Source of the DNA: Mergibacter septicus
Lineage (GTDB): Bacteria > Pseudomonadota > Gammaproteobacteria > Enterobacterales > Pasteurellaceae
Length of the DNA: 64,000 nt
Direction: 5' to 3'
Assembly: GCF_003265225.1 (NCBI RefSeq)
Contig: NZ_CP022013.1
Span: 310,001-374,000 of the forward strand
The translations under genes were made by a program, and so were the position numbers. Under the pieces are notes generated by a model, which was not told the origin of the DNA, did not search any database, and saw only the letters and a program-made list of their open reading frames with translations. Of the stretch, positions 1 through 64,000 are shown piece by piece. Each line of letters starts with the position of its first letter. Position 1 is the stretch's first letter.

Positions 1-765
1 AGGGGCTTTTCCAAAACTATCAGCATAAATTTTTGCTGCAGTTGCATCACCTTCCCCACGCAATTCTTGTGCTGTTTTATTTGCATTCGCTAAGATAACT
101 GTTACCTTACGATCTGCATCAGCTTGAATAAAGGCAGCTTGTTCTCGACCTTGTGAACGGTGTTCACGTGCTACGGCATCACGTTCAGCACGCATACGTT
201 GATAGATTGAAGCAGATACTTCATCAGGTAAGTTGATCTGTTTAATTCTCACATCAACGACTTTAATACCTAAATCAGAGGTGCTATCAGCACTATTATT
301 TAACGCATTGCGGGTGTCTAGCATGACTTCCCCACGTGTGCCAGAAACAATATCTTTAATGGTTCTTGCCCCAATTTCTGAACGTAGGCGATCATTAACT
401 TTACGTCTTAATAGGTTTGCTGCTCGAGTATAATCTCCACCGCCTGTTGAGGTGAAGAATTTACCAAAATCAACAATTTTCCATTTAACGTACGAATCCA
501 CTAAGAGATCTTTTTTCTCCACAGTAACAAAACGATCTGCCTGACCATCTAGGGTTTGTAACCGAGCATCAAGCACTTTTGGGGTATCAATCAACGGGAG
601 TTTAAAATGTAATCCGGGTTGATAGACAACGGTTTTATTGTCGCTATCACGTTGTACTTTACCAAAGCGTAACATAATCGCACGGCTACCTTCGGTAACA
701 GTGAAGATACTTAAATAAACCAACAGCGCAATAACTAAAACAGCAGGGACTAAAAATTTACGCAT
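1..765 (-). CDS. hflC: HflC, FtsH-modulating membrane protein (partial, C-terminus off the left edge)
   Basis: Partial gene: 255 codons are visible from the ATG at 765 and no stop is reached before base 1. The product starts with a short cytoplasmic end and one membrane segment (about residues 5-25, MRKFLVPAVLVIALLVYL), followed by an SPFH/prohibitin domain with the family-like stretch GSRAIMLRFGKV and a helical part (QADADRKVTVILANANKTAQ). HflC pairs with HflK in a large periplasm-facing inner-membrane assembly around the FtsH protease and limits its activity. Its ATG overlaps the hflK stop by one base (TAATG), so the two are translationally coupled. Seen: frame and motifs. Known: family role. 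The missing end should be about 40 residues. Confidence 0.95.
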   Translation of the reverse strand, partial: MRKFLVPAVLVIALLVYLSIFTVTEGSRAIMLRFGKVQRDSDNKTVVYQPGLHFKLPLIDTPKVLDARLQTLDGQADRFVTVEKKDLLVDSYVKWKIVDFGKFFTSTGGGDYTRAANLLRRKVNDRLRSEIGARTIKDIVSGTRGEVMLDTRNALNNSADSTSDLGIKVVDVRIKQINLPDEVSASIYQRMRAERDAVAREHRSQGREQAAFIQADADRKVTVILANANKTAQELRGEGDATAAKIYADSFGKAP

Positions 766-2015
766 TATTCAAATCTCCCATGTCGAGTATTTGGTTGTGG
801 TTGAATTAGAGTTTCCCTTTCTTGAGGGTAATGTATTTGCACTGGTGATGTAGGTAAATCACTTACTTTTGGTTGTAATTTACTACTTGCTTGAGGTGCA
901 GTTTTTGTTACCGTTTTTTGATTAAGTAATTGCTCTAACGGTAGAACAGTCAGATTGTTACCTGTGTTATCTAGTAATATTTTTGGTGTTGCCGTCATTA
1001 TTTTTTCCATATTGTCTAGATATAAGCGATCTTTCATAATTTGTGGATTCGCCTTAAATTCAGGCAATAATTGATTAAAGCGTTCTGCTTCCCCTTGTGC
1101 ATTTAATACAACTTGTTGTTTATAAGCATTTGCTTCTTCAATAATTTTTTGTGCATTACCACGTGCAATAGGTTCACGTTCACGTGCATAAGCTTCAGCT
1201 TCACGAATTAAACGTTGTTCATCTTCTTGTGCTTTAATTGCATCGTCAAAAGCATCTTTTACAGCTTCAGGTGGTCGAGCAGATTGGAAATTGACATCAA
1301 CGACTTCTAATCCCATATGGTATGGTTTAATAATCTCATTCAGTTCTTTCCAAGTTCTTTCTCTTACAACAGAACGTCCAGTGGTTAAGATATCGTCCAT
1401 TGTCATATGGCCGATAACATAGCGTAATGCACTATCTGTTGCTTGGCTTAAGCTATCTTGAGGTTCAACAACATTAAAGAGAAATTGTGCTGGATCTTGG
1501 ATACGATATTGTACGGTCATTTCAACCGTTACCATATTTTCATCTTGTGTCAGCATTGAGCCTTGAGCTCGTAGTTCACTGATACGTTCAACATTAACAG
1601 GGATAATTTGATCGATGAAAGTTGGTTTCCAATTTAAACCCGGTTGAACAATACCATTTACTTTACCAAAACGTAAAACAACACCTCGTTCAGCTTCCTT
1701 AATTGTATAAAAACCGCTAATGACCCATAGAATAATAGCTATCACAATAGCGATAGGTAGGAATTTACCTAAGCCGAAACTTCCATTATTTTGGTTAGCA
1801 TTACCACCATTGCCTGTTAGTTTTTTTAGCAGGTTTTCAAAGATTTCAACTAAATCAGGTAATTCTTGATTGTTAGTATTACCTTTGCGTTCAGTTTGAT
1901 CAGACGTATTATTTCCTTGCGGTTGCTTCGGATCACGTCCATTTGATTCGGATGTTCCTGGCTTTGCCCAAGGATCTTGGTTTGAGCCGTTGTTGTTTCC
2001 GTGATTCCACGACAT
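765..2015 (-). CDS. hflK: HflK, FtsH-modulating membrane protein
   Basis: Product of 416 residues. A Gly/Asn/Gln-rich cytoplasmic N-terminus (starting MSWNHGNNNGSNQDPW) precedes one membrane segment at about residues 83-105, then an SPFH domain with ERGVVLRFGKV and a helical stretch ending in NAQGEAERFNQLLPEF. The C-terminal tail is Pro/Gln-rich. I chose the ATG at 2015 because MSWNH is the usual HflK start and GGAG lies 7 bases upstream; in-frame ATGs at 2018 and 2027 are less well placed. It forms a complex with HflC that modulates FtsH proteolysis at the inner membrane. The gene begins 43 bases after a tRNA-Arg gene on the same strand, so it may share that transcript. Confidence 0.95.
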   Translation of the reverse strand: MSWNHGNNNGSNQDPWAKPGTSESNGRDPKQPQGNNTSDQTERKGNTNNQELPDLVEIFENLLKKLTGNGGNANQNNGSFGLGKFLPIAIVIAIILWVISGFYTIKEAERGVVLRFGKVNGIVQPGLNWKPTFIDQIIPVNVERISELRAQGSMLTQDENMVTVEMTVQYRIQDPAQFLFNVVEPQDSLSQATDSALRYVIGHMTMDDILTTGRSVVRERTWKELNEIIKPYHMGLEVVDVNFQSARPPEAVKDAFDDAIKAQEDEQRLIREAEAYAREREPIARGNAQKIIEEANAYKQQVVLNAQGEAERFNQLLPEFKANPQIMKDRLYLDNMEKIMTATPKILLDNTGNNLTVLPLEQLLNQKTVTKTAPQASSKLQPKVSDLPTSPVQIHYPQERETLIQPQPNTRHGRFE

Positions 2016-2058
2016 CATTTTCTCCATTTGTTGACGTTATGAATAAAACATAGCAAAT

Positions 2059-2135
2059 TGGCGGACACGGGCGGATTTGAACCGCCGACCTACCCCTTAG
2101 GAGGGGGTTGCTCTATCCTGCTGAGCTACGTATCC
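2059..2135 (-). tRNA. tRNA-Arg (anticodon CCT)
   Basis: A 77-base cloverleaf on the minus strand. The acceptor arm GGATACG pairs with CGTGTCC, and the D arm is AGCTC...GAGC. The anticodon stem ACCCC/GGGGT encloses loop CTCCTAA, giving anticodon CCT that reads AGG codons. The T arm is GGCGG/CCGCC with TTCGAAT, and a discriminator G and encoded CCA follow. Its first ten bases are also the end of rapZ: the rapZ stop TAG is tRNA positions 8-10. I see no convincing promoter immediately upstream, so it is probably cut out of a rapZ-tRNA-hflKC transcript (inference). Confidence 0.95.
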
Positions 2136-2989
2136 AAAATATTCATTTTTGTTAATGAATTGTGTTGAATTTTAACGTTTTTTCCTTTGGTTTGGAAATA
2201 TTTCCCTAATTGTTCAGCTACATAAACCGAACGATGTTTACCACCAGTGCAGCCGATTGCAATAGTGAGGTAGCTACGATTATTTTGTTCTAAGAATGGT
2301 AGCCAATTTTCAATATAGGTACGAGTTGAATAAATAAAATCATCTACTACTTTATGCTGTTGTAAAAATTGAATAATTTCAGGATCTTGCCCTGTAAATG
2401 AGCGTAGTTCCAGTTCCCAATGAGGATTAGGAAGAAAGCGTGCATCAAAAACATAATCTGCATCTTTAGGAATGCCGTATTTAAAACCAAAAGATTTCAC
2501 TACTATTTGTAACGCTTTATCACTTGAACCAAGTAACAACTGACGTAATTTTTCTGTCAGTTGATGAGTTGAAAGTGATGAGGTATCAATAATATTGTTA
2601 GCATATTGTAATAGTGGGGCGAGTTTTTCTTGTTCCAGTTCAATTGCTGTTTCTAAGGGTAACCCTTGTCCTGATAAAGGATGTAGGCGGCGAGTATCGC
2701 TATAACGCCGAATTAAGTTATTACTATCACAGTTTAGAAAAATAATTTTTGTTTGGCAGGTATTTGGTAATTGCTGTAATACACATTCTAACTCAGTTTG
2801 AGTTGGAGGTAGATTCCGAATATCTAAGCTAATAGCGGTAGCTTGTTTTTGTTGCGGAAGTTGGTTTAGGAGTTGAGGTATAAATTCTAGCGGTAGGTTA
2901 TCAATACAGTAGTAACCTATATCTTCTAAGGCTCTTAGTGCAACCGATTTTCCTGCACCAGAACGTCCGCTGATAATGATAAGCTCCAT
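2126..2989 (-). CDS. rapZ: RapZ, RNase adapter / nucleotide-binding protein
   Basis: Product of 287 residues, the usual RapZ length. It has a Walker A motif GRSGAGKS at residues 8-15 and a C-terminal domain with the conserved [10 protein letters not shown] signature near residue 247. In enterobacteria RapZ binds small RNAs that control glucosamine-6-phosphate synthase and hands them to RNase E; whether those RNAs exist here cannot be seen. The gene follows ptsN after 24 bases, the standard neighbour. The last codons (GAT ACG TAG) lie inside the tRNA-Arg gene, so the C-terminal residues Asp-Thr and the stop are encoded by tRNA acceptor-stem bases. The tail TKMNILDT differs from the RHRxLEK-type ending I recall for E. 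coli RapZ. Confidence 0.95.
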
Positions 2990-3013
2990 AATTCTACCTT
3001 TTACAATCTCGTG

Positions 3014-3541
3014 TTATGTTGGATTTGAGCCAACTAAAGTATCATTTTCTGCCAGTTCAGTAGGTGTTGTATTTTCTTTTGCTACCGCTTGCTGATCTGA
3101 TAAGGTAAATGCCATCCAGATTTCTTCAATATTAGATGCTGCACGAAGTTGCTTGCATAGATTTTTATCACTTAAGCGTTCGGCTAAACTTGGTAAAATT
3201 GAGGCACACTCGCCACAACAAGCTTCAGGAATCATAACAGCAAAAATCAGATCAACTTGGCGATGATCGGGGGCTTCATACTCAATAGGATTTTCAAGTT
3301 GGCAAAATACGGCAATCGGGTTGTTGCCTTGTGGTAATTTAGCGTGTGGAATAGCAATGCCATTATTAATCCCCGTATTGCCCATTTTTTCTCTTGTACA
3401 AAGGGCTTCAGAACAAGCAATTGGATCATCACCAGTTTGTTCTGCAATTAGATTAGCGATTAATTCAAAAATACGTTTTTTACTTGAGCTAATTAGCCCT
3501 TGACGAATGTTATTTATATCTAGTAATTGTGTAATTTGCAT
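3014..3541 (-). CDS. ptsN: PtsN, EIIA-Ntr phosphocarrier/regulator
   Basis: Product of 175 residues, slightly longer than the usual ~160. The active-site region NNGIAIPHAKL places the phosphorylatable histidine at residue 66. This is the IIA component of the nitrogen PTS, a cytoplasmic regulatory phosphorelay without known sugar transport. An odd feature is three close cysteines (EACCGECASI, about residues 107-116), where I recall non-cysteine residues in most homologues. The final ~20 residues (ENTTPTELAENDTLVGSNPT) form a polar tail. It lies 39 bases after lptB and 24 before rapZ; rpoN and hpf, which separate lptB and ptsN in E. coli, are absent here. Confidence 0.93.
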   Translation of the reverse strand: MQITQLLDINNIRQGLISSSKKRIFELIANLIAEQTGDDPIACSEALCTREKMGNTGINNGIAIPHAKLPQGNNPIAVFCQLENPIEYEAPDHRQVDLIFAVMIPEACCGECASILPSLAERLSDKNLCKQLRAASNIEEIWMAFTLSDQQAVAKENTTPTELAENDTLVGSNPT

Positions 3542-3580
3542 AAAAATGAGCTATGCTTCGTTTCAATAATACCGATTAAT

Positions 3581-4306
3581 TTAGAGTTTGAATTCGTGCC
3601 CTAAATAAACTTGTTTTACGATTTCATTATTTAGTATTTCAATTGGACTACCAGTGGCAATCACTTTGCCTTTACCTACAATATATGCTCTTTCACAAAC
3701 ATCAAGCGTTTCACGAACATTATGATCTGTGATTAATACACCAAGCCCTCGATCCCGTAATTCTTTAATGATATTTTTTATATCAATGACAGAAATAGGA
3801 TCGACACCGGCAAAAGGTTCATCTAATAAAATAAATTTAGGGTTGGCTGATAATGCTCTTGCAATTTCAACTCTTCGTCTTTCTCCCCCTGAAAGGGATT
3901 GCCCTAAATTATTACGAATATGTGTAAGGTTAAATTCTTCTAGTAGCTCTTCTGCTTTGTCTTTTTGTTGATTATCATCAAGATCTTGACGTAGTTGTAA
4001 GATAGACATTAAGTTGTCATAGACGGTTAAACGGCGAAATATTGAGGCTTCTTGTGGTAAATAGCCAATACCTTTTTTAGCACGTTGATGCATAGGTAAA
4101 GCACTAATATCTTGTTCATCAATTTTAATTGTACCACCGTCTTGGTGTACTAAACCTACAACCATATAGAAAGTCGTCGTTTTACCTGCACCATTTGGGC
4201 CTAACAAGCCGACAATTTCCCCTGAGCAAACATTTAAACTGACACCATTAACAACTTGGCGACCTTTATAACTTTTGGATAAATGTTCTGCTGATAATAC
4301 CGCCAT
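3581..4306 (-). CDS. lptB: LptB, LPS transport ABC ATPase
   Basis: Product of 241 residues, the standard LptB length. Walker A is GPNGAGKTT (36-44), the ABC signature LSGGE is at 138-142, Walker B FILLDEP at 158-164 and the switch histidine at about 195 (ITDHNVRE). LptB powers extraction of lipopolysaccharide from the inner membrane with LptF and LptG, and delivery through LptC and LptA. The gene starts 8 bases after lptA, in the conserved lptC-lptA-lptB order. Confidence 0.97.
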
Positions 4307-4314
4307 TATTGTTC

Positions 4315-4863
4315 CTATTGTTGTGTTGATTGTGGAGCTGTTTTTGGATTACGTGCTTGTTGTAATTGATTTGGTAAAAGCACTGTTTTTACTCTACTGC
4401 CATCAAAACCTGCTTTTAATTGCTGTTTTTTGACATCGTAAGTAATTAAATTACCACTAATTTTGCTATCTTGTTGTTGTAAAGAAGCGTTTCCGCTAAG
4501 TTGCAAAAATTCTTTTGCAACATCATAGTGCACTTTATCCGCTTTACCTTGGACAAGTTTACCATTATCAAGTTGTTGTTGAAATGTAACTGGCTTGCCG
4601 AAAGCTTCAATCAGATCAGTGTTTTTATTGTTATCTTTTTTATTTGAACGAATAATGATGACTTTATCTGCATTAATTTTCATAGAACCTTGAGTAATCA
4701 CTACCTGATCGGTAAAAGTAACTAAATTTTTTTCAAGATCAAGGGTTTGCTTATTTGAAACAACATTAATTGGTTGTTGGCTATCATTAGTCAGTGCAAA
4801 CAGGGTTGTGGTAGAAAACATTAATGCAAGTGTTAAGAAAATATGATTATGGCTTAATTTCAT
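4315..4863 (-). CDS. lptA: LptA, periplasmic LPS-bridge protein
   Basis: Product of 182 residues from the ATG at 4863. The frame is open further upstream, but the chosen start begins directly with a signal peptide ([20 protein letters not shown], cleavage expected after FALT or nearby), whereas the longer version would bury it. The mature part is an OstA-type beta-jellyroll: [16 protein letters not shown], then [17 protein letters not shown]. LptA polymerises in the periplasm to carry lipopolysaccharide from LptC to LptD. It overlaps lptC by 17 bases. The C-terminal tail ([12 protein letters not shown]) is polar and probably unstructured. Confidence 0.95.
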
Positions 4864-5410
4864 AAGATGTTTTAACCTGTTCTTTGAGGATCGCTGTTTT
4901 CGTGCGTAAGTTACCAATAAGTTTCTTGCCACTTGTAACAAAATTTTGTCCGATAATACTGGCTATTGTATCAGAAGTTATCTCTTGTGTCGTTAGGTTA
5001 ACTTCAGCTTGTTCAGTTTCAATTTTTTCTAATTTCGCATCAGGGGTTAGGTTTTGAATACGGACGTTTCCATTCAGCAAAAGATCGTTTTTTTTATTTA
5101 AAATAGCTTTGTCTGCTTTTAATACCCAGCTTTTGAGTATTTGACCATTATTCATTTCATAAATATATACTAAGGGCTTTTCAAAAATAGTTTGTTCGGT
5201 TTTAGCATAATATTTTACTGCGGTAGCACTGGCGACATACTGAATTGAACCATTAGGAGAATAGACGGTGGTACGCATATTTTTCCCAATATATTCAGGG
5301 GCATTGAGATCTGATGCGAGTTGTAAGGGTTGTGGTTGGTTTAGTGTATAAAACCAAGCCAGTAGTATAGCAGCAATAATAGCTAAAATAATATTCCAAA
5401 ATCTATTCAT
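4847..5410 (-). CDS. lptC: LptC, inner-membrane LPS transport protein
   Basis: Product of 187 residues with one N-terminal membrane anchor (about residues 5-23, FWNIILAIIAAILLAWFYTL) and a periplasmic jellyroll domain rich in beta strands. LptC receives lipopolysaccharide from LptBFG and passes it to LptA. TGAGGA sits just before the ATG at 5410. It is the first gene of the lptCAB-ptsN-rapZ run; the dld terminator lies upstream, so a promoter is expected between 5411 and 5490. Confidence 0.94.
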   Translation of the reverse strand: MNRFWNIILAIIAAILLAWFYTLNQPQPLQLASDLNAPEYIGKNMRTTVYSPNGSIQYVASATAVKYYAKTEQTIFEKPLVYIYEMNNGQILKSWVLKADKAILNKKNDLLLNGNVRIQNLTPDAKLEKIETEQAEVNLTTQEITSDTIASIIGQNFVTSGKKLIGNLRTKTAILKEQVKTSYEIKP

Positions 5411-5488
5411 AAATTCCTCAGCGATTAAGCAAGGGCGAATAATAGCATAATTTACTGAGTATCGTCATTGCCAGTGCATAGATTAGCG

Positions 5489-5530
5489 TAAAAAATCAAA
5501 GTGCGGAAAATATTAAACTATCCGCACTTT
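5489..5530 (-). terminator. Rho-independent terminator after dld, built from an inverted uptake-like word
   Basis: The arms AAAGTGCGGA (5498-5507) and TCCGCACTTT (5521-5530) form a perfect 10-bp stem with a 13-base loop. Read on the minus strand it is followed by a run of T's (A's at 5490-5495 on plus), 22 bases after the dld stop. The arm differs from the Haemophilus uptake word AAGTGCGGT only at the last base. Confidence 0.8.
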
Positions 5531-5552
5531 ACCTATTGATTTGCTTTTTATT

Positions 5553-7250
5553 TTACGCTTGCCAGTTTTTCTTTTTCGAGGTTTTACCTATTCCGGGGTT
5601 AAAGGTATTGGTTGGATCGAGTTGCTGATAGAAATTTTTTAATTCAGGTTTAGCATGGTAGAGATGTCCCACATTATGTTCTGCTGGATATTCGGCACCA
5701 CGTTGATCTAATAATGCTAACAGTTGTTGTTTTAATTGATGGACATCTTCCCCTTTTTTCGCAATATAATCTTGATGGAAGACATGGCACATAAAATGCC
5801 CATAATAGAGTTTATGGATAAATTTTTGATCCAATTCAGGTGGCAGAACTTCTAACCAGTCCGATTGATTGCGTGGTAGTGCAATATCCAGTGCAACAAT
5901 ATCTTCTACGGTGTCGTGATGAACCGCACGATAACGACCAGCAGCACCAGCGGCAACAAAGCGATGAAGCATTGCAGCTTGTGCTTCTTCAGCATTACAG
6001 ATAAAGAAATCTCCTGATTTATCAGAAAAATAGTGTGTTAAAAATTGTTTTGCTTCTTCAATGCCATCACCTGCCATTTTTAATATTAAATGGTGTTCGT
6101 ACTTTTGGCGGTATTCAAGCATTTTGGCTGGCAAGTGTTGAGGTAATAAGGTTGAAATAAATTGCAGTAGTTTGTCAGATAAACTTTCAGGTAAAAAACT
6201 AAATTTACTGCATATCCGATCAAAGCGATTTTTCATTGCAAAGAGTTTTGGCAGGTTATTCGTGCCAAGTTTTTTTATTGCCCAAAAGGTATCTTTGCCA
6301 TATTTTGTGGCAATATCAAAACCTTCACGGTGAATAAATTCGCCTGATACAGGTAAGTTTTTAAAGCTACCTAAGATAGTTCTTCTTACCGCATTAAGAT
6401 CGGCAATATCGTTAGTGCCGATATAAAAGACTTGAGTTGTTTTTTCTAAGGGAAAGGTATCAAGACGTACAGCAAAAACCATTACTTTACCAGCACAGCC
6501 TGACGCTTCATATAAACGGCGAGGATCAGCATTAAAGCGAGCAGGCGTATCTTCATCAATTTGGCGAACATGTTGGCAATAATGATGATCATGCCCTTGA
6601 CCGGCTTCCAAATTAATATCTGTTGCTTGATATTGTTGTTTTTCTAGGCGTGATAGGATTTCTTCTGGGGTATCCCCTAATTCAATTCCTAGATGGTTAA
6701 TTAGTTCTAATTCACCTTGTTGATTAACACGAGCAAAAATCGACATTTGAGTGTAGGTAGGACCACGTTGTACCAAAGACCCTCCTGCATTGTTACACAC
6801 ACCACCGATAACTGAAGCTCCAATACAAGAGGAACCGATAACTGAATGTACTTCACGATTATGTTTGGCTAATTCAGTCTCTAATTTGAATAAGGTACTA
6901 CCCGGTAAGCAAACGACTTGTTGAGCTTGGTTAATTAACTGAATCTGATCTAAACGCATTGTACTAATAATAACAATATCACGATCATAATCATCGCCAT
7001 CAGGGGTTGAACCTCCTGTCAACCCGGTGTTTGCCGCTTGAGTAATGACGATCACATCTGCTGCAACACAAGCTTTTAAAATGTACCATTGTTCAATTAA
7101 TGAACCCGGTATGGCTACAGCGAGTGCTTTTCCTTTACCAAAACGAAAACCTTGGCGGTATGGCAAAGTCTCATTAGGATCTGTAAGCAGATATTTTTTA
7201 CCAACAATTTGTTGCAGTTGTTCAATTAATGTTTGTGGCTGTGTCGTCAT
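5553..7250 (-). CDS. dld: Dld, quinone-dependent D-lactate dehydrogenase
   Basis: Product of 565 residues, close to the ~571 of E. coli Dld. The N-terminal FAD-binding domain contains TQAANTGLTGGSTPDGDDYD and VIGGVCNNAGGSLVQRGP. The middle is a substrate/membrane-binding domain with basic and aromatic stretches, and the C-terminus ends NTFNPGIGKTSKKKNW. It is a peripheral inner-membrane flavoenzyme oxidising D-lactate to pyruvate and passing electrons to quinone. It stands as its own unit, with a terminator directly after it; prmB upstream is 32 bases away on the same strand. Confidence 0.96.
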   Translation of the reverse strand: MTTQPQTLIEQLQQIVGKKYLLTDPNETLPYRQGFRFGKGKALAVAIPGSLIEQWYILKACVAADVIVITQAANTGLTGGSTPDGDDYDRDIVIISTMRLDQIQLINQAQQVVCLPGSTLFKLETELAKHNREVHSVIGSSCIGASVIGGVCNNAGGSLVQRGPTYTQMSIFARVNQQGELELINHLGIELGDTPEEILSRLEKQQYQATDINLEAGQGHDHHYCQHVRQIDEDTPARFNADPRRLYEASGCAGKVMVFAVRLDTFPLEKTTQVFYIGTNDIADLNAVRRTILGSFKNLPVSGEFIHREGFDIATKYGKDTFWAIKKLGTNNLPKLFAMKNRFDRICSKFSFLPESLSDKLLQFISTLLPQHLPAKMLEYRQKYEHHLILKMAGDGIEEAKQFLTHYFSDKSGDFFICNAEEAQAAMLHRFVAAGAAGRYRAVHHDTVEDIVALDIALPRNQSDWLEVLPPELDQKFIHKLYYGHFMCHVFHQDYIAKKGEDVHQLKQQLLALLDQRGAEYPAEHNVGHLYHAKPELKNFYQQLDPTNTFNPGIGKTSKKKNWQA

Positions 7251-7282
7251 ATTTATCTCCTACGTGTAGATAGTTATTCTAC

Positions 7283-8254
7283 TTAACGATAGCTTGCAAA
7301 TTGATCTTGTACTGAGAGTAACTGATCTTTGGTGAGCATAAAGATACCATCACCACCATGTTGGAATTTTAACCATTCAAAAGGTACATTAGGGAATTGT
7401 TCGATTAAATGCACCATACTATTTCCCACTTCACAAATTAGTACCCCGTTATCATTGAGGAAATCAGCTGCTTGCGCAAGAATGCGTTTAACGAGGACTA
7501 AACCATCTTGTCCTGCACCTAATGCTAATTCAGGTTCATGAAAAAATTCTGCTGGCATATCTGCTAGATCTTCTGCATCAACATAAGGTGGATTTGAGAC
7601 GATCAGATCATATTTGCTAGCAACTAAATCATTAAATAAATCAGACTTAAACGGGAATACCTGATCATTAACGTTATGACGATCGATATTAATTTCAGTA
7701 ACTTGTAAGGCATCGTCAGAAATATCAACCGCATCAATTTCAGTATTAGGGAATTTTTCAGCACAGGCGATTGCAATACAGCCACTACCAGTGCAGAGAT
7801 CTAGAATTTGTTTTGGTTCACTTTTTAAAAAACCTGTAAACCCATTTTGAATTAATTCAGCAATCGGTGAACGTGGTACGATAACTCTTTCATCAACATA
7901 AAATTCTAAACCACAAAACCACGCAGTATTGGTTAAATAAGCAATTGGTTTACGAGTTCCTAAACGCTCGATCACCAAATGAATAATATGTTGTCTTTCT
8001 TTCTGAGTTAAACGAGAGTTGGCGTATAATTCAACGGGGAGATCGATTGGTAAGTGTAAAGCGGATAGAACAAGTTGGACAACTTCATCCCACGGATTAT
8101 CATGTCCATGACCATGAAAGATATCAGAAGCGTTAAAACAGCTATATGCCCAGCGTAAATAATCTAAGAGAGAGTGCAAATCTTGACTAATGTTTCCTTG
8201 TTCTTGTTGAATGCCTACAACCAGTTCTTGATTATATAAAATCGGCGAAGTCAT
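7283..8254 (-). CDS. prmB: PrmB, ribosomal protein uL3 glutamine methyltransferase
   Basis: Product of 323 residues. An N-terminal helical domain precedes a Rossmann methyltransferase fold with the SAM-binding motif [12 protein letters not shown] (152-163) and the catalytic NPPY motif (221-224), which marks glutamine-amide methylation. PrmB modifies ribosomal protein L3 in the cytoplasm during 50S assembly; the related PrmC acts on release factors. The length and the extended N-terminus fit PrmB rather than PrmC. It is divergent from smrB, the same pairing as in E. coli, with about 160 bases between the starts. Confidence 0.94.
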
Positions 8255-8414
8255 AAAAAAATCCTTTAACTATTTTCTGTATATTTATGAAATATATAAA
8301 TTATTAGTGTAAAGTGGCTTTTTATATCATACTTTTATAATTCAATGTACACTTTAGCCAAATAAATGTGACGAAATTCTCAATTAAAGAGAAATGTTAG
8401 TAAAAAGGAAGGTT

Positions 8415-8951
8415 ATGCAATTAAGTGATGAAGAAAAGCGTTTATTTCGACAAGCCGTACAGGGAACAAAAATCCTGACTCAAAATACGCTTGAACCACA
8501 GAGTAAATATAGAAATAGACTTAAACAAAATACTTTTTTAAAAATAGAAAATGAAAAACGCCAATTAAGGGAGCAGAACGATACCTTATTTTATTTTTCT
8601 GATGAATATGAACCACTATTAGATGAAGAAAAAGTAAAATATTTAAGATCTGGAGAAGATAAGCATTTACTTAAACAGCTTCGCCGAGGAGATTTTATAC
8701 CCGAATTATTTTTGGATTTACACGGTTTAACCCGAGAACAGGCAAAGCAGGAACTTGCTGCATTGATTTTAGCCTGTGAAAAAGAGAATATTATCTGTGC
8801 TTGTGTGATGACAGGTTATGGTACTTATACCTTAAAGCGACAAATTCCACGTTGGCTGGTTCAACATCCAAAAATAATCGCCATTCATCAAGCCCCCAAA
8901 GAGTGGGGTGGTGATGCGGCGATTTTAATTTTAGTCGAAACGATTAAATAA
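8415..8951 (+). CDS. smrB: SmrB, ribosome-collision endonuclease (Smr domain)
   Basis: Product of 178 residues from the ATG at 8415, which has AGGA five bases upstream. A helical N-terminal extension (SDEYEPLLDEE) leads to an Smr domain with the catalytic DLHG motif at 101-104 and a second loop TGYGTYTLK at 133-141. SmrB cuts mRNA between collided ribosomes. E. coli has HGHGKHILK in the second loop; here the first His, the Lys and the later His are replaced by Thr, Thr and Tyr, while the glycines are kept. The rest (HQAPKEWGGDAAILILVE) is highly conserved, so the protein is probably functional with a variant loop. The stop faces the era stop 11 bases away. Confidence 0.92.
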   Translation: MQLSDEEKRLFRQAVQGTKILTQNTLEPQSKYRNRLKQNTFLKIENEKRQLREQNDTLFYFSDEYEPLLDEEKVKYLRSGEDKHLLKQLRRGDFIPELFLDLHGLTREQAKQELAALILACEKENIICACVMTGYGTYTLKRQIPRWLVQHPKIIAIHQAPKEWGGDAAILILVETIK

Positions 8952-8962
8952 TAAGATGATGA

Positions 8963-9898
8963 TTATTCATCAATGTAACCTAGGCTGCGTAGGGCACGTT
9001 CATCATCTGCCCAACCAGCTTTCACTTTAACCCAAAGTTCAAGATGGACTTTATTATCAAATAAACGCTCCATATCTCGGCGAGATTCAATACCGATAGT
9101 TTTAATTTTTTGTCCGTGATGACCAATCACGATTTTTTTCTGTCCTTCACGTTCAACTAGAATAAGGGCATTAATTTCATAGGTGCCACGTTGATTTAAT
9201 TTAAATTGTTCGATTTCTACTGTGACTGAATAAGGTAATTCTTCCCCCATAAAACGCATTAATTTTTCACGGATAATTTCCGATGCCATAAAACGTTGTG
9301 AACGATCGGTAATGTAATCTTCAGGGAAATGGTGGATACCTTTACGCAAGGAATGGCGGACAATTTGTTCTAATTTGTGAACATTGTTACCACGTTGAGC
9401 TGAAATAGGAATAATATCTTTAAACTCAAATTGTGTAGTGATATGTTGAATAAATGGTAAAAGTTCATCTTTATTCTTAATATTATCAATTTTATTAATG
9501 GCTAATACCACTGGTGTTTTGGTTTTGCGTAATTTATTTAAAACCATTTCATCATCAGTTGTCCAATGTGTACCATCAACGACAAAAATAATTAGATCAA
9601 CATCACCAATCGCACTACTTGCTGCACGATTCATTAAACGGTTGATTGCACGTTTTTCTTCAATATGTAATCCGGGCGTATCAACATAGATAGCTTGGTA
9701 TTTTCCTTCTGTATGAATACCAACAATGCGATGTCGTGTTGTTTGTGCTTTACGAGAGGTGATAGAGATTTTTTGTCCTAAGATTTTATTTAATAGAGTT
9801 GATTTTCCTACATTAGGGCGACCAATAATTGCAATAAAGCCACAATAGCTTTCATTGTCTTGGGCTTCGATTATTTCTTCAGTGATTATATTGTTCAT
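8963..9898 (-). CDS. era: Era, ribosome-assembly GTPase
   Basis: Product of 311 residues. G1 is GRPNVGKS (26-33), G3 DTPG (73-76) and G4 NKID (135-138). A C-terminal KH RNA-binding domain carries [14 protein letters not shown]. Era binds the 3' end of 16S rRNA during 30S maturation and associates with the inner membrane. It is the last gene of the lepA-lepB-rnc-era run, 61 bases after rnc. The N-terminus is about ten residues longer than in E. coli ([14 protein letters not shown]). Confidence 0.97.
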
Positions 9899-9959
9899 TT
9901 ATTTATCCAGAGTTAGTGAATATTAGGCATAAATGCTAGATTGCCTGATATTCATTCGG

Positions 9960-10640
9960 TTATTTTATTTCTAAAGCCACTAATATGGCTTTCGCTGCGG
10001 CTTGTTCAGCTTTTCGCCGACTACTGCCTTTTCCTGAAACAGTTAATTCAGGTTTTGATGTTTTACATTCAACGGTAAAGGTTTGGTTATGTGCTTCCCC
10101 TTTGATATCAATAACATCGTAAAGGGGTAAAGGTAAGCGTTTCCCTTGTAGATATTCTTGCAAACGTGTTTTAGGATCTTTTTGATTATCACCGGGTTGA
10201 ATTTGTGTGAGTAGTTCTTGATACCACTGTTGAATAACAGGCATAACCGCTTGCCAACCAGCATCAAGATAAATTGCACCAATAATCGCTTCAACGCAAT
10301 CAGACAGAATAGAATCCCGCCGAAAGCCGCCACTTTTTAACTCCCCCGGACCTAAAGTGAGATAATCTCCTAGTTGAAACTCTCTTGCGAGCATCGCAAG
10401 TGTTTTTTCTCGCACTAAAGTAGCACGCATACGGCTAAGATCACCTTCATTTACCTGTGGAAATTTATGATATAAGGCTTCACCGATAGTAAAATTGAGA
10501 ATAGAATCGCCTAAAAATTCTAAGCGTTCATTATGTAATGTTGCCGCACTGCGGTGTGTTAAAGCCTGTTTTAATAATGCAGGCTGTTGAAAGTGATAAC
10601 CAATTTTCTTTTCTAATTTAATAAGATTTTGTTGCTTCAT
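9960..10640 (-). CDS. rnc: RNase III
   Basis: Product of 226 residues, the same as E. coli RNase III. The catalytic signature ERLEFLGDS places acidic residues at E38, E41 and D45; a second acidic pair lies in [16 protein letters not shown]-terminal double-stranded RNA-binding domain follows (TRLQEYLQG ... [18 protein letters not shown]). It cleaves double-stranded RNA, including rRNA precursors. It begins 2 bases after the lepB stop and precedes era, the conserved order. Confidence 0.97.
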
Positions 10641-10642
10641 TA

Positions 10643-11614
10643 TTACTGAATTTTTTTAAAGAAACGATCTGTACGAATTCCTGTTGGAAATTCCCCTTCT
10701 TTACGTTTGAGACTAAGTACAACAACAGTTGCTTTCCCAACTAAGTTTTTTTCAGGGATAAATCCCCAGAAACGACTGTCATTACTATTATCTCGGTTAT
10801 CGCCCATCACAAAGTATTCACCTTGAGGTACAGTCCATTCACCAATCGTTTCACCAGCTTGTTTATAATAATATGGTGCAAAATTTAAGGGTTCAGGGTT
10901 AAGCAGAATCTGGTGAGATACTGCACCGTTTTCAGTTTTTTCTATTTGTGCTTCATTATGGTAAACAAATTCTGGGTTTGCTTTACCTACGGAATAGGTA
11001 TAGGTCTGGCTTGAGCAGTTTTCTTTACCGCAGGCTGGTGTGATCGTTAAAGTTCGAGTGAAGGCATCGTACTTAATATGATCACCGGGTAAACCAATCA
11101 CACGTTTAATGTAGTCAACATTAGGTTGAGGTGGTGCTTTAAATACAACGACATCTCCTCGTTTTGGTTCGCCAGTTTCGATCAATTTATGTTGGAAGAT
11201 GGGATCTTTAACGCCATAAGCATTTTTATCTACTAAGAGAAAATCACCAACTCTTAAAGTTGGTTCCATTGAACCAGAAGGTATTTGGAATGGCTCATAA
11301 AAGAAGGAGCGTATGATAAAAATGATCGCAATAATAGGAAACATTGAAGATAAATATTCAACGCTTTCTGAAACAGGTTCTACTCGATTTTTTTCTGCGT
11401 CTGTTAATGTTTTACCACTGCGAGTTTCAAGGCGATTAATTTGGCGTTTACGTTTTGGTTCTAAGACAAACCAATGATAGCCCCAGAAAATTCCTGTGAT
11501 GATTGTTAGTAGTAGGAAGATGATTGACAATACATTGGGTAAACCTAAAGCGTCAAATACCTTCCATAAAATAAAACAGAGCAGTAATAAAATCGGGAGT
11601 AAATACTTTGACAT
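10643..11614 (-). CDS. lepB: LepB, signal peptidase I
   Basis: Product of 323 residues from the ATG at 11614, chosen because AAGGAG lies 7 bases before it and the protein then starts directly with its first membrane segment ([12 protein letters not shown]). Two further hydrophobic stretches follow (about 28-50 and 91-103). The catalytic serine is S115 in [11 protein letters not shown], the general-base lysine K170 in [11 protein letters not shown], and [11 protein letters not shown] is the conserved box E. It cleaves signal peptides on the periplasmic face of the inner membrane. It starts 10 bases after lepA. Confidence 0.97.
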
Positions 11615-11624
11615 AAAGTGCTCC

Positions 11625-13421
11625 TTATTTCTCTTTTCCAACGTGTAAAATGGCTAAAAATGCTTCTTGAGGTACTTCAACATTACCTAACGATTTCATA
11701 CGTTTTTTACCTTCTTTTTGTTTCTGCAATAGTTTTTTCTTACGGCTAACATCTCCGCCATAACATTTTGCTAAAACATTTTTACGTAATTGTTTTACCG
11801 TTGAACGAGCAATAATATGGTTGCCAATCGCAGCTTGAATTGCAATATCAAATTGTTGGCGAGGAATTAACTCTTTCATTTTTTCAACCAATTCTCGACC
11901 ACGATATTGGGCGTTATCTTTGTGAACAATTAATGCGAGCGCATCAACACGTTCACTATTGATCATAATATCAACTCGTACCATATTAGCGGCTTGGAAA
12001 CGTTTAAAACCGTAGTCTAAGGAAGCATATCCACGTGAGGTTGATTTTAAACGATCGAAGAAATCAAGTACCACTTCTCCCATCGGGATTTCATAGGTTA
12101 AGGCAACTTGGTTACCATGATAAACCATGTTGGTTTGAACCCCTCGTTTTTCTACACATAAGGTAATGACATTCCCTAAATATTCTTGTGGAACAAGCAT
12201 ATTACATTCAGCAATAGGCTCACGAATTTCAGCAATATTATTTAATGGTGGTAATTTTGACGGACTATCGACATAAATAACCTCACCATTAGTTTGTTCT
12301 ACTTCATAAATAACGGTTGGGGCAGTGGTGATAAGATCAAGATCATATTCTCTCTCGAGACGTTCTTGGATTATTTCCATATGTAATAATCCCAAGAAAC
12401 CACAACGGAAACCAAAGCCTAAAGCTGTTGAGTTTTCAGGTTCATAGAATAATGCCGCATCATTTAAACTTAATTTACCTAAGGCATCTCGGAAAGCTTC
12501 ATAATCATCAGAACTGATAGGGAATAAACCAGCATAAACTTGAGGTTTAACTTTTTTAAAGCCGGGTAATGCTGAGGTTGCTGGATAATTGTGGGTGGTT
12601 AAGGTATCCCCTACTGGTGCTCCTAAAATATCTTTTATTCCACAGACAACCCAACCGACTTCGCCACATTTTAATTCTGTTGTATCTAGTTGTTTTGGGG
12701 TGAAAATACCAAGACGATCAACACCGTAACTTTGACCGGTACTCATCACTTTGATTTTATCGCCTTTTTTTAGTATCCCATTTTTAATTCGGACTAAAGA
12801 AACTACGCCAAGATAGTTATCAAACCACGAATCGATAATTAAAGCTTGTAGAGGAGCGTTAGGATCTCCTGTAGGGGCTGGAATACGTTTGACAATATCT
12901 TCTAAAACATCTTCAATGCCCACCCCTGTTTTGGCGGAACAACGAACTGCTTCTATGGCATCAATACCAACAATATCTTCAATTTCTTCGGCGACACGTT
13001 CTGGATCGGCTGCAGGTAAGTCAATTTTATTTAAAATTGGCACAACCTCTAGATCCATTTCAATTGCAGTATAGCAGTTAGCTAAAGTTTGGGCTTCAAC
13101 CCCTTGACCTGCATCAACAACTAATAAAGCTCCCTCACAGGCTGCTAATGAACGAGATACTTCATAAGAGAAATCAACATGTCCGGGCGTGTCAATAAAG
13201 TTTAATTGATAAGTTTCACCATCTTTTGCTTTATAATTTAAGGTAACACTTTGTGCTTTGATCGTGATGCCACGTTCACGTTCTAGATCCATTGAATCAA
13301 GAACCTGTTCTGCCATTTCCCGATCAGAAAGACCACCACAGGTTTGAATTAAGCGATCTGAAAGAGTTGATTTGCCGTGATCGATATGGGCAATAATTGA
13401 GAAATTTCTTATATTCTTCAT
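11625..13421 (-). CDS. lepA: LepA (elongation factor 4)
   Basis: Product of 598 residues, typical of LepA. The GTPase domain has AHIDHGKST at 11-19 and [11 protein letters not shown]. Domains II-V of the elongation-factor type follow, and the C-terminus has the LepA-specific [19 protein letters not shown]. It is a ribosome-binding GTPase linked to initiation and back-translocation. First gene of lepA-lepB-rnc-era; its promoter must lie in 13422-13580 but I could not pick one out with confidence. Confidence 0.97.
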
Positions 13422-13760
13422 ATTTAAGGTATTTTAATTGATATAGTCTTAATCTAGTCGAAAATCATAACTGGCAGATTGTACAGTAATATTTGTGAAA
13501 CCGCTATATCTAACGTGGTGAATAATTAAAAGTGAAAACTAATTACTGTGACGGAAATAGGCTAAAGTCTATATTAGCATTTGACGAATGCTAAAATTGT
13601 GATTAAAATTGCACTCCTTTTTATATGGTAACTTCTGCTTAGCAATAATTATCTTCATTTTTAATGCTATATTTAGGCTTAGGTTTTTAACAACTTGCAG
13701 AAATTTAGCCAGAACGAGATAAATTTTGCCGAGCAATTTTTTAATTAGGTAGATGAAACT
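13422..13760. other. Intergenic region between lepA and rpmH
   Basis: A 339-base gap between divergent genes. It holds the putative rpmH promoter (13581-13609) and an rpmH leader of about 145 bases. The -35 box sits in the loop of a small inverted repeat, TAGCAT (13575-13580) and ATGCTA (13588-13593). Nothing in it looks coding. Confidence 0.6.
13581..13609 (+). promoter_or_regulatory. Putative sigma-70 promoter of rpmH-rnpA
   Basis: -35 TTGACG at 13581-13586, a 17-base spacer and -10 TAAAAT at 13604-13609. This would start a leader of roughly 145 bases before the rpmH ATG at 13761. Only sequence match, not mapped. Confidence 0.6.
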
Positions 13761-13895
13761 ATGAAACGCACATATCAACCGTCAGTTTTAAAACGTAACC
13801 GCACTCACGGTTTCCGTGCCAGAATGGCAACTAAAAACGGTCGCAAAGTATTAGCACGCCGTCGTGCAAAAGGTCGTGCTAGTTTAAGTGCATAA
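13761..13895 (+). CDS. rpmH: Ribosomal protein bL34
   Basis: Product of 44 residues, [18 protein letters not shown] then [20 protein letters not shown], ending SLSA. This is a near-canonical L34 sequence of the large ribosomal subunit: very basic and Arg-rich. It is followed within 14 bases by rnpA, the universal partner. The start is unambiguous. Confidence 0.98.
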
Positions 13896-13908
13896 TCCGT
13901 GTACTTGT

Positions 13909-14268
13909 GTGATTAAGCAAGGCTTTTCAAGGGAGTTACGTCTGTTAACTCCCGATCAATTTAGATTCGTGTTTGAGCAACCTCTTCGTGCATCTACACC
14001 AACAATCACTATTCTTTCCCGTCCTAATCAATTAGAGGTTCCACGCCTAGGTTTGACCGTTGCGAAAAAGCACGTTAAGCGAGCGAATCGTCGCAATCGT
14101 ATCAAACGGATTTGTCGTGAAAGTTTTCGCTTAAAACAGCAAGATTTACCCTGCTGTGATTTTGTGATTATTGCTAAAAAGGGCATTGATGAGGTGGATA
14201 ATCAGACTTTGTATCTAATGTTGGAAAAATTATGGCAACGTCTCATTCGCCTTTCGCCAAAGTCTTAA
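13909..14268 (+). CDS. rnpA: RnpA, protein subunit of RNase P
   Basis: Product of 119 residues from the GTG at 13909, the same length as E. coli RnpA and aligned with its GTG start (E. coli MVKLAFPREL, here [10 protein letters not shown]). An earlier in-frame GTG at 13888 would overlap rpmH and add seven unconserved residues. The RNA-binding RNR motif is in [20 protein letters not shown]. With the RNA subunit it removes 5' leaders from tRNA precursors. It overlaps yidD by 37 bases. Confidence 0.95.
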
Positions 14269-14504
14269 TCCTTTTGATCCGTTTTTATCAGGTGGTAATT
14301 AGTCCATTAATTGGCCCTCGCTGTCGTTTTACACCAACTTGTTCTGCTTATGGTTTAGAAGCAATTAGAACATATGGTGCAGTAAAAGGGGGTTGGCTAA
14401 CATTAAAACGTGTACTAAAATGTCACCCTTTAGGTTCTTCCGGATACGATCCTGTTCCGCCACGAACAGAGCATCACAACCATAGATATAGAGAAAAAAA
14501 ATAA
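14232..14504 (+). CDS. yidD: YidD, membrane-protein insertion efficiency factor
   Basis: Product of 90 residues. It has an amphipathic/hydrophobic N-terminal helix ([19 protein letters not shown]), the family signature [16 protein letters not shown] and a third conserved cysteine in LKCHPLG. The tail is rich in Arg/His/Lys. It helps YidC-dependent membrane insertion at the inner membrane. It sits between rnpA (37-base overlap) and yidC (stop/start overlap TAATG), the conserved rpmH-rnpA-yidD-yidC-mnmE cluster. Confidence 0.96.
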
Positions 14505-16123
14505 TGAACTCACAACGTAGTTTACTCGTTATTACCTTACTTTTTATTTCTTTCCTAATTTATCAACAGTGGGAAATAGATAATAATCCACCACCAGTTA
14601 CTTCACCAACTCAATCTCAGACTCACAATAGTGCGTTACCACCTAGTTCACAAGCAGAAAACTATGCGGTGAAAGTGAAAGGAAAGGTAGTCAGCCTGCA
14701 AAGTGATGTATTACATTTAGATATTGATACTGTAGGTGGTGATGTTATTCAAGCGGACTTATTAAAATATCCAGATGAGTTACATTCAAAACAACCATTT
14801 AAATTATTACAAGATAATAAAGAGCTTATTTATATCGCTCAAAGTGGTTTAGTGGGTAAAAATGGTAGTGATAGTGTTGATGGGAGAGCTATCTATCAAA
14901 CTAATGACGAACACTTTGTTTTACAAGAAGGGCAAGATCAATTAGTCGTACCTTTTACTTATCAAAAAGATGGGGTAACTTACCGCAAAATTTTTACTCT
15001 AAAACGTGGTAGTTATGATGTACAGGTTAATTTTGAAGTTACTAACAATAGTGGAGAAACTATTGAGGTTCAACCTTATGGTAAATTAACCCATACAGCA
15101 GTGGAAGATACTAGCCATGTGATTATGCCTACTTATACTGGTGGAGCATATTCATCTCAAGAGACAACTTATAAAAAATATAAGTTTGAAGAGATGGTAA
15201 AAGATAATTTATCCGTCAATACTAAACAGGGTTGGGTGGCAGTATTACAGCATTATTTTGTTTCTGCTTGGGTACCTGATCAGACGGTTGAAAATCATCT
15301 TTATACCCAGTCTTATGCGAATGATAATTTAGTCAGTATTGGTTATCGTGGGCCTGTTACACAAATTGCAAATGATTCAACAAAAACACTTACCAGCCAA
15401 TTATGGTTAGGACCAAAATTGCAGCAACAAATGGAAAAAGTGGCTGACAATTTAGATTTAACCATTGATTATGGTTGGGCATGGTTTATCGCTAAACCAT
15501 TATTCTTGTTATTGCAATTTATTCATAGTTTAGTTCATAACTGGGGATTAGCTGTCATTGGCGTTACTATCGTGGTGAAAGCACTACTATATCCACTTAC
15601 TAAAGCCCAATATACTTCTATGGCTAAAATGCGAATGCTGCAGCCGAAAATCCAAGAAATGCGTGAACGTTTTGGTGAAGATCGCCAACGTATGAGTCAA
15701 GAAATGATGGAATTATATAAGAAAGAGAAAGTAAACCCATTAGGTGGTTGCTTACCAATCTTATTACAAATGCCTATTTTCATTGCACTTTATTGGACAT
15801 TCTTAGAAGCGGTTGAATTACGTCAAGCTCCATTCTTTGGTTGGATACAAGATCTTGCTGCACCAGATCCATACTATATTCTGCCAATATTAATGGGAGC
15901 ATCGATGTTATTATTACAAAAAATGTCACCAACACCAGTAGCTGATCCAATTCAACAGAAAGTAATGTTATTGATGCCAGTAATCTTTACCTTCTTCTTC
16001 CTGAATTTCCCATCAGGCTTGGTATTATACTGGTTGGCATCTAATATTATTACCATAGTACAACAACAACTTATTTATCGTGGTTTAGAGAAAAAAGGAT
16101 TACATTCTCGCCAGAAAAAATAG
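14504..16123 (+). CDS. yidC: YidC, membrane protein insertase
   Basis: Product of 539 residues. One N-terminal membrane segment (residues ~5-22) is followed by a large periplasmic beta domain (to ~325), and then the conserved five-segment insertase core with [20 protein letters not shown], the cytoplasmic coiled loop [20 protein letters not shown] and [16 protein letters not shown]. It inserts and folds inner-membrane proteins alone or with SecYEG. Coupled to yidD by TAATG; a terminator follows 20 bases after the stop. Confidence 0.97.
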
Positions 16124-16143
16124 TATTGGATAGAATTAGATTG

Positions 16144-16171
16144 AAAAGGCATCTCTTTGAGGTGCCTTTTT
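16144..16171 (+). terminator. Rho-independent terminator after yidC
   Basis: A hairpin with arms AAAAGGCA-CTC and GAG-TGCCTTTT (one mismatch/bulge), closed by TTT and followed by T's. It ends the rpmH-yidC transcript; mnmE starts 31 bases later and may need its own promoter or readthrough. Confidence 0.75.
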
Positions 16172-16202
16172 CGCTAGAATTAATAAGCATAAGGAAAAAG
16201 AG

Positions 16203-17564
16203 ATGTTAACAGAAACAATAGTTGCACAAGCTACTGCACCTGGACGTGGTGGTATAGGTATTTTGCGAATTTCAGGACCACTTGCAGTTCAAGTTGCTGA
16301 AAATGTGTTAGGCAAATGCCCTAAACCGAGAGTGGCAGAATATTTACCCTTTAGAGATAGTGATAATAGTATCTTAGATCAAGGAATAGCACTTTATTTT
16401 AAAGCACCAAATTCCTTTACTGGTGAAGATGTACTTGAATTACAAGGGCATGGTGGGCAAGTTGTTTTAGATTTATTGTTAAAACGAATTTTACAAATTA
16501 AAGGAATTCGTATTGCTCGTCCCGGTGAATTTTCAGAGCAAGCGTTTCTTAACGATAAAATGGATCTCGCACAAGCGGAAGCGATAGCTGATTTGATTGA
16601 TGCGAGTTCTGAACAAGCCGCACGTTCCGCATTAAAATCTTTACAGGGAGAATTTTCAAATAAAATCAATCAATTAGTTGATAAGATTATCTATTTGCGT
16701 ACTTATGTCGAAGCTGCAATTGATTTTCCTGATGAAGAAATTGATTTTTTAGCTGATGGTAAAATCGAAGGGCTGTTAAATGAAATTATTGCTCAACTTG
16801 ATCAAGTTCAAGCTCAAGCGAAACAAGGTTCATTGTTGAGAGAAGGTATGAAAGTGGTGATTGCTGGACGACCTAATGCAGGAAAATCTAGTTTACTAAA
16901 TGCGTTGGCAGGAAGAGAAGCGGCAATTGTAACTGATATAGCAGGTACAACCAGAGATGTTTTAAGGGAGCATATTCACTTAGATGGAATGCCTCTCCAT
17001 ATTATTGATACAGCAGGTTTACGAGAAGCGACTGACGAAGTAGAGCGTATTGGTATTGATCGAGCGTGGATAGAGATTGAACAGGCAGATAGAGTACTTT
17101 TTATGATTGATAGCACCACAACGCCTGAAAGTGATCCTGCAAAAATTTTACCTGAATTTATCACACGCTTACCTTCTTCATTACCCATTACAGTTATTCG
17201 GAATAAAGCAGATTTAAGCCATGAAATAGAAGGCATTAGAGAAGAAAATGGTTACTCTGTTATTCGCTTATCAGCTAAAACGTCTCAAGGGTTAAGCCAA
17301 TTAATTGATCATTTAAAACAGAGTATGGGATACCAAACGGTAACTGAAGGCGGATTTTTAGCTCGTCGTCGTCATTTAGAAGCGTTAAATAAAGCGGCTG
17401 AACATTTAGAGTTAGGGCATATCCAACTCACTCAATTCCACGCAGGTGAATTACTGGCAGAGGAATTAAGAATGACACAAAATGCTTTGAGTGAAATTAC
17501 AGGTCAATTTACAGCAGATGATTTATTAGGCAATATCTTTAGCTCTTTCTGTATTGGGAAGTAA
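16203..17564 (+). CDS. mnmE: MnmE, tRNA wobble-uridine modification GTPase
   Basis: Product of 453 residues. The N-terminal folate-binding domain has [20 protein letters not shown]. An inserted G domain at about 220-375 has [17 protein letters not shown] and DTAGLRE. A helical domain ends in the invariant CIGK tail (Cys450). With MnmG it installs the cmnm5 group on U34 of several tRNAs. A purine-rich AAGGAAAAAG precedes the ATG. Confidence 0.97.
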
Positions 17565-17768
17565 AGAATATATAAAAAATTATGAGATAGGTTCTAGATT
17601 ATGCTGTTTTGAATGAAAGCAACAAGAAGGTAAAACAGCAGTATTAAATATCGTAATCGTTAGTTTCAAGTGAAGGTCTAGACCTATCAATTTATTATAT
17701 AGGTTTGTTGTCAAATGAGATTTTAGTATCAAGAATAATATTCTGATAAGTTGTCTAGTGATTGGTTA
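17565..17768. other. Non-coding gap between converging mnmE and ygfA
   Basis: A 204-base stretch with no plausible gene. It contains inverted repeats: TGCTGTTTT (17602-17610) with AAAACAGCA (17632-17640); a palindrome AGGTCTAGACCT near 17674; and ACCTAT...ATAGGT just after it. None has the T-run expected of a classical terminator. I cannot assign a known RNA. Confidence 0.5.
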
Positions 17769-18386
17769 TTAAGCGACTAAAACCTTTGCTAATCCGATGT
17801 CCCATGCTTGAGTTGGAATTTTTTTTACTTGCTGGCAGGCATAGGCTAAGCCCACTGGGTAGATTGACGTTTGCTGCCAGTTTTGTAAAGTACGGTCATA
17901 AAAACCCCCACCCATTCCTAATCGATTATGTTTGGAATCAAAGCCAACTAAGGGTGTGAAGATGATGTCTAATTGGTTCAAGGGTAATATTTGGCGTACA
18001 TCTAGCTTAGGTTGAAATATCCCAAATTTATTTTTTACCATTGCGGTGTTAGGTCGATAATTGATGAATAAGAGATAACCGGGACTAAATGGGTGTAATA
18101 CGGGAAGATAAACTTCTTGTTTTTGTTGCCATAGAGCGTGAATTAATGGGGTGGTATCAATTTCGTGATCAAAAGGTAAATACAAGGCGATATGTTTAGC
18201 TTGGCGTTGTTGAATAAGTTTTAACGCTTGTTGGCTAATATTTTGGCTAGCTTGTTGTTGCTGATTGAGAGAGAGTTTTGCTCTTTTTTGGCGTAAAGTT
18301 TGACGTAATTGTTGTCTTTGTTGGCTAATTTGTTGTGGGGTTTTTGTCTGTGGTATTGCTAGAGAAATGGTTGATGGGGCTAGCAT
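17769..18386 (-). CDS. ygfA: 5-formyltetrahydrofolate cyclo-ligase
   Basis: Product of 205 residues from the ATG at 18386. The frame stays open to 18467, but that extension lies in the 6S RNA gene, so it is not used. An N-terminal Gln-rich helix (QQISQQRQQLRQTLRQKR) leads into the cyclo-ligase fold; the ATP/substrate loop GMGGGFYDRTL is clear. The enzyme converts 5-formyl-THF to 5,10-methenyl-THF using ATP. No good ribosome site precedes 18386, so the exact start is uncertain. Position directly downstream of ssrS is conserved in gammaproteobacteria, where the two are co-transcribed. Confidence 0.9.
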   Translation of the reverse strand: MLAPSTISLAIPQTKTPQQISQQRQQLRQTLRQKRAKLSLNQQQQASQNISQQALKLIQQRQAKHIALYLPFDHEIDTTPLIHALWQQKQEVYLPVLHPFSPGYLLFINYRPNTAMVKNKFGIFQPKLDVRQILPLNQLDIIFTPLVGFDSKHNRLGMGGGFYDRTLQNWQQTSIYPVGLAYACQQVKKIPTQAWDIGLAKVLVA

Positions 18387-18415
18387 AGTAGTGTCTTTAT
18401 TATTAGAAGAAAATG

Positions 18416-18603
18416 AAGATCCCGGAAATGCCGTTATGAGTGTCAGTCCTTGAACCCAAAGGTTCAAGGGAGTCGGTAAGGCAACTTTTAGGCTTCTCAG
18501 TTCAGCGAACTGCTGAGCTTGCTCACCAGTTGCGGGTAACCAACTCTAAATAATGCGAGTATCGGCTCAGGGACATAACCCATTGACGAACATTCCAGGA
18601 AAT
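18416..18603 (-). ncRNA. ssrS: 6S RNA
   Basis: Read on the minus strand, this ~188-base stretch carries the 6S hallmarks in order: the closing stem (ATTTCC and GGAATG pairing with CATTTCC and GGGAT at the other end), TCCCTGAGCCGATACT, GGTGAGCAAGCTC, GAGAAGCCTAAAA, and CCTTGAACC with GGTTCAAGG. 6S RNA mimics an open promoter and binds sigma-70 RNA polymerase in stationary phase. Flanking by zapA upstream and ygfA downstream is the conserved context. Ends are set by the closing stem and are accurate to a few bases. Confidence 0.93.
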
Positions 18604-18611
18604 TTGTAGGA

Positions 18612-18640
18612 ATACTACCGTAAATTTAGCATTTTGACTA
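18612..18640 (-). promoter_or_regulatory. Putative sigma-70 promoter of ssrS
   Basis: On the minus strand: -35 TAGTCA (18640-18635), 17-base spacer, -10 TAGTAT (18617-18612). The predicted start, 7-9 bases downstream, coincides with the expected 6S 5' end at about 18603. Confidence 0.55.
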
Positions 18641-18672
18641 GGTTTAAACACAGAAAATTAAAATTGGATTCC

Positions 18673-19002
18673 TTATTTCTGATTGTCTGATGTTAAATTA
18701 ATCCGTAATGGGCGAGTATTAGCTAAAATATCGCTGAGAGAATGATCCATTTGTTGAATACGATCTGTTACCACATTAGTTTGAGTGCTATTTTTGAGTT
18801 TTTCCTGTTCTAATTCATAACTTAGATTTAAACCCACAATCGCTAAGACTTTTTCTAGTTGTAAGATATTGGTGCGAGCTTTTAATTCATTAACACGTTT
18901 TTCTAAGTTTGCAGCGGCAATTTTTAAGGCTTGGTGTTGATCTTCTGGGCAACTTAACCGTAAATTTTGACCAAAAATATGCAAATCAATATTTTTAGAC
19001 AT
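18673..19002 (-). CDS. zapA: ZapA, FtsZ-ring associated protein
   Basis: Product of 109 residues, the normal ZapA length. A small globular N-terminal domain (KNIDLHIFGQNLRLSCPEDQ) precedes a long C-terminal helix/coiled coil (AAANLEKRVNELKART). It crosslinks FtsZ filaments at mid-cell. It lies directly upstream of ssrS and divergent from ygfB, the same order as in E. coli. Confidence 0.93.
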   Translation of the reverse strand: MSKNIDLHIFGQNLRLSCPEDQHQALKIAAANLEKRVNELKARTNILQLEKVLAIVGLNLSYELEQEKLKNSTQTNVVTDRIQQMDHSLSDILANTRPLRINLTSDNQK

Positions 19003-19142
19003 AGATTTACCTCTTTTATTGATTTAAAGGAGAGAATACGAAGTATTATGCCATAGCTACGCATTTTCGTCATAGTTTAATTGGTCGTAAATAAATGATA
19101 GTGGTAGAATATTGTTTTTAAAAATTTGATCGAAAATTAATT

Positions 19143-19694
19143 ATGTCTATTACTTCATTACAATTTAATCAAGAACTAAAACAAGCGGGTATTTCTTTAA
19201 ATGGGGTTGAGTTGCACGGTTTTTTAAGTGGCTTAATCTGTGGTGGTATCCAAGATGATAGTTGGCAAACCTTGATGTTCCAGTTTAGCAATGATAATCA
19301 CGCTTATCCCACAACTCTATTAACGCAAATAACGGATTTTTATCAAAAAACCAGTCAAAAATTAGCTGATGTTGGAAGTTTTGAGTTTTCTCCTGACTTA
19401 GGTGGTAATGAAGATCCTTTTTCTCGAGCAGATGCTTTAAGCGAGTGGACAAATCATTTTTTGCTTGGCTTAGGTTTAGCACAACCGAAATTAGATAATG
19501 AGCAAGGTGATATTGCAGAGGCATTGGCAGATTTGAGAGAAATTTGTCAGCTGGGTTATGATTTAGATGAAGATCAAGAAGAATTGGCTATTGCATTAGA
19601 AGAGGTTGTGGAGTATATCCGTACGATTGCAGCATTATTCCATACCTATTTTTCCAGCACTCAAATTCAAAAAACTCAGGTGAGTGTACATTAA
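19143..19694 (+). CDS. ygfB: YgfB family (UPF0149) protein
   Basis: Product of 183 residues of the UPF0149 family: all-alpha, acidic, with the family stretches HGFLSGLICGG and FLLGLGL, and an acidic middle (DLDEDQEELAIALEEVVEYI). Molecular role is poorly known. It is the first gene of ygfB-pepP-ubiH-ubiI, divergent from zapA, as in E. coli. Confidence 0.9.
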   Translation: MSITSLQFNQELKQAGISLNGVELHGFLSGLICGGIQDDSWQTLMFQFSNDNHAYPTTLLTQITDFYQKTSQKLADVGSFEFSPDLGGNEDPFSRADALSEWTNHFLLGLGLAQPKLDNEQGDIAEALADLREICQLGYDLDEDQEELAIALEEVVEYIRTIAALFHTYFSSTQIQKTQVSVH

Positions 19695-19725
19695 ATTATT
19701 AATTATCTAACAACGTAGGTGATAT

Positions 19726-21057
19726 ATGGATCTCAGTTATATGGCAGAATTGCCACAACAAGATTTTCAACAACGGCGGCAACAACTTTTAGCACAAATG
19801 CAAGATAACAGTGCTTTGTTAGTTTTTTCTGCCCAAGAATGTTATCGGAATGCTGACTGTGCCTATCCATTTCGACAGGATAGTTATTTCTGGTATTTAA
19901 CGGGATTTAATGAACCTGATTCTGTGTTGTTATTAAAGAAAAAGGGACAAAGTTGGCAAAGTGTGATTTTTGTTCGTCCAAGTGATCCCTTAATGGAAAC
20001 TTGGAATGGTCGCCGTTTAGGGGTTGAGAATGCGGCTGAAAAATTGTTGTTTGATCGTGCAATAAGTGTTGAAACATTGGATAGTGAGTTAACTAAGCTT
20101 TTGAGTGGTGTAACTACGCTTTACTATGCTGAAGACATACAGCCGTGGGGCGATAAACAAGTGAGAAAGTTACTTTCTACAATGCGAAAACAAAGTCGGC
20201 AAGGGATTAAAGTACCATTAGAACAACATTGTTGGCGATCTTTATTAGATGAAATGCGTTTGTTTAAATCTGATAATGAAATTCGTTTAATCCAACAAGC
20301 TGGGCAAATTTCGGCGTTAGCTCATATTCGTGCGATGCAACAGTGCCGCCCTAATTGTTTTGAATATGAATTAGGAGCTGAGATTGTTCATGAATTTAGT
20401 CGTTTTGGTGCAAGATTTGAGGCATATACATCAATTATCGCAGGTGGTGAAAATGCGTGTATCTTGCATTACACGGAAAATGATATGCCATTAAAAGATG
20501 GTGATTTGGTTTTGATTGATGCTGGCTGTGAGTTTGCAATGTATGCGGGGGATATTAGTCGGACTTTTCCTGTCAATGGTAAATTTAGTCAACCGCAACG
20601 AGAAGTTTATCAGATTGTTTTAGAGGCTGAAAAAAAAGCGATTGAGTTATTAGTAAATGGTAGTTCAATTAAGCTAGCCAATGAAGCAGTGTTACGTATT
20701 CTAGTCGCTGGCTTAGTTAAACTTGGGATCTTGCAAGGAGAAGTTGAGCAACTGATTGAAGATAAAGCGTATTTACGTTTCTATATGCACGGCTTAGGGC
20801 ATTGGCTAGGTTTAGATACACATGATGTTGGTGACTATGGTACTCAGCGAGACCGTCTGTTAGCACCGGGAATGGTGTTAACTGTTGAACCGGGATTGTA
20901 TATTCCAAATGCTGAAGATATTCCTGTTCAATATCGAGGGATTGGGATTCGGATTGAAGATAATCTTTTAATTACTGAGTATGGCAATAAGAATTTGACC
21001 GCAGCGGTTCCGAAAGAGATCGATGAAATTGAAAGGTTAATGCAAGGTAATATTTAA
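19726..21057 (+). CDS. pepP: PepP, Xaa-Pro aminopeptidase
   Basis: Product of 443 residues with an N-terminal creatinase-like domain (NADCAYPFRQDSYFWYLTGF) and a C-terminal pita-bread metallopeptidase domain. The five metal ligands are visible: D265 (LIDAGCEF), D276 (GDISRTF), H359 (HGLGHWLG), E388 (TVEPGLY) and a final Glu in GIRIED. It removes N-terminal residues preceding proline, using two Mn ions. The start MDLSYMAELP matches what I recall for the Haemophilus protein. It lies 31 bases after ygfB. Confidence 0.96.
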   Translation: MDLSYMAELPQQDFQQRRQQLLAQMQDNSALLVFSAQECYRNADCAYPFRQDSYFWYLTGFNEPDSVLLLKKKGQSWQSVIFVRPSDPLMETWNGRRLGVENAAEKLLFDRAISVETLDSELTKLLSGVTTLYYAEDIQPWGDKQVRKLLSTMRKQSRQGIKVPLEQHCWRSLLDEMRLFKSDNEIRLIQQAGQISALAHIRAMQQCRPNCFEYELGAEIVHEFSRFGARFEAYTSIIAGGENACILHYTENDMPLKDGDLVLIDAGCEFAMYAGDISRTFPVNGKFSQPQREVYQIVLEAEKKAIELLVNGSSIKLANEAVLRILVAGLVKLGILQGEVEQLIEDKAYLRFYMHGLGHWLGLDTHDVGDYGTQRDRLLAPGMVLTVEPGLYIPNAEDIPVQYRGIGIRIEDNLLITEYGNKNLTAAVPKEIDEIERLMQGNI

Positions 21058-21080
21058 TCATTAAGTGGTGAGTAACGTTT

Positions 21081-22274
21081 ATGCAGCAGTACGATATTAT
21101 TATTAACGGTGGTGGGATTAATGGTTTAACTTTGGCTTTGGCGATTAATAGTTTTTCCCAACCACGTCAATTAAGGATAGCGATTATTGAACGTTCACCA
21201 CATCAACACCACCAAGGTACGGGATTTGATGCTCGCAGTATTGCATTATCCGTTGGAACTTGTCGTAAATTGGCTAAAATTACATTAGCGAACCAAACTA
21301 ATTTATGGCAGCAGTTTCAACCTTATATTGAACCTATCTTTAATATTCATGTTTCTGATCAAGGGCACGCTGGATTAGTTGAGTTTAGTGCAGAAGAATT
21401 GCATTTATCTCAACTTGGTGCGGTAATAGAATTAACTGCCGTAGGCGAAGTACTTACCAAAGCATTGCAACAAGCACCTAATATTGATTTTTATTGTCCA
21501 GAACAGATTACCAGTGCTGAGTTTTCACCACAGCAAGTAAAAGTCTGTTTGTCTAATTCAATGGAATTAACCTGTTTACTATTAGTCGGGGCTGATGGTA
21601 GCTACTCTAAAACGGCTAAAATGGCAGGAATTGAAACTTCTATTGTACGAGATTATCAACAAACCGCTGTGATAGCGAATATTTTATCTAGTGAACCACA
21701 TCAAGGTAGAGCTTTTGAACGTTTTACCTCACAAGGACCACTTGCTTTATTACCGCTACAAAAGAATCTACTTTCACTGGTATGGTGTTTAAAAGAGGCG
21801 GAGCAGATCCTTTCTCTAGATGAAGATACTTTTTTACGACATTTACAACAGCAGTTTGGTTGGCGATTAGGACGTTTTAAGCAAACAGGGCAACGTTATG
21901 CTTACCCATTGTGTTTGTCTCAAGCTGAACGTCATACTGCAACTCGCTTGGCATTAGTTGGTAATGCAATGCAAAGCTTACACCCAATTGCAGGACAAGG
22001 GTTCAATTTAGGAATAAGAGATCTTTTTGCTTTAGCTAAAGCGATTGCTGATTGTCAGGATATTGGTTCTCCTACTATGTTACAAGCTTATACTCAAGCA
22101 CGTCTTAATGATCAACGCCGTACAATCACATTAACTGATAGTTTAGTTACTATTTTTGCAAATGATTTTTTACCGCTACAAATCACTCGAAATTTAGGTT
22201 TAGGTTTGTTAGCTAATTCAAAATACTTACGACAACAATTTGTAAAACCAATGTTAGGTTGGGTATCTGCTTAG
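21081..22274 (+). CDS. ubiH: UbiH, 2-octaprenyl-6-methoxyphenol hydroxylase
   Basis: Product of 397 residues. It is an FAD-dependent aromatic hydroxylase: N-terminal dinucleotide fold DIIINGGGINGLTLALAI, the middle motif LVGADGSYS, and the ribose-binding region LVGNAMQSLHPIAGQGFNLG (usual GD becomes GN here). It acts in ubiquinone ring hydroxylation. It sits 23 bases after pepP and 9 before ubiI, the E. coli order. Assignment to UbiH rather than another member rests on this order. Confidence 0.88.
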   Translation: MQQYDIIINGGGINGLTLALAINSFSQPRQLRIAIIERSPHQHHQGTGFDARSIALSVGTCRKLAKITLANQTNLWQQFQPYIEPIFNIHVSDQGHAGLVEFSAEELHLSQLGAVIELTAVGEVLTKALQQAPNIDFYCPEQITSAEFSPQQVKVCLSNSMELTCLLLVGADGSYSKTAKMAGIETSIVRDYQQTAVIANILSSEPHQGRAFERFTSQGPLALLPLQKNLLSLVWCLKEAEQILSLDEDTFLRHLQQQFGWRLGRFKQTGQRYAYPLCLSQAERHTATRLALVGNAMQSLHPIAGQGFNLGIRDLFALAKAIADCQDIGSPTMLQAYTQARLNDQRRTITLTDSLVTIFANDFLPLQITRNLGLGLLANSKYLRQQFVKPMLGWVSA

Positions 22275-22283
22275 GGAAAGAAA

Positions 22284-23498
22284 ATGAAAAGTTTTGATCT
22301 TGTGATTATTGGTGGTGGAATGGTTGGTTTAGCTTTGGCACAAGCTTTGGCGCAGGCTAATTGTCGTATTGCGATTGTTGAAGCTTATCCACCTGAACAA
22401 CAATTAGAACAGATTGGCAATCGAGTCAGTGCTTTGAATTTAGCTTCTCAAGCTTTTTTAGAACAACTTGGCGTGTGGCAACAGTTACAGCAATGGCGAG
22501 CCACGTCTTATGCGGCAATGCAAGTATGGGAAAAAGATAGTTTTGCTAAAATTACGCTAGATACGAAAGGATTGGGCGTTGAACATCTAGGGCATATTGT
22601 TGAAAATCATTTGATTCGTCAGGCTTTATGGCAGAAAGTAAGTCAGAATCCAAATGTTGAAATTATACTCGGTCAACCACATCAATTAGGGGTGAATGAC
22701 AGTAATGCGATTTTAAGTTTAACCCATGGAGAAATGCTAGTTGCTAAATTAGTTGTTGGGGCTGATGGTGCAAATTCTTGGTTACGTCAACAAGCCGATA
22801 TTCCACTCAATTTTCGAGATTATCAACACACGGCTTTAGTGTGTAATGTTGAAACCACTGAACCGCATCAACAAATTTGTCGTCAGATTTTTAGCCATAA
22901 TAGTATCCTTGCTTTTTTACCATTGCATCAACCTAATCTCAGTTCAATTGTGTGGTCTTTAGATCCATTACAAGCTAGAGAGTTAGTGGCTTGTGATGAA
23001 AAAGACTTTAATCAAGCATTAACAGTAGCGTTTGATAATCGTTTAGGCTTAACTCAGGTACAATCCCCTCGTAATATCTACCCACTTACCGCACGTTTTG
23101 CTCGAGATTTTGCTCAAGCTAGAATTGCTTTAATTGGTGATGCGGCACATACCATTCACCCTTTAGCTGGATTGGGAGTTAATCTTGGGTTTATGGATGC
23201 TTTGGCTTTAGCTGAACAGATTACCACCAATTTAAATGCAGGTTATGATATTGGTGATTATCGTCGTTTACGTTATTTTGAACGTTGGCGAAAAACTGAA
23301 GCAACAAAAATGTTGACTGCAATGCAGGCATTTAAAACCTTGTTTGAAGGGAGTACACCGATAAAAAAATTGATTCGAGGAGCAGGCTTAACTTTTGTTG
23401 ATAATTTCTCTCTAATAAAAGAACAATTTATTCTTCACGCTACGGGCTTATCTGGCGATTTACCAGAGAGCGTAAAGTATTGCTTAGATTTTGTCTAA
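22284..23498 (+). CDS. ubiI: UbiI-type FAD-dependent ubiquinone hydroxylase
   Basis: Product of 404 residues of the same flavoprotein family as the preceding gene: DLVIIGGGMVGLALAQAL at the N-terminus, VVGADGANSWLR in the middle, and LIGDAAHTIHPLAGLGVNLG with the standard GD. It is probably the C5-hydroxylase of ubiquinone synthesis by gene order (pepP-ubiH-ubiI); UbiF is a possible alternative. Its TAA overlaps the tusB stop on the opposite strand. Confidence 0.83.
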   Translation: MKSFDLVIIGGGMVGLALAQALAQANCRIAIVEAYPPEQQLEQIGNRVSALNLASQAFLEQLGVWQQLQQWRATSYAAMQVWEKDSFAKITLDTKGLGVEHLGHIVENHLIRQALWQKVSQNPNVEIILGQPHQLGVNDSNAILSLTHGEMLVAKLVVGADGANSWLRQQADIPLNFRDYQHTALVCNVETTEPHQQICRQIFSHNSILAFLPLHQPNLSSIVWSLDPLQARELVACDEKDFNQALTVAFDNRLGLTQVQSPRNIYPLTARFARDFAQARIALIGDAAHTIHPLAGLGVNLGFMDALALAEQITTNLNAGYDIGDYRRLRYFERWRKTEATKMLTAMQAFKTLFEGSTPIKKLIRGAGLTFVDNFSLIKEQFILHATGLSGDLPESVKYCLDFV

Positions 23499-23797
23499 TA
23501 GGCAAAGTGTGGTGAGTATTTTTCCGTTTTTTCTACTAATTGCTCTAATGATATTTTTTCAAAAAGTGTTTGATATTTAAGTGGAAGACGGTTGAATAAC
23601 AGATGGAGATTTCGGGCAGTAAAATCAACATCTAAAATACTACAACGAATAGGTAGGTGAGAGAATAATTTAGGTGTTTTAAGTGCAAGTAATACCCCAT
23701 CTTGCCACAGAATCAGAGCGTCATTTTCAGTGATATTGCTAAGTATAGCGTTTAAAAAATGTTGATCGTAGTGAGCATGAGCAAAGGTGTAGAGCAT
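23495..23797 (-). CDS. tusB: TusB, sulfur-relay protein
   Basis: Product of 100 residues of the DsrH/TusB family: MLYTFAHAHYD at the N-terminus, ENDALILWQDGVLLAL, and a closing TEKYSPHFAY. TusBCD forms a hexamer that passes sulfur from TusA to TusE and MnmA for 2-thiouridine in tRNA wobble positions. It is last in yheO-tusD-tusC-tusB, 15 bases after tusC. The stop codon shares bases with the converging ubiI stop. Confidence 0.88.
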   Translation of the reverse strand: MLYTFAHAHYDQHFLNAILSNITENDALILWQDGVLLALKTPKLFSHLPIRCSILDVDFTARNLHLLFNRLPLKYQTLFEKISLEQLVEKTEKYSPHFAY

Positions 23798-23812
23798 TAT
23801 TTTTTCCTAAAA

Positions 23813-24172
23813 TTAGAAGGTTAAGATTTTTTCTGCTTGCTGTAATGTAGCAAAAAAAGATTTTTGATCTAGTGGTTGGCAATTTAGTTGTAAATCTTGG
23901 ATATTAAGTTGATAGCGTTCTAAATCTGGTTGATAGATAAAACGGTTTTCAATTTCGTATAGATCCAAGAGTTTAAATACCGCTGGCGTATTTTTTTGTA
24001 AAATCAGATCTGCTTGTTGTTGCACTAAGAGATTGCAGATCCCATCATTAAGAAAAAAAACACTGAGTTCATTTTCATCACAATAGGCAGCCATTGCCAG
24101 TAAAGCATCTAATCCTTCACGGCTACGGCTATTTCCGTAAGGTGGTTGGGTAAAAACAAACGCAATTTTCAT
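23813..24172 (-). CDS. tusC: TusC, sulfur-relay protein
   Basis: Product of 119 residues of the DsrF/TusC family: KIAFVFTQPPYGNSRSREGLDALLAMAAY and FFLNDGICNLL. It is a structural member of the TusBCD complex, without the catalytic cysteine of TusD. Its ATG overlaps the tusD stop by four bases (ATGA type), indicating coupling. Confidence 0.92.
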   Translation of the reverse strand: MKIAFVFTQPPYGNSRSREGLDALLAMAAYCDENELSVFFLNDGICNLLVQQQADLILQKNTPAVFKLLDLYEIENRFIYQPDLERYQLNIQDLQLNCQPLDQKSFFATLQQAEKILTF

Positions 24173-24549
24173 AGTGTTATTACTCGATCTGCTAGTAGTA
24201 CCGCTTGACTAAATTCCCCTAAACCTGTCAGAACAAAACCATCAGCCAGATTATTTTGTTGATGATTAGCTGATGTTTCAGGATTAACAATCCCTCGTCG
24301 TTGTGCTGCTGCAATACAGAGAGATAATGGAATGTTATGTCGCTTAGCTAACTGCTGCCACGCTTTAACTAAATTAAATTCATCATTTGCAGGGTAAACA
24401 AATTGGTTTCCATGGGTAACGCCTGCCTGTGAGAAAAAAATTTGGGTAATTGTATGCCCTTTTGCTAATAGTGCCTGTGCGATTTGATAAGCTAAAAAAG
24501 AGGCTTGGCTACCATAAACAGGCTGAGTGATAGATAAAACGTAGCGCAT
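24169..24549 (-). CDS. tusD: TusD, sulfur-relay protein with active cysteine
   Basis: Product of 126 residues of the DsrE/TusD family: YVLSITQPVYGSQASFLAYQ, FFSQAGVTHGN and the active cysteine C78 in LSLCIAAAQRRGI. That cysteine carries the persulfide handed from TusA. Its ATG overlaps the yheO stop (TAATG) and its stop overlaps tusC, so yheO-tusDCB is one coupled operon. Confidence 0.94.
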   Translation of the reverse strand: MRYVLSITQPVYGSQASFLAYQIAQALLAKGHTITQIFFSQAGVTHGNQFVYPANDEFNLVKAWQQLAKRHNIPLSLCIAAAQRRGIVNPETSANHQQNNLADGFVLTGLGEFSQAVLLADRVITL

Positions 24550-25256
24550 TATTTTTGTTCGTCCTGCTTGATTTGACGAATATAAAGATAAACAGTGTGG
24601 CGAGAAATATCTAATCGCTCAGCAACTTGATTAATAGCATCTTTAATATCAAAGATACCTTTTTCAAATAACGAGATCACAATCTGACGATTTTTATTAT
24701 TATTGGCAACATTCCGATCGTTGGTAATATCTTCAATTGTTTGTTCAACAGTTTGTGCGACTAATTCTTCAACAGAAGATGCAAAGTTTACTTCCGATGT
24801 TCCTCGAGCTTGCTCTTGGCTAGGTAACAACCCTTGTAAAAATTGGGACATTGGAACATCAAGGTTAAAATTGATACATAATAAGCCAATAATACGTTGT
24901 TGTGGGTTACGGATTGCTATACTGATTGATTTCATTAAACCGTTGTTTTTCGAACGAGTAAAATAAGGTTGAGGAGTGCTTTCAGTCGTCATTTGATGTA
25001 GTGAGCGTAATGCGAGATCTGTTAGTGGAGAACCAACTTGACGGTTTGTATTATGCCCATTAGCAATACAGATAGCAGAATGTTGCAAATTTTCTAGAGA
25101 GTGCAAGACGATTTCACAATGAGAACCAATTAATGCTGCTAAGCCTTGAACAACAGGGATATAAGAGTTAAGTATATTATGATCTTCAACACTGAAAGGG
25201 GGATTTTCCCCAGAAAAATTATCATCATCAAATAGATCTTGCTTATATTCGTTCAC
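24549..25256 (-). CDS. yheO: YheO family PAS/HTH transcriptional regulator
   Basis: Product of 235 residues. It has a YheO-type PAS-like N-terminal domain (NSYIPVVQGLAALIGSHCEIVLHSL, LLCINFNLDVPMSQF) and a C-terminal helix-turn-helix of the HTH_22 type (AINQVAERLDISRHTVYLYI). DNA-binding regulator of unknown ligand; YheO lies upstream of tusDCB in enterobacteria too. It overlaps tusD by one base. The regulated genes are not known; the operon itself is a candidate. Confidence 0.87.
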   Translation of the reverse strand: MNEYKQDLFDDDNFSGENPPFSVEDHNILNSYIPVVQGLAALIGSHCEIVLHSLENLQHSAICIANGHNTNRQVGSPLTDLALRSLHQMTTESTPQPYFTRSKNNGLMKSISIAIRNPQQRIIGLLCINFNLDVPMSQFLQGLLPSQEQARGTSEVNFASSVEELVAQTVEQTIEDITNDRNVANNNKNRQIVISLFEKGIFDIKDAINQVAERLDISRHTVYLYIRQIKQDEQK

Positions 25257-25274
25257 GTTTTTCTTCCTATTAAA

Positions 25275-25299
25275 ATAGAAGCAGCGAAACTGCTTCTAT
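25275..25299 (-). terminator. Terminator after fkpA
   Basis: A perfect 10-bp hairpin, ATAGAAGCAG (25275-25284) with CTGCTTCTAT (25290-25299), 5-base loop. On the minus strand it is followed by TTTTAA. It lies 17 bases after the fkpA stop and before yheO. Confidence 0.75.
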
Positions 25300-25315
25300 A
25301 TCTAGATAAGGTTAA

Positions 25316-26041
25316 TTATTTATCGGCAGGTTTATGCGATAAAAGTTCAATCTCAAAAATGAGAGTTGAATTTGGTGGAATAGCACTGCTTCCGCTTTTA
25401 CCATAGGCTAATTCAGGTGGGATAACAAGTTCAATTTTTCCGCCATCTTTAATTAATGGAATACCTTCAATCCAACCCGGAATCAAGTTATCTAAACGGA
25501 ATTCAATTGGTTCGCCACGTTGATAACTACTATCAAAAACCTTACCATCAATTAGAGTGCCTTTATAGTTAACTTTGACGATATCACTTGGTTTGACTGT
25601 AGTCCCACTGCCTTGGCGTTCGATACGATATAAAATACCCGATTTAGTGCTTTTTACACCTTTTTGTTTTGCAAATTCAGCACGGAATTTATCGCCTTTT
25701 GTTGTATTTTCTGCTGCAATTTTATCAAGCTCTGTTTGGGCAGCATTCGCAAGAGTAGTTTGTAATAGTTGTAATTGTTGGCTAAAAGCAGCATCGTCCA
25801 TTTTGCTTTTGCCATTTAAACTGTCTTTGAAACCAGCAATAATTTCTTTATTGTTATAGTTAATATAATTTTTTTGGCTTTCAGAGAGTTGTTCAACGTT
25901 TTTTGCCATTAATACGCCTAGTGCATAAGATGATTGATCAATAAATTTAGGATCTTTTAATGTATCGCTATTCGCAAAGGCTGGTGCACTAACTATCGCA
26001 GTGATGAGACTTGTTAGGAATAGTTTGCGTAACTTTTGCAT
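25316..26041 (-). CDS. fkpA: FkpA, periplasmic FKBP-type prolyl isomerase
   Basis: Product of 241 residues. A signal peptide (KLFLTSLITAIVSAPAFA, cleavage after AFA) is followed by a helical dimerisation/chaperone domain (~25-125) and a C-terminal FKBP domain (VKVNYKGTLIDGKVFDSSYQ, WIEGIPLIKDGGKIELVIPP, LAYGKSG, LIFEIELL). It folds envelope proteins in the periplasm. It is divergent from slyX, as in E. coli, with a 128-base shared upstream region. Confidence 0.95.
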   Translation of the reverse strand: MQKLRKLFLTSLITAIVSAPAFANSDTLKDPKFIDQSSYALGVLMAKNVEQLSESQKNYINYNNKEIIAGFKDSLNGKSKMDDAAFSQQLQLLQTTLANAAQTELDKIAAENTTKGDKFRAEFAKQKGVKSTKSGILYRIERQGSGTTVKPSDIVKVNYKGTLIDGKVFDSSYQRGEPIEFRLDNLIPGWIEGIPLIKDGGKIELVIPPELAYGKSGSSAIPPNSTLIFEIELLSHKPADK

Positions 26042-26091
26042 ATTTAAACCTCATTTATTTAGTTTTAGTAGAAAATTTGTTTCTCACTAGG

Positions 26092-26106
26092 AATTATACG
26101 TATAAT
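26092..26106. promoter_or_regulatory. Face-to-face -10 elements between fkpA and slyX
   Basis: A perfect 12-base palindrome TTATACGTATAA (26094-26105) creates a TATAAT on the plus strand (26101-26106, toward slyX) and one on the minus strand (26097-26092, toward fkpA). Candidate -35 boxes at matching distances are weak (TTGTTT for plus; nothing good for minus). Confidence 0.4.
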
Positions 26107-26169
26107 AGCGAGAGTACCTTTCATTATAGAAAGCCACTTATTTGATGTAAATAAAACTGAAGAAAAACT

Positions 26170-26391
26170 ATGAATAAATTGTTATTTAATCCAGAACGTC
26201 TTGATGAACTCGAAATGAAAGTTACTTTTCAAGAAAAGGTAATTGAAGATTTGAATCAGGCTTTAGTAGAACAACAATTTGTGTTAGATAAATTACAGTT
26301 GCAAGTAAAATATTTAGCACAAAAGTTAAAAACTATCCAACCTTCTAATGTTGCTACTCAAGCAGAAGAAACGCCACCACCACACTACTGA
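26170..26391 (+). CDS. slyX: SlyX family protein
   Basis: Product of 73 residues: a short coiled coil ([20 protein letters not shown] through [15 protein letters not shown]) ending in the family's EETPPPHY tail. Cytoplasmic, role unknown. The pairing with fkpA and the tail are diagnostic. Confidence 0.9.
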
Positions 26392-26452
26392 TTGAAGCAC
26401 TATTTAGTAAAATGTGGTGATGGCTTTGTCGCATATTAGGTTGAAGGTTTAA

Positions 26453-26875
26453 TTAATCTTTTAATGGAACGACTAACATATCAATCGCAATAGAATTCAT
26501 TACTTGGCGAGTTGAGGACATTAATTTACTCCAAAAATCTTGGTGATGACCAACTACTAATAAATCAACATTATATTTTTCGATTGCATCGGATAAAACT
26601 TGTTCTAAATCACCGCTACCACTTAATGTTTCCGCAATTGGGTAACCTGCTTGATTAGAGAGTTCGACCAGAGCTTGGTGGGTTTCATCAGAAATACGAT
26701 CTTGCATTGATGTCATATTGATATCAATTAAGCCAGTGTAGAGATCGGAAAAATTAACATCAACATGAATAATCGAAAGTTTCGCTTGATTTCTTTCAGC
26801 CACTTTTTTCGCTTTTTCAATTAGAAAAGTGCTTTCTTCAGAAAGATCGACCGCAACTAAGATGTGGTTATACAT
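26453..26875 (-). CDS. uspA: UspA, universal stress protein
   Basis: Product of 140 residues: [15 protein letters not shown] at the N-terminus, [12 protein letters not shown] near the C-terminus and the ending DMLVVPLKD. The loop after VGHH lacks the G-2x-G-9x-G(S/T) ATP-binding pattern, so it belongs to the non-ATP-binding UspA type. Cytoplasmic dimer induced by growth arrest in relatives. Divergent from mazG. Confidence 0.92.
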
Positions 26876-26951
26876 TGTGTACCTCCGAATACGAACTTAA
26901 TGATCAATTTTTATTAGAAATACTATCACGAGTGTTAAAAAAAAAGTATGC

Positions 26952-26984
26952 ATTAGATCACACAAATAAAAATTTCATTATAAT
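26952..26984 (+). promoter_or_regulatory. Putative mazG promoter with a CRP-like half site
   Basis: A TATAAT (26979-26984) lies about 45 bases before the mazG start. There is no recognisable -35 box at the right spacing; instead ATCACA (26957-26962) sits there, resembling one half of a CRP site. Weak evidence. Confidence 0.3.
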
Positions 26985-27028
26985 TAATCGCATTATTTTC
27001 GTTGAAAGCGTTTTAGAGGGATATGGCA

Positions 27029-27826
27029 ATGAATAAAATAGATAGAATGCAAAAGTTTATTGAGATTATTGCTCGGTTGCGGGATCCTAAAAATGGTTGT
27101 CCTTGGGATCTTGAACAAAGTTTTGAAACGATGTCGCCTTATGTTTTGGAAGAGGCTTATGAAGTTGTGGAAGCCCTTGAACAAAATGATCCTATTAATT
27201 TAAAAGAAGAATTAGGTGATCTCTTATTACAAGTTGTGTTTTTAAGCCAGCTAGCAAGTGAAGCAAATCTTTTTACTTTTGATGAGGTGGTAGAAAGTGT
27301 GAGTGAGAAGATTGTACGGCGTCATCCTCACGTTTTTGGCAAAGTTAAAGCAGACACCAGTGAGCAAGTATTACAAAATTGGGAACAAATTAAGCAACAG
27401 GAACGTCAAGAAAAGGCACAATATTCTGTTTTAGATAATATTCCTTTAGCTTTACCTGCATTAGTTCGTGCTGAGAAAGTACAAAAACGTTGTGCTAAAG
27501 TTGGGTTTGATTGGGATAGTGTGTCGCCAGTGGTGGAAAAAGTACAGGAAGAATTAGATGAAGTAAGACAAGAGCTTATCCGAGAGCCACAAAATCAGCA
27601 AGCGATTGCAGAAGAAGTAGGCGACTTGTTATTTGCTATGGTGAATTTAAGCCGACATTTAGATCTACAAGCAGAGCATTTATTGCGTAAAGCAACACAA
27701 AAGTTTGAACGGCGTTTTAAGAAAGTAGAGCAAGAGGTCAAGCAACAACAAAAAACATTCGAGATGATGAATTTGGTTGAATTAGATCTAATCTGGGATC
27801 AAGTTAAACGAGAAGAGCAAGAGTAA
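27029..27826 (+). CDS. mazG: MazG, nucleoside triphosphate pyrophosphohydrolase
   Basis: Product of 265 residues with two tandem MazG domains. The first has the metal-binding pattern LEEAYEVVEAL ... LKEELGDLLLQVVF and the second VQEELDEVRQEL ... IAEEVGDLLFAMVN. It hydrolyses NTPs to NMP and pyrophosphate. I prefer the ATG at 27029 because GAGG lies nine bases upstream; the ATG at 27023 is only three bases from it. Convergent with bamE across a shared terminator. Confidence 0.93.
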   Translation: MNKIDRMQKFIEIIARLRDPKNGCPWDLEQSFETMSPYVLEEAYEVVEALEQNDPINLKEELGDLLLQVVFLSQLASEANLFTFDEVVESVSEKIVRRHPHVFGKVKADTSEQVLQNWEQIKQQERQEKAQYSVLDNIPLALPALVRAEKVQKRCAKVGFDWDSVSPVVEKVQEELDEVRQELIREPQNQQAIAEEVGDLLFAMVNLSRHLDLQAEHLLRKATQKFERRFKKVEQEVKQQQKTFEMMNLVELDLIWDQVKREEQE

Positions 27827-27832
27827 AAATAA

Positions 27833-27867
27833 AATCCACTTTTCAATAGATAAAAGTGGATTTTTTT
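27833..27867. terminator. Bidirectional terminator between mazG and bamE
   Basis: Arms AATCCACTTTT (27833-27843) and AAAAGTGGATT (27852-27862) form a perfect 11-bp stem with an 8-base loop, followed by T's on plus and preceded by A's for the minus direction. Confidence 0.85.
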
Positions 27868-27878
27868 ATGGGATTAAT

Positions 27879-28328
27879 TTATTTCCAAAATTGCCACCAA
27901 GATTTTTTAGTTTTACTGGTATCTTGTGAAGTACTCGTTTCAGTTGGTGCAATGACACTAGTTGGTGTAATGATAGGTGTACGATCAATGGTTTTTTCTG
28001 ATAGAGGATTATCTAACTGAAAGTCAGTAACCAAACCGTTTTGATTGAAATTGATAGTTAATTTATGTTCGATAGGTTTTTCGTGTCCATTTTGGATGAG
28101 TTGAACATAGTACCAAGTAAGTGAATTAAATGGATCAACGAGTAGTGGAGTTCCAAGTAAGTATTGAACTTGCTCCGCTGTCATACCTTTTTTTAATTGT
28201 GCCACTTTATCGCTTTCAAGATAGTTGCCTTGTGGTACATCAATACGATAAACGAGTTTATTTAAGGATGAACAGGCGGTAACACCAAAAATAAGCGTTA
28301 ATATCATTAAAACAGATTTTAATTTCAT
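27879..28328 (-). CDS. bamE: BamE, outer-membrane assembly lipoprotein
   Basis: Product of 149 residues. It has a lipoprotein signal peptide with lipobox VTAC (Cys19), then the SmpA/BamE fold: KLVYRIDVPQGNYLESDKV, LKKGMTAEQVQYLLGTPLL and WYYVQLIQNGHE. It is an accessory subunit of the BAM complex on the inner leaflet of the outer membrane. A Thr/Ser-rich C-terminal extension (about 35 residues, ending SWWQFWK) is longer than the E. coli protein. In E. coli bamE follows recN; here the two are separated. Confidence 0.92.
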   Translation of the reverse strand: MKLKSVLMILTLIFGVTACSSLNKLVYRIDVPQGNYLESDKVAQLKKGMTAEQVQYLLGTPLLVDPFNSLTWYYVQLIQNGHEKPIEHKLTINFNQNGLVTDFQLDNPLSEKTIDRTPIITPTSVIAPTETSTSQDTSKTKKSWWQFWK

Positions 28329-28405
28329 ACTGTTTTTTACCTTTATTATTTACAAAATTAGAAAAAAATCGTTCAGATAATACCTAAACCTGTGATAAAT
28401 GCAAC

Positions 28406-29449
28406 TTATTCTGCGGTTTGTTTGCGTAATTGGTCTTTTAAATTTGGTGGTAAACCTTGGATAGTCAACGTATCTGTTTTTTCATTCCAGAAAATACGCT
28501 GGTTTAGTAAAGCTAGATCGAAACTTAGCGTAATACCTTTCCCTGAACCTGATAATTTCGTTAAACTTTTTAAGGTTGAACGAAGTGGTGGAATACTTTC
28601 TTCTAAACCATAATCTTGAGTGTGAGCAAACTCAGCGAAATTTTGTTGGTTTAAGGTTGGCATTGTTTCGGCTAATTCCGTGAGAGTAATTTCTTCCCCG
28701 TTACTTAGCTGATTTTTACAGTAATCAAAAACTTGCTTTTTGACAGCTTGAGTTTGTGGCATATTGAGATCTGCTTGTTCACAATAATCGCTAACTGCTT
28801 GTAGTAAACATTGATTTTGAGTTTGAGGATTTAACCCTTCTTCGGCAGATAAGAAATCCATAAAAAAGTCACCAATTTTTCTACCTACTCGCCCTTTTAG
28901 AAAGGTGAGGTAGCGATTAGAGTTAGCGTTTAGTTGTAATTCTGTCAGATTGATACGAGCAACAATATCAAAGCTATTGAGATCGAGGTAATGCGTCTGT
29001 TGGATATTTAACCCTTCATCAACTAGCATACTGGTTTTATTATCAAGTAGTGCAATAAAAAGATAATCTGTGGCTAAAAATTGATAGCGAGAAAGAATAA
29101 AAGTCCCTCCCGTAGTAAAGGTATATTTATTTAATTCTTGGCTCAGCATTGCAGCACAATTTTGGCTAAAGGTAAGAAAATCTCTCTCATCTTCTAAATA
29201 TCGGTTGAGTTCTTGGGCAAAAACGGAATTTTCTTGGAAGACTGCATAAGATTTATTTTTTCCTTGATATACTTGATGAAGTTGCAACATCATTTGCCCA
29301 ACATCTTGATCATTGGGTAATAGTTCTTGACGTAAATGGGTAATAAATTGGCGAGTAGGTGGATTTTCAACACCTTCTGTAAGATCTTGTTTGGAAGTTG
29401 GATCAAGGCTAAGTTGATGCAAAACAATCTGGTTTACATAAATTGTCAT
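28406..29449 (-). CDS. ndpA: Nucleoid-associated protein NdpA (YejK)
   Basis: Product of 347 residues from the ATG at 29449 ([13 protein letters not shown]), preceded by an AGG eight bases upstream; the open frame continues 12 codons further without support. YejK/NdpA family: [19 protein letters not shown] in the middle, and the ending [21 protein letters not shown] cytoplasmic nucleoid-associated protein. Divergent from yejL, the conserved yejK/yejL-yejM arrangement. Confidence 0.92.
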
Positions 29450-29581
29450 AAGAAAACCTATTACTATTTGAATGAAAATAGCCATAATTATAATAGATTT
29501 ATCAGTGCTTTTTTAGCGATAATCTACAAAAATCTGCTATCATAACCAGATACGATATTATTTTAACGAAGAGACAAGTGT

Positions 29582-29818
29582 ATGGCATTTCATTCAAAAT
29601 ACCCGAATCAACAAGTTGAAGAAATTTTAGCAGAATTAATTACTGTATTAGAGAAACACCAAGCTCCATTAGATCTCTCTTTAATCACATTAGGTAATAC
29701 AGTAAGTAATTTATTAATTAATAGCGTTGGCAGCCCACAAAGATTGGTATTAGCTCGAGCATTTTCACAAGCATTATTAGATTCAATTGAACAAGTAGAA
29801 AAAGCATCAAAGCATTAA
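29582..29818 (+). CDS. yejL: YejL family (UPF0352) protein
   Basis: Product of 78 residues of the UPF0352 family: NQQVEEILAELITVLEKHQA and LINSVGSPQRLVLARAFSQ. Small helical cytoplasmic protein of unknown function. It lies 22 bases before pbgA (yejM) and opposite ndpA (yejK), as in E. coli. Confidence 0.92.
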   Translation: MAFHSKYPNQQVEEILAELITVLEKHQAPLDLSLITLGNTVSNLLINSVGSPQRLVLARAFSQALLDSIEQVEKASKH

Positions 29819-29840
29819 ACTTTAGTTAAAGGAACGGGTA

Positions 29841-31628
29841 ATGTTGCGGTTTCAGCGAGAGAAGATCTATCAAAATCGAGAAGAAATTTCTCGTAAAATT
29901 ACTTGGGGACATTGGTTTGCCTTTTTCAATATTATTTGGGCGATTATTATTGGCTCACGTTATGCGTTTCTTTCTGATTGGCCAAGTACCTTTTTAGGGC
30001 GAGTGTATTTTTTTATCAGTATTCTTGGCCATTTTAGTTTTATTGTTTTTGCGTTTTATCTGCTATTAATCTTTCCACTTAGCTTTATTATAAAAAATAA
30101 CCGTACTTTTCGTGGTGTATCTGTCATTATTGCGACATTATCAATTACAGTCTTATTAATGGATACTGAAATTTATAAACGATTTTATATTCATTTATCT
30201 TCAATGGTCTGGGATTTGGTGGTGAATCCTGATAATGGTGAATTATCTCGAAATTGGCAGCTTTTTTTCACACCAATGCCCATCATTTTGCTGGTACAGA
30301 TGCTATTTTCGCATTGGTCGTGGCAAAAGCAACGTAGTTTAGAAAGACAGAAGTGGATAAAACCCGTTTCTTATCTATTCGTTTTCGCTTTTATTGGTAC
30401 ACATTTAATCTATGCGTGGGCAGATGCCACTTTTTACCGCCCAATCACGGCACAACGTGCGAATTTACCACTTTCTTATCCATTAACAGCGAGATCATTA
30501 TTAGAAAAAACAGGGTTATTGGATCGGTTAGATCTTGAAGCTAAAAGTACAGCTAATGGGCGAAATGATGCGTATCCGATAGAATATCCTAAACGTGCGT
30601 TACACTATACTAGTGGTTTGGCACAACAACCGAATATTCTTTTGATTAATTTATCGGGCTTGCGTTATGATGCAATTACCGCTAAAAATATGCCAGAACT
30701 GGCAAATTTTGCCACGATGTCAGCAAATTTTACACGTACTTATGCGGCGGGAAATGATCCTCAACGAGGTTTAGTTGGAATTTTATATAGTTTAAGTGGT
30801 AGTTACTTAGATAGTATACTATCACAACGGATTGAACCTGTATTCTTACAACGTATTGCTCAACTGGATTATCAAAGAGAAGCATTTTTCAGTGGTAATC
30901 AATCTCATTCATTAGCACAGTTATTGAGTTTTACCCTGCCAACCACGCAACTGGTTAATGATCCGCTTTTAGTTAAGCATTGGCAAGAGTGGTATCAACA
31001 TTTACCAGAGAATCGCCACTGGTTTAGTTTACTTAATTTCAATTTATCGCAAGCAGTAGAGACAAAACTAAAACAACAGCAATCCACTACCGATAAGCTA
31101 AGTTTAGAACAAACCTATCAACAAGTTTTAGTCGATACAGATCAATTATTAGCACAAATTTTGACGACATTAGGTGAAGAATTAGAGCATACCTTAATCA
31201 TCATAACCGCAGACGTAGGTTACGATTTTGATGCGACATCCGTACAACTTGGAAATTTTTCACCTAATTTACTGCGAGTACCCTTATTAATACATTGGCA
31301 ATCAATAAAGCCACAAAGTTACCAAAGATTATCAAGTACATTGGATATAGTACCGACCTTACTACAAGAGGTGTTCCATATTGAAAACCCAACGATAGAT
31401 TATGCGTTAGGTAAAAATTTATTTAGTGATGATCCCGCTGGTTGGAGATTAGCGTCTAATAACCGCTGGCACGTTATTATTACAACCAATGGCGATCAGT
31501 ATCAAATTGATTTAAAAGGAAATTATTATAAATATAATCAGGAATATCAAGAACAGCGTTCTAGCCGTCCGCCGCTAGGTTTATTTTTATCCGCTTTTGG
31601 TAAAGACCGCAGTTTTATTGAAAAATAA
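29841..31628 (+). CDS. pbgA: PbgA/LapC, inner-membrane regulator of LPS synthesis
   Basis: Product of 595 residues (YejM). About five membrane segments lie in the first ~190 residues, followed by a periplasmic sulfatase/alkaline-phosphatase-like domain (QQPNILLINLSGLRYDAI, RTYAAGNDPQRGLVG, HTLIIITADVGYDFD). In E. coli the protein senses LPS on the periplasmic side and controls LpxC degradation by FtsH through LapB. Here the usual catalytic metal residues of sulfatases are not kept, consistent with a sensor. It fits with lptCAB and hflKC elsewhere in the window. Confidence 0.93.
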   Translation: MLRFQREKIYQNREEISRKITWGHWFAFFNIIWAIIIGSRYAFLSDWPSTFLGRVYFFISILGHFSFIVFAFYLLLIFPLSFIIKNNRTFRGVSVIIATLSITVLLMDTEIYKRFYIHLSSMVWDLVVNPDNGELSRNWQLFFTPMPIILLVQMLFSHWSWQKQRSLERQKWIKPVSYLFVFAFIGTHLIYAWADATFYRPITAQRANLPLSYPLTARSLLEKTGLLDRLDLEAKSTANGRNDAYPIEYPKRALHYTSGLAQQPNILLINLSGLRYDAITAKNMPELANFATMSANFTRTYAAGNDPQRGLVGILYSLSGSYLDSILSQRIEPVFLQRIAQLDYQREAFFSGNQSHSLAQLLSFTLPTTQLVNDPLLVKHWQEWYQHLPENRHWFSLLNFNLSQAVETKLKQQQSTTDKLSLEQTYQQVLVDTDQLLAQILTTLGEELEHTLIIITADVGYDFDATSVQLGNFSPNLLRVPLLIHWQSIKPQSYQRLSSTLDIVPTLLQEVFHIENPTIDYALGKNLFSDDPAGWRLASNNRWHVIITTNGDQYQIDLKGNYYKYNQEYQEQRSSRPPLGLFLSAFGKDRSFIEK

Positions 31629-31650
31629 TTTGATTAAAGGAAAGAAAAGA

Positions 31651-33096
31651 ATGAGTAGTTCAGTATTGTATTTTCTTATTGTCGTGTTATTGGCAATCAT
31701 TATTTTGCTATTTTTCATTGCAGAAAAACGTAAACGAGAGGCACTCGAAACTCAAGTTAATTTAGCGAAAAATATTGATGATTATAATCAATTAGTTAAC
31801 AAAGTAGAGCAGTTATCACAATTAAAACAGCAAGCCGAACAAGACAAAGTTAAGGCAGAAACGAGGCTTGAAGGGATATTAACGCAGTTGAATCAAAGTC
31901 AACAGACTCTACAAGAGAAAGAGCAACACTTAAACCAGCTTTTTACAAAAATTACCGATCTTTCGCAACAACTTACCGAATTAAGAACGACACAAAATGA
32001 ACGAGAGAAACATTTTGCTGAATTACACCAGCAAAGTGAACAGAATAAAGCACAATTAGCCCTTGAATTTCAGAATTTAGCGAATCGGATTTTTGATGAA
32101 AAAAGTAAAGGGTTTATTAATACAAGTCAGTCGTCGTTAGATACTTTATTAAAGCCCTTTAGAGAACAGATCGAAGGTTTTCAGAAGCGTGTCAATGAAG
32201 TACATTCTGAAACTTTAAAAGGAAATGCGACTTTAGAAGCCGAACTCAAAAAAGTCTTAGAAATAGGCTTAAATATGTCGCAAGAGGCAAATAATCTCGC
32301 TTCTGCTTTAAAAGGGAATAAAAAAATTAGCGGTAATTGGGGAGAAGCACAGTTAGAGCGTACTTTACAAACAGCAGGCTTAGTTGAAGGCGATCATTAT
32401 ATCAGCCAATTCAAAGCCAAAGATCAAGAAGGAAAGTTACGTTATCCTGATTTTGTTTTAAAGTTGCCTGATGATAAACATTTAATTTTAGATAGTAAAG
32501 TGTCTTTAGTCGCTTATGAAAAAGCGATAGTGGCAGAACAAGAGAGTGACATTAATTTACATTTAAATGAACACGTTGCAGCTATTCGTCAGCATATTAG
32601 CGATCTTTCAAGTAAAAATTATTCTGATTTAATCGGAATAAAAAGCCCTGATTTTGTATTGATGTTTGTTCCGATTGAACCTGCTTATATTGAAGCTTTA
32701 CGCCATGATCCAAGCTTATTTAACTTTGGTTATGAAAAGAGTGTGATTTTAGTGTCGCATACTACGTTAATGCCGATTTTAAGAACAGTAGCAAATTTAT
32801 GGCGAATTGAACAAGGGAATGCACAAGCGAGAGAGATTAGTGAACGCGCGGGTGAAATTTATAATCAAGTTTGTGTTGTGGCTGAACGTTTAATGAAACT
32901 TGGTAATAGTTTAAATACCGTTAGCGGTCATTACAATAGTACGGTGGTAGCCATGGTTGGGCAGCAAGGGCTACACGGTAAAGTTGAACGCTTTAAAGCG
33001 TTATCAACCAAAGCAAATAAGTCTTTACCTCATATTGATCTTCTACAATCAGATATTGAAAATAGCCGTTTATTACCTTTAGTTGATCAGAATTAA
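31651..33096 (+). CDS. rmuC: RmuC family DNA recombination protein
   Basis: Product of 481 residues from the ATG at 31651, which has AAAGGA upstream. An N-terminal membrane segment (SVLYFLIVVLLAIIILLFF) is followed by a long coiled coil (residues ~25-150, Gln/Glu/Lys-rich) and the RmuC nuclease-like domain (KISGNWGEAQLERTLQTAGL, HLILDSKVSLVAYEKA, SPDFVLMFVPIEPAYIEAL). RmuC limits inversion events at short repeats in E. coli; the mechanism is unclear. It starts 22 bases after pbgA. Confidence 0.93.
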   Translation: MSSSVLYFLIVVLLAIIILLFFIAEKRKREALETQVNLAKNIDDYNQLVNKVEQLSQLKQQAEQDKVKAETRLEGILTQLNQSQQTLQEKEQHLNQLFTKITDLSQQLTELRTTQNEREKHFAELHQQSEQNKAQLALEFQNLANRIFDEKSKGFINTSQSSLDTLLKPFREQIEGFQKRVNEVHSETLKGNATLEAELKKVLEIGLNMSQEANNLASALKGNKKISGNWGEAQLERTLQTAGLVEGDHYISQFKAKDQEGKLRYPDFVLKLPDDKHLILDSKVSLVAYEKAIVAEQESDINLHLNEHVAAIRQHISDLSSKNYSDLIGIKSPDFVLMFVPIEPAYIEALRHDPSLFNFGYEKSVILVSHTTLMPILRTVANLWRIEQGNAQAREISERAGEIYNQVCVVAERLMKLGNSLNTVSGHYNSTVVAMVGQQGLHGKVERFKALSTKANKSLPHIDLLQSDIENSRLLPLVDQN

Positions 33097-33178
33097 TCTT
33101 GAAAAAAATCGAAAGTGTGAAACGTAATTTGAGGTTGTACAGAATTAATACTCATAACATAAAAGAAGGAAAAAGAAG

Positions 33179-33943
33179 ATGTATTTAATCAGGAGAGTAA
33201 TGGTAATGGTTACTTTGTTGATAGTAAGCCTAATTCCATTATCATCTAATGCAGAGAATATTGAAAAATATCAGAATGCTAAGATAGCAGTGAATTATCA
33301 AGGAAGTGTTGGGCAGTTAGCCCAAGATATGGCATATCGTTTGGGGATTGGCTATTACACCAGCAAAGTCGATCCTAATGTTAAAGTCAAGGTGGCACAA
33401 AATAGCAGTAAATCAATTCAATTTTTATTAGATACGGTTAATGCTCAACTGCAAGAGTCAAGTTTACAGTTTATTTTATTAAATGATCAGGTAACTTTAG
33501 CATTAAAACAAAAAGGGAGTGATAACTACATTGGCCCAATTACCTTTGAAGAAAGTAATGCTGAACAGACAAATGATGTGATTTCAACGCAACAGATCGC
33601 CGTAGAAGATCAAGCAAGTGCGGAGAAAAAAATGAAAGAAATTATTGCATTAAGTCAGGATCAAAAGTTGTTAGACAAATATGCTCAGCGGAAACAGCCA
33701 GTCTATCGTATTAGTGATGCAAAAGCGGTTAATTTAGAACAAGTGAGAACTACCAAAATTAGTACATTTCTTATTTTTGCGAAAGATGTTGATGTTAATA
33801 AGTATAAGATTGAAGGGAAATTCCAAGAGATGACTAAGTTGAATAATGTGGTTGCAATTTTACATACTAAGCAGCAACCTACTGATAAAATTACAATTAT
33901 TGCACCGAATGGTACAAAACAAGAATTGATTAAAGTCCCATAA
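33179..33943 (+). CDS. Exported protein of unknown function with STN/DotD-like N-terminal domain
   Basis: I do not recognise this gene. The product has 254 residues. A signal peptide is clear (VMVMVTLLIVSLIPLSSNA, cleavage expected after SNA near residue 25; no lipobox). The following ~75 residues (NAKIAVNYQGSVGQLAQDMA, then YRLGIGYYTSKVDPNVKV, KSIQFLLDTVNAQL, FILLNDQVTLAL) follow the pattern of the small alpha/beta domain at the start of secretins and TonB-dependent receptors (STN), also seen in DotD-type lipoproteins. A Gln/Glu-rich linker and a second domain (~170-254) have no motif I know. AAGGA precedes the ATG. It lies between rmuC and a SEC-C protein, 82 bases after rmuC and possibly in its own unit. 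Confidence 0.7.
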   Translation: MYLIRRVMVMVTLLIVSLIPLSSNAENIEKYQNAKIAVNYQGSVGQLAQDMAYRLGIGYYTSKVDPNVKVKVAQNSSKSIQFLLDTVNAQLQESSLQFILLNDQVTLALKQKGSDNYIGPITFEESNAEQTNDVISTQQIAVEDQASAEKKMKEIIALSQDQKLLDKYAQRKQPVYRISDAKAVNLEQVRTTKISTFLIFAKDVDVNKYKIEGKFQEMTKLNNVVAILHTKQQPTDKITIIAPNGTKQELIKVP

Positions 33944-33956
33944 ATTAAGGTTTAAA

Positions 33957-34442
33957 GTGAAAGTTAGTTTAGCAGATACAATGCCTTGCCCTTGTTGTTC
34001 TGGTCAGTTATATCAAGAATGTTGTCAGCCCTTTCATCAAGGAGAGCCAGCCTGTAATGCTGAACAGTTAATGCGTTCTCGTTACAGTGCTTTTGTCTTA
34101 AATAATGTTGATTACATTATTAACACCACCCTACCTGTACAACAAATTAGCTTAGATCGCCAAGCGATTGCCGCTTGGAGTAAGCAGACGAATTGGGATG
34201 GTTTAGAGATTGTACGCTATTTACCTAAATTAACGGCAAACCACGCAATGGTCGAGTTTAATGCTTATTATCTGGAACAGCAAAAACGCCTTGTTCATCA
34301 AGAATTATCCCTTTTTGTGTTTACAAATCAGAGGTGGTATTTTGTTGATCCTAACGTACTGGAAAAAGTATCGCCTAAACAGCCTTGTTTATGTGGTTCT
34401 GGACGTAAATATAAACAGTGTTGTGGGCAGTTTTTTCGCTAA
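33957..34442 (+). CDS. YchJ-like SEC-C metal-binding protein
   Basis: Product of 161 residues of the UPF0225/YchJ family. Two cysteine-rich SEC-C motifs frame it: CPCCSGQLYQECCQPFH at the N-terminus and CLCGSGRKYKQCC at the C-terminus. The middle is the NTF2-like stretch with AEQLMRSRYSAFVLNNVDYI. The motifs probably bind zinc; the function is unknown. The GTG at 33957 is used because AAGG sits seven bases upstream; an ATG at 33981 is an alternative. Confidence 0.88.
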   Translation: MKVSLADTMPCPCCSGQLYQECCQPFHQGEPACNAEQLMRSRYSAFVLNNVDYIINTTLPVQQISLDRQAIAAWSKQTNWDGLEIVRYLPKLTANHAMVEFNAYYLEQQKRLVHQELSLFVFTNQRWYFVDPNVLEKVSPKQPCLCGSGRKYKQCCGQFFR

Positions 34443-34466
34443 TAATAGATCACCTTGAAGGTAATA

Positions 34467-35423
34467 ATGATTGCTGATCCTTTTTTCTTTCTAATTGATT
34501 TTGAACAAGAAAAGCCGATTATATGTCCTTTAGCTGAGATGGCTGAGTTAGGATTATTTGTACAAATGCCGGGAATGGATAACTTAGCGGATTTACCCGA
34601 AGCGATAAAGACAAAGGCTTTGCCTACATTACAATGGCAAACTTTCCCTTTGCCGTTTGAAACTTATCTACAAGGCTTTAAAACAGTACAACAAGCCATT
34701 CAATTAGGGAATAGTTATTTACTCAATTTAACTTATCCAACGTTACTGAAAACCAATTATAGTTTGTCTCAACTGTTTCTAGCGACACAAGCACCATATA
34801 AATTGTGGTATCAAGATCATTTTGTTTGTTTTTCTCCAGAATGTTTTGTGCGGATCAAAGGGAATACCATTTATTCCTATCCAATGAAAGGAACGATGAA
34901 TGCAGAACAAGCAGAAGCGAAGCAACAACTTTTAGCTTCAGAGAAAGAGTTGTGGGAACATTATACTATTGTCGATTTAATCCGTAATGACCTTGCGATG
35001 GTGGCGAGTAATATCCAAGTTGATCGTTTTCGTTATTGTGAAAAGATTATCACAGAACGAGGGGCTATTTGGCAGACAAGTTCAGAAATTAAAGGGGAGT
35101 TATCTTCTGAATGGCGTCAAGATCCTCTACAAATTTTAACTAAATTATTGCCAGCAGGTTCAATTAGTGGTGCCCCAAAGCAAAAGACCTTAGAAATTAT
35201 TCAACAAGCTGAACAACAAAAAAGGGGATATTATACGGGAATTTTCGGTTATTTTGATGGTGAAAACCTCGAAAGTGCCGTGATCATTCGCTATATTGAA
35301 CAGCAAAATGAAGCCCTGTATTTTCGTAGTGGTGGTGGGATTACTGCACAGAGCCAAGTAGCAGTTGAATATAATGAGTTACTAGAAAAAGTTTATTTAC
35401 CACTCAAAAAGATCACAAAATGA
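34467..35423 (+). CDS. pabB: PabB, aminodeoxychorismate synthase component I (short form)
   Basis: Product of 318 residues from the ATG at 34467, which has AAGG just upstream. It is a chorismate-binding enzyme lacking most of the N-terminal domain of E. coli PabB (~450 residues). The core has YSYPMKGTMNAEQAEAKQ (Lys in PxKGT marks aminodeoxychorismate rather than anthranilate synthase), IVDLIRNDLAMV, LLPAGSISGAPKQKT and YYTGIFGYFDG. It aminates chorismate on the way to p-aminobenzoate and folate. It overlaps pabC by four bases and is followed by pabA. Confidence 0.9.
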   Translation: MIADPFFFLIDFEQEKPIICPLAEMAELGLFVQMPGMDNLADLPEAIKTKALPTLQWQTFPLPFETYLQGFKTVQQAIQLGNSYLLNLTYPTLLKTNYSLSQLFLATQAPYKLWYQDHFVCFSPECFVRIKGNTIYSYPMKGTMNAEQAEAKQQLLASEKELWEHYTIVDLIRNDLAMVASNIQVDRFRYCEKIITERGAIWQTSSEIKGELSSEWRQDPLQILTKLLPAGSISGAPKQKTLEIIQQAEQQKRGYYTGIFGYFDGENLESAVIIRYIEQQNEALYFRSGGGITAQSQVAVEYNELLEKVYLPLKKITK

Positions 35424-36016
35424 AATCAAGATCTGCACAACAATCTCTGTTTCCGCTTTTTGAAACGATAGCGATTAAAAAAGGTAAAGCCCAGAATTTA
35501 GCCTTACATCAAGCTCGTTATCGCCATTCATTATTGCGTTATTATGGTTCGGTACAAGGTGAGGTGAATTTAGCTGAGCTTATTCAAGTTCCGACCAATT
35601 TAATCGACAGTGATCTAATTCGTTGCCGTATAGATTATAACCATTCACAGCAAAAAGTGCAGTTTTTTCCTTACCAGCCACGCCGTATTCGGCATTTCCA
35701 GCCTCTTATTTGTGAGCAAGTAAACTATGTTTTAAAATATAGTGATCGAACACAGTTAGAGGCTCTTTTCGCACAGCGTGGTAATTGTGATGAAATTATT
35801 ATTGTTCAAAATGGAAAATTGACGGATTGCTCAATTGGAAATTTAGCCTTGAAACGGCAAGGTGAGTGGTTCACGCCAGATACCCCTCTTTTATTTGGAA
35901 CAAAGCGGCAGCAGTTATTGCAGGAGCAACGCATACATCTACGATCTCTTTCTTTGACTCAGCTGGATTTATTTGAAGAAATTTGTGTTATAAATGCACT
36001 AAATGATTTAGCCTAA
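35420..36016 (+). CDS. pabC: Aminodeoxychorismate lyase-like class IV aminotransferase
   Basis: Product of 198 residues, shorter than E. coli PabC (269). Class IV fold features: PLFETIAIKKGKAQNLALHQ at the start, the probable PLP lysine in YVLKYSDR, and GNCDEIIIVQNGKLTDCSIG. It would release p-aminobenzoate from aminodeoxychorismate. The assignment rests on the fold, the four-base overlap with pabB and pabA next door. Confidence 0.82.
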   Translation: MKSRSAQQSLFPLFETIAIKKGKAQNLALHQARYRHSLLRYYGSVQGEVNLAELIQVPTNLIDSDLIRCRIDYNHSQQKVQFFPYQPRRIRHFQPLICEQVNYVLKYSDRTQLEALFAQRGNCDEIIIVQNGKLTDCSIGNLALKRQGEWFTPDTPLLFGTKRQQLLQEQRIHLRSLSLTQLDLFEEICVINALNDLA

Positions 36017-36052
36017 GCAAAAGGTGAAGATGTTTTTAGGAAGAAGAGCAAA

Positions 36053-36649
36053 ATGCAAGAGATAAAACTGTTGGTGGTAGATAATAATGACTCTTTTACT
36101 TATAACTTAGTGGAGCTATTACGCCAACTGCAACAGGAATTAGGCTTGGAGATTACTGTATGCCCCGTTGGTGAGTTGAATCTGGCTGAGGTTGATCGTT
36201 ATACCCATATTCTTTTATCCCCCGGTGCTGATATACCAATGGCTTATCCACAAATGTTTGCATTATTGGCTGATTATCATCAAACGAAATCAATCTTAGG
36301 GGTATGTTTAGGACATCAGACTTTGTGTCAGTTTTTTGGTGGGCATCTCTATAATTTAGGTCAAGTACGACACGGACGAAATGGACGTTTACAACAACTA
36401 GCCCCCTCTCCATTATTTACAGGCTTGCCTTCAGACTTTGAGATTGGTTTATATCATTCTTGGGCGATTAGTCAGCAGGATTTTCCCCAAGTGTTAGAGA
36501 TAACGGCATTGTGTAATCAAGGGATTATTATGGCAGTGCAACATCGGCAATATCCACTATATGGTGTCCAGTTTCACCCAGAATCTTTTATTACCCAACG
36601 AGGAAAAGCTCTACTAAAAAATTGGCTTTTAACAACAAGAAATAGGTAG
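36053..36649 (+). CDS. pabA: PabA, glutamine amidotransferase subunit of aminodeoxychorismate synthase
   Basis: Product of 198 residues, a class I glutamine amidotransferase. The N-terminus is LLVVDNNDSFTYNLVELLRQ, the nucleophile cysteine lies in GVCLGHQTL, and the His/Glu pair in VQFHPESF. It supplies ammonia to PabB; a similar subunit serves anthranilate synthase (TrpG), so the partner is inferred from gene order. Typical TrpG/PabA stretch LSPGADIP is here instead of LSPGPG. Confidence 0.88.
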   Translation: MQEIKLLVVDNNDSFTYNLVELLRQLQQELGLEITVCPVGELNLAEVDRYTHILLSPGADIPMAYPQMFALLADYHQTKSILGVCLGHQTLCQFFGGHLYNLGQVRHGRNGRLQQLAPSPLFTGLPSDFEIGLYHSWAISQQDFPQVLEITALCNQGIIMAVQHRQYPLYGVQFHPESFITQRGKALLKNWLLTTRNR

Positions 36650-36664
36650 AAAAAAAGGTAGATA

Positions 36665-37552
36665 ATGCAACAAAAATTAAGGCTATTTTTTGCTTTTATT
36701 CAACTTTTTGGAAAACGTATTGCCCAAAATAAACTTTCGCAAGCTGCAGGCTATTTAACTTATAGTACTTTGTTAGCGATAGTGCCTTTAATTGTGGTGG
36801 TATTTTCTTTCATTGCTGTTTTTCCCGTCTTTGATGAGTTAAGTAATGAATTAAGAACATTTATTTTTCATAATTTTGCGCCTTCAGCAGGGAATGTGGT
36901 TGAAAGTTATGTAACACAATTTGTAGAAAATACTAAAAAAATTAGTGCAGTAGGCATTTTAGGGTTGATCGCAGTGGCTTTAATGTTAATTCATTCGATT
37001 GATAAAACCTTAAATGCAATTTGGACTAATACGCAGAAACGTTCTTTATTTTACTCTTTTTCTATTTATTGGATGATTTTAACAATCGGCCCTTTACTCA
37101 TAGGGGTTGGTATTGCTGTAAGTTCATATATTTTTTCATCAAAAATATTTTATGTTAATACCTTGCCTTTTGGGATCAGAGTATTGACTGTTGTTCCTTT
37201 TATTTTAACTTGGCTTGCTTTTACTGCTATTTATTCAGTTGTACCGAATACCAAAGTAAATATTAAATATGCCAGTTGTGGTGCATTAGTTGCTGCAATT
37301 TTCTTTACTTTAGGTAAAGCTGCTTTTGCTTGGTATATGCGTTCTTTTCCTTCGTATCACCTCATTTATGGTGCATTAGCGACTATTCCTATTATGATTG
37401 TATGGGTTCACCTTAGTTGGTTAGTGATTTTATTTGGTGCACAACTTACAGCAGTATTAGAAGACTTACATTTATTTAAGCAAGGTAAACTAGGATTAGA
37501 TTTGCATTTCACTACACAACAACAAGAACCGCAACAAGAGGATAAACAATGA
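36665..37552 (+). CDS. yihY: YihY/BrkB family inner-membrane protein
   Basis: Product of 295 residues with about six membrane segments. Family features: [20 protein letters not shown] near the N-terminus, [17 protein letters not shown], and [19 protein letters not shown] near the end. Earlier mislabelled RNase BN in the literature; the actual function is not known. It overlaps dtd by four bases (ATGA). Confidence 0.9.
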
Positions 37553-37983
37553 TTGCATTAATTCAACGAGTAACCACCGCTAAAGTAACAGTTAATCAAC
37601 AAGTTGTGGGTGAGATTGGTCAAGGATTATTAGTTTTTCTTGGGGTAGAGAAGGGCGATGATGAGGTAAAAGCACAACGTCTTGTACAACGTGTTTTAGG
37701 TTATCGTGTTTTTAGTGATCAACAAGGAAAAATGAATTTAAATGTTGAACAAGTTGGTGGAAAACTGTTAATTGTATCGCAATTTACTTTAGCCGCAGAT
37801 ACCGCTAAAGGTATGCGACCGAGTTTTAGTCGAGGTGCTGAACCAAAAGAGGCTGAACGGCTTTATCACTATTTTTCGCAAAAATGTGCAGAAACAGTCA
37901 ATATCGCACAGGGGATTTTTGCTGCCGATATGCAGGTATCTTTAGAAAATGATGGACCAGTAACTTTTTGGTTACAAGTCTAG
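37549..37983 (+). CDS. dtd: Dtd, D-aminoacyl-tRNA deacylase
   Basis: Product of 144 residues: [15 protein letters not shown], the conserved SQFTLAADT stretch, [12 protein letters not shown] and the cross-subunit GPVTFWL motif. It removes D-amino acids (and glycine from tRNA-Ala) from mischarged tRNAs. Coupled to yihY by a four-base overlap, as in E. coli. Confidence 0.96.
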
Positions 37984-38058
37984 GAATTGATGTTATAACG
38001 ATAGTTAGATAGTTAAGAAAAGGTTGTAATTGGATTAACGTAAATAGGAATGATCAAA

Positions 38059-38754
38059 ATGAAAAAATTACTGATAGCAATCCTTTTTAGTGCGATTTGT
38101 AGTGCTGGAATGGCTAATGATATTAATGCGAACTTAAAAAGCGAGTTAACCAAGTTAGGGATAACGGATGTTGAAATTAAAGATTCACCTATCGCTGGTT
38201 TAAAAACAGCAATTACCGAACGTGGTATTTTATATCTCAGTGATAATGGTAAATATATTTTACAAGGTAATCTATACCAGTTGACTGAGAAAGGACCAGT
38301 CGATGTTGCCAGTAAGCTTTTATTAGAACGCCTGAATAGCTTTGCAAATGAAATGATTGTTTTTCCAGCAAAAAATCAGAAATATGTTGCAAATGTTTTT
38401 TTAGATACCACTTGTCATTATTGCCATATTTTGTTTGCAAAACGTAAAGAATATAATGATTTAGGAATCACATTACGTTTTTTAGCTTTCCCACGAGCAG
38501 GGCTTGATAGCCAAGCAGCAAAACAAATGGAAGCAATTTGGGCAGCAAAAGATCCTGTATTTGCCTTAACGCAAGCGGAAGATAATGGCAAATTACCTAC
38601 AGTGCTAAAAGAGCCTAAAATAGTGAAAGCACATTATGCTTTAGGATTACAATATAGTGTAAGAGGAACACCAACAATCGTGCTAGATAATGGAGAAGTA
38701 ATTGGTGGGTATTTACCACCAGATGAATTACTTAAAGTATTTCAAGAAAAATAG
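38059..38754 (+). CDS. dsbC: DsbC, periplasmic disulfide isomerase
   Basis: Product of 231 residues from the ATG at 38059 (AGGA nine bases upstream; an ATG at 38050 abuts it). The signal peptide is KKLLIAILFSAICSAGMA. An N-terminal dimerisation domain precedes a thioredoxin fold with active site CHYC (119-122) and the cis-proline loop RGTPTIV. It reshuffles wrong disulfides in the periplasm, kept reduced by DsbD. Upstream of recJ, a conserved pairing. Confidence 0.95.
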   Translation: MKKLLIAILFSAICSAGMANDINANLKSELTKLGITDVEIKDSPIAGLKTAITERGILYLSDNGKYILQGNLYQLTEKGPVDVASKLLLERLNSFANEMIVFPAKNQKYVANVFLDTTCHYCHILFAKRKEYNDLGITLRFLAFPRAGLDSQAAKQMEAIWAAKDPVFALTQAEDNGKLPTVLKEPKIVKAHYALGLQYSVRGTPTIVLDNGEVIGGYLPPDELLKVFQEK

Positions 38755-38800
38755 TCTATATTTTCAATAGCTTTTGTCTATAATATTTCAAGGTTAGAAT

Positions 38801-38831
38801 AAAATACCGAGATCATCGGTATTTTATTTTT
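38801..38831 (+). terminator. Rho-independent terminator after dsbC
   Basis: AAAATACCGA (38801-38810) and TCGGTATTTT (38816-38825) form a perfect 10-bp stem with loop GATCA, followed by ATTTTTG. It separates dsbC from recJ. Confidence 0.82.
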
Positions 38832-38888
38832 GTGTTTATTGTTCTGATCTTTTTTGTTTTGTTGATCAGAGAGTCATTGGAAATCAGT

Positions 38889-40652
38889 GTGAAAAAAACT
38901 ATTCGTCGCCGTTCCGTGCAAAATATTCCTGTATTGAGTGGTAATCCATTGCTGGATCGCCTCTATGCAGCCAGAGGAATACAAAATGCTACCCAGTTAG
39001 AGTTAAGTCTCACGGCTTTATTATCGCCCGTGAGTTTGAAAAATTTAGAGCAAGCGGTAGCATTATTGATTAACGCATTTAAACAGCAACAACAGATAGT
39101 TATTTCAGGTGATTTTGATGCAGATGGTGCGACAAGTACAGCATTAGCCGTGCTTGGCTTACGCAGTTTTGGTTTTCAGAAAGTAGATTATTTAGTCCCT
39201 AATCGTTTTGAACAAGGCTATGGTTTAAGTGTTTCAGTTGCACAAGAAGCTATTGAGAAAGGGGTTGAGTTATTAATTACAGTTGATAATGGTATTTCTT
39301 CCTTTGAGGGAATCGCTTTTCTGAAAAAACAGGGGGTATCAGTTTTAGTTACCGATCACCACCTACCAGCTGAACAGTTACCTGAAGCGGATGCAATAGT
39401 TAACCCGAATTTATCGGATTGTACTTTTCCGTCTAAATCCTTGGCAGGCGTGGGAGTAACCTTTTATCTTTTAGCGGCATTGCGGGCAGGAATGCAAAAA
39501 GCAGGATTATTTATCCAACAACCACCGCCTAATTTAGCGACTTTGCTTGATCTTGTTGCATTGGGAACTGTTGCTGATGTTGTGCCATTAGATCAGAATA
39601 ATCGTATTTTAGTTTCTCAAGGATTACAACGTATTAAAAATGGTTTTTGCCGTTGTGGTATTAAAGCGTTGGTTGAAGTATCACAACGTAATCTTGCAAA
39701 TTTAACCGCCACCGATCTAGGATTTGCAATTGCACCACGCCTTAATGCTGCAGGTCGTTTAGATAATATGTCGATTGGAGTAGAGCTATTACTAGCTGAA
39801 AGTATGGAGCAAGCAAGAGCCTTAGCTTTAGATCTCGATCAATTAAACCAAACTCGTAAAGAGATTGAGCAAGGAATGAAGGCTGAAGCTATCAGAATTT
39901 GCCAAAACCTCGCTGCCATATCGCCATTACTAGATGATAAGCAGCAACAAACTACTCAATTACCAGTCGGCTTAACCTTGTATCAAGCTGACTGGCATCA
40001 AGGAGTTTTAGGTATTTTAGCAGCTAGAATTAAGGATAAATATCATCGCCCTGTTATTGCCTTTGCACAAGAAAATCAGGAAAACAGCAGTGAACTATTA
40101 TTAAAAGGTTCTGCACGTTCAATTAATGGGGTACATATGCGGGATCTTTTAGAGCGGATTGATACGCTTTATCCAAATTTAATTTTAAAATTTGGTGGGC
40201 ACGCAATGGCGGCAGGATTAAGCATTCGAGCTAGTGATTTTGAACGTTTTTCCACTGTATTTAACCAAGTTACAGCACAGTTTTTAGATCAAGATAGTTT
40301 AACAGGGGTGATTGAGAGCGATGGGGAACTCTCTGCATTTGAATTAAATTTAAATACGGCAGAACTGTTACAGCAGGCAGGACCGTGGGGACAACATTTT
40401 CCAGAGCCAGTTTTTGATGGTGAATTTAGAATTTTACAGCAACGTTTAGTTGGTGGTAAGCATTTAAAAATGTTATTAGAACCGATGAATGGTGGCGATT
40501 TACTTGATGCAATTTGGTTTAATATCGATCTAGGATTATATCCTGATAATTCGATTAAAAGTGCAAAAATTGCTTATAAATTAGAGATAAATGAGTTTCG
40601 AGGTAATCGACAGATACAATTATTAGTCAGTTATCTTGAACCACTTGATTAA
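38889..40652 (+). CDS. recJ: RecJ, single-strand-specific 5'-3' exonuclease
   Basis: Product of 587 residues from the GTG at 38889; the sequence then starts VKKTIRRRSV, which lines up with the Haemophilus start MKKQIKRREV. The DHH phosphoesterase core has ISGDFDADGATSTALAVLGL, VTVDNGISSFEG-type and VTDHHLP motifs, and the DHHA1 domain has KFGGHAMAAGLSI. It degrades 5' ends in RecF recombination and mismatch repair. It follows the dsbC terminator by about 60 bases, but I see no strong promoter there. Confidence 0.95.
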   Translation: MKKTIRRRSVQNIPVLSGNPLLDRLYAARGIQNATQLELSLTALLSPVSLKNLEQAVALLINAFKQQQQIVISGDFDADGATSTALAVLGLRSFGFQKVDYLVPNRFEQGYGLSVSVAQEAIEKGVELLITVDNGISSFEGIAFLKKQGVSVLVTDHHLPAEQLPEADAIVNPNLSDCTFPSKSLAGVGVTFYLLAALRAGMQKAGLFIQQPPPNLATLLDLVALGTVADVVPLDQNNRILVSQGLQRIKNGFCRCGIKALVEVSQRNLANLTATDLGFAIAPRLNAAGRLDNMSIGVELLLAESMEQARALALDLDQLNQTRKEIEQGMKAEAIRICQNLAAISPLLDDKQQQTTQLPVGLTLYQADWHQGVLGILAARIKDKYHRPVIAFAQENQENSSELLLKGSARSINGVHMRDLLERIDTLYPNLILKFGGHAMAAGLSIRASDFERFSTVFNQVTAQFLDQDSLTGVIESDGELSAFELNLNTAELLQQAGPWGQHFPEPVFDGEFRILQQRLVGGKHLKMLLEPMNGGDLLDAIWFNIDLGLYPDNSIKSAKIAYKLEINEFRGNRQIQLLVSYLEPLD

Positions 40653-40698
40653 CCTATTTAATATATCGACCATTATCAATATAGTGAGGTGAAATAAG

Positions 40699-41346
40699 AT
40701 GAAATTAAACTATTTTTTATTTCTAGTATTAGCCGTTTTATTGCCTTTAAAAGCGATTGGTGAAACGTATCAATTTGAATCAGGGAAAGATTTTCAAACT
40801 TACAAAATGCCAATCGGGCAGGCAATTTTGCCAAATGGAAAAGTACCTATCCAATTTTTCTTTCAATATAATTGCCAACCGTGTTTGACCGCATCAGATA
40901 ATTTGAGATTATATCTCAAACAATATAGCGATAAAGTATCAATAGATAATATCCCTGCTGCCGTGAAAGATGAAGAAGCCCACGCTAAGATCTATTATGC
41001 TTTGAAAAGTGTAAAAGGCAGTGGTATTGCGGATCTACTACTGTTTGATAGTACATATGCAGATAAAAATAGTAAATACACTGAAACCTTTAGCAACTGG
41101 TTACAACGTCATAGTATTAACCAAGATTCTGTTGAAGAAGCAATTAATTCTCCATCAGTATTATTGGAAACCAAACAGGCTATTGAGAATACTCAAAAAT
41201 ATGGGGTAGTTACTGTACCTTTTGCAGTGGTTGGTGGGCGTTATGTGTTGACTAAGAGTACCTTATTTAACAGTGATTATACGACTGACGTGTTAAATTT
41301 TTTAGTCAATAAATTACACGAACAAGAAAAAGAAGTGAAAAATTAA
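40699..41346 (+). CDS. DsbA-like periplasmic thiol oxidoreductase with CQPC active site
   Basis: Product of 215 residues. A signal peptide ([19 protein letters not shown]) is followed by a DsbA-type thioredoxin fold with a helical insertion. The active site is CQPC (C59-C62) in FQYNCQPC, and the cis-proline loop is VTVPF (P174). Typical DsbA has CPHC, so this is a divergent member whose redox role may differ. The C-terminus is highly charged. It lies 46 bases after recJ and 17 before mtnN. Seen: fold motifs. Inferred: oxidase or reductase role. Confidence 0.8.
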
Positions 41347-41363
41347 TAAAAGTAAGGACATTT

Positions 41364-42053
41364 ATGGCGATTGGTATTGTTGGTGCGATGGCACAAGAAG
41401 TAGAGATTTTACGTAGTTTAATTGAAGGCTGCCGTACGACAGAGATTGCAGGCAGCAAAATTTTCCAAGGTAAAATTAATGGTAAAGATGTTGCTTTATT
41501 GCAATCAGGGATAGGCAAAGTTGCCGCAGCGGCAGGGACAACAGCATTGATTTTAACCGCTAAGCCAAGTTGTATTATTAATACGGGATCGGCTGGTGGA
41601 CTGGCAACTCAATTAAATATAGGTGATATTGTTATTTCTGATCAAGTCGCTCACCACGATGCCGATGTAACCGCTTTTGGCTATGCAAAAGGGCAATTAC
41701 CTGCTTGTCCAGCAGCATTTCGTGCCGATTCAAATTTAATCTCTTTAGCTAAACAAGTGGTTACAGATCAGGGACATAATGCAGTTGAAGGAATGATCTG
41801 TTCGGGGGATCAATTTATTAATGGTGAAAAAGCAATTCAACGGATTCGGCAGGATTTTCCAACTGCAATCGCAGTAGAAATGGAAGCTGCTGCAATTGCT
41901 CAAGTTTGCACTGCCTTTCATTTACCTTTTGTCGTTGTGCGTGCGATTTCTGATGTGGCTGATAAGGTTTCTCATCTCAGTTTTGATGAATTTTTACCTT
42001 TAGCAGCAAAAAATTCATCTAGCATTGTGTTGTCAATGTTAGCTAAGCTTTAA
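41364..42053 (+). CDS. mtnN: MtnN, 5'-methylthioadenosine/S-adenosylhomocysteine nucleosidase
   Basis: Product of 229 residues. Catalytic residues appear as E12 ([16 protein letters not shown]), the second Glu in [10 protein letters not shown] and the Asp in RAISDVADK. It splits MTA and SAH to adenine and a sugar thioether, feeding methionine salvage and the AI-2 pathway. It is the last core gene before the VbhA-Fic pair. Confidence 0.97.
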
Positions 42054-42100
42054 ATCAATTTTAATCTTTTGAGATATTTTAAGACATTGTTGATTTCTAC

Positions 42101-42129
42101 TGATCTAGATTTTAAAAAAATCTAGATCA
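42101..42129. terminator. Perfect hairpin after mtnN
   Basis: TGATCTAGATTTT (42101-42113) and AAAATCTAGATCA (42117-42129) form a perfect 13-bp stem with an AAA loop, 48 bases after mtnN. A clean T-run is missing (AATTTAATTTT follows), so the hairpin may be a weak terminator or an operator. Confidence 0.55.
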
Positions 42130-42377
42130 ATTTAATTTTATCGTAATAGATCCATCTAGGGTTTATAGTCAAATAGGACGAAAATCTCTATTTAATACGG
42201 ATGATTTGAACTCTCCACTTAAACCTAGTCAGGCTGATTTTGACACAGTTTTAGAGCACGATGATATTGTTCTCCAAGTAAAAGAAATTAATCATAATTT
42301 GTATTTTTTCTATTTGTGTAATGTGTATAATTTGATTGTTCTTTATAGTTGTAATTTTCAATTAAAGGAGGGAAATT
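42130..42377 (+). promoter_or_regulatory. Upstream region of the vbhA-fic pair
   Basis: AT-rich, non-coding stretch. It holds a TATAAT at 42326-42331 without a good -35 box, and a perfect Shine-Dalgarno AAGGAGG six bases before the antitoxin ATG at 42378. The remainder shows nothing I can name. Confidence 0.45.
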
Positions 42378-42563
42378 ATGATTTCTGAAACTGAAAAAGA
42401 AGCTAGACGGGAAGCTGTTGAATACGCAAAATCTAGTGTGGGATTGGAAGGAATTACGCTATCTCAAGAGTTGCTAGATATTGCTGATAAATATGTTGAG
42501 GGGTTACTTACTAGGGAGGAATTTACTAGAGAATATATTACAGCAGTAAAAGCTGGAGTATAG
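42378..42563 (+). CDS. VbhA-type antitoxin
   Basis: Product of 61 residues, all helical. The Fic-inhibition motif [S/T]xxxE[G/N] appears as SVGLEG with S20, E24 and G25. The Glu of this motif blocks ATP gamma-phosphate binding in partner Fic proteins. The rest (LDIADKYVEGLLTREEFTRE) resembles the VbhA antitoxin tail. It ends one base before the Fic toxin ATG, a tight antitoxin-first operon with a very strong ribosome-binding site (AAGGAGG). Confidence 0.88.
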   Translation: MISETEKEARREAVEYAKSSVGLEGITLSQELLDIADKYVEGLLTREEFTREYITAVKAGV

Positions 42564-42564
42564 T

Positions 42565-43245
42565 ATGAGCAAAGGCTATTCTGAAGAAGAAATAAAGGAT
42601 AAGTTATCATTTATCCGTTTATCAGAATTAAGAGAAAAGCCTATAAAAGGTAATTTTGATTTAGAGCATTTAAAGAAAATTAATGCTTATATTTTTCAGG
42701 ATAGTCCAAATGTCGCAGGAAAATTTAGATCTGAAGTTTGTAGTAATGAGTTGTGGCAGAAAAATCGTACTTATCCGAAGTTTGGTGTAATTACTGTCTG
42801 TTACAGTCCGATGGATAAAAAAAGTATAAAAGACGCTGAAAATGTGTTGAGTTCTATAAATATAGAACGTATGAAGGGATTGAATCAAAGCGGGTTAGCT
42901 AAAGAAATTTCTGATATATATAAAATGCTTGATCATTTCCACCCATTCCCAGATGGAAATAGCAGAACTCTTCGAGAATTTACTCGGACGCTATCTGAGG
43001 AAGTAGGGTTTAAATTAGATTGGTCTAAAAATTCTCAACAAGAAATTTATTTAGCCAGAGATTTTGAGGTAAATTCAATCACTTTGTCAAAAGTTTCTGA
43101 CCAAAATCAAAAATATTTTCTTATGGATGAAATTGATGCTATTTTAAAGCACCCTCAATATAAACCATTGGAAAGTATTATTAATAATTCTTTAAGCCCA
43201 TTAGTACAGCAGAAATCAAAGAAAACAAAAGTGTTTTTCTTTTAA
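42565..43245 (+). CDS. Fic-domain toxin (probable AMP-transferase)
   Basis: Product of 226 residues: one Fic domain. The catalytic loop HPFPDGNSRTLR spans 126-137, with the base H126, D130, N132 and R134 preserved; the usual GNGR is GNSR here. The flap/substrate region GKFRSEVCSNELW is present (52-64). Free-standing Fic toxins with a VbhA partner AMPylate cellular targets such as gyrase ParE/GyrB in characterised cases; the target here is unknown. The C-terminus is short and Lys-rich (QQKSKKTKVFFF), with no BID secretion domain. The gene lies just upstream of tRNA-Ser. Confidence 0.9.
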   Translation: MSKGYSEEEIKDKLSFIRLSELREKPIKGNFDLEHLKKINAYIFQDSPNVAGKFRSEVCSNELWQKNRTYPKFGVITVCYSPMDKKSIKDAENVLSSINIERMKGLNQSGLAKEISDIYKMLDHFHPFPDGNSRTLREFTRTLSEEVGFKLDWSKNSQQEIYLARDFEVNSITLSKVSDQNQKYFLMDEIDAILKHPQYKPLESIINNSLSPLVQQKSKKTKVFFF

Positions 43246-43295
43246 GCGAAAACGGGTTAAAAAATAGCAGCGAGAGAAAAATATCTGAAAATAAC

Positions 43296-43324
43296 TTGAC
43301 GATTTCTGCGAAAATTCTTATATT
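43296..43324 (+). promoter_or_regulatory. Putative sigma-70 promoter of tRNA-Ser
   Basis: -35 TTGACG (43296-43301), 17-base spacer, -10 TATATT (43319-43324), 24 bases before the tRNA. It may also feed the mla operon, which starts 22 bases after the tRNA. Confidence 0.65.
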
Positions 43325-43348
43325 TACCAGCCTTAAAAGTCCTTTAAC

Positions 43349-43438
43349 GGTGAGGTGTCCGAGTGGTTGAAGGAGCACGCCTGGAAAGCGTGTATGTGCG
43401 AAAGTGCATCAAGGGTTCAAATCCCTTTCTCACCGCCA
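43349..43438 (+). tRNA. tRNA-Ser (anticodon GGA)
   Basis: A 90-base class II tRNA: acceptor arm GGTGAGG with CTCACC, long variable arm (GTGCGAAAGTGCA), anticodon stem CACGC/GCGTG with loop CTGGAAA giving GGA, T arm AGGGTTCAAATCCCT, and encoded CCA. It reads UCC and UCU serine codons. Confidence 0.96.
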
Positions 43439-43460
43439 TTCTGAAAATGAAGCATCTGCA

Positions 43461-44252
43461 ATGAGTGAGAGATTAGTTGAAGTCAAGAATCTCACCTTTA
43501 AACGTGGTGAACGAGTCATCTATCAAGGGTTAAATTTACATATAACCAAAGGTAAAATTACCGCAATTATGGGGCCGTCAGGAATAGGAAAAACCACGCT
43601 ATTAAAACTTATTGGCGGACAACTCTTGCCTGAATCAGGGCAGATCCTTTTTGATGGAACAGATATTTGCCAAATGTCTTTGTCCTCTCTCTACAAAGCT
43701 CGAGAAAGAATGGGAATGTTATTCCAATCTGGTGCGTTATTTAGCGATCTTTCTACTTTCGATAATGTTGCTTTTCCTCTCAGAGAACATACAAATCTCC
43801 CTGAAGTACTTATTCGTAAAATTGTTTTAATGAAACTGCAAGCCGTAGGATTGCGTGGTGTCGCTGAGTTAATGCCAAATCAATTATCTGGAGGAATGGC
43901 AAGACGAGTTGCATTAGCTAGAGCTATCGCATTAGATCCTGATCTCATTATGTATGATGAACCATTTACAGGACAAGACCCGATTAGTATGGGGGTGATT
44001 GTTAGTTTAATTAAACGCTTAAATCAAATAATGAACTTGACCTCAATAATTGTTTCACACGATGTTACAGAAGTAATGAGTATAGCTGATTATGCTTATA
44101 TTATTGCGGATAAAGGTGTTATTGCAGAAGGCACGCCACAACAGCTGCACACTAGCCAAAATCCTCAGGTGATACAATTTCTATCTGGACAAGCAGATGG
44201 TCCTGTACAATTTCATTATCCTGCAAAACCTTATATTGAGGAGTTATTCTAA
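43461..44252 (+). CDS. mlaF: MlaF, phospholipid transport ABC ATPase
   Basis: Product of 263 residues from the ATG at 43461; the frame is open into the tRNA but the protein should start [13 protein letters not shown]. Walker A is [10 protein letters not shown], the signature [14 protein letters not shown], and Walker B LIMYDEPF. It drives lipid movement between outer and inner membranes with MlaE, MlaD and MlaB. No clear ribosome site precedes the ATG; a five-codon mini reading frame (ATG at 43448) ends in a TGA that overlaps it. Confidence 0.95.
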
Positions 44253-45046
44253 TGTTAGCGTTTATTTTGCAGAAAATTACAGGCTTAGGGGAAAAGGTTA
44301 TTCATTTTATTACTATGTTAGGGCGATCAGCCTTAATGCTTAGCGGAGCGTTAATCGGACGCCCACAATGGAAGAAAAACTTTCCTTTAATTATCAAACA
44401 ATTATATGTTTTAGGCGTACAATCTCTTTTAATTATTTTACTTTCTGGTCTATTCATTGGTATGGTTTTGGGATTACAAGGCTATATCGTATTAGTCGAT
44501 TTTTCAGCTGAAACGAGCTTGGGGCAATTAGTTTCTTTATCTTTATTAAGAGAACTAGGGCCAGTGGTAACAGCATTATTGTTTGCTGGACGAGCAGGTT
44601 CAGCCTTGACGGCTGAAATTGGCTTAATGAAAGCAACCGAACAGTTATCTAGTTTAGAAATGATGGCAGTTAATCCGCTACGCCGTATTATCGCACCACG
44701 TTTTTGGGCAGGCGTTATAGCTATGCCAATTCTTGCGATAATTTTTGTTGCCGTAGGCATTTTAGGTGGTGCATTAGTTGGTGTAGAGTGGAAAGGAGTT
44801 GATAGTGGCAGTTTTTGGTCTGTGATGCAAAATACTGTTCAGTGGGGATATGATATTGGCAACGGGATTATTAAAAGTATCTTTTTTGCAATTGCGGTTG
44901 TCTGGATAGCATTATTTAATGGCTATGATGCGATTCCCACCTCTGAAGGTATCAGCCAAGCGACAACAAAAACTGTTGTTTATGCCTCTTTAGCGGTATT
45001 AGGTTTAGATTTTGTGCTAACGGCAGTAATGTTTGGTGGCAGTTAA
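44252..45046 (+). CDS. mlaE: MlaE, phospholipid transport permease
   Basis: Product of 264 residues with about five membrane segments and the MlaE family stretch [39 protein letters not shown]. Permease of the inner-membrane Mla complex. The ATG overlaps the mlaF stop (TAATG). The ending [11 protein letters not shown] is typical. Confidence 0.96.
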
Positions 45047-45103
45047 GGTGAGTATAGAAAAAATAAGTAAATTGGTTAGATGTTACTTAGAAAATAGGGA
45101 AAG

Positions 45104-45580
45104 ATGATGAGAAATTTAGTCAAATATGAGTTTTGGGTTGGAATATTTCTATTATTAGGTATAGCAGCTTTGGTTTTTTTAGGCTTAAAAGTTGCGAATA
45201 TTCAAAGTTTTAGCCAAGGAAAGACCTATCAAATTGAAGCCGTATTTGACAATATCGGTGGTTTAAAAGTACGTTCTCCACTAAAGCTTGGTGGCGTGGT
45301 CATTGGGCGAGTGAGTGCTATTAGTTTAGATCCAAAAACTTATCTACCATTAGTAAAGATCAATATTGCTCAAGAGTATGATAAGATTCCAGAAAATAGT
45401 TCGTTATCAATTAAAACTTCGGGCTTATTAGGCGAACAATATGTGGCATTGAATCTTGGCTTTGATGATGGTGAAACGCCGATGTTAAAAAATGGCAGTA
45501 AGGTGGTAGATACCAAATCTGCTTTAGTGTTAGAGGATTTAATCGGACAATTTTTATACGGGAATAAAAGTAACAACTGA
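45104..45580 (+). CDS. mlaD: MlaD, MCE-domain lipid-binding protein
   Basis: Product of 158 residues: one N-terminal membrane anchor (EFWVGIFLLLGIAALVFLGL) and one MCE domain (YQIEAVFDNIGGLKVRSPLK, LLGEQYVALN). It forms a periplasmic hexameric ring on MlaFEB. Start at 45104 or the adjacent ATG at 45107 (both follow AGGGAAAG). Confidence 0.95.
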   Translation: MMRNLVKYEFWVGIFLLLGIAALVFLGLKVANIQSFSQGKTYQIEAVFDNIGGLKVRSPLKLGGVVIGRVSAISLDPKTYLPLVKINIAQEYDKIPENSSLSIKTSGLLGEQYVALNLGFDDGETPMLKNGSKVVDTKSALVLEDLIGQFLYGNKSNN

Positions 45581-45617
45581 TTGAACAATAGGGTTAGTGG
45601 TCGTTTAGGAGGGGAAT

Positions 45618-46259
45618 ATGAATAGCGTTTTACGGAAAATGGGAGCATTTTTTCTTGTCTCTATGGTGTTGTTAGGACTAGGGCAAGTAGTAAGGGCAAA
45701 CGAATTGACGCCAGAACAGTTAATGCAGCAAACTGCAGATAAATTGTTTGGTGACATTAAAGAAAATCAAGCTAAGATAAAACAAGATCCTAATTACTTA
45801 CGTCAAATTGTCCGCCAAGATCTGATGCCTTATGTTCATTATAAATATGCTGGTTCTTTAGTTTTAGGTGCATATTTTAGATCGACTTCACCTGAACAGA
45901 GAGAACCGTTTTTTAATGCTTTTCAGCAATTTATTGAACAAACTTATGCTCAAGCATTAACCTTATACCATAATCAAAAAATTATTATTGAAAAACCGAA
46001 AGCGACCAATTCAGATAGTAATATTAGTGTGATCCGAGTGGTAGTCGTAGATGGCAATAAGCAGAATAACTTAGATTTTTACTGGCGTAAAAATACCCGT
46101 ACTGGAGAATGGCAAGTTTACGATATGGCGGCAGAAGGGGTGAGTATGATTGCTACCAAACAGAAAGAATGGGCGCCGATTTTGCGTAAAGAAGGGATTG
46201 AAACCTTAACTAAACAGATAGAAAAATCAGCAAAAGATCCTATTGTATTTAGTAAATAA
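45618..46259 (+). CDS. mlaC: MlaC, periplasmic phospholipid shuttle
   Basis: Product of 213 residues with a signal peptide (MGAFFLVSMVLLGLGQVVRA) and the MlaC/Ttg2D fold (LRQIVRQDLMPYVHYKYAGS, FQQFIEQTYAQALTLYHNQ, WQVYDMAAEGVSMI). It carries lipids across the periplasm between the outer-membrane MlaA and the inner-membrane MlaD. AGGAGG lies close upstream. Confidence 0.95.
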   Translation: MNSVLRKMGAFFLVSMVLLGLGQVVRANELTPEQLMQQTADKLFGDIKENQAKIKQDPNYLRQIVRQDLMPYVHYKYAGSLVLGAYFRSTSPEQREPFFNAFQQFIEQTYAQALTLYHNQKIIIEKPKATNSDSNISVIRVVVVDGNKQNNLDFYWRKNTRTGEWQVYDMAAEGVSMIATKQKEWAPILRKEGIETLTKQIEKSAKDPIVFSK

Positions 46260-46267
46260 GGGTGAAT

Positions 46268-46588
46268 ATGGTGGCATTACAGTGGGAAATAGAGTCAGCA
46301 GAAACACAAAATCAGATTAATTTAAAAGGTGATTTAACACGTTTCACGCTATTTCCCTTATGGCAACAACGTCAACAAATCCTAGCCACACTTCAAGCTA
46401 ATTCAAAGATTATTTGGAATCTGATTGGTATACAGCAAATTGATTCAGCGGGATTTGCTTTTTTATGTGAGTTGCTAGTGGCAAGTGCTAAAACAGGTGC
46501 AAGTGTTAAGATCACACAAGTTCCTAATCAATGTGAAATGTTGGCAGACTTATTTGATTTGACTGAATTATTTCAGACATTTCGCTAA
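46268..46588 (+). CDS. mlaB: MlaB, STAS-domain Mla subunit
   Basis: Product of 106 residues, a STAS domain with LIGIQQIDSAGFAFLCELL. It binds MlaF and stimulates its ATPase. The ATG at 46268 is chosen because AAGGG lies five bases upstream; the GTG at 46262 overlaps that site. Confidence 0.92.
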   Translation: MVALQWEIESAETQNQINLKGDLTRFTLFPLWQQRQQILATLQANSKIIWNLIGIQQIDSAGFAFLCELLVASAKTGASVKITQVPNQCEMLADLFDLTELFQTFR

Positions 46589-46620
46589 TTTATTCAATGA
46601 TTTAAGGTAAGTAAAAACTT

Positions 46621-48161
<1,541 letters not shown>

Positions 48162-48213
48162 TACTTGCAGAATAGTTTTCTTGAATTGACCGCTTCTGAA
48201 AAGGGGAAAGATT

Positions 48214-48468
48214 ATGTTAGATCCAAAAAAAATAGAAGATATTGCACGCCAAATTCACAATAATTTACCGCAAGGGATTAAGAATTTAGGGCAAGATTTT
48301 GAAAGTAAAATTAAACAGATTTTACAAGCTCAACTAGCAAAACTTGATGTAGTGAATCGAGAAGAATTTGATGTGCAGACCCAAGTTTTATTGCGGACAC
48401 GTCAAAAATTAACTGAGTTAGAAAAAAAAGTAGAACAGTTAATAGAACAACAAACTAAAGCCGAATAA
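48214..48468 (+). CDS. ubiK: UbiK, ubiquinone biosynthesis accessory factor
   Basis: Product of 84 residues of the BMFP/YqiC type: helical, [20 protein letters not shown], then a C-terminal coiled coil ([20 protein letters not shown]). It assists the Ubi complex with UbiJ. The window's UbiH and UbiI are its likely enzyme partners. Terminator after the gene. Confidence 0.92.
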
Positions 48469-48495
48469 TTTCGCTATAGATCCCTTTGATTTAAA

Positions 48496-48527
48496 AACAC
48501 TACTGATGTTAAGTAGTGTTTTTTTTG
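48496..48527 (+). terminator. Rho-independent terminator after ubiK
   Basis: AACACTACT (48496-48504) and AGTAGTGTT (48512-48520), perfect 9-bp stem, then six more T's. It ends the mla-murA-ubiK region and lies opposite the yhdE end. Confidence 0.88.
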
Positions 48528-48544
48528 TTAAAAAAGATACTGAA

Positions 48545-49138
48545 TTAAGCACTATAATCTAATTCAAAACCTAGTTGTTGCAGTAATTGACTGGTTTCAA
48601 ACAAAGGCAATCCCATAACACCACTATAACTACCAGATAATGTTTGGATAAATGCTGCCGCTTTGCCTTGAATAGCATAAGCACCCGCTTTATCTAAGGG
48701 CTCACCACTGGCAATATAACTATCAATTTCTCGCTGACTTAATGGTTTAAAGGTGACTTCGCTTTGTTGTAAACAGGATAATTGCTGCTTTTCAAAGCTA
48801 AGTGTTATCGCCGTTAAAACTTGGTGAGTGCGACCCGAAAGCTGTTGTAACATCGTTTTTGCAACGATTGGGGAAGCGGGTTTGCCTAAAATTTGCTGAT
48901 CTAAAGCAATACAGGTATCGGCGGTCAGTATCGGCAAGTATTCATTTGTTTTTCTGGCAATAGCTTGTGCTTGTTGGTTTTTTTCTTTTGCCATTCGCAT
49001 CACATATTGTGTTGCTGTTTCGTTAGGGTGTGGGCTTTCATCAATTTCAACTGATAATACTTTGGCAGTGATACCCAGTTGTTGTAACAATAACAAGCGT
49101 CTAGGGCTATTTGAAGCGAGAATTAATTCTACTGACAT
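48545..49138 (-). CDS. yhdE: YhdE, Maf-type dTTP/UTP pyrophosphatase
   Basis: Product of 197 residues of the Maf family: ELILASNSPRRLLLLQQLGI, ILTADTCIALDQQILGKP, LSGRTHQVLTAI and DKAGAYAIQG with GSYSGVMGLPL. The DKAGAYAIQG / GSY pattern fits the YhdE branch rather than YceF. It hydrolyses dTTP, UTP and modified forms. Convergent with ubiK. Confidence 0.92.
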   Translation of the reverse strand: MSVELILASNSPRRLLLLQQLGITAKVLSVEIDESPHPNETATQYVMRMAKEKNQQAQAIARKTNEYLPILTADTCIALDQQILGKPASPIVAKTMLQQLSGRTHQVLTAITLSFEKQQLSCLQQSEVTFKPLSQREIDSYIASGEPLDKAGAYAIQGKAAAFIQTLSGSYSGVMGLPLFETSQLLQQLGFELDYSA

Positions 49139-49240
49139 TGACCTTTCCTGATAAAAGATGAAAAAGATAAGTTAGGATTAGCTATATTTTACCTGATCCT
49201 TTATCATCTAGCAGGCTGAAATTAAGTAAACCAAATATTA

Positions 49241-49843
49241 ATGGATAGAGTTAGATTAATGCCACAATCAAAGAATCAATTAATCGCACAATTATTATTA
49301 CAGGTAAAGACCTTTACGCAAAAGTTAGGGCTATCAGATAGTCAGTTATCCCAACCCATAGAACTTGAATGCCAAGCTACTTATTTTACTGAAAATGGCT
49401 TAACATTAGCTGAGTATTTACAACAAATAACTAGCAGTATTTATCAGCTAGAACAGATAGAAGATCTTGAGTTTTTGTCGTTTCAAACTGAACGGATCTA
49501 TACTCAATTTAGAATTTTGTATGATGCTATCCATTCTAGACAAGCCTTATATGTCAATCATCATAAAAAGAAGTCTAAACCGTCAAACAAGGATAAATTT
49601 TCCATTCACCAGTTACCACCTAAGCAACGTTTGCCTTTATATTATGACGCTTTACAAGCGTTGAATCAGAAAATCTACCATTTAGAAGATCTTGCCTTTC
49701 AAGCCCAAAATCTGGCTGATAAAGAGCATTATCAACAGCAGATCACCATTACATTACAACGTAAGCAACGTTGCCAAGATGCGATTGATAATTTAGAAGA
49801 ATTTCTTGCATTTCAGCAACAACAAGCAAAAGTTAGCAAATAA
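49241..49843 (+). CDS. priC: PriC-like primosomal replication protein
   Basis: Product of up to 200 residues, all helical. The C-terminal part HQLPPKQRLPLYYDALQALN, QKIYHLEDLAFQ matches the PriC pattern. PriC helps load DnaB onto stalled forks. Start uncertain: ATG at 49241 or 49259; neither has a clear ribosome site. Convergent with recN, whose stop is 8 bases away. Confidence 0.8.
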   Translation: MDRVRLMPQSKNQLIAQLLLQVKTFTQKLGLSDSQLSQPIELECQATYFTENGLTLAEYLQQITSSIYQLEQIEDLEFLSFQTERIYTQFRILYDAIHSRQALYVNHHKKKSKPSNKDKFSIHQLPPKQRLPLYYDALQALNQKIYHLEDLAFQAQNLADKEHYQQQITITLQRKQRCQDAIDNLEEFLAFQQQQAKVSK

Positions 49844-49851
49844 GATTTGCT

Positions 49852-51528
49852 TTATACCGCTAATTCAAGCATTTCTTGAGCATTAGCAAGTGTATTTTGT
49901 GTGATCTTACTTCCGCCGAGTAAGCGAGCTAACTCTTTCACCCTTTCAGCATTAGATAAACATTTCATTTTGGTTTCTGTTTGATTGTCTTTTGAATATT
50001 TTTCTACCAGATAATGTTGATGCCCGTGAGATGCAACCTGTGGTAAGTGGGTAACACATAAGACTTGGCATTGTTCCCCAAGTTTGCGTAATAATTTACC
50101 AACAATATTAGCGGTTGCACCACTAATACCAACATCAATTTCATCAAAAATTAATGTTGGAATTGATTGTTTGCCAGAGGTTAAAACTTGTAATACTAAG
50201 GCAATACGAGATAATTCACCACCAGAGGCAGTTTTTGTGAGGGATTGGCTCTCTTGTCCTAGATTGCTACGCAACATAAATTGCACTTGATCGATCCCGC
50301 TAGAACTGATTTGCTGATTATTTGATGTGATTTGAATGCTAAATTCGGCATTTTCCATCGCTAACAGTTTGATATGTTCGGTAACACTTTTAGCCAAAGT
50401 GATCGCCCCTTGTTGACGTTTATTGGATAACTGCTGGGCTAAGTGGGCTAAATTGTCAGCAATCTGTTTTTCTGTTACCAATAAACTTTCTTCCCCTTCA
50501 GAGAATGAGGCTAAACCTACAAGCTCACGGCGTAATTGTTGGTGGTATTGTGGTAATTCATCTGGGGTAATTTGATGTTTTTTCGCTAATTGCATTGCTT
50601 GTCGCATTCGTTGCTCGGTTTCAGCTAGCAATGCGGGATCTTGTTCAATCTTATCGACTAAGTGTTCAACACTATTTACCGCTTCTTGCACATTAATTAA
50701 TGCTGCTTCAATTAATTCGTGGATCTCAGCATAACGATGATCTAACTCGGTTAAGTCAGCAATATATTGACAGGTTTTATTTAACATACTATCAATATTC
50801 GCCATTTCATTATCATTTAATAGTTGTAATACCGCTTGAGCCCCTGTTGTCAACGCTTCACTATTCGCTAAACGGCGTTGAGTTTCTTCTAACTCCTGAA
50901 ATTCACCAACTTGAAAATTAAATTCGTCTAGCTCTTGGACTTGATATTGTAGCAACTGTTTTTTCGCTTCATTATTGGCACAGGTTTGCCGAAATGCTTC
51001 CAGTTCAGCTGTAACCTTTTTCCATTGGCGGAATTGTTGCTGTAATTCTTCGACTAAGGTTTGATTATGGCAGTAATGATCCAAAAGATTTAATTGATAA
51101 TCTGTCTTTAAGAGTTGTTGCGATGCGTGTTGCCCACTAATGTTGACTAATAATTGCCCTAATTCACGTAATTGGGTAACAGTAACAGGTTGATTATTAA
51201 TGAAGGCTTTTGAACGCCCATCTAAATTGATGGTACGGCGTAAAATACATTCATCTGGGGTATCGTTATCATCTAATTCGTGATCTGCTAGCCATTGTTT
51301 TGCGTTTAAATTATCTTTTAACAAGAAAGTTGCACTCACATCAGCTCTGGATTGTCCTTGGCGGATCATACTCACCTCAGTACGTTGCCCTAAACATAAT
51401 CCTAAGGCATCAATCGCAATTGATTTTCCAGCCCCTGTTTCCCCAGTAATTACCGACATACCTTGTTCTAATTCAAGATTGAATTGATGCACGATAGCAA
51501 AATTATTGATTCGTAATTGAGATAACAT
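49852..51528 (-). CDS. recN: RecN, SMC-like DNA repair ATPase
   Basis: Product of 558 residues from the ATG at 51528 (GAGGGG six bases upstream, matching the E. coli MLAQL start). Walker A is GETGAGKS (29-36), a long coiled coil occupies the middle, and the C-terminal ATPase half has SLTKTASGGELSRIALVLQV and TLIFDEIDVGISGATA. It acts at double-strand breaks. Two LexA boxes lie upstream, so it is SOS-controlled as in E. coli. Confidence 0.96.
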   Translation of the reverse strand: MLSQLRINNFAIVHQFNLELEQGMSVITGETGAGKSIAIDALGLCLGQRTEVSMIRQGQSRADVSATFLLKDNLNAKQWLADHELDDNDTPDECILRRTINLDGRSKAFINNQPVTVTQLRELGQLLVNISGQHASQQLLKTDYQLNLLDHYCHNQTLVEELQQQFRQWKKVTAELEAFRQTCANNEAKKQLLQYQVQELDEFNFQVGEFQELEETQRRLANSEALTTGAQAVLQLLNDNEMANIDSMLNKTCQYIADLTELDHRYAEIHELIEAALINVQEAVNSVEHLVDKIEQDPALLAETEQRMRQAMQLAKKHQITPDELPQYHQQLRRELVGLASFSEGEESLLVTEKQIADNLAHLAQQLSNKRQQGAITLAKSVTEHIKLLAMENAEFSIQITSNNQQISSSGIDQVQFMLRSNLGQESQSLTKTASGGELSRIALVLQVLTSGKQSIPTLIFDEIDVGISGATANIVGKLLRKLGEQCQVLCVTHLPQVASHGHQHYLVEKYSKDNQTETKMKCLSNAERVKELARLLGGSKITQNTLANAQEMLELAV

Positions 51529-51547
51529 AAACAACCCCTCTTTCAGA

Positions 51548-51567
51548 TACTGTATAAAAAATTAGTA
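51548..51567 (-). promoter_or_regulatory. Second LexA box (imperfect) upstream of recN
   Basis: TACTG-N10-TAGTA: it matches the LexA pattern TACTG-N10-CAGTA except one base. It sits 20-39 bases upstream of the recN ATG. Confidence 0.6.
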
Positions 51568-51569
51568 TA

Positions 51570-51589
51570 TACTGTTTTTTTATACAGTA
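51570..51589 (-). promoter_or_regulatory. LexA box (SOS operator) of recN
   Basis: A perfect TACTG-N10-CAGTA with an AT-only spacer. It overlaps a promoter-like pair on the minus strand (TTTACT and TATACT about 16 bases apart), so LexA would block RNA polymerase directly. Confidence 0.85.
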
Positions 51590-51704
51590 AAGTATTTTTT
51601 AACCGTTTTGTGAAGAAATTGATTGATTATTATTCCTCGTTATAAATAGGAAAGAACAACTGCTTTTATGGTTGGTAATGAGGGTATTATTGTTATGCTT
51701 TGCG

Positions 51705-51733
51705 ATAAAAAAGGTATCTCAATGATACCTTTT
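51705..51733 (-). terminator. Terminator after nadK
   Basis: AAAAGGTATC (51709-51718) and GATACCTTTT (51724-51733), perfect 10-bp stem with a 5-base loop; on the minus strand it is followed by TTTATCG after a T-run. It separates nadK from the recN promoter. Confidence 0.82.
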
Positions 51734-51757
51734 GTTATCTTTTGCTATTTTGAGTAA

Positions 51758-52678
51758 TTAAAATTGTTTTTTTAACCAGCCGAGTTTGGTTCTTAATACT
51801 TTATAGTAATTGTAATCGGTTAAATGTAATAACCGCATTTTTTGTTTACTTTTTTGCACCACCACGACATCATCACAACCAAACGGCAGTCTTAATTGGC
51901 TATCACAACTCACTTCAAGCTGTGGTTGGTTATATTCTGCAAAGCGAAAGGTAACTTTACTTTCTCCGTCAATTACCAGTGGGCGAGATGATAAGGTATG
52001 CGGAAACATTGGTACTAACGCCATTGCATTCAGTTGCGGTGTTAAAATAGGGCCACCAGCCGAAAGAGAATAGGCGGTTGAACCTGTTGGCGTGGCAACG
52101 ATAAAGCCGTCCGAACGTTGTGAAAATGCGAACTTATCATCAATATAGACTTGAAAATCAATCATATGGGCAATTTTAGCAGGGTGAATTACTACTTCAT
52201 TAATAGCGTGATTGCTTGCAACGATAGTGCCGTTACGTTCAATTTTTGCTTCAAGTAAAAAACGTTCTTCAATAAAAAATTCACCTTTTTCCAAACAAGC
52301 GTGTAGTTGTTGGTAGGCGTTATCGGGATCAATATCGGTGAGAAAACCAAGATTGCCACGGTTAATTCCAATTAAGGCGGTGTTGTATTTTGACAGGGTA
52401 CGAGCTTTTCCTAGCATATTGCCATCACCACCAATCACAATGGCTAATTCAGCCCGTTGCCCAATTTCATCGAGGGTGGCAATTTGTGCTTGTGTCAATC
52501 CAAGTGCCTTACCAACGTCAGGCTCGACCAAAACTTGGTAGCCATATTCTTGTAACCAATCGACAAGATTTTTATGCATTTGTAAGGTGGTATCGTAACG
52601 TGGACGCCCTACAATGCCGATAGTTTGAAAAGAACGGTGTAATTTTTCAATAACTTGCGATGAAGAAAGTATCGCCAT
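51758..52678 (-). CDS. nadK: NadK, NAD kinase
   Basis: Product of 306 residues. The kinase motif [11 protein letters not shown] and the following [12 protein letters not shown] are present, as is [20 protein letters not shown]. It makes NADP from NAD and ATP. Divergent from grpE, as in E. coli. First gene upstream of recN but separated by a terminator and an SOS promoter. Confidence 0.96.
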
Positions 52679-52692
52679 AATAATTCCGTGAA

Positions 52693-52720
52693 CTTGAATT
52701 GTGTAAGTTGAACCTTATAT
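52693..52720 (+). promoter_or_regulatory. Candidate heat-shock (sigma-32) promoter of grpE
   Basis: CTTGAA at 52693-52698 and, after 14 bases, CCTTATAT (52713-52720), resembling the sigma-32 pattern CTTGAA...CCCCATNT (5 of 8 in the second box). A small inverted repeat (CGCTAT-CA-ATAGCG) lies in the leader near 52755. Fits grpE as a heat-shock gene. Confidence 0.5.
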
Positions 52721-52820
52721 TAGCATAACTCGTTAATGGGCGGAAAACTAATCGCTATCAATAGCGAGTAGGTTGGTTTTTTGTTAAACTAGCACCGAAA
52801 AAACTTATTGGGAGTAAATT

Positions 52821-53438
52821 ATGACTGAACAAAAATCTCAAGCAGAAAATCTTGCGACAGAAGAAGAAAAGCTAACTACTGACAGCGTTGAGGTTGAAAC
52901 AACCGCTACAACCGAAGAAAAGGTAGAAAAAACAGCGGAACAAGTAGAGGGAGATGCTTTAGAAGAAGCGATTGCTCGAGTACAAGAACTTGAAGCAGAA
53001 TTAGTGGAAGCGAACAAAAAAGAACAAGATCTATTGTTACGCACTAGAGCCGAAATTGATAATATTCGCCGCCGTACCGAGCAAGATATTGAAAAAGCAC
53101 ATAAATTTGCTTTAGAAAAATTTGCAAAAGAGATTTTAACGGTAATAGATAACTTAGAAAGAGCATTATCAACACAAACCACCAGCGAAGATGAAAGCAT
53201 TAAAGCGATGTTTGAAGGGGTGGATTTAACCTTAAAACATTTATTAGCCACCGTTGCTAAATTTGGAATTGAAGCGGTTGGTGCTGAAGGGGAAACTTTT
53301 AATCCTGAATTGCATCAAGCTATCTCAATGCAACCTGCTGAAGGGTTTAGTGCGAATCAAATCACAACGGTATTGCAAAAAGGTTACTTGCTTAACGGGC
53401 GTGTTATCCGCCCTGCAATGGTAATGGTAGCGGCATAA
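52821..53438 (+). CDS. grpE: GrpE, nucleotide exchange factor of DnaK
   Basis: Product of 205 residues: an acidic Thr/Glu-rich N-terminus (~1-50), a long coiled coil ([20 protein letters not shown]), then the GrpE head with [20 protein letters not shown] and [13 protein letters not shown]. It releases ADP from DnaK and acts as a thermosensor. A terminator shared with the converging slam gene follows. Confidence 0.97.
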
Positions 53439-53480
53439 TATCGTTGTTGAACCATTTTATCCATTAGGCATTACCAGTTA

Positions 53481-53516
53481 AAAAAGAAGGAAAGCATTTG
53501 CTTTCCTTCTTTTTTG
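53481..53516. terminator. Bidirectional terminator between grpE and slam
   Basis: AAGAAGGAAAG and CTTTCCTTCTT form a perfect 11-bp stem (53484-53510) with T-runs in both directions. The slam stop codon is at its right edge (53518). Confidence 0.9.
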
Positions 53517-53517
53517 A

Positions 53518-55005
53518 TTAAAAACTTCTTTCTAAACTAAAGAAGACACTGAATTTATCATAGCTATTAAAGACAACATTCGATTTATTTTTAATATATT
53601 GCAGATTCAAGGTTGGGTATAAACCGAAAATTTTAAAATCTTTTTTACTCAGACTTGAATACAACCCATATATTTTATCTTTTCTATTTTGATCGATTAA
53701 CACATATTTCCCTTTATAGCGTTTATCGGCAAAAGATAGATCTGTTTTGAAAAAGAGTTGATAAGGTAAATTCACCCCAATACCAGCGTTGATTTCTCGT
53801 CTAATATATTCATTGACCGCATAAATAGAGTGTTGGTTTAAATATTTCACCCCACCACGCAGATAAAAGTTATCAAAGAAATAATACAGATTATCTTTTA
53901 ATTCATAATAATAGCCATTGAGATATTGGCGATATTGATAATTTTGTCGTGCATATTCAAGGCTAAAATTATTTTTTATTCGAGTGGTAGGACTAAACCA
54001 AGTATTGAGTTGTACCCCTTTAGTGAGTAAATAACGGTGGTAGCTATCGGTTGGTATCGCCGTATTATCATAAATTTCACGATAAAAAGTCTGTTCAACA
54101 AAAGGTTTAAGACCAACACCACCCCAGCCATTTTCATATTCTAACCCTGTTTCAAAGCGAGCTGTGGCGTTACTGTATTTTTTCGCCGAAAAATATTCAA
54201 CCCCATACAGATTAGTTGACAATAAAGCAGAAAGTTGCGGTGCTAGAATAAAATATTTACTCAACCCAGCACTATAATTTAGTCCAAAACTAGAAACACG
54301 TTTTTCAGATGAAAAGCCCCCTACGGCGACCACATCTTTCGGCACGCCATTAATATTTTTATCTTGATTAATGAAAAAACTAAAATAAGAATTTAATTTT
54401 TGTTTATTATCAATAATTTCTAGCAACTCTTTAATATTCGGATTGTCTTTGTCGCTAGTAGATAATGCTTCGATATTCTTTTTCACTTGGTAATAATTTT
54501 TATTACCTAACAAAATATATTGTTCTTGTAGAAAAAGAATATTAAACCCCGGCACTTGTTTTCTTAATACGGCAAAATAGTCTAAAGACGGTTTAAAATC
54601 CCGTTGGTCTGCCAAAATAATCGCTTTCGCCCAGATATAGAGCAAAATATCGTTTTTATTTTGTTTATCAATTTTAACGCTAAAGATAGGCAACAATACC
54701 TGTAACGATTTTGCGTCCATTCGTTTTGCTGCATCAGTTAACGCCACCTCTAACAACCCTTTATTTTCTTGCAGGCTTTTCAACGAAATTGAAATGGCTT
54801 GATGGGGCAAGTTTTTCAGTTTATTGACGGGAATTTGCTCCGCTTTATGGTCTTGAAAACGTTCTGCATCAGATAAGGTGGGTTGGATATCACGATTTTG
54901 AATATGAACGGGTTGGGTTTCTGCTTTCAGCGTGCTTTGAACGCTCAGGTATAACAGGCAAGAAGATAGCAGGACAAGCCCTTTTTTAGGTGGTAATAAT
55001 TTCAT
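53518..55005 (-). CDS. Slam-type outer-membrane protein (surface lipoprotein assembly modulator)
   Basis: Product of 495 residues. A signal peptide (LVLLSSCLLYLSVQSTLKA) is followed by a periplasmic helical region with repeat-like pairs (about 60-210: EVALTDAAKRMDAKSLQVLL, LLYIWAKAIILADQRDFKPS), then a C-terminal beta-barrel of alternating aromatic strands (about 215-495) ending FSVFFSLERSF, the usual outer-membrane signature ending in Phe. This is the DUF560/Slam layout. Slams move specific lipoproteins to the cell surface. The gene lies downstream of a lipoprotein with the TbpB-like C-terminal barrel, separated by a terminator, so it probably has its own promoter. Partner identity is inferred from position. 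Confidence 0.85.
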   Translation of the reverse strand: MKLLPPKKGLVLLSSCLLYLSVQSTLKAETQPVHIQNRDIQPTLSDAERFQDHKAEQIPVNKLKNLPHQAISISLKSLQENKGLLEVALTDAAKRMDAKSLQVLLPIFSVKIDKQNKNDILLYIWAKAIILADQRDFKPSLDYFAVLRKQVPGFNILFLQEQYILLGNKNYYQVKKNIEALSTSDKDNPNIKELLEIIDNKQKLNSYFSFFINQDKNINGVPKDVVAVGGFSSEKRVSSFGLNYSAGLSKYFILAPQLSALLSTNLYGVEYFSAKKYSNATARFETGLEYENGWGGVGLKPFVEQTFYREIYDNTAIPTDSYHRYLLTKGVQLNTWFSPTTRIKNNFSLEYARQNYQYRQYLNGYYYELKDNLYYFFDNFYLRGGVKYLNQHSIYAVNEYIRREINAGIGVNLPYQLFFKTDLSFADKRYKGKYVLIDQNRKDKIYGLYSSLSKKDFKIFGLYPTLNLQYIKNKSNVVFNSYDKFSVFFSLERSF

Positions 55006-55282
55006 TTTATATTCTCAGTTAATTGATTAAAAGCGATGAAAGAATAACTCAAATTGAGATTAGTTTACCGAATTTACTATCTTTATGCTATCTAAATATC
55101 ACGCCATCGTTTGCAAACAGAGAGAAGAAAAATGCTGAATAATCCCTTTTGTCAACAGGCTTTTGGGTGGTGTGGTTAAGCCTAATTTAGCGAGATTACA
55201 AAGAATAAAAGCAAAAAAATACCAGCTTATATCGCTGGTATTTTTAAAGAAGTAAAAACGTCTATATTAAAGCAATCTATGC
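55006..55282. other. Gap between slam and the surface lipoprotein gene
   Basis: A 277-base non-coding stretch. It contains the lipoprotein terminator (55213-55245) and should contain the slam promoter, which I cannot place with confidence. Nothing else recognised. Confidence 0.5.
55213..55245 (-). terminator. Terminator after the surface lipoprotein gene
   Basis: AAAAATACCAGC and GCTGGTATTTTT form a perfect stem (55215-55245) with a 7-base loop; on the minus strand a run of seven T's is available. Confidence 0.82.
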
Positions 55283-56875
55283 TTATTTAGCAGTTTCAGA
55301 TGCAGAACCTGCATAAACTCCACCGATTTTGCCTTGAGCATCTCCACTGCTACTATCAGTATAAATAATACCACTGGTACCTTTTCCACCAGCTCCGTTT
55401 AATTGTCCATCAAATTTAAGTGATGAACTTTTCCAAGAGTCCATTGATGTAGGAGCTGTTGTAATTGTTACTGTACCTGAAAATGAGCTTTGTCCATTAG
55501 TGCTTGCATTTAATGTTAATTCTAAGTGGTTAGTATTATCATTTCCAATGTTAATTGTTCCAGTAAAACTATTGGCTGAAGTATTATATTTACCTGTAAA
55601 ATCTCCTACATGATAGCTTCCTTGCTCATCAGTAGTTTTAGTCCAAATAATGGATTGTCCTTTATAGTCTAAGTTAGATGAAGGCATTGATGTAGATTTA
55701 ACCCCAAAGGCTAATAATTCTTTACCGTTACTACCTAAGTAAGAATCACCACCAACATTGACTAAGAATTTAGGAGGATTTTTACCATTGGCATTTACGA
55801 AGTCATACATATTTTTGTTATCAGCTAAGTCGTTTGCTTCTATACTTCCATCCAAAGAAACTGTTACAGTTGTTTTTCCATTTTCTTGCTTGATTTTTAC
55901 TTGGTGTTTATCAACAGTGGTAGAGTAATTCCTTTTGGAAAAATCTACACCATAACCTAAAACATAATCACCTTCACTACTTGCCGCTTTTTTAGCGTCT
56001 TCAACATTTTTATTTAAATCTGATAATAGTTTTTCAGCTTGGGTTTTGTCGATAAAAGATAAGCCATCGAGTTTTGGATCTTGTTTAGGTGCAGGATTAT
56101 TAGTTGGAGGGAATGGTCTCCAATATTCTTGTCCATCATTACTTTCATAAGACTCAATTACTCGACCGTTATCATAAACTATTTTAGTTTTTCCATAGCT
56201 ATCAGTGGTGCTAGAGACTGGTTTAGCACCCGGGACTTTAGGTAATTGATCTGCTGTTTTACCGTTTTCAAATCTTTTTTCTTCTACTTTCTTCTCTGGA
56301 GTAACTGCAGGTGCTGGAGTAGTTGTTGTAGCAGTAGCAGTTACTGTTGCAGGTTCAGTTGCTACTTCAGTCTCTGCAGCTTCAGCTGTTTCTACTGTAG
56401 GTTCTACCACAGAACGTTTGCCTCTGATACGACCCGGGCGTCTGTCTGGGAAGCTATGCGGTGTGCTCTCTACAACTGTCGCTGCGGCATCATCGCTATT
56501 TTCATTGACAGGCGTCTCTTGTCTAGCAATATCTTCATAACCGTAACCCTCATTGCCTTTTGAATCACCGTGTATAATTCTTCTTGATCTTGAATCTGGC
56601 GTTAAATGAACGTGGGTGATATTTTCTTCCGCTGTTGCTTTTTCTGTATTGCTAGCAGTGTCAATGGTGCTTTCAGCAGGAGTATCAACAGCGTTATCTG
56701 CTAAGCGAGCAGTTGAAGTGGTTGTTGAAGTATTTGATTGTGGCTTAGGATTGATAACAACGGTGTTATCTTTAGGTAAATTTGCGTGGCTACTACTACC
56801 ACCGCCTGAACCGCCAGAACAACCAGTTAAGCCTAAAATAATTGATATGGTTAATGCCAATCCTGTCTTTTTCAT
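55283..56875 (-). CDS. Slam-type surface lipoprotein with TbpB-like beta-barrel
   Basis: Product of 530 residues. A lipoprotein signal peptide ends in LTGC (Cys19), followed by a Gly/Ser linker (SGGSGGGSSS), as in surface-displayed Slam substrates. Residues ~30-270 are low-complexity and Thr/Ala/Glu-rich. The C-terminal ~200 residues form strands (YHVGDFTGKYNTSANSFTGT, LELTLNASTNGQSSFSGT) and end with GKIGGVYAGSASETAK, the GxFxG-type end of the TbpB barrel family. The ligand is unknown: transferrin, haem carrier or other. No TonB-dependent receptor gene is adjacent. The gene lies upstream of slam on the same strand. Confidence 0.82.
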   Translation of the reverse strand: MKKTGLALTISIILGLTGCSGGSGGGSSSHANLPKDNTVVINPKPQSNTSTTTSTARLADNAVDTPAESTIDTASNTEKATAEENITHVHLTPDSRSRRIIHGDSKGNEGYGYEDIARQETPVNENSDDAAATVVESTPHSFPDRRPGRIRGKRSVVEPTVETAEAAETEVATEPATVTATATTTTPAPAVTPEKKVEEKRFENGKTADQLPKVPGAKPVSSTTDSYGKTKIVYDNGRVIESYESNDGQEYWRPFPPTNNPAPKQDPKLDGLSFIDKTQAEKLLSDLNKNVEDAKKAASSEGDYVLGYGVDFSKRNYSTTVDKHQVKIKQENGKTTVTVSLDGSIEANDLADNKNMYDFVNANGKNPPKFLVNVGGDSYLGSNGKELLAFGVKSTSMPSSNLDYKGQSIIWTKTTDEQGSYHVGDFTGKYNTSANSFTGTINIGNDNTNHLELTLNASTNGQSSFSGTVTITTAPTSMDSWKSSSLKFDGQLNGAGGKGTSGIIYTDSSSGDAQGKIGGVYAGSASETAK

Positions 56876-56970
56876 TATAAAATCCCCGTGTGATTGAACT
56901 AAATATGGAGAAAATACGTCTTTTTTTCTCTCGTTTTTTTAAAAAATTCTTTTGTAAAAATAGATATTAA

Positions 56971-56999
56971 ATTGTATTAATTATAATAATTTTAATCAA
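56971..56999 (-). promoter_or_regulatory. Putative promoter of the surface lipoprotein gene
   Basis: On the minus strand: -35 TTGATT (56999-56994), 17-base spacer, -10 TACAAT (56976-56971), giving a leader of about 90 bases. Confidence 0.6.
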
Positions 57000-57016
57000 G
57001 CTATAATTAAAATTAT
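56986..57016. repeat. Perfect inverted repeat over the lipoprotein promoter
   Basis: ATAATTTTAAT (56986-56996) and ATTAAAATTAT (57006-57016), 11-bp arms, 9-base spacer, overlapping the -35 box. On the minus strand its outer end reads GATAATTTTAAT, a partial match to a Fur-type operator; this is a weak hint only. Confidence 0.55.
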
Positions 57017-57068
57017 CCAAAGCAAAAATAAGTGATTAGATGTAAAGAAATACCCTTATTTTTTTAAG

Positions 57069-57845
57069 TTATTTATTTTCAACAAGAATAATTTTAATTC
57101 CATTATTTAATAGTTGTTGATGGATATTATCACTAATCCTCGTATCGGTAATGATGGTGTTAATTTTATTTAGCGGGCAGACAATATTAGGACTTTTACG
57201 ATTAAATTTTGATGAATCTGTGAGGAGAATAATTTGTTTTGCTGCTTTACACATTGATTTACTGACACCGTGTACCTCATTAAAGGTGGTAGAGCCGAGA
57301 TGAACGTCAAAGCCATCGGCACCAATAAATAATTTATCAAAAGAAAATTGTTCAAAGGTTGATTCGGCTAAATTACCGTGAAAAGACCCCGATTTTGATC
57401 TAAAAGTGCCACCACACATTAGTAATGAATAATTTTTATTTAAATTGGCTAAGCTATTAATAATATGCAAGCTGTTGGTCATAATGGTAAGGCTTTCAAG
57501 AGCAGATAAAAATGGTACCATTTGGAGGACGGTACTGCCAGCGTCCATAATCATTGAATCGCCTTCATCAATTAATTGAACGGCTGCTTGAGCGATCTTC
57601 TTTTTTATTTGTAGATTAATATTGGTTTTATTGGTGAGTGGTAGGTCTAATTCATCATTGGTAACAGGTACAACACTGCCGTAAGTCCGTAGCACTTTTT
57701 GTTCGTTTTCTAAAATTGTTAAATCTTTCCGAATGGTTGCACCTGTTGTATTAAATAGGGTTGCTAAAGTATCAACTGGGGTTTTGCCATTAAGTAGAAG
57801 ATAGTCCAAAATTGCTCGTTGCCTAGCATATGGTTTAATTTTCAT
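57069..57845 (-). CDS. srlR: SrlR/GutR, DeoR-family glucitol operon repressor
   Basis: Product of 258 residues. The N-terminal DeoR helix-turn-helix is RQRAILDYLLLNGKTPVDTL, then LFNTTGATIRKDLTILE. The C-terminal sugar-phosphate sensor domain has MIMDAGSTVLQMV and DKLFIGADGFD. It would repress the sorbitol operon in the absence of the sugar. Last gene of srlAEBD-gutM-srlR; the flanking palindromes at 61083 and 61150 are its candidate operators. Confidence 0.92.
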   Translation of the reverse strand: MKIKPYARQRAILDYLLLNGKTPVDTLATLFNTTGATIRKDLTILENEQKVLRTYGSVVPVTNDELDLPLTNKTNINLQIKKKIAQAAVQLIDEGDSMIMDAGSTVLQMVPFLSALESLTIMTNSLHIINSLANLNKNYSLLMCGGTFRSKSGSFHGNLAESTFEQFSFDKLFIGADGFDVHLGSTTFNEVHGVSKSMCKAAKQIILLTDSSKFNRKSPNIVCPLNKINTIITDTRISDNIHQQLLNNGIKIILVENK

Positions 57846-57872
57846 AAAGTTGTTTCCTGCATAAGCGTTGCG

Positions 57873-58232
57873 TTATGTTACTTTTAAAGCCTCCCTAAGG
57901 GCTTGTTGACAAGCCAAATTTTTGGGAAAGATCTGACAAGGGTTTATCTCATCATAGTTTAATCCCTGTAATTGCGGTATTTTCTTAGGGCGAGAAAAAA
58001 CAGTATATCCTTGCATTAATAATGAATTGATAACACGGTTATTTTGATCAAAAACAATAGCAATTATGACTTTAGGTTTAAATCGACAGGAATATCTGCC
58101 AATGCCAATTTTTCCTTGTGTAGATAAATGCCTAAATGCTCGATTAAAATTAGAAATTTGCCACCACCCTAAGAGGATTTGTAGCAACCATGCCATTATT
58201 GCAAGAAAAATGAGTACATTAATATTATTCAT
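57873..58232 (-). CDS. gutM: GutM, glucitol operon activator
   Basis: Product of 119 residues: one N-terminal membrane segment (VLIFLAIMAWLLQILLGW) followed by a GutM domain (RFKPKVIIAIVFDQNNRVIN, ending LACQQALREALK). In E. coli GutM activates the operon, though how a membrane protein does so is not clear. It lies between srlD and srlR, as in E. coli. Confidence 0.9.
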   Translation of the reverse strand: MNNINVLIFLAIMAWLLQILLGWWQISNFNRAFRHLSTQGKIGIGRYSCRFKPKVIIAIVFDQNNRVINSLLMQGYTVFSRPKKIPQLQGLNYDEINPCQIFPKNLACQQALREALKVT

Positions 58233-58321
58233 GATTTTCTAAGTATCGCATAAAGTAAAAGAAATTTGGTGAATTTCAAATATAAAATGAAAGAAACTCA
58301 CCATTATTTGATCAAGATAAA

Positions 58322-59110
58322 TTAAAACATAACTTGTCCACCAGTGATATTAATTGATTGCCCCGTGCAATATGAAGCTTGCTCGCTAGCATAAAATAAT
58401 AAAACGTTTAAGACATCTTGGTAATCACAACCACGTTTTAGAGGGACTTTATCAATATAGGTTTGTTCTACTTGTTCTGGCTTGATCCCTAATTTTTTGG
58501 CATATTGAGGAATAAGTGATTGAAACATCGGTGATTTTAGTAAATTCCCTAACATTAATGAATGGACTGTAATGCCATATTCTGCAAGGTCTAGTGCCAG
58601 TGATTGCGTTAACCCAACGCCTGCAAATTTAGCTGCACTATAACCTGAATTATATTTGCTGCCGACTTTGCCAGATTTTGAGTTAATTTGGATAATACGT
58701 CCTTTTATGCCGTATTTAATCATTAATTTCGCAAACTCTCTTGCCGTTAGAAAATAGCCAGTTAAGTTTACTTTGACTGAGGTATTAAAGTCATTGAGTG
58801 CAAAATCGGTGATAGGTGATGCTTTAGCAAAACCTGCATTATAGACCAGTAAATCTACTCGCCCAAAGGTGAGATCGATATTGTTAGCTAAATCAATTAC
58901 ACTGTTTTCATCTGTGGCATCGACATAAAACCCTTGGGCTGCTTCTGGTCCGTAGTTTGAGCAAATGGTGGTTGCAATTTGTTTTGCATTATCTAGTTGC
59001 AGATCCGCTACTGCAACACGATAGCCTTGAGCGGCTAATCCTTGACAGAGAAAGGCACCTAGAGTTTGCCCACCGCCTATCACAACAGCTACTTTTTGTG
59101 TATTCATCAT
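58322..59110 (-). CDS. srlD: SrlD, sorbitol-6-phosphate 2-dehydrogenase
   Basis: Product of 262 residues, a short-chain dehydrogenase. NAD-binding VVIGGGQTLGAFL at the N-terminus, DLLVYNAGFAKAS, and the active YSAAK with Ser upstream (INSKSG). It converts sorbitol-6-phosphate to fructose-6-phosphate. AAGG precedes the ATG at 59110. It lies 17 bases after srlB. Confidence 0.95.
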   Translation of the reverse strand: MMNTQKVAVVIGGGQTLGAFLCQGLAAQGYRVAVADLQLDNAKQIATTICSNYGPEAAQGFYVDATDENSVIDLANNIDLTFGRVDLLVYNAGFAKASPITDFALNDFNTSVKVNLTGYFLTAREFAKLMIKYGIKGRIIQINSKSGKVGSKYNSGYSAAKFAGVGLTQSLALDLAEYGITVHSLMLGNLLKSPMFQSLIPQYAKKLGIKPEQVEQTYIDKVPLKRGCDYQDVLNVLLFYASEQASYCTGQSINITGGQVMF

Positions 59111-59127
59111 AGTATAACCTTTATATT

Positions 59128-59490
59128 TTATTTTGTTTTAAATGTTAAAGTTGAACCAACAGTTAATGATGGTATTTCTCCTGCACAATGAATTGCACCA
59201 GAGGTAATGGCGTTCTCCGCCTGATCAAAACAAATGGTAAGATGCCCTAATTCTTTCAAATTGAAAGATGCTATATTACCTACCGCAGTAATTTGATAGG
59301 CGTGTTGATCGATCACCAACCAATCTCCAACTTCAATATTTTGGCTTAATTCACCGTGGCGATGAAGAAAACAATAATCAGCAAGGTCAGGTGGTACTTG
59401 TTCGTTAAACGTAATAAACATTTTTTCGGATAAAGCATCTTGTGCGAAACGACCGATTTGGGTTATCTGGGTTTGATAGAAAATTGTCAT
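59128..59490 (-). CDS. srlB: SrlB, glucitol/sorbitol PTS EIIA
   Basis: Product of 120 residues of the PTS glucitol IIA family: IFYQTQITQIGRFAQDAL, CFLHRHGELSQNI with the candidate phosphohistidine region, and LTICFDQAENAITSGAIHCA. It passes phosphate from HPr to the IIB domain of SrlE. It lies 18 bases after srlE. Confidence 0.94.
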   Translation of the reverse strand: MTIFYQTQITQIGRFAQDALSEKMFITFNEQVPPDLADYCFLHRHGELSQNIEVGDWLVIDQHAYQITAVGNIASFNLKELGHLTICFDQAENAITSGAIHCAGEIPSLTVGSTLTFKTK

Positions 59491-59508
59491 ACTGTTACCT
59501 CAGAGATT

Positions 59509-60486
59509 TTAGTAAATAAAGGCAGAAACAAACCACGCTAATAAGACGGTTGGTGCACCAGTTAAGAAACGCCCGACTAGCACTGAGGGGACACCGACTC
59601 TTACGGTATCTTGTTTTGCTTCAGCCATAGAGAGTCCAACAGGGATAAAATCACAAGCCGCTTGGGAATTGATGGCGAATAATGCTGGCAATGCTAATTG
59701 TGGTGGAATGTTGCCTAACCCTATTTGTACGCCGACTAAAACGCCTATTACTTGAGCAATCACTGCCCCCGGACCGAGAAATGGCGATAAGAAAGGAAAG
59801 GAACAGATTAATGCGAGAAGGACTAAACCAATAGGATTACTAGCAAGAGGTGTTAAACCGTGAGCAATCCAATTACCTAGACCAGAAGCAATGATAATAC
59901 CGATTAAGGCAGACACAAATGCCATAAAAGGTAAGATCGTTTTTAAGACGGTATCAATAGTATCTCTGCCAGCTTGAAAGAAAACAGCGACAATAGATCC
60001 CATTCCTAGTCCTATTTTGGCTAGTAATCCGTCAGATTGCTCACTGATTTTTTGCTGTGTATTGTACTCTTGTTGTAGTGTTGATGGCTTGGCTTGAGGA
60101 GCTGAACTTGGTACTTCTTGTTCAATTAAGCGAATGTTTTCAACATTCACACCAGAAACATAGATCGATTCAGTGATGAACTGTGCGAGTGGTCCTGATT
60201 TTCCAGTAGCGTGAATATTGATAGTAGGAATTTGACGTTTTGGATATAGTCCACAACGTAGTGTGCCGCCACAATCAATCACCGCAATACCAATTTCTTC
60301 TATTGGTGGTTCACCATTTTTAAATCCATCTACTGCTTGCCAGCCTGTTAATTCGACAAGTTTATCTACTATGCTAGGTTTACTTCCTGCGGTCATATAG
60401 AGAATTTTTTTGTTAGGTGCTATTTCAAGGGTTAATGGACCACCCCAACCAGATTGACCTTTTTCAATATAAAGTTTTGATGCCAT
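59509..60486 (-). CDS. srlE: SrlE, glucitol/sorbitol PTS EIIBC
   Basis: Product of 325 residues. The N-terminal IIB part has [20 protein letters not shown] with candidate phospho-cysteine C72 (or C78), then [17 protein letters not shown] Gln/Ser-rich linker precedes the IIC half with about five membrane segments and [20 protein letters not shown]. It imports and phosphorylates sorbitol together with SrlA. Confidence 0.95.
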
Positions 60487-60497
60487 AACGCTATCTC

Positions 60498-61046
60498 CTA
60501 TAAATGAACGGTATTATCTAATTTGATATTCATACGTTTTTCAAAAAACGAGGTTGTAAAGTCAGTAATTAACCCTCGAAAGAAATTACTAATTACACCC
60601 ACTAATAGATAACTCACTGCTAAAGGTGCAAGAGGTAACCCTAAGCTAGTGAGACCATTTGCAATGCCGAGATAGACAAAAAGCTCACCCGGATTAATGT
60701 GTGGAAATAAACCATTCATTGAATGACAGCTATATGATGCTGCCGCATAATAACTTGGTTTATATTTTTCAGGTAGAAAACGACCTAGGCTTAATGTCAT
60801 TGGATTACAAAAGACAAAAGTACCTAATACTGGCAAGATTAAATAGCGAGAGATCGGGTTGCCAGCACTTTTTTGTGCTAGGCGTTCAATACGACTTTGC
60901 CCGATAAATTTGATTACAGCATTCATTACAACCAATAGTGAGATGAGTAAAGGTAAAATCCCCGTTACCATACTTACAAATACTTCACCACCTTTTTGGA
61001 ATAGTCCAATAAACCATTCTGCACCGTGAGTAATTATTTCAATCAT
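60498..61046 (-). CDS. srlA: SrlA, glucitol/sorbitol PTS EIIC2
   Basis: Product of 182 residues with about four membrane segments: [40 protein letters not shown], and the conserved [21 protein letters not shown]. It is the second membrane subunit of the sorbitol transporter and the first gene of the operon. Confidence 0.95.
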
Positions 61047-61082
61047 AGAAGCACCTCATATAGGATTTACTGTTTGGATATA

Positions 61083-61102
61083 AACGACCATTGATGATCG
61101 TT
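61083..61102. promoter_or_regulatory. Imperfect palindrome near the srlA promoter
   Basis: AACGA-CAT--ATG-TCGTT, 16 of 20 positions symmetric, just downstream of the -10 box. Candidate SrlR operator. Confidence 0.45.
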
Positions 61103-61109
61103 AGGGGTA

Positions 61110-61115
61110 ATTATA
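61110..61115 (-). promoter_or_regulatory. Putative -10 box of the srl operon
   Basis: TATAAT on the minus strand, about 65 bases before the srlA ATG. The -35 position is poor, while TGTGATC (half a CRP site) lies upstream at about 61145-61151, suggesting an activator-dependent promoter. Confidence 0.5.
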
Positions 61116-61149
61116 TCTATTTTAAAATATAAAACTTTTAACTTGATCA

Positions 61150-61177
61150 CAAAATGAAATATTTTTATTTCATTTTG
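61150..61177. repeat. Perfect palindrome upstream of srlA
   Basis: CAAAATGAAATA (61150-61161) and TATTTCATTTTG (61166-61177), 12-bp arms, 4-base centre. Lies just upstream of the promoter and abuts the CRP-like half site. Candidate operator for SrlR. Confidence 0.6.
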
Positions 61178-61260
61178 AAAATTTTTTGGCGTGATTAGAA
61201 CTTTATAGGAGAAAAGGAGTTGATAGAAGGGAAGTAAAACTGAGAAATAGACTAAAGCAT

Positions 61261-62013
61261 TTAACTTGTAAACCAAATTAAACTAGCCATACGCCCAGTT
61301 TGTTTTTCTCGGCGGTAAGAGTAGAACAGTTCTGGTTGGTGGTAAGTGCAGTATTCACCGCCATAAATTTGTTCGATGCCTAGATGATTAAGGCGTTGTT
61401 TGGCTAGTAGATAGAGATCGGCACGGAATTTTGGTGGATGGTGTGGTGGGGTTGGTTGCGGTTGAAAGGCGGCAATGGCTTGTTGATCTTGTTGGATAAA
61501 TTGGTGCATCACTTCTTCTCCAACTTCAAAGGCTTTGGCACTGATTGCAGGTCCTAACCAAGCGATAATTTGAGAGGTAGGAGCAATAAATTTTTTTACT
61601 GTTTGTTCTAAAATCCCATTACATAATCCACGCCACCCAGCGTGTGCGGCTGCAATTTCTGTACCAGCTTGGTTGGTAAAGAGGACGGGTAAGCAGTCAG
61701 CTGTCATTACTAAACAGACTTGATTGGGGTGATTTGTGTAACTCGCATCAGCATCAATGTGATGTTGTGAATTGGGTAGTTCAATTACGTTGGTACTATG
61801 TATTTGGTTTAAAAATAGTGGTAAGTGGGGCAGTTGGTAGTGTTCTACTAAGTGTTGTCGGTTGGTGCTAACCGCAGTAGTTTGATCGCCAACGTGACTG
61901 GCAAGGTTAAAGCGATCAAAGGGTGGAGGGCTAACCCCAAGAGGATTGTGGCGAGTGGTTGTAAAGGCGTGAATATTTTTCGCTACTTTCCAATTTGGGG
62001 TAATGATCGACAT
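61261..62013 (-). CDS. yfiH: YfiH/PgeF, laccase-domain purine nucleoside phosphorylase-type enzyme
   Basis: Product of 250 residues. The zinc ligands appear in FLNQIHSTNVIEL, VMTADCLPVLFT and AAAHAGWRGLCNG. It belongs to the multicopper-oxidase-like YfiH family, now linked to adenosine/purine nucleoside phosphorolysis and to peptidoglycan-precursor editing. It starts 11 bases after rluD, as in E. coli; the E. coli neighbour clpB is replaced here by the srl operon. Confidence 0.92.
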   Translation of the reverse strand: MSIITPNWKVAKNIHAFTTTRHNPLGVSPPPFDRFNLASHVGDQTTAVSTNRQHLVEHYQLPHLPLFLNQIHSTNVIELPNSQHHIDADASYTNHPNQVCLVMTADCLPVLFTNQAGTEIAAAHAGWRGLCNGILEQTVKKFIAPTSQIIAWLGPAISAKAFEVGEEVMHQFIQQDQQAIAAFQPQPTPPHHPPKFRADLYLLAKQRLNHLGIEQIYGGEYCTYHQPELFYSYRREKQTGRMASLIWFTS

Positions 62014-62024
62014 AATTAACCTGT

Positions 62025-62999
62025 TTAATAAAAAAGTTGGTCTTTATGTTGTTGATAATCAGCTTTTAAAGCGTTGACTAATTCAGAAAAATCCTCAGGC
62101 AGTGGGGCATACCATTCCATCGGCTCTCCTGTTATTGGGTGGTTAAGGCGTAACATCACTGCGTGTAACGCTTGGCGTTTGAAATTACGAAGGACGTGTA
62201 AAAATTCTTCACTAGCACCTTTCGGTAAACGTGGTCTTCCACCATAGGTTTGATCGCCTAATAATGGGTGGGCGATATGTGCCATATGGACACGAATTTG
62301 GTGCGTTCTACCTGTTTCTAGGCGTAAACGTAAGCGTGTGTAGTGGCGAAAACGTTCCATAATACGGTAGTGGGTGATGGCAGGTTTACCCATTGGGTGT
62401 ACTGCCATTTGTGTACGTTTCATTGGGTGGCGTGCCATTGGTTGATCGACCATTCCACCTTTGGTCATAATGCCTGTGGCGATAGCTTCGTATTCACGAG
62501 TGATTTTCCGTTTTTGTAGATCTCTGACTAATTTAGTTTGTGCTGGCACTGTTTTAGCAACCACCATTAAGCCTGTGGTATCTTTATCAAGTCGATGGAC
62601 GATACCCGCTCTTGGTACTTGCACAATCTCAGGGCAGTGGTATAGGAGTGCATTGAGAACGGTGCCATCATTATTGCCAGCTCCTGGGTGAACAACTAGA
62701 TCTTTAGGTTTGTTAATAACAAGAATATCCTCATCTTCATAGACAATATTTAGGGGAATATTTTGAGCTTCAAATCTGTTGTCGTCTTCAATTTCTGCTT
62801 CTATTACTACATATTCGCCACCATAGACTTTTTCCCGTGGGATATTGGCAAGTTTGCCGTTTAGAGTAACCAGATCGTTTTCAATCCAAGTTTTGATGCG
62901 TGAACGAGAGTAGCTTGGAAATAATTCAGCAAGCGTTTGATCAAGACGTTGACCGAGGTGTTGAGGTTGAATTTCTGTTGTTAGAGTGATTTTTGCCAT
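62025..62999 (-). CDS. rluD: RluD, 23S rRNA pseudouridine synthase
   Basis: Product of 324 residues: N-terminal S4 RNA-binding domain (GQRLDQTLAELFPSYSRSR), then the synthase domain with catalytic Asp in VHRLDKDTTGLMVVAKT. It makes pseudouridines at 1911, 1915 and 1917 in helix 69. Divergent from bamD, a conserved arrangement. Confidence 0.96.
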   Translation of the reverse strand: MAKITLTTEIQPQHLGQRLDQTLAELFPSYSRSRIKTWIENDLVTLNGKLANIPREKVYGGEYVVIEAEIEDDNRFEAQNIPLNIVYEDEDILVINKPKDLVVHPGAGNNDGTVLNALLYHCPEIVQVPRAGIVHRLDKDTTGLMVVAKTVPAQTKLVRDLQKRKITREYEAIATGIMTKGGMVDQPMARHPMKRTQMAVHPMGKPAITHYRIMERFRHYTRLRLRLETGRTHQIRVHMAHIAHPLLGDQTYGGRPRLPKGASEEFLHVLRNFKRQALHAVMLRLNHPITGEPMEWYAPLPEDFSELVNALKADYQQHKDQLFY

Positions 63000-63186
63000 A
63001 AATAGATTAGGATTTGATGATTTAAATTTGCTTATTCAAGAATAAGCTATACAATGTTAGACGATTTAAGTTTAGCGGTATTGTACCCTAAGTTGCGAGA
63101 TAAAGTAACCTAGCTTTCAGCTCAGTAGTGAGATTAGGGGCGGAAGATTAAAAGAAAAAATGAAGAAAATGAAGGATTTCAAGTCT

Positions 63187-63984
63187 ATGTATCATATCAG
63201 ATCTATTGCAATGACATTAATTGCTGCGGTGGTTTTAGTTGGTTGTTCTACGACAAAACAACCTGAAGTTGAACAAGGATCAGTTACGGATCTCTATAAT
63301 AAAGCAGAGGTTTTCTTTAAAGATGCGAATTATAAAGAAGCGTTAAAATATTTTGATGCTATTAATAGTCGTTTTCCTTATGGTAGTTATGCACAACAAT
63401 CTGCTTTAGATGCAATTTATGCGGCTTATCGCTCTCAAGATTATACAAAAGCTTTATCATTATCCGAGGCGTATTTACGAGGGTATTCACAAGGTGCACA
63501 TTTAGATTATGTACTTTATATGACTGGGTTAGCCAATATGGCGTTAGCGGATAATTTTGTACAAGATGCGTTTAAAGTTGATCAAGCCACTCGTGATGTT
63601 TCGTCTTTATTAAGTGCGTATCAAAGTTTTAATTTATTACAGCAGAACTTTCCAACCAGTATGTATGCTGCTGATGCACAATTAAGAATGAAATATATTA
63701 TTGAAACGGTTGCACGCCATCAGTTGTATATTGTGAAGTTTTATCAAAAAAGAAAGGCTTATGTGGCGGTGATTAATCGTGCTTTAGCGTTATTACGTCA
63801 ATATCCAGAAACAGAAGCTGCTTATCAAGTATTACCCATCTTAATCAATGCGTATCAAGCAATTCATATTCCAAATTTAGCTGAACGTTTTGAACAAATT
63901 TTGCAAGCGAATAAAAATCCAAAATTTGAAAAAATTCCACGTCCTACTTCATCACCTAAGATTGAAGTGCCAAAAATCTTTTAA
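63187..63984 (+). CDS. bamD: BamD, essential outer-membrane assembly lipoprotein
   Basis: Product of 265 residues from the ATG at 63187. The lipoprotein signal (MYHIRSIAMTLIAAVVLVGC, Cys20) fits this start, and GAAGGA lies ten bases upstream; an in-frame ATG at 63160 adds nine residues. TPR repeats follow, with RFPYGSYAQQSALDAIYAAY and LDYVLYMTGLANMALADNF. It is the essential BAM lipoprotein that contacts BamA. A C-terminal Pro/Lys tail (RPTSSPKIEVPKIF) is unlike E. coli. The gene is complete; only 16 bases follow. Confidence 0.94.
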   Translation: MYHIRSIAMTLIAAVVLVGCSTTKQPEVEQGSVTDLYNKAEVFFKDANYKEALKYFDAINSRFPYGSYAQQSALDAIYAAYRSQDYTKALSLSEAYLRGYSQGAHLDYVLYMTGLANMALADNFVQDAFKVDQATRDVSSLLSAYQSFNLLQQNFPTSMYAADAQLRMKYIIETVARHQLYIVKFYQKRKAYVAVINRALALLRQYPETEAAYQVLPILINAYQAIHIPNLAERFEQILQANKNPKFEKIPRPTSSPKIEVPKIF

Positions 63985-64000
63985 TCTATCGTATCCTTCT

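What the first reader, a model, noticed from the sequence alone, without database searches (positions are those of the whole stretch)
53518..56875. Slam and TbpB-like surface lipoprotein pair without a receptor gene
A barrel protein with the Slam layout lies downstream of a lipoprotein with a Gly/Ser surface linker, a long Thr/Ala/Glu-rich stalk and a TbpB-type C-terminal barrel. The usual TonB-dependent partner (TbpA-like) is missing, so the ligand is open: haem carriers, host factors or complement regulators are possible. The stalk-plus-single-barrel design may be a new Slam substrate class. Best candidate in this window for an undescribed system.
Basis: partly seen in the sequence, partly recalled or inferred. 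Interest (0 to 1): 0.65.

Follow-up and report, generated by a model that had tools for sequence, protein, structure and literature searches.

The report
Slam and orphan surface lipoprotein pair
A Haemophilus-family bacterium carries a gene pair for putting a long, stalked, probably host-binding lipoprotein on its surface; the arrangement is already known in this family, although this particular lipoprotein has no close relative in the databases searched.

Summary
Window 53518-55005 (-) is a genuine Slam (type 11 secretion outer-membrane translocon): Pfam SlipAM E 6e-48 plus the Slam TPR domain. Upstream, 55283-56875 (-) encodes a 530-aa lipoprotein with lipobox LTGC, a Gly/Ser linker, a ~180-aa Thr/Ala/Glu-rich stalk and a C-terminal handle plus eight-stranded barrel of the TbpB/NHBA/fHbp type. 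Pfam misses the barrel, but a profile of 29 Slam-adjacent lipoproteins, an AlphaFold model and Foldseek recover it. No TonB-dependent receptor is nearby. The genome's only one is a TbpA-like protein 1.1 Mb away, with its own TbpB, Slam and TonB-ExbB-ExbD. Receptor-less Slam-lipoprotein pairs are common in Pasteurellaceae: 23 of 30 named barrel loci here, and published P. multocida PmSLP, which binds complement factor I. Lipoproteins with a disordered N-terminus and a barrel are a described cargo class, and Neisseria NHBA has the same layout. New here are an orphan sequence, an unusually long stalk with two arginine islands, and the most divergent Slam of 81 compared. Best reading: a Slam-dependent surface lipoprotein that captures a host molecule for immune evasion or adhesion, not nutrient import. 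New member of a known kind.

The parts
55283..56875 (-). Surface lipoprotein gene (SLP), 530 aa
   Evidence: ORF and translation; no full-length relative in 140 family genomes, in genome contigs or in plasmids
56819..56875 (-). Lipoprotein signal peptide and lipobox LTGC, Cys19
   Evidence: Sequence read directly; fits the published [LVI][ASTVI][GAS]C lipobox (PMC10075479)
56276..56818 (-). Gly/Ser linker and T/A/E-rich, probably disordered stalk (residues 20-200)
   Evidence: Composition; no secondary structure and pLDDT about 30-48 in the single-sequence model
56579..56590 (-). Arginine island RSRR in the stalk (residues 96-99)
56414..56443 (-). Arginine island RRPGRIRGKR in the stalk (residues 145-154)
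   Evidence: 6 basic residues in 12, shuffle p 0.019; highest Arg-only window among the lipoproteins compared
56081..56275 (-). Small beta module (residues 201-265)
   Evidence: Four strands at 219-254, pLDDT 70-82 over about 201-250 even without an alignment
55673..56080 (-). Helix plus handle/pedestal region (residues 266-401), low confidence
55301..55672 (-). C-terminal eight-stranded barrel, TbpB/NHBA type (residues 402-525)
55215..55245 (-). Terminator-like hairpin between the two genes
   Evidence: 12-pair stem then a T-rich tail; such sites are also expected by chance in this region (4 found, mean 2.7 in shuffles)
53518..55005 (-). Slam (T11SS outer-membrane translocon), 495 aa
   Evidence: PF04575 E 6.4e-48 and PF24575; relatives in 127 of 140 family genomes
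54481..54795 (-). Slam N-terminal TPR domain (residues 71-175)
53521..54387 (-). Slam C-terminal barrel (residues 207-495)

Best explanation
A Slam/T11SS cargo-translocon pair. The lipoprotein is exported by Sec, lipidated at Cys19 and carried by Lol to the outer membrane, then moved to the outer face by the neighbouring Slam, which recognises the C-terminal barrel. On the surface, the long flexible stalk holds the handle-barrel head (and exposes the arginine islands) away from the membrane, where it captures a soluble or matrix host molecule (a complement regulator or a polyanion such as heparin) for immune evasion or adhesion. It is not a co-receptor for nutrient import. Shown by sequence: Slam, lipobox, barrel, pairing, no dedicated TonB receptor. 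Inferred: Slam dependence, surface display, ligand type.
For: Slam domains. Barrel homology from an independent profile and phmmer, model and Foldseek matches to TbpB, NHBA, HphA and weakly PmSLP. The genome's only TonB-dependent receptor is TbpA-like and already sits with TbpB, Slam, TonB, ExbB and ExbD elsewhere. Receptor-less pairs are common in relatives. Precedents: PM1514/PM1515 Slam-dependent display (PMC5449769), PmSLP binds factor I (PMC12080921), NHBA binds heparin through an Arg-rich region (PMC7857515). No Fur-like site above chance upstream.
Against: No experiment; the ligand is not inferable from sequence. The barrel lacks the usual GxFYGxxA motif. The handle is modelled with low confidence and the model used TbpB-like sequences as its alignment, so fold evidence is not fully independent. 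A terminator-like hairpin and a 277-bp gap (relatives mostly 20-130 bp) separate the genes. NHBA display in E. coli was not substantially influenced by Slam1 (PMC5500766), so a stalked barrel lipoprotein need not depend on Slam.
Confidence: 0.62

Rival explanations
1. NHBA-like polyanion binder: the arginine islands in the stalk bind heparin, chondroitin sulfate or DNA, and the barrel is mainly the Slam export tag. Host or bacterial proteases may clip at the RSRR or RGKR sites and release the head. (A narrower version of the best explanation.)
For: Same order of parts as NHBA: disordered N-terminus, Arg-rich stretch, beta module, single barrel (PMC7857515, PMC6104945 abstract). The highest target-normalised TM-scores in the Foldseek list are NHBA C-terminal domains (6cuj 0.68-0.74, 5o1r 0.75).
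Against: Arg clustering is modest (shuffle p 0.019). The islands lie about 250 residues before the barrel, and the stalk has no sequence similarity to any known protein. The stalk is acidic overall (28 D+E against 18 R+K).
Confidence: 0.2
2. Nutrient co-receptor that shares the distant TbpA-like receptor, or an orphan haem-binding protein of the hemophilin type.
For: Same superfamily as TbpB and hemophilin; the genome has a TonB-dependent receptor.
Against: That receptor has its own two-barrel TbpB and its own Slam in one cassette. No Fur-like site above chance upstream of the SLP. Single barrel, long stalk.
Confidence: 0.12
3. The two genes are neighbours by chance: the Slam serves another cargo (for example the TbpB), and the lipoprotein reaches the surface by another way.
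For: 277-bp gap and terminator-like hairpin between the genes; the Slam is very divergent; NHBA display in E. coli was not influenced by Slam1 (PMC5500766).
Against: The other cassette has its own Slam; adjacency of barrel lipoprotein and Slam is common in the family (30 of 48 named loci).
Confidence: 0.1

Closest known systems
Pasteurella multocida PmSLP (PM1514) and its Slam (PM1515)
   Same: Pasteurellaceae lipoprotein with handle and barrel beside a Slam; PmSLP serves complement evasion rather than nutrient uptake (PMC5449769, PMC12080921); weak Foldseek match to 9b3e
   Different: No full-length sequence relative of the window lipoprotein in 140 family genomes, only weak N-terminal matches; the window protein has a longer stalk with arginine islands
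Neisserial heparin-binding antigen (NHBA, GNA2132)
   Same: Disordered N-terminus with Arg-rich stretch, beta module and single C-terminal barrel (PMC7857515); barrel match TM 0.68-0.75 by target
   Different: Arg islands far from the barrel, an extra helix/handle region, a Slam gene next door, no stalk homology
T11SS cargo class 'disordered N-terminus 1' (PMC12282271)
   Same: Lipoprotein with elongated disordered N-terminus before handle and barrel, beside a T11SS gene
   Different: Sequences of that class were not available here for direct comparison
TbpB / TbpA-Slam-TonB cassette (second locus in the same genome, 1.471-1.479 Mb)
   Same: Lipoprotein with TbpB-type barrel plus Slam
   Different: Two barrels, a TbpA-like receptor and TonB-ExbB-ExbD present

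Membership tests
Slam / T11SS outer-membrane protein | C-terminal SlipAM (DUF560) barrel | tested here: met
   PF04575 E 6.4e-48, residues 207-495
Slam / T11SS outer-membrane protein | N-terminal TPR domain | tested here: met
   PF24575 35.8 bits against cut-off 35.2, just above the cut-off
Slam / T11SS outer-membrane protein | Translocates a cargo to the surface | not testable with these tools
   Needs surface labelling with and without slam
Slam-dependent surface lipoprotein | Lipobox signal peptide | tested here: met
   LTGC at residues 16-19
Slam-dependent surface lipoprotein | C-terminal eight-stranded TbpB/fHbp-type barrel | tested here: met
   Independent profile 11.3 bits, 0 of 2000 shuffles; model and Foldseek. 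Below Pfam detection
Slam-dependent surface lipoprotein | Gene adjacent to a Slam | tested here: met
   277 bp apart, same strand
Slam-dependent surface lipoprotein | Surface display depends on Slam | not testable with these tools
   Experiment needed
TbpB (transferrin co-receptor) | Two handle-barrel lobes | tested here: not met
   A single barrel region
TbpB (transferrin co-receptor) | TbpA-type receptor gene beside it | tested here: not met
   The only receptor is at about 1.473-1.476 Mb
NHBA | Disordered N-terminus followed by beta module and single barrel | tested here: met
NHBA | Conserved Arg-rich region that binds heparin | tested here: inconclusive
   Two arginine islands, clustering p 0.019, no binding data
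PmSLP (factor I binder) | Sequence or fold similarity of handle and barrel | tested here: inconclusive
   Foldseek 9b3e E 2e-3, TM 0.40-0.48; handle modelled with low confidence

The most novel reading that the evidence does not exclude
An NHBA-like, protease-clippable polyanion-binding surface lipoprotein outside Neisseria, displayed by a dedicated, highly divergent Slam that has co-evolved with an orphan long-stalk cargo.
Probability: 0.17. Interest if true: 0.45.

Novelty: new member of a known kind. Interest (0 to 1): 0.24.

Why it matters
Slam-dependent lipoproteins are vaccine antigens and immune-evasion factors in Neisseria and Pasteurella. An orphan cargo paired with the most divergent Slam in the sample (27% identity at best in the tree alignment) is a useful test of how Slam recognises cargo and how far the barrel signal can drift. 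The system itself is already described.

Tried and rejected
Pfam, NCBIfam and PDB sequence searches with the lone lipoprotein gave nothing usable. Single-sequence AlphaFold was poor (mean pLDDT 39) and its Foldseek hits were rejected as meaningless. Search for relatives of the lipoprotein in genome contigs and plasmids: none. Fur-box search upstream: no better than chance. Weak hits in three family genomes cover only the N-terminal ~130 residues and were not taken as homology. The PF00593 match at 408.8 kb is a FadL-type protein, not a receptor. Placement of the window Slam in a tree is unresolved: its end branch is 5.95 and no supported group holds it. Naming the host organism: the database leaves out the window's own genome.

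Full report
Observation. The downstream one (53518-55005, 495 aa) is a Slam: Pfam SlipAM PF04575 E 6.4e-48 and the Slam TPR domain just above its cut-off. The upstream one (55283-56875, 530 aa) is a lipoprotein: MKKTGLALTISIILGLTGC, then SGGSGGGSSS, then a T/A/E-rich stalk.

The barrel. With the lone sequence Pfam, NCBIfam and PDB searches are silent. I therefore collected lipoproteins beside Slams in 60 stretches of the window's own and family genomes, built a profile of the last 175 residues of 29 of them, without the window, and searched the window protein: a colinear match over residues 389-505. Against controls, the window C-terminus scores 11.3 bits; no shuffle of 2000 reaches it (best 10.9). 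Of 480 natural proteins scored, 7 exceed it, and those seven have far stronger scores (63-165 bits) and look like further barrel proteins; the next natural score is 4.7. phmmer finds a Slam-adjacent lipoprotein at E 4e-7 in a set of 54. An AlphaFold model of residues 266-530 from an alignment with 22 barrel sequences from named loci shows eight strands, with pLDDT mostly 72-96, at residues 402-525. Foldseek matches are TbpB (E 2e-7), the NHBA C-terminal domain (target TM 0.68-0.75), hemophilin and, weakly, PmSLP and fHbp. Caution: the alignment contains TbpB-like sequences, so the model is not independent of the homology claim; the profile test is. The handle (residues 266-401) is modelled with low confidence.

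The missing receptor. No receptor lies beside the pair. Genome-wide, PF00593 gives one true match and PF07715 one, both the same gene at 1.473-1.476 Mb, a TbpA-like protein by PDB comparison (E 8e-94). It sits in a complete cassette: two-barrel TbpB-like lipoprotein (622 aa), receptor (862 aa), second Slam, TonB, ExbB, ExbD. So the window lipoprotein has no dedicated receptor anywhere in this genome.

How unusual is it? In 48 Slam loci fetched with organism names, 30 have a barrel protein and 23 of those have no receptor within about 6 kb; receptors were recognised by phmmer similarity to two TbpA-like proteins, so other receptor types could be missed, and a few of the 30 barrel calls are weak. 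The paper that predicted Slam cargo found receptors in only 120 of 185 clusters and showed Slam-dependent display of P. multocida PM1514 (PMC5449769); that protein, PmSLP, binds complement factor I (PMC12080921). A later survey describes a cargo architecture with an elongated disordered N-terminus (196 lipoproteins; PMC12282271), and NHBA has disordered N-terminus, Arg-rich region, beta-hairpin and barrel (PMC7857515). The stalk-plus-single-barrel design is therefore not a new class.

What is distinctive. The lipoprotein has no full-length relative in 140 family genomes, genome contigs or plasmids, with the limits of those searches. It has the longest pre-barrel part of the receptor-less single-barrel proteins in the sample: about 320 residues when measured as for the others (372 when counted to the modelled barrel), against a median of 96.5 and a maximum of 273 in 50 proteins. 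Two arginine islands lie in the stalk; the larger has the highest arginine density among the compared proteins, with a modest shuffle p of 0.019 for basic residues. The Slam has the longest end branch of 81 in a tree (5.95, best identity 27%), so its placement is unresolved; a class-wide sample gave nothing closer. The genes are 277 bp apart with a terminator-like hairpin between them, unlike most relatives (20-130 bp), which suggests partly separate expression (inference).

Mechanism. Established for the family: Slam moves unfolded lipoproteins across the outer membrane with help from the chaperone Skp (PMC9090332), and the barrel is postulated to be the recognition signal (PMC12080921). Inferred here: the same route for this lipoprotein, with the stalk as spacer and the handle-barrel head or arginine islands as the binding surface. 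Lack of a receptor, presence of a separate TbpAB system, and no Fur-like site above chance argue against nutrient uptake and for immune evasion or adhesion. The ligand cannot be named. Slam dependence itself is not guaranteed: NHBA display in E. coli was not influenced by Slam1 (PMC5500766).

Verdict. Observation confirmed; interpretation partly supported; new member of a known kind; interest 0.24.

Noticed in passing
G000:C1:1471000-1479300 (L039:5240-13299): Complete TbpB-TbpA-like-Slam-TonB-ExbB-ExbD cassette in the same genome; its receptor is the only TonB-dependent receptor found in the genome.
   Followed up: yes
L046:10236-18001 (same locus as L105, Mesocricetibacter intestinalis): At least five, probably seven, lipoprotein genes in tandem downstream of one Slam; no Pfam barrel hit in the two tested.
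   Followed up: partly
L130 (Haemophilus influenzae HI-5290, 2326-5514): TbpA- and TbpB-like genes beside the Slam appear broken into several short ORFs.
   Followed up: no
L138:5671-7133 (Actinobacillus vicugnae): Slam gene split into two overlapping ORFs, possibly a frameshift.
   Followed up: no
L041, L044, L049, L050, L051, L053, L056: Slam genes without a barrel lipoprotein beside them recur at a conserved place next to a HAD-type hydrolase ORF (protein start ...FFDIDETLYYKKE); their cargo must be elsewhere.
   Followed up: no
window 57069-60486: DeoR-family regulator, short-chain dehydrogenase and what look like sorbitol-type PTS genes directly upstream of the pair; no sign of a functional link.
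   Followed up: no
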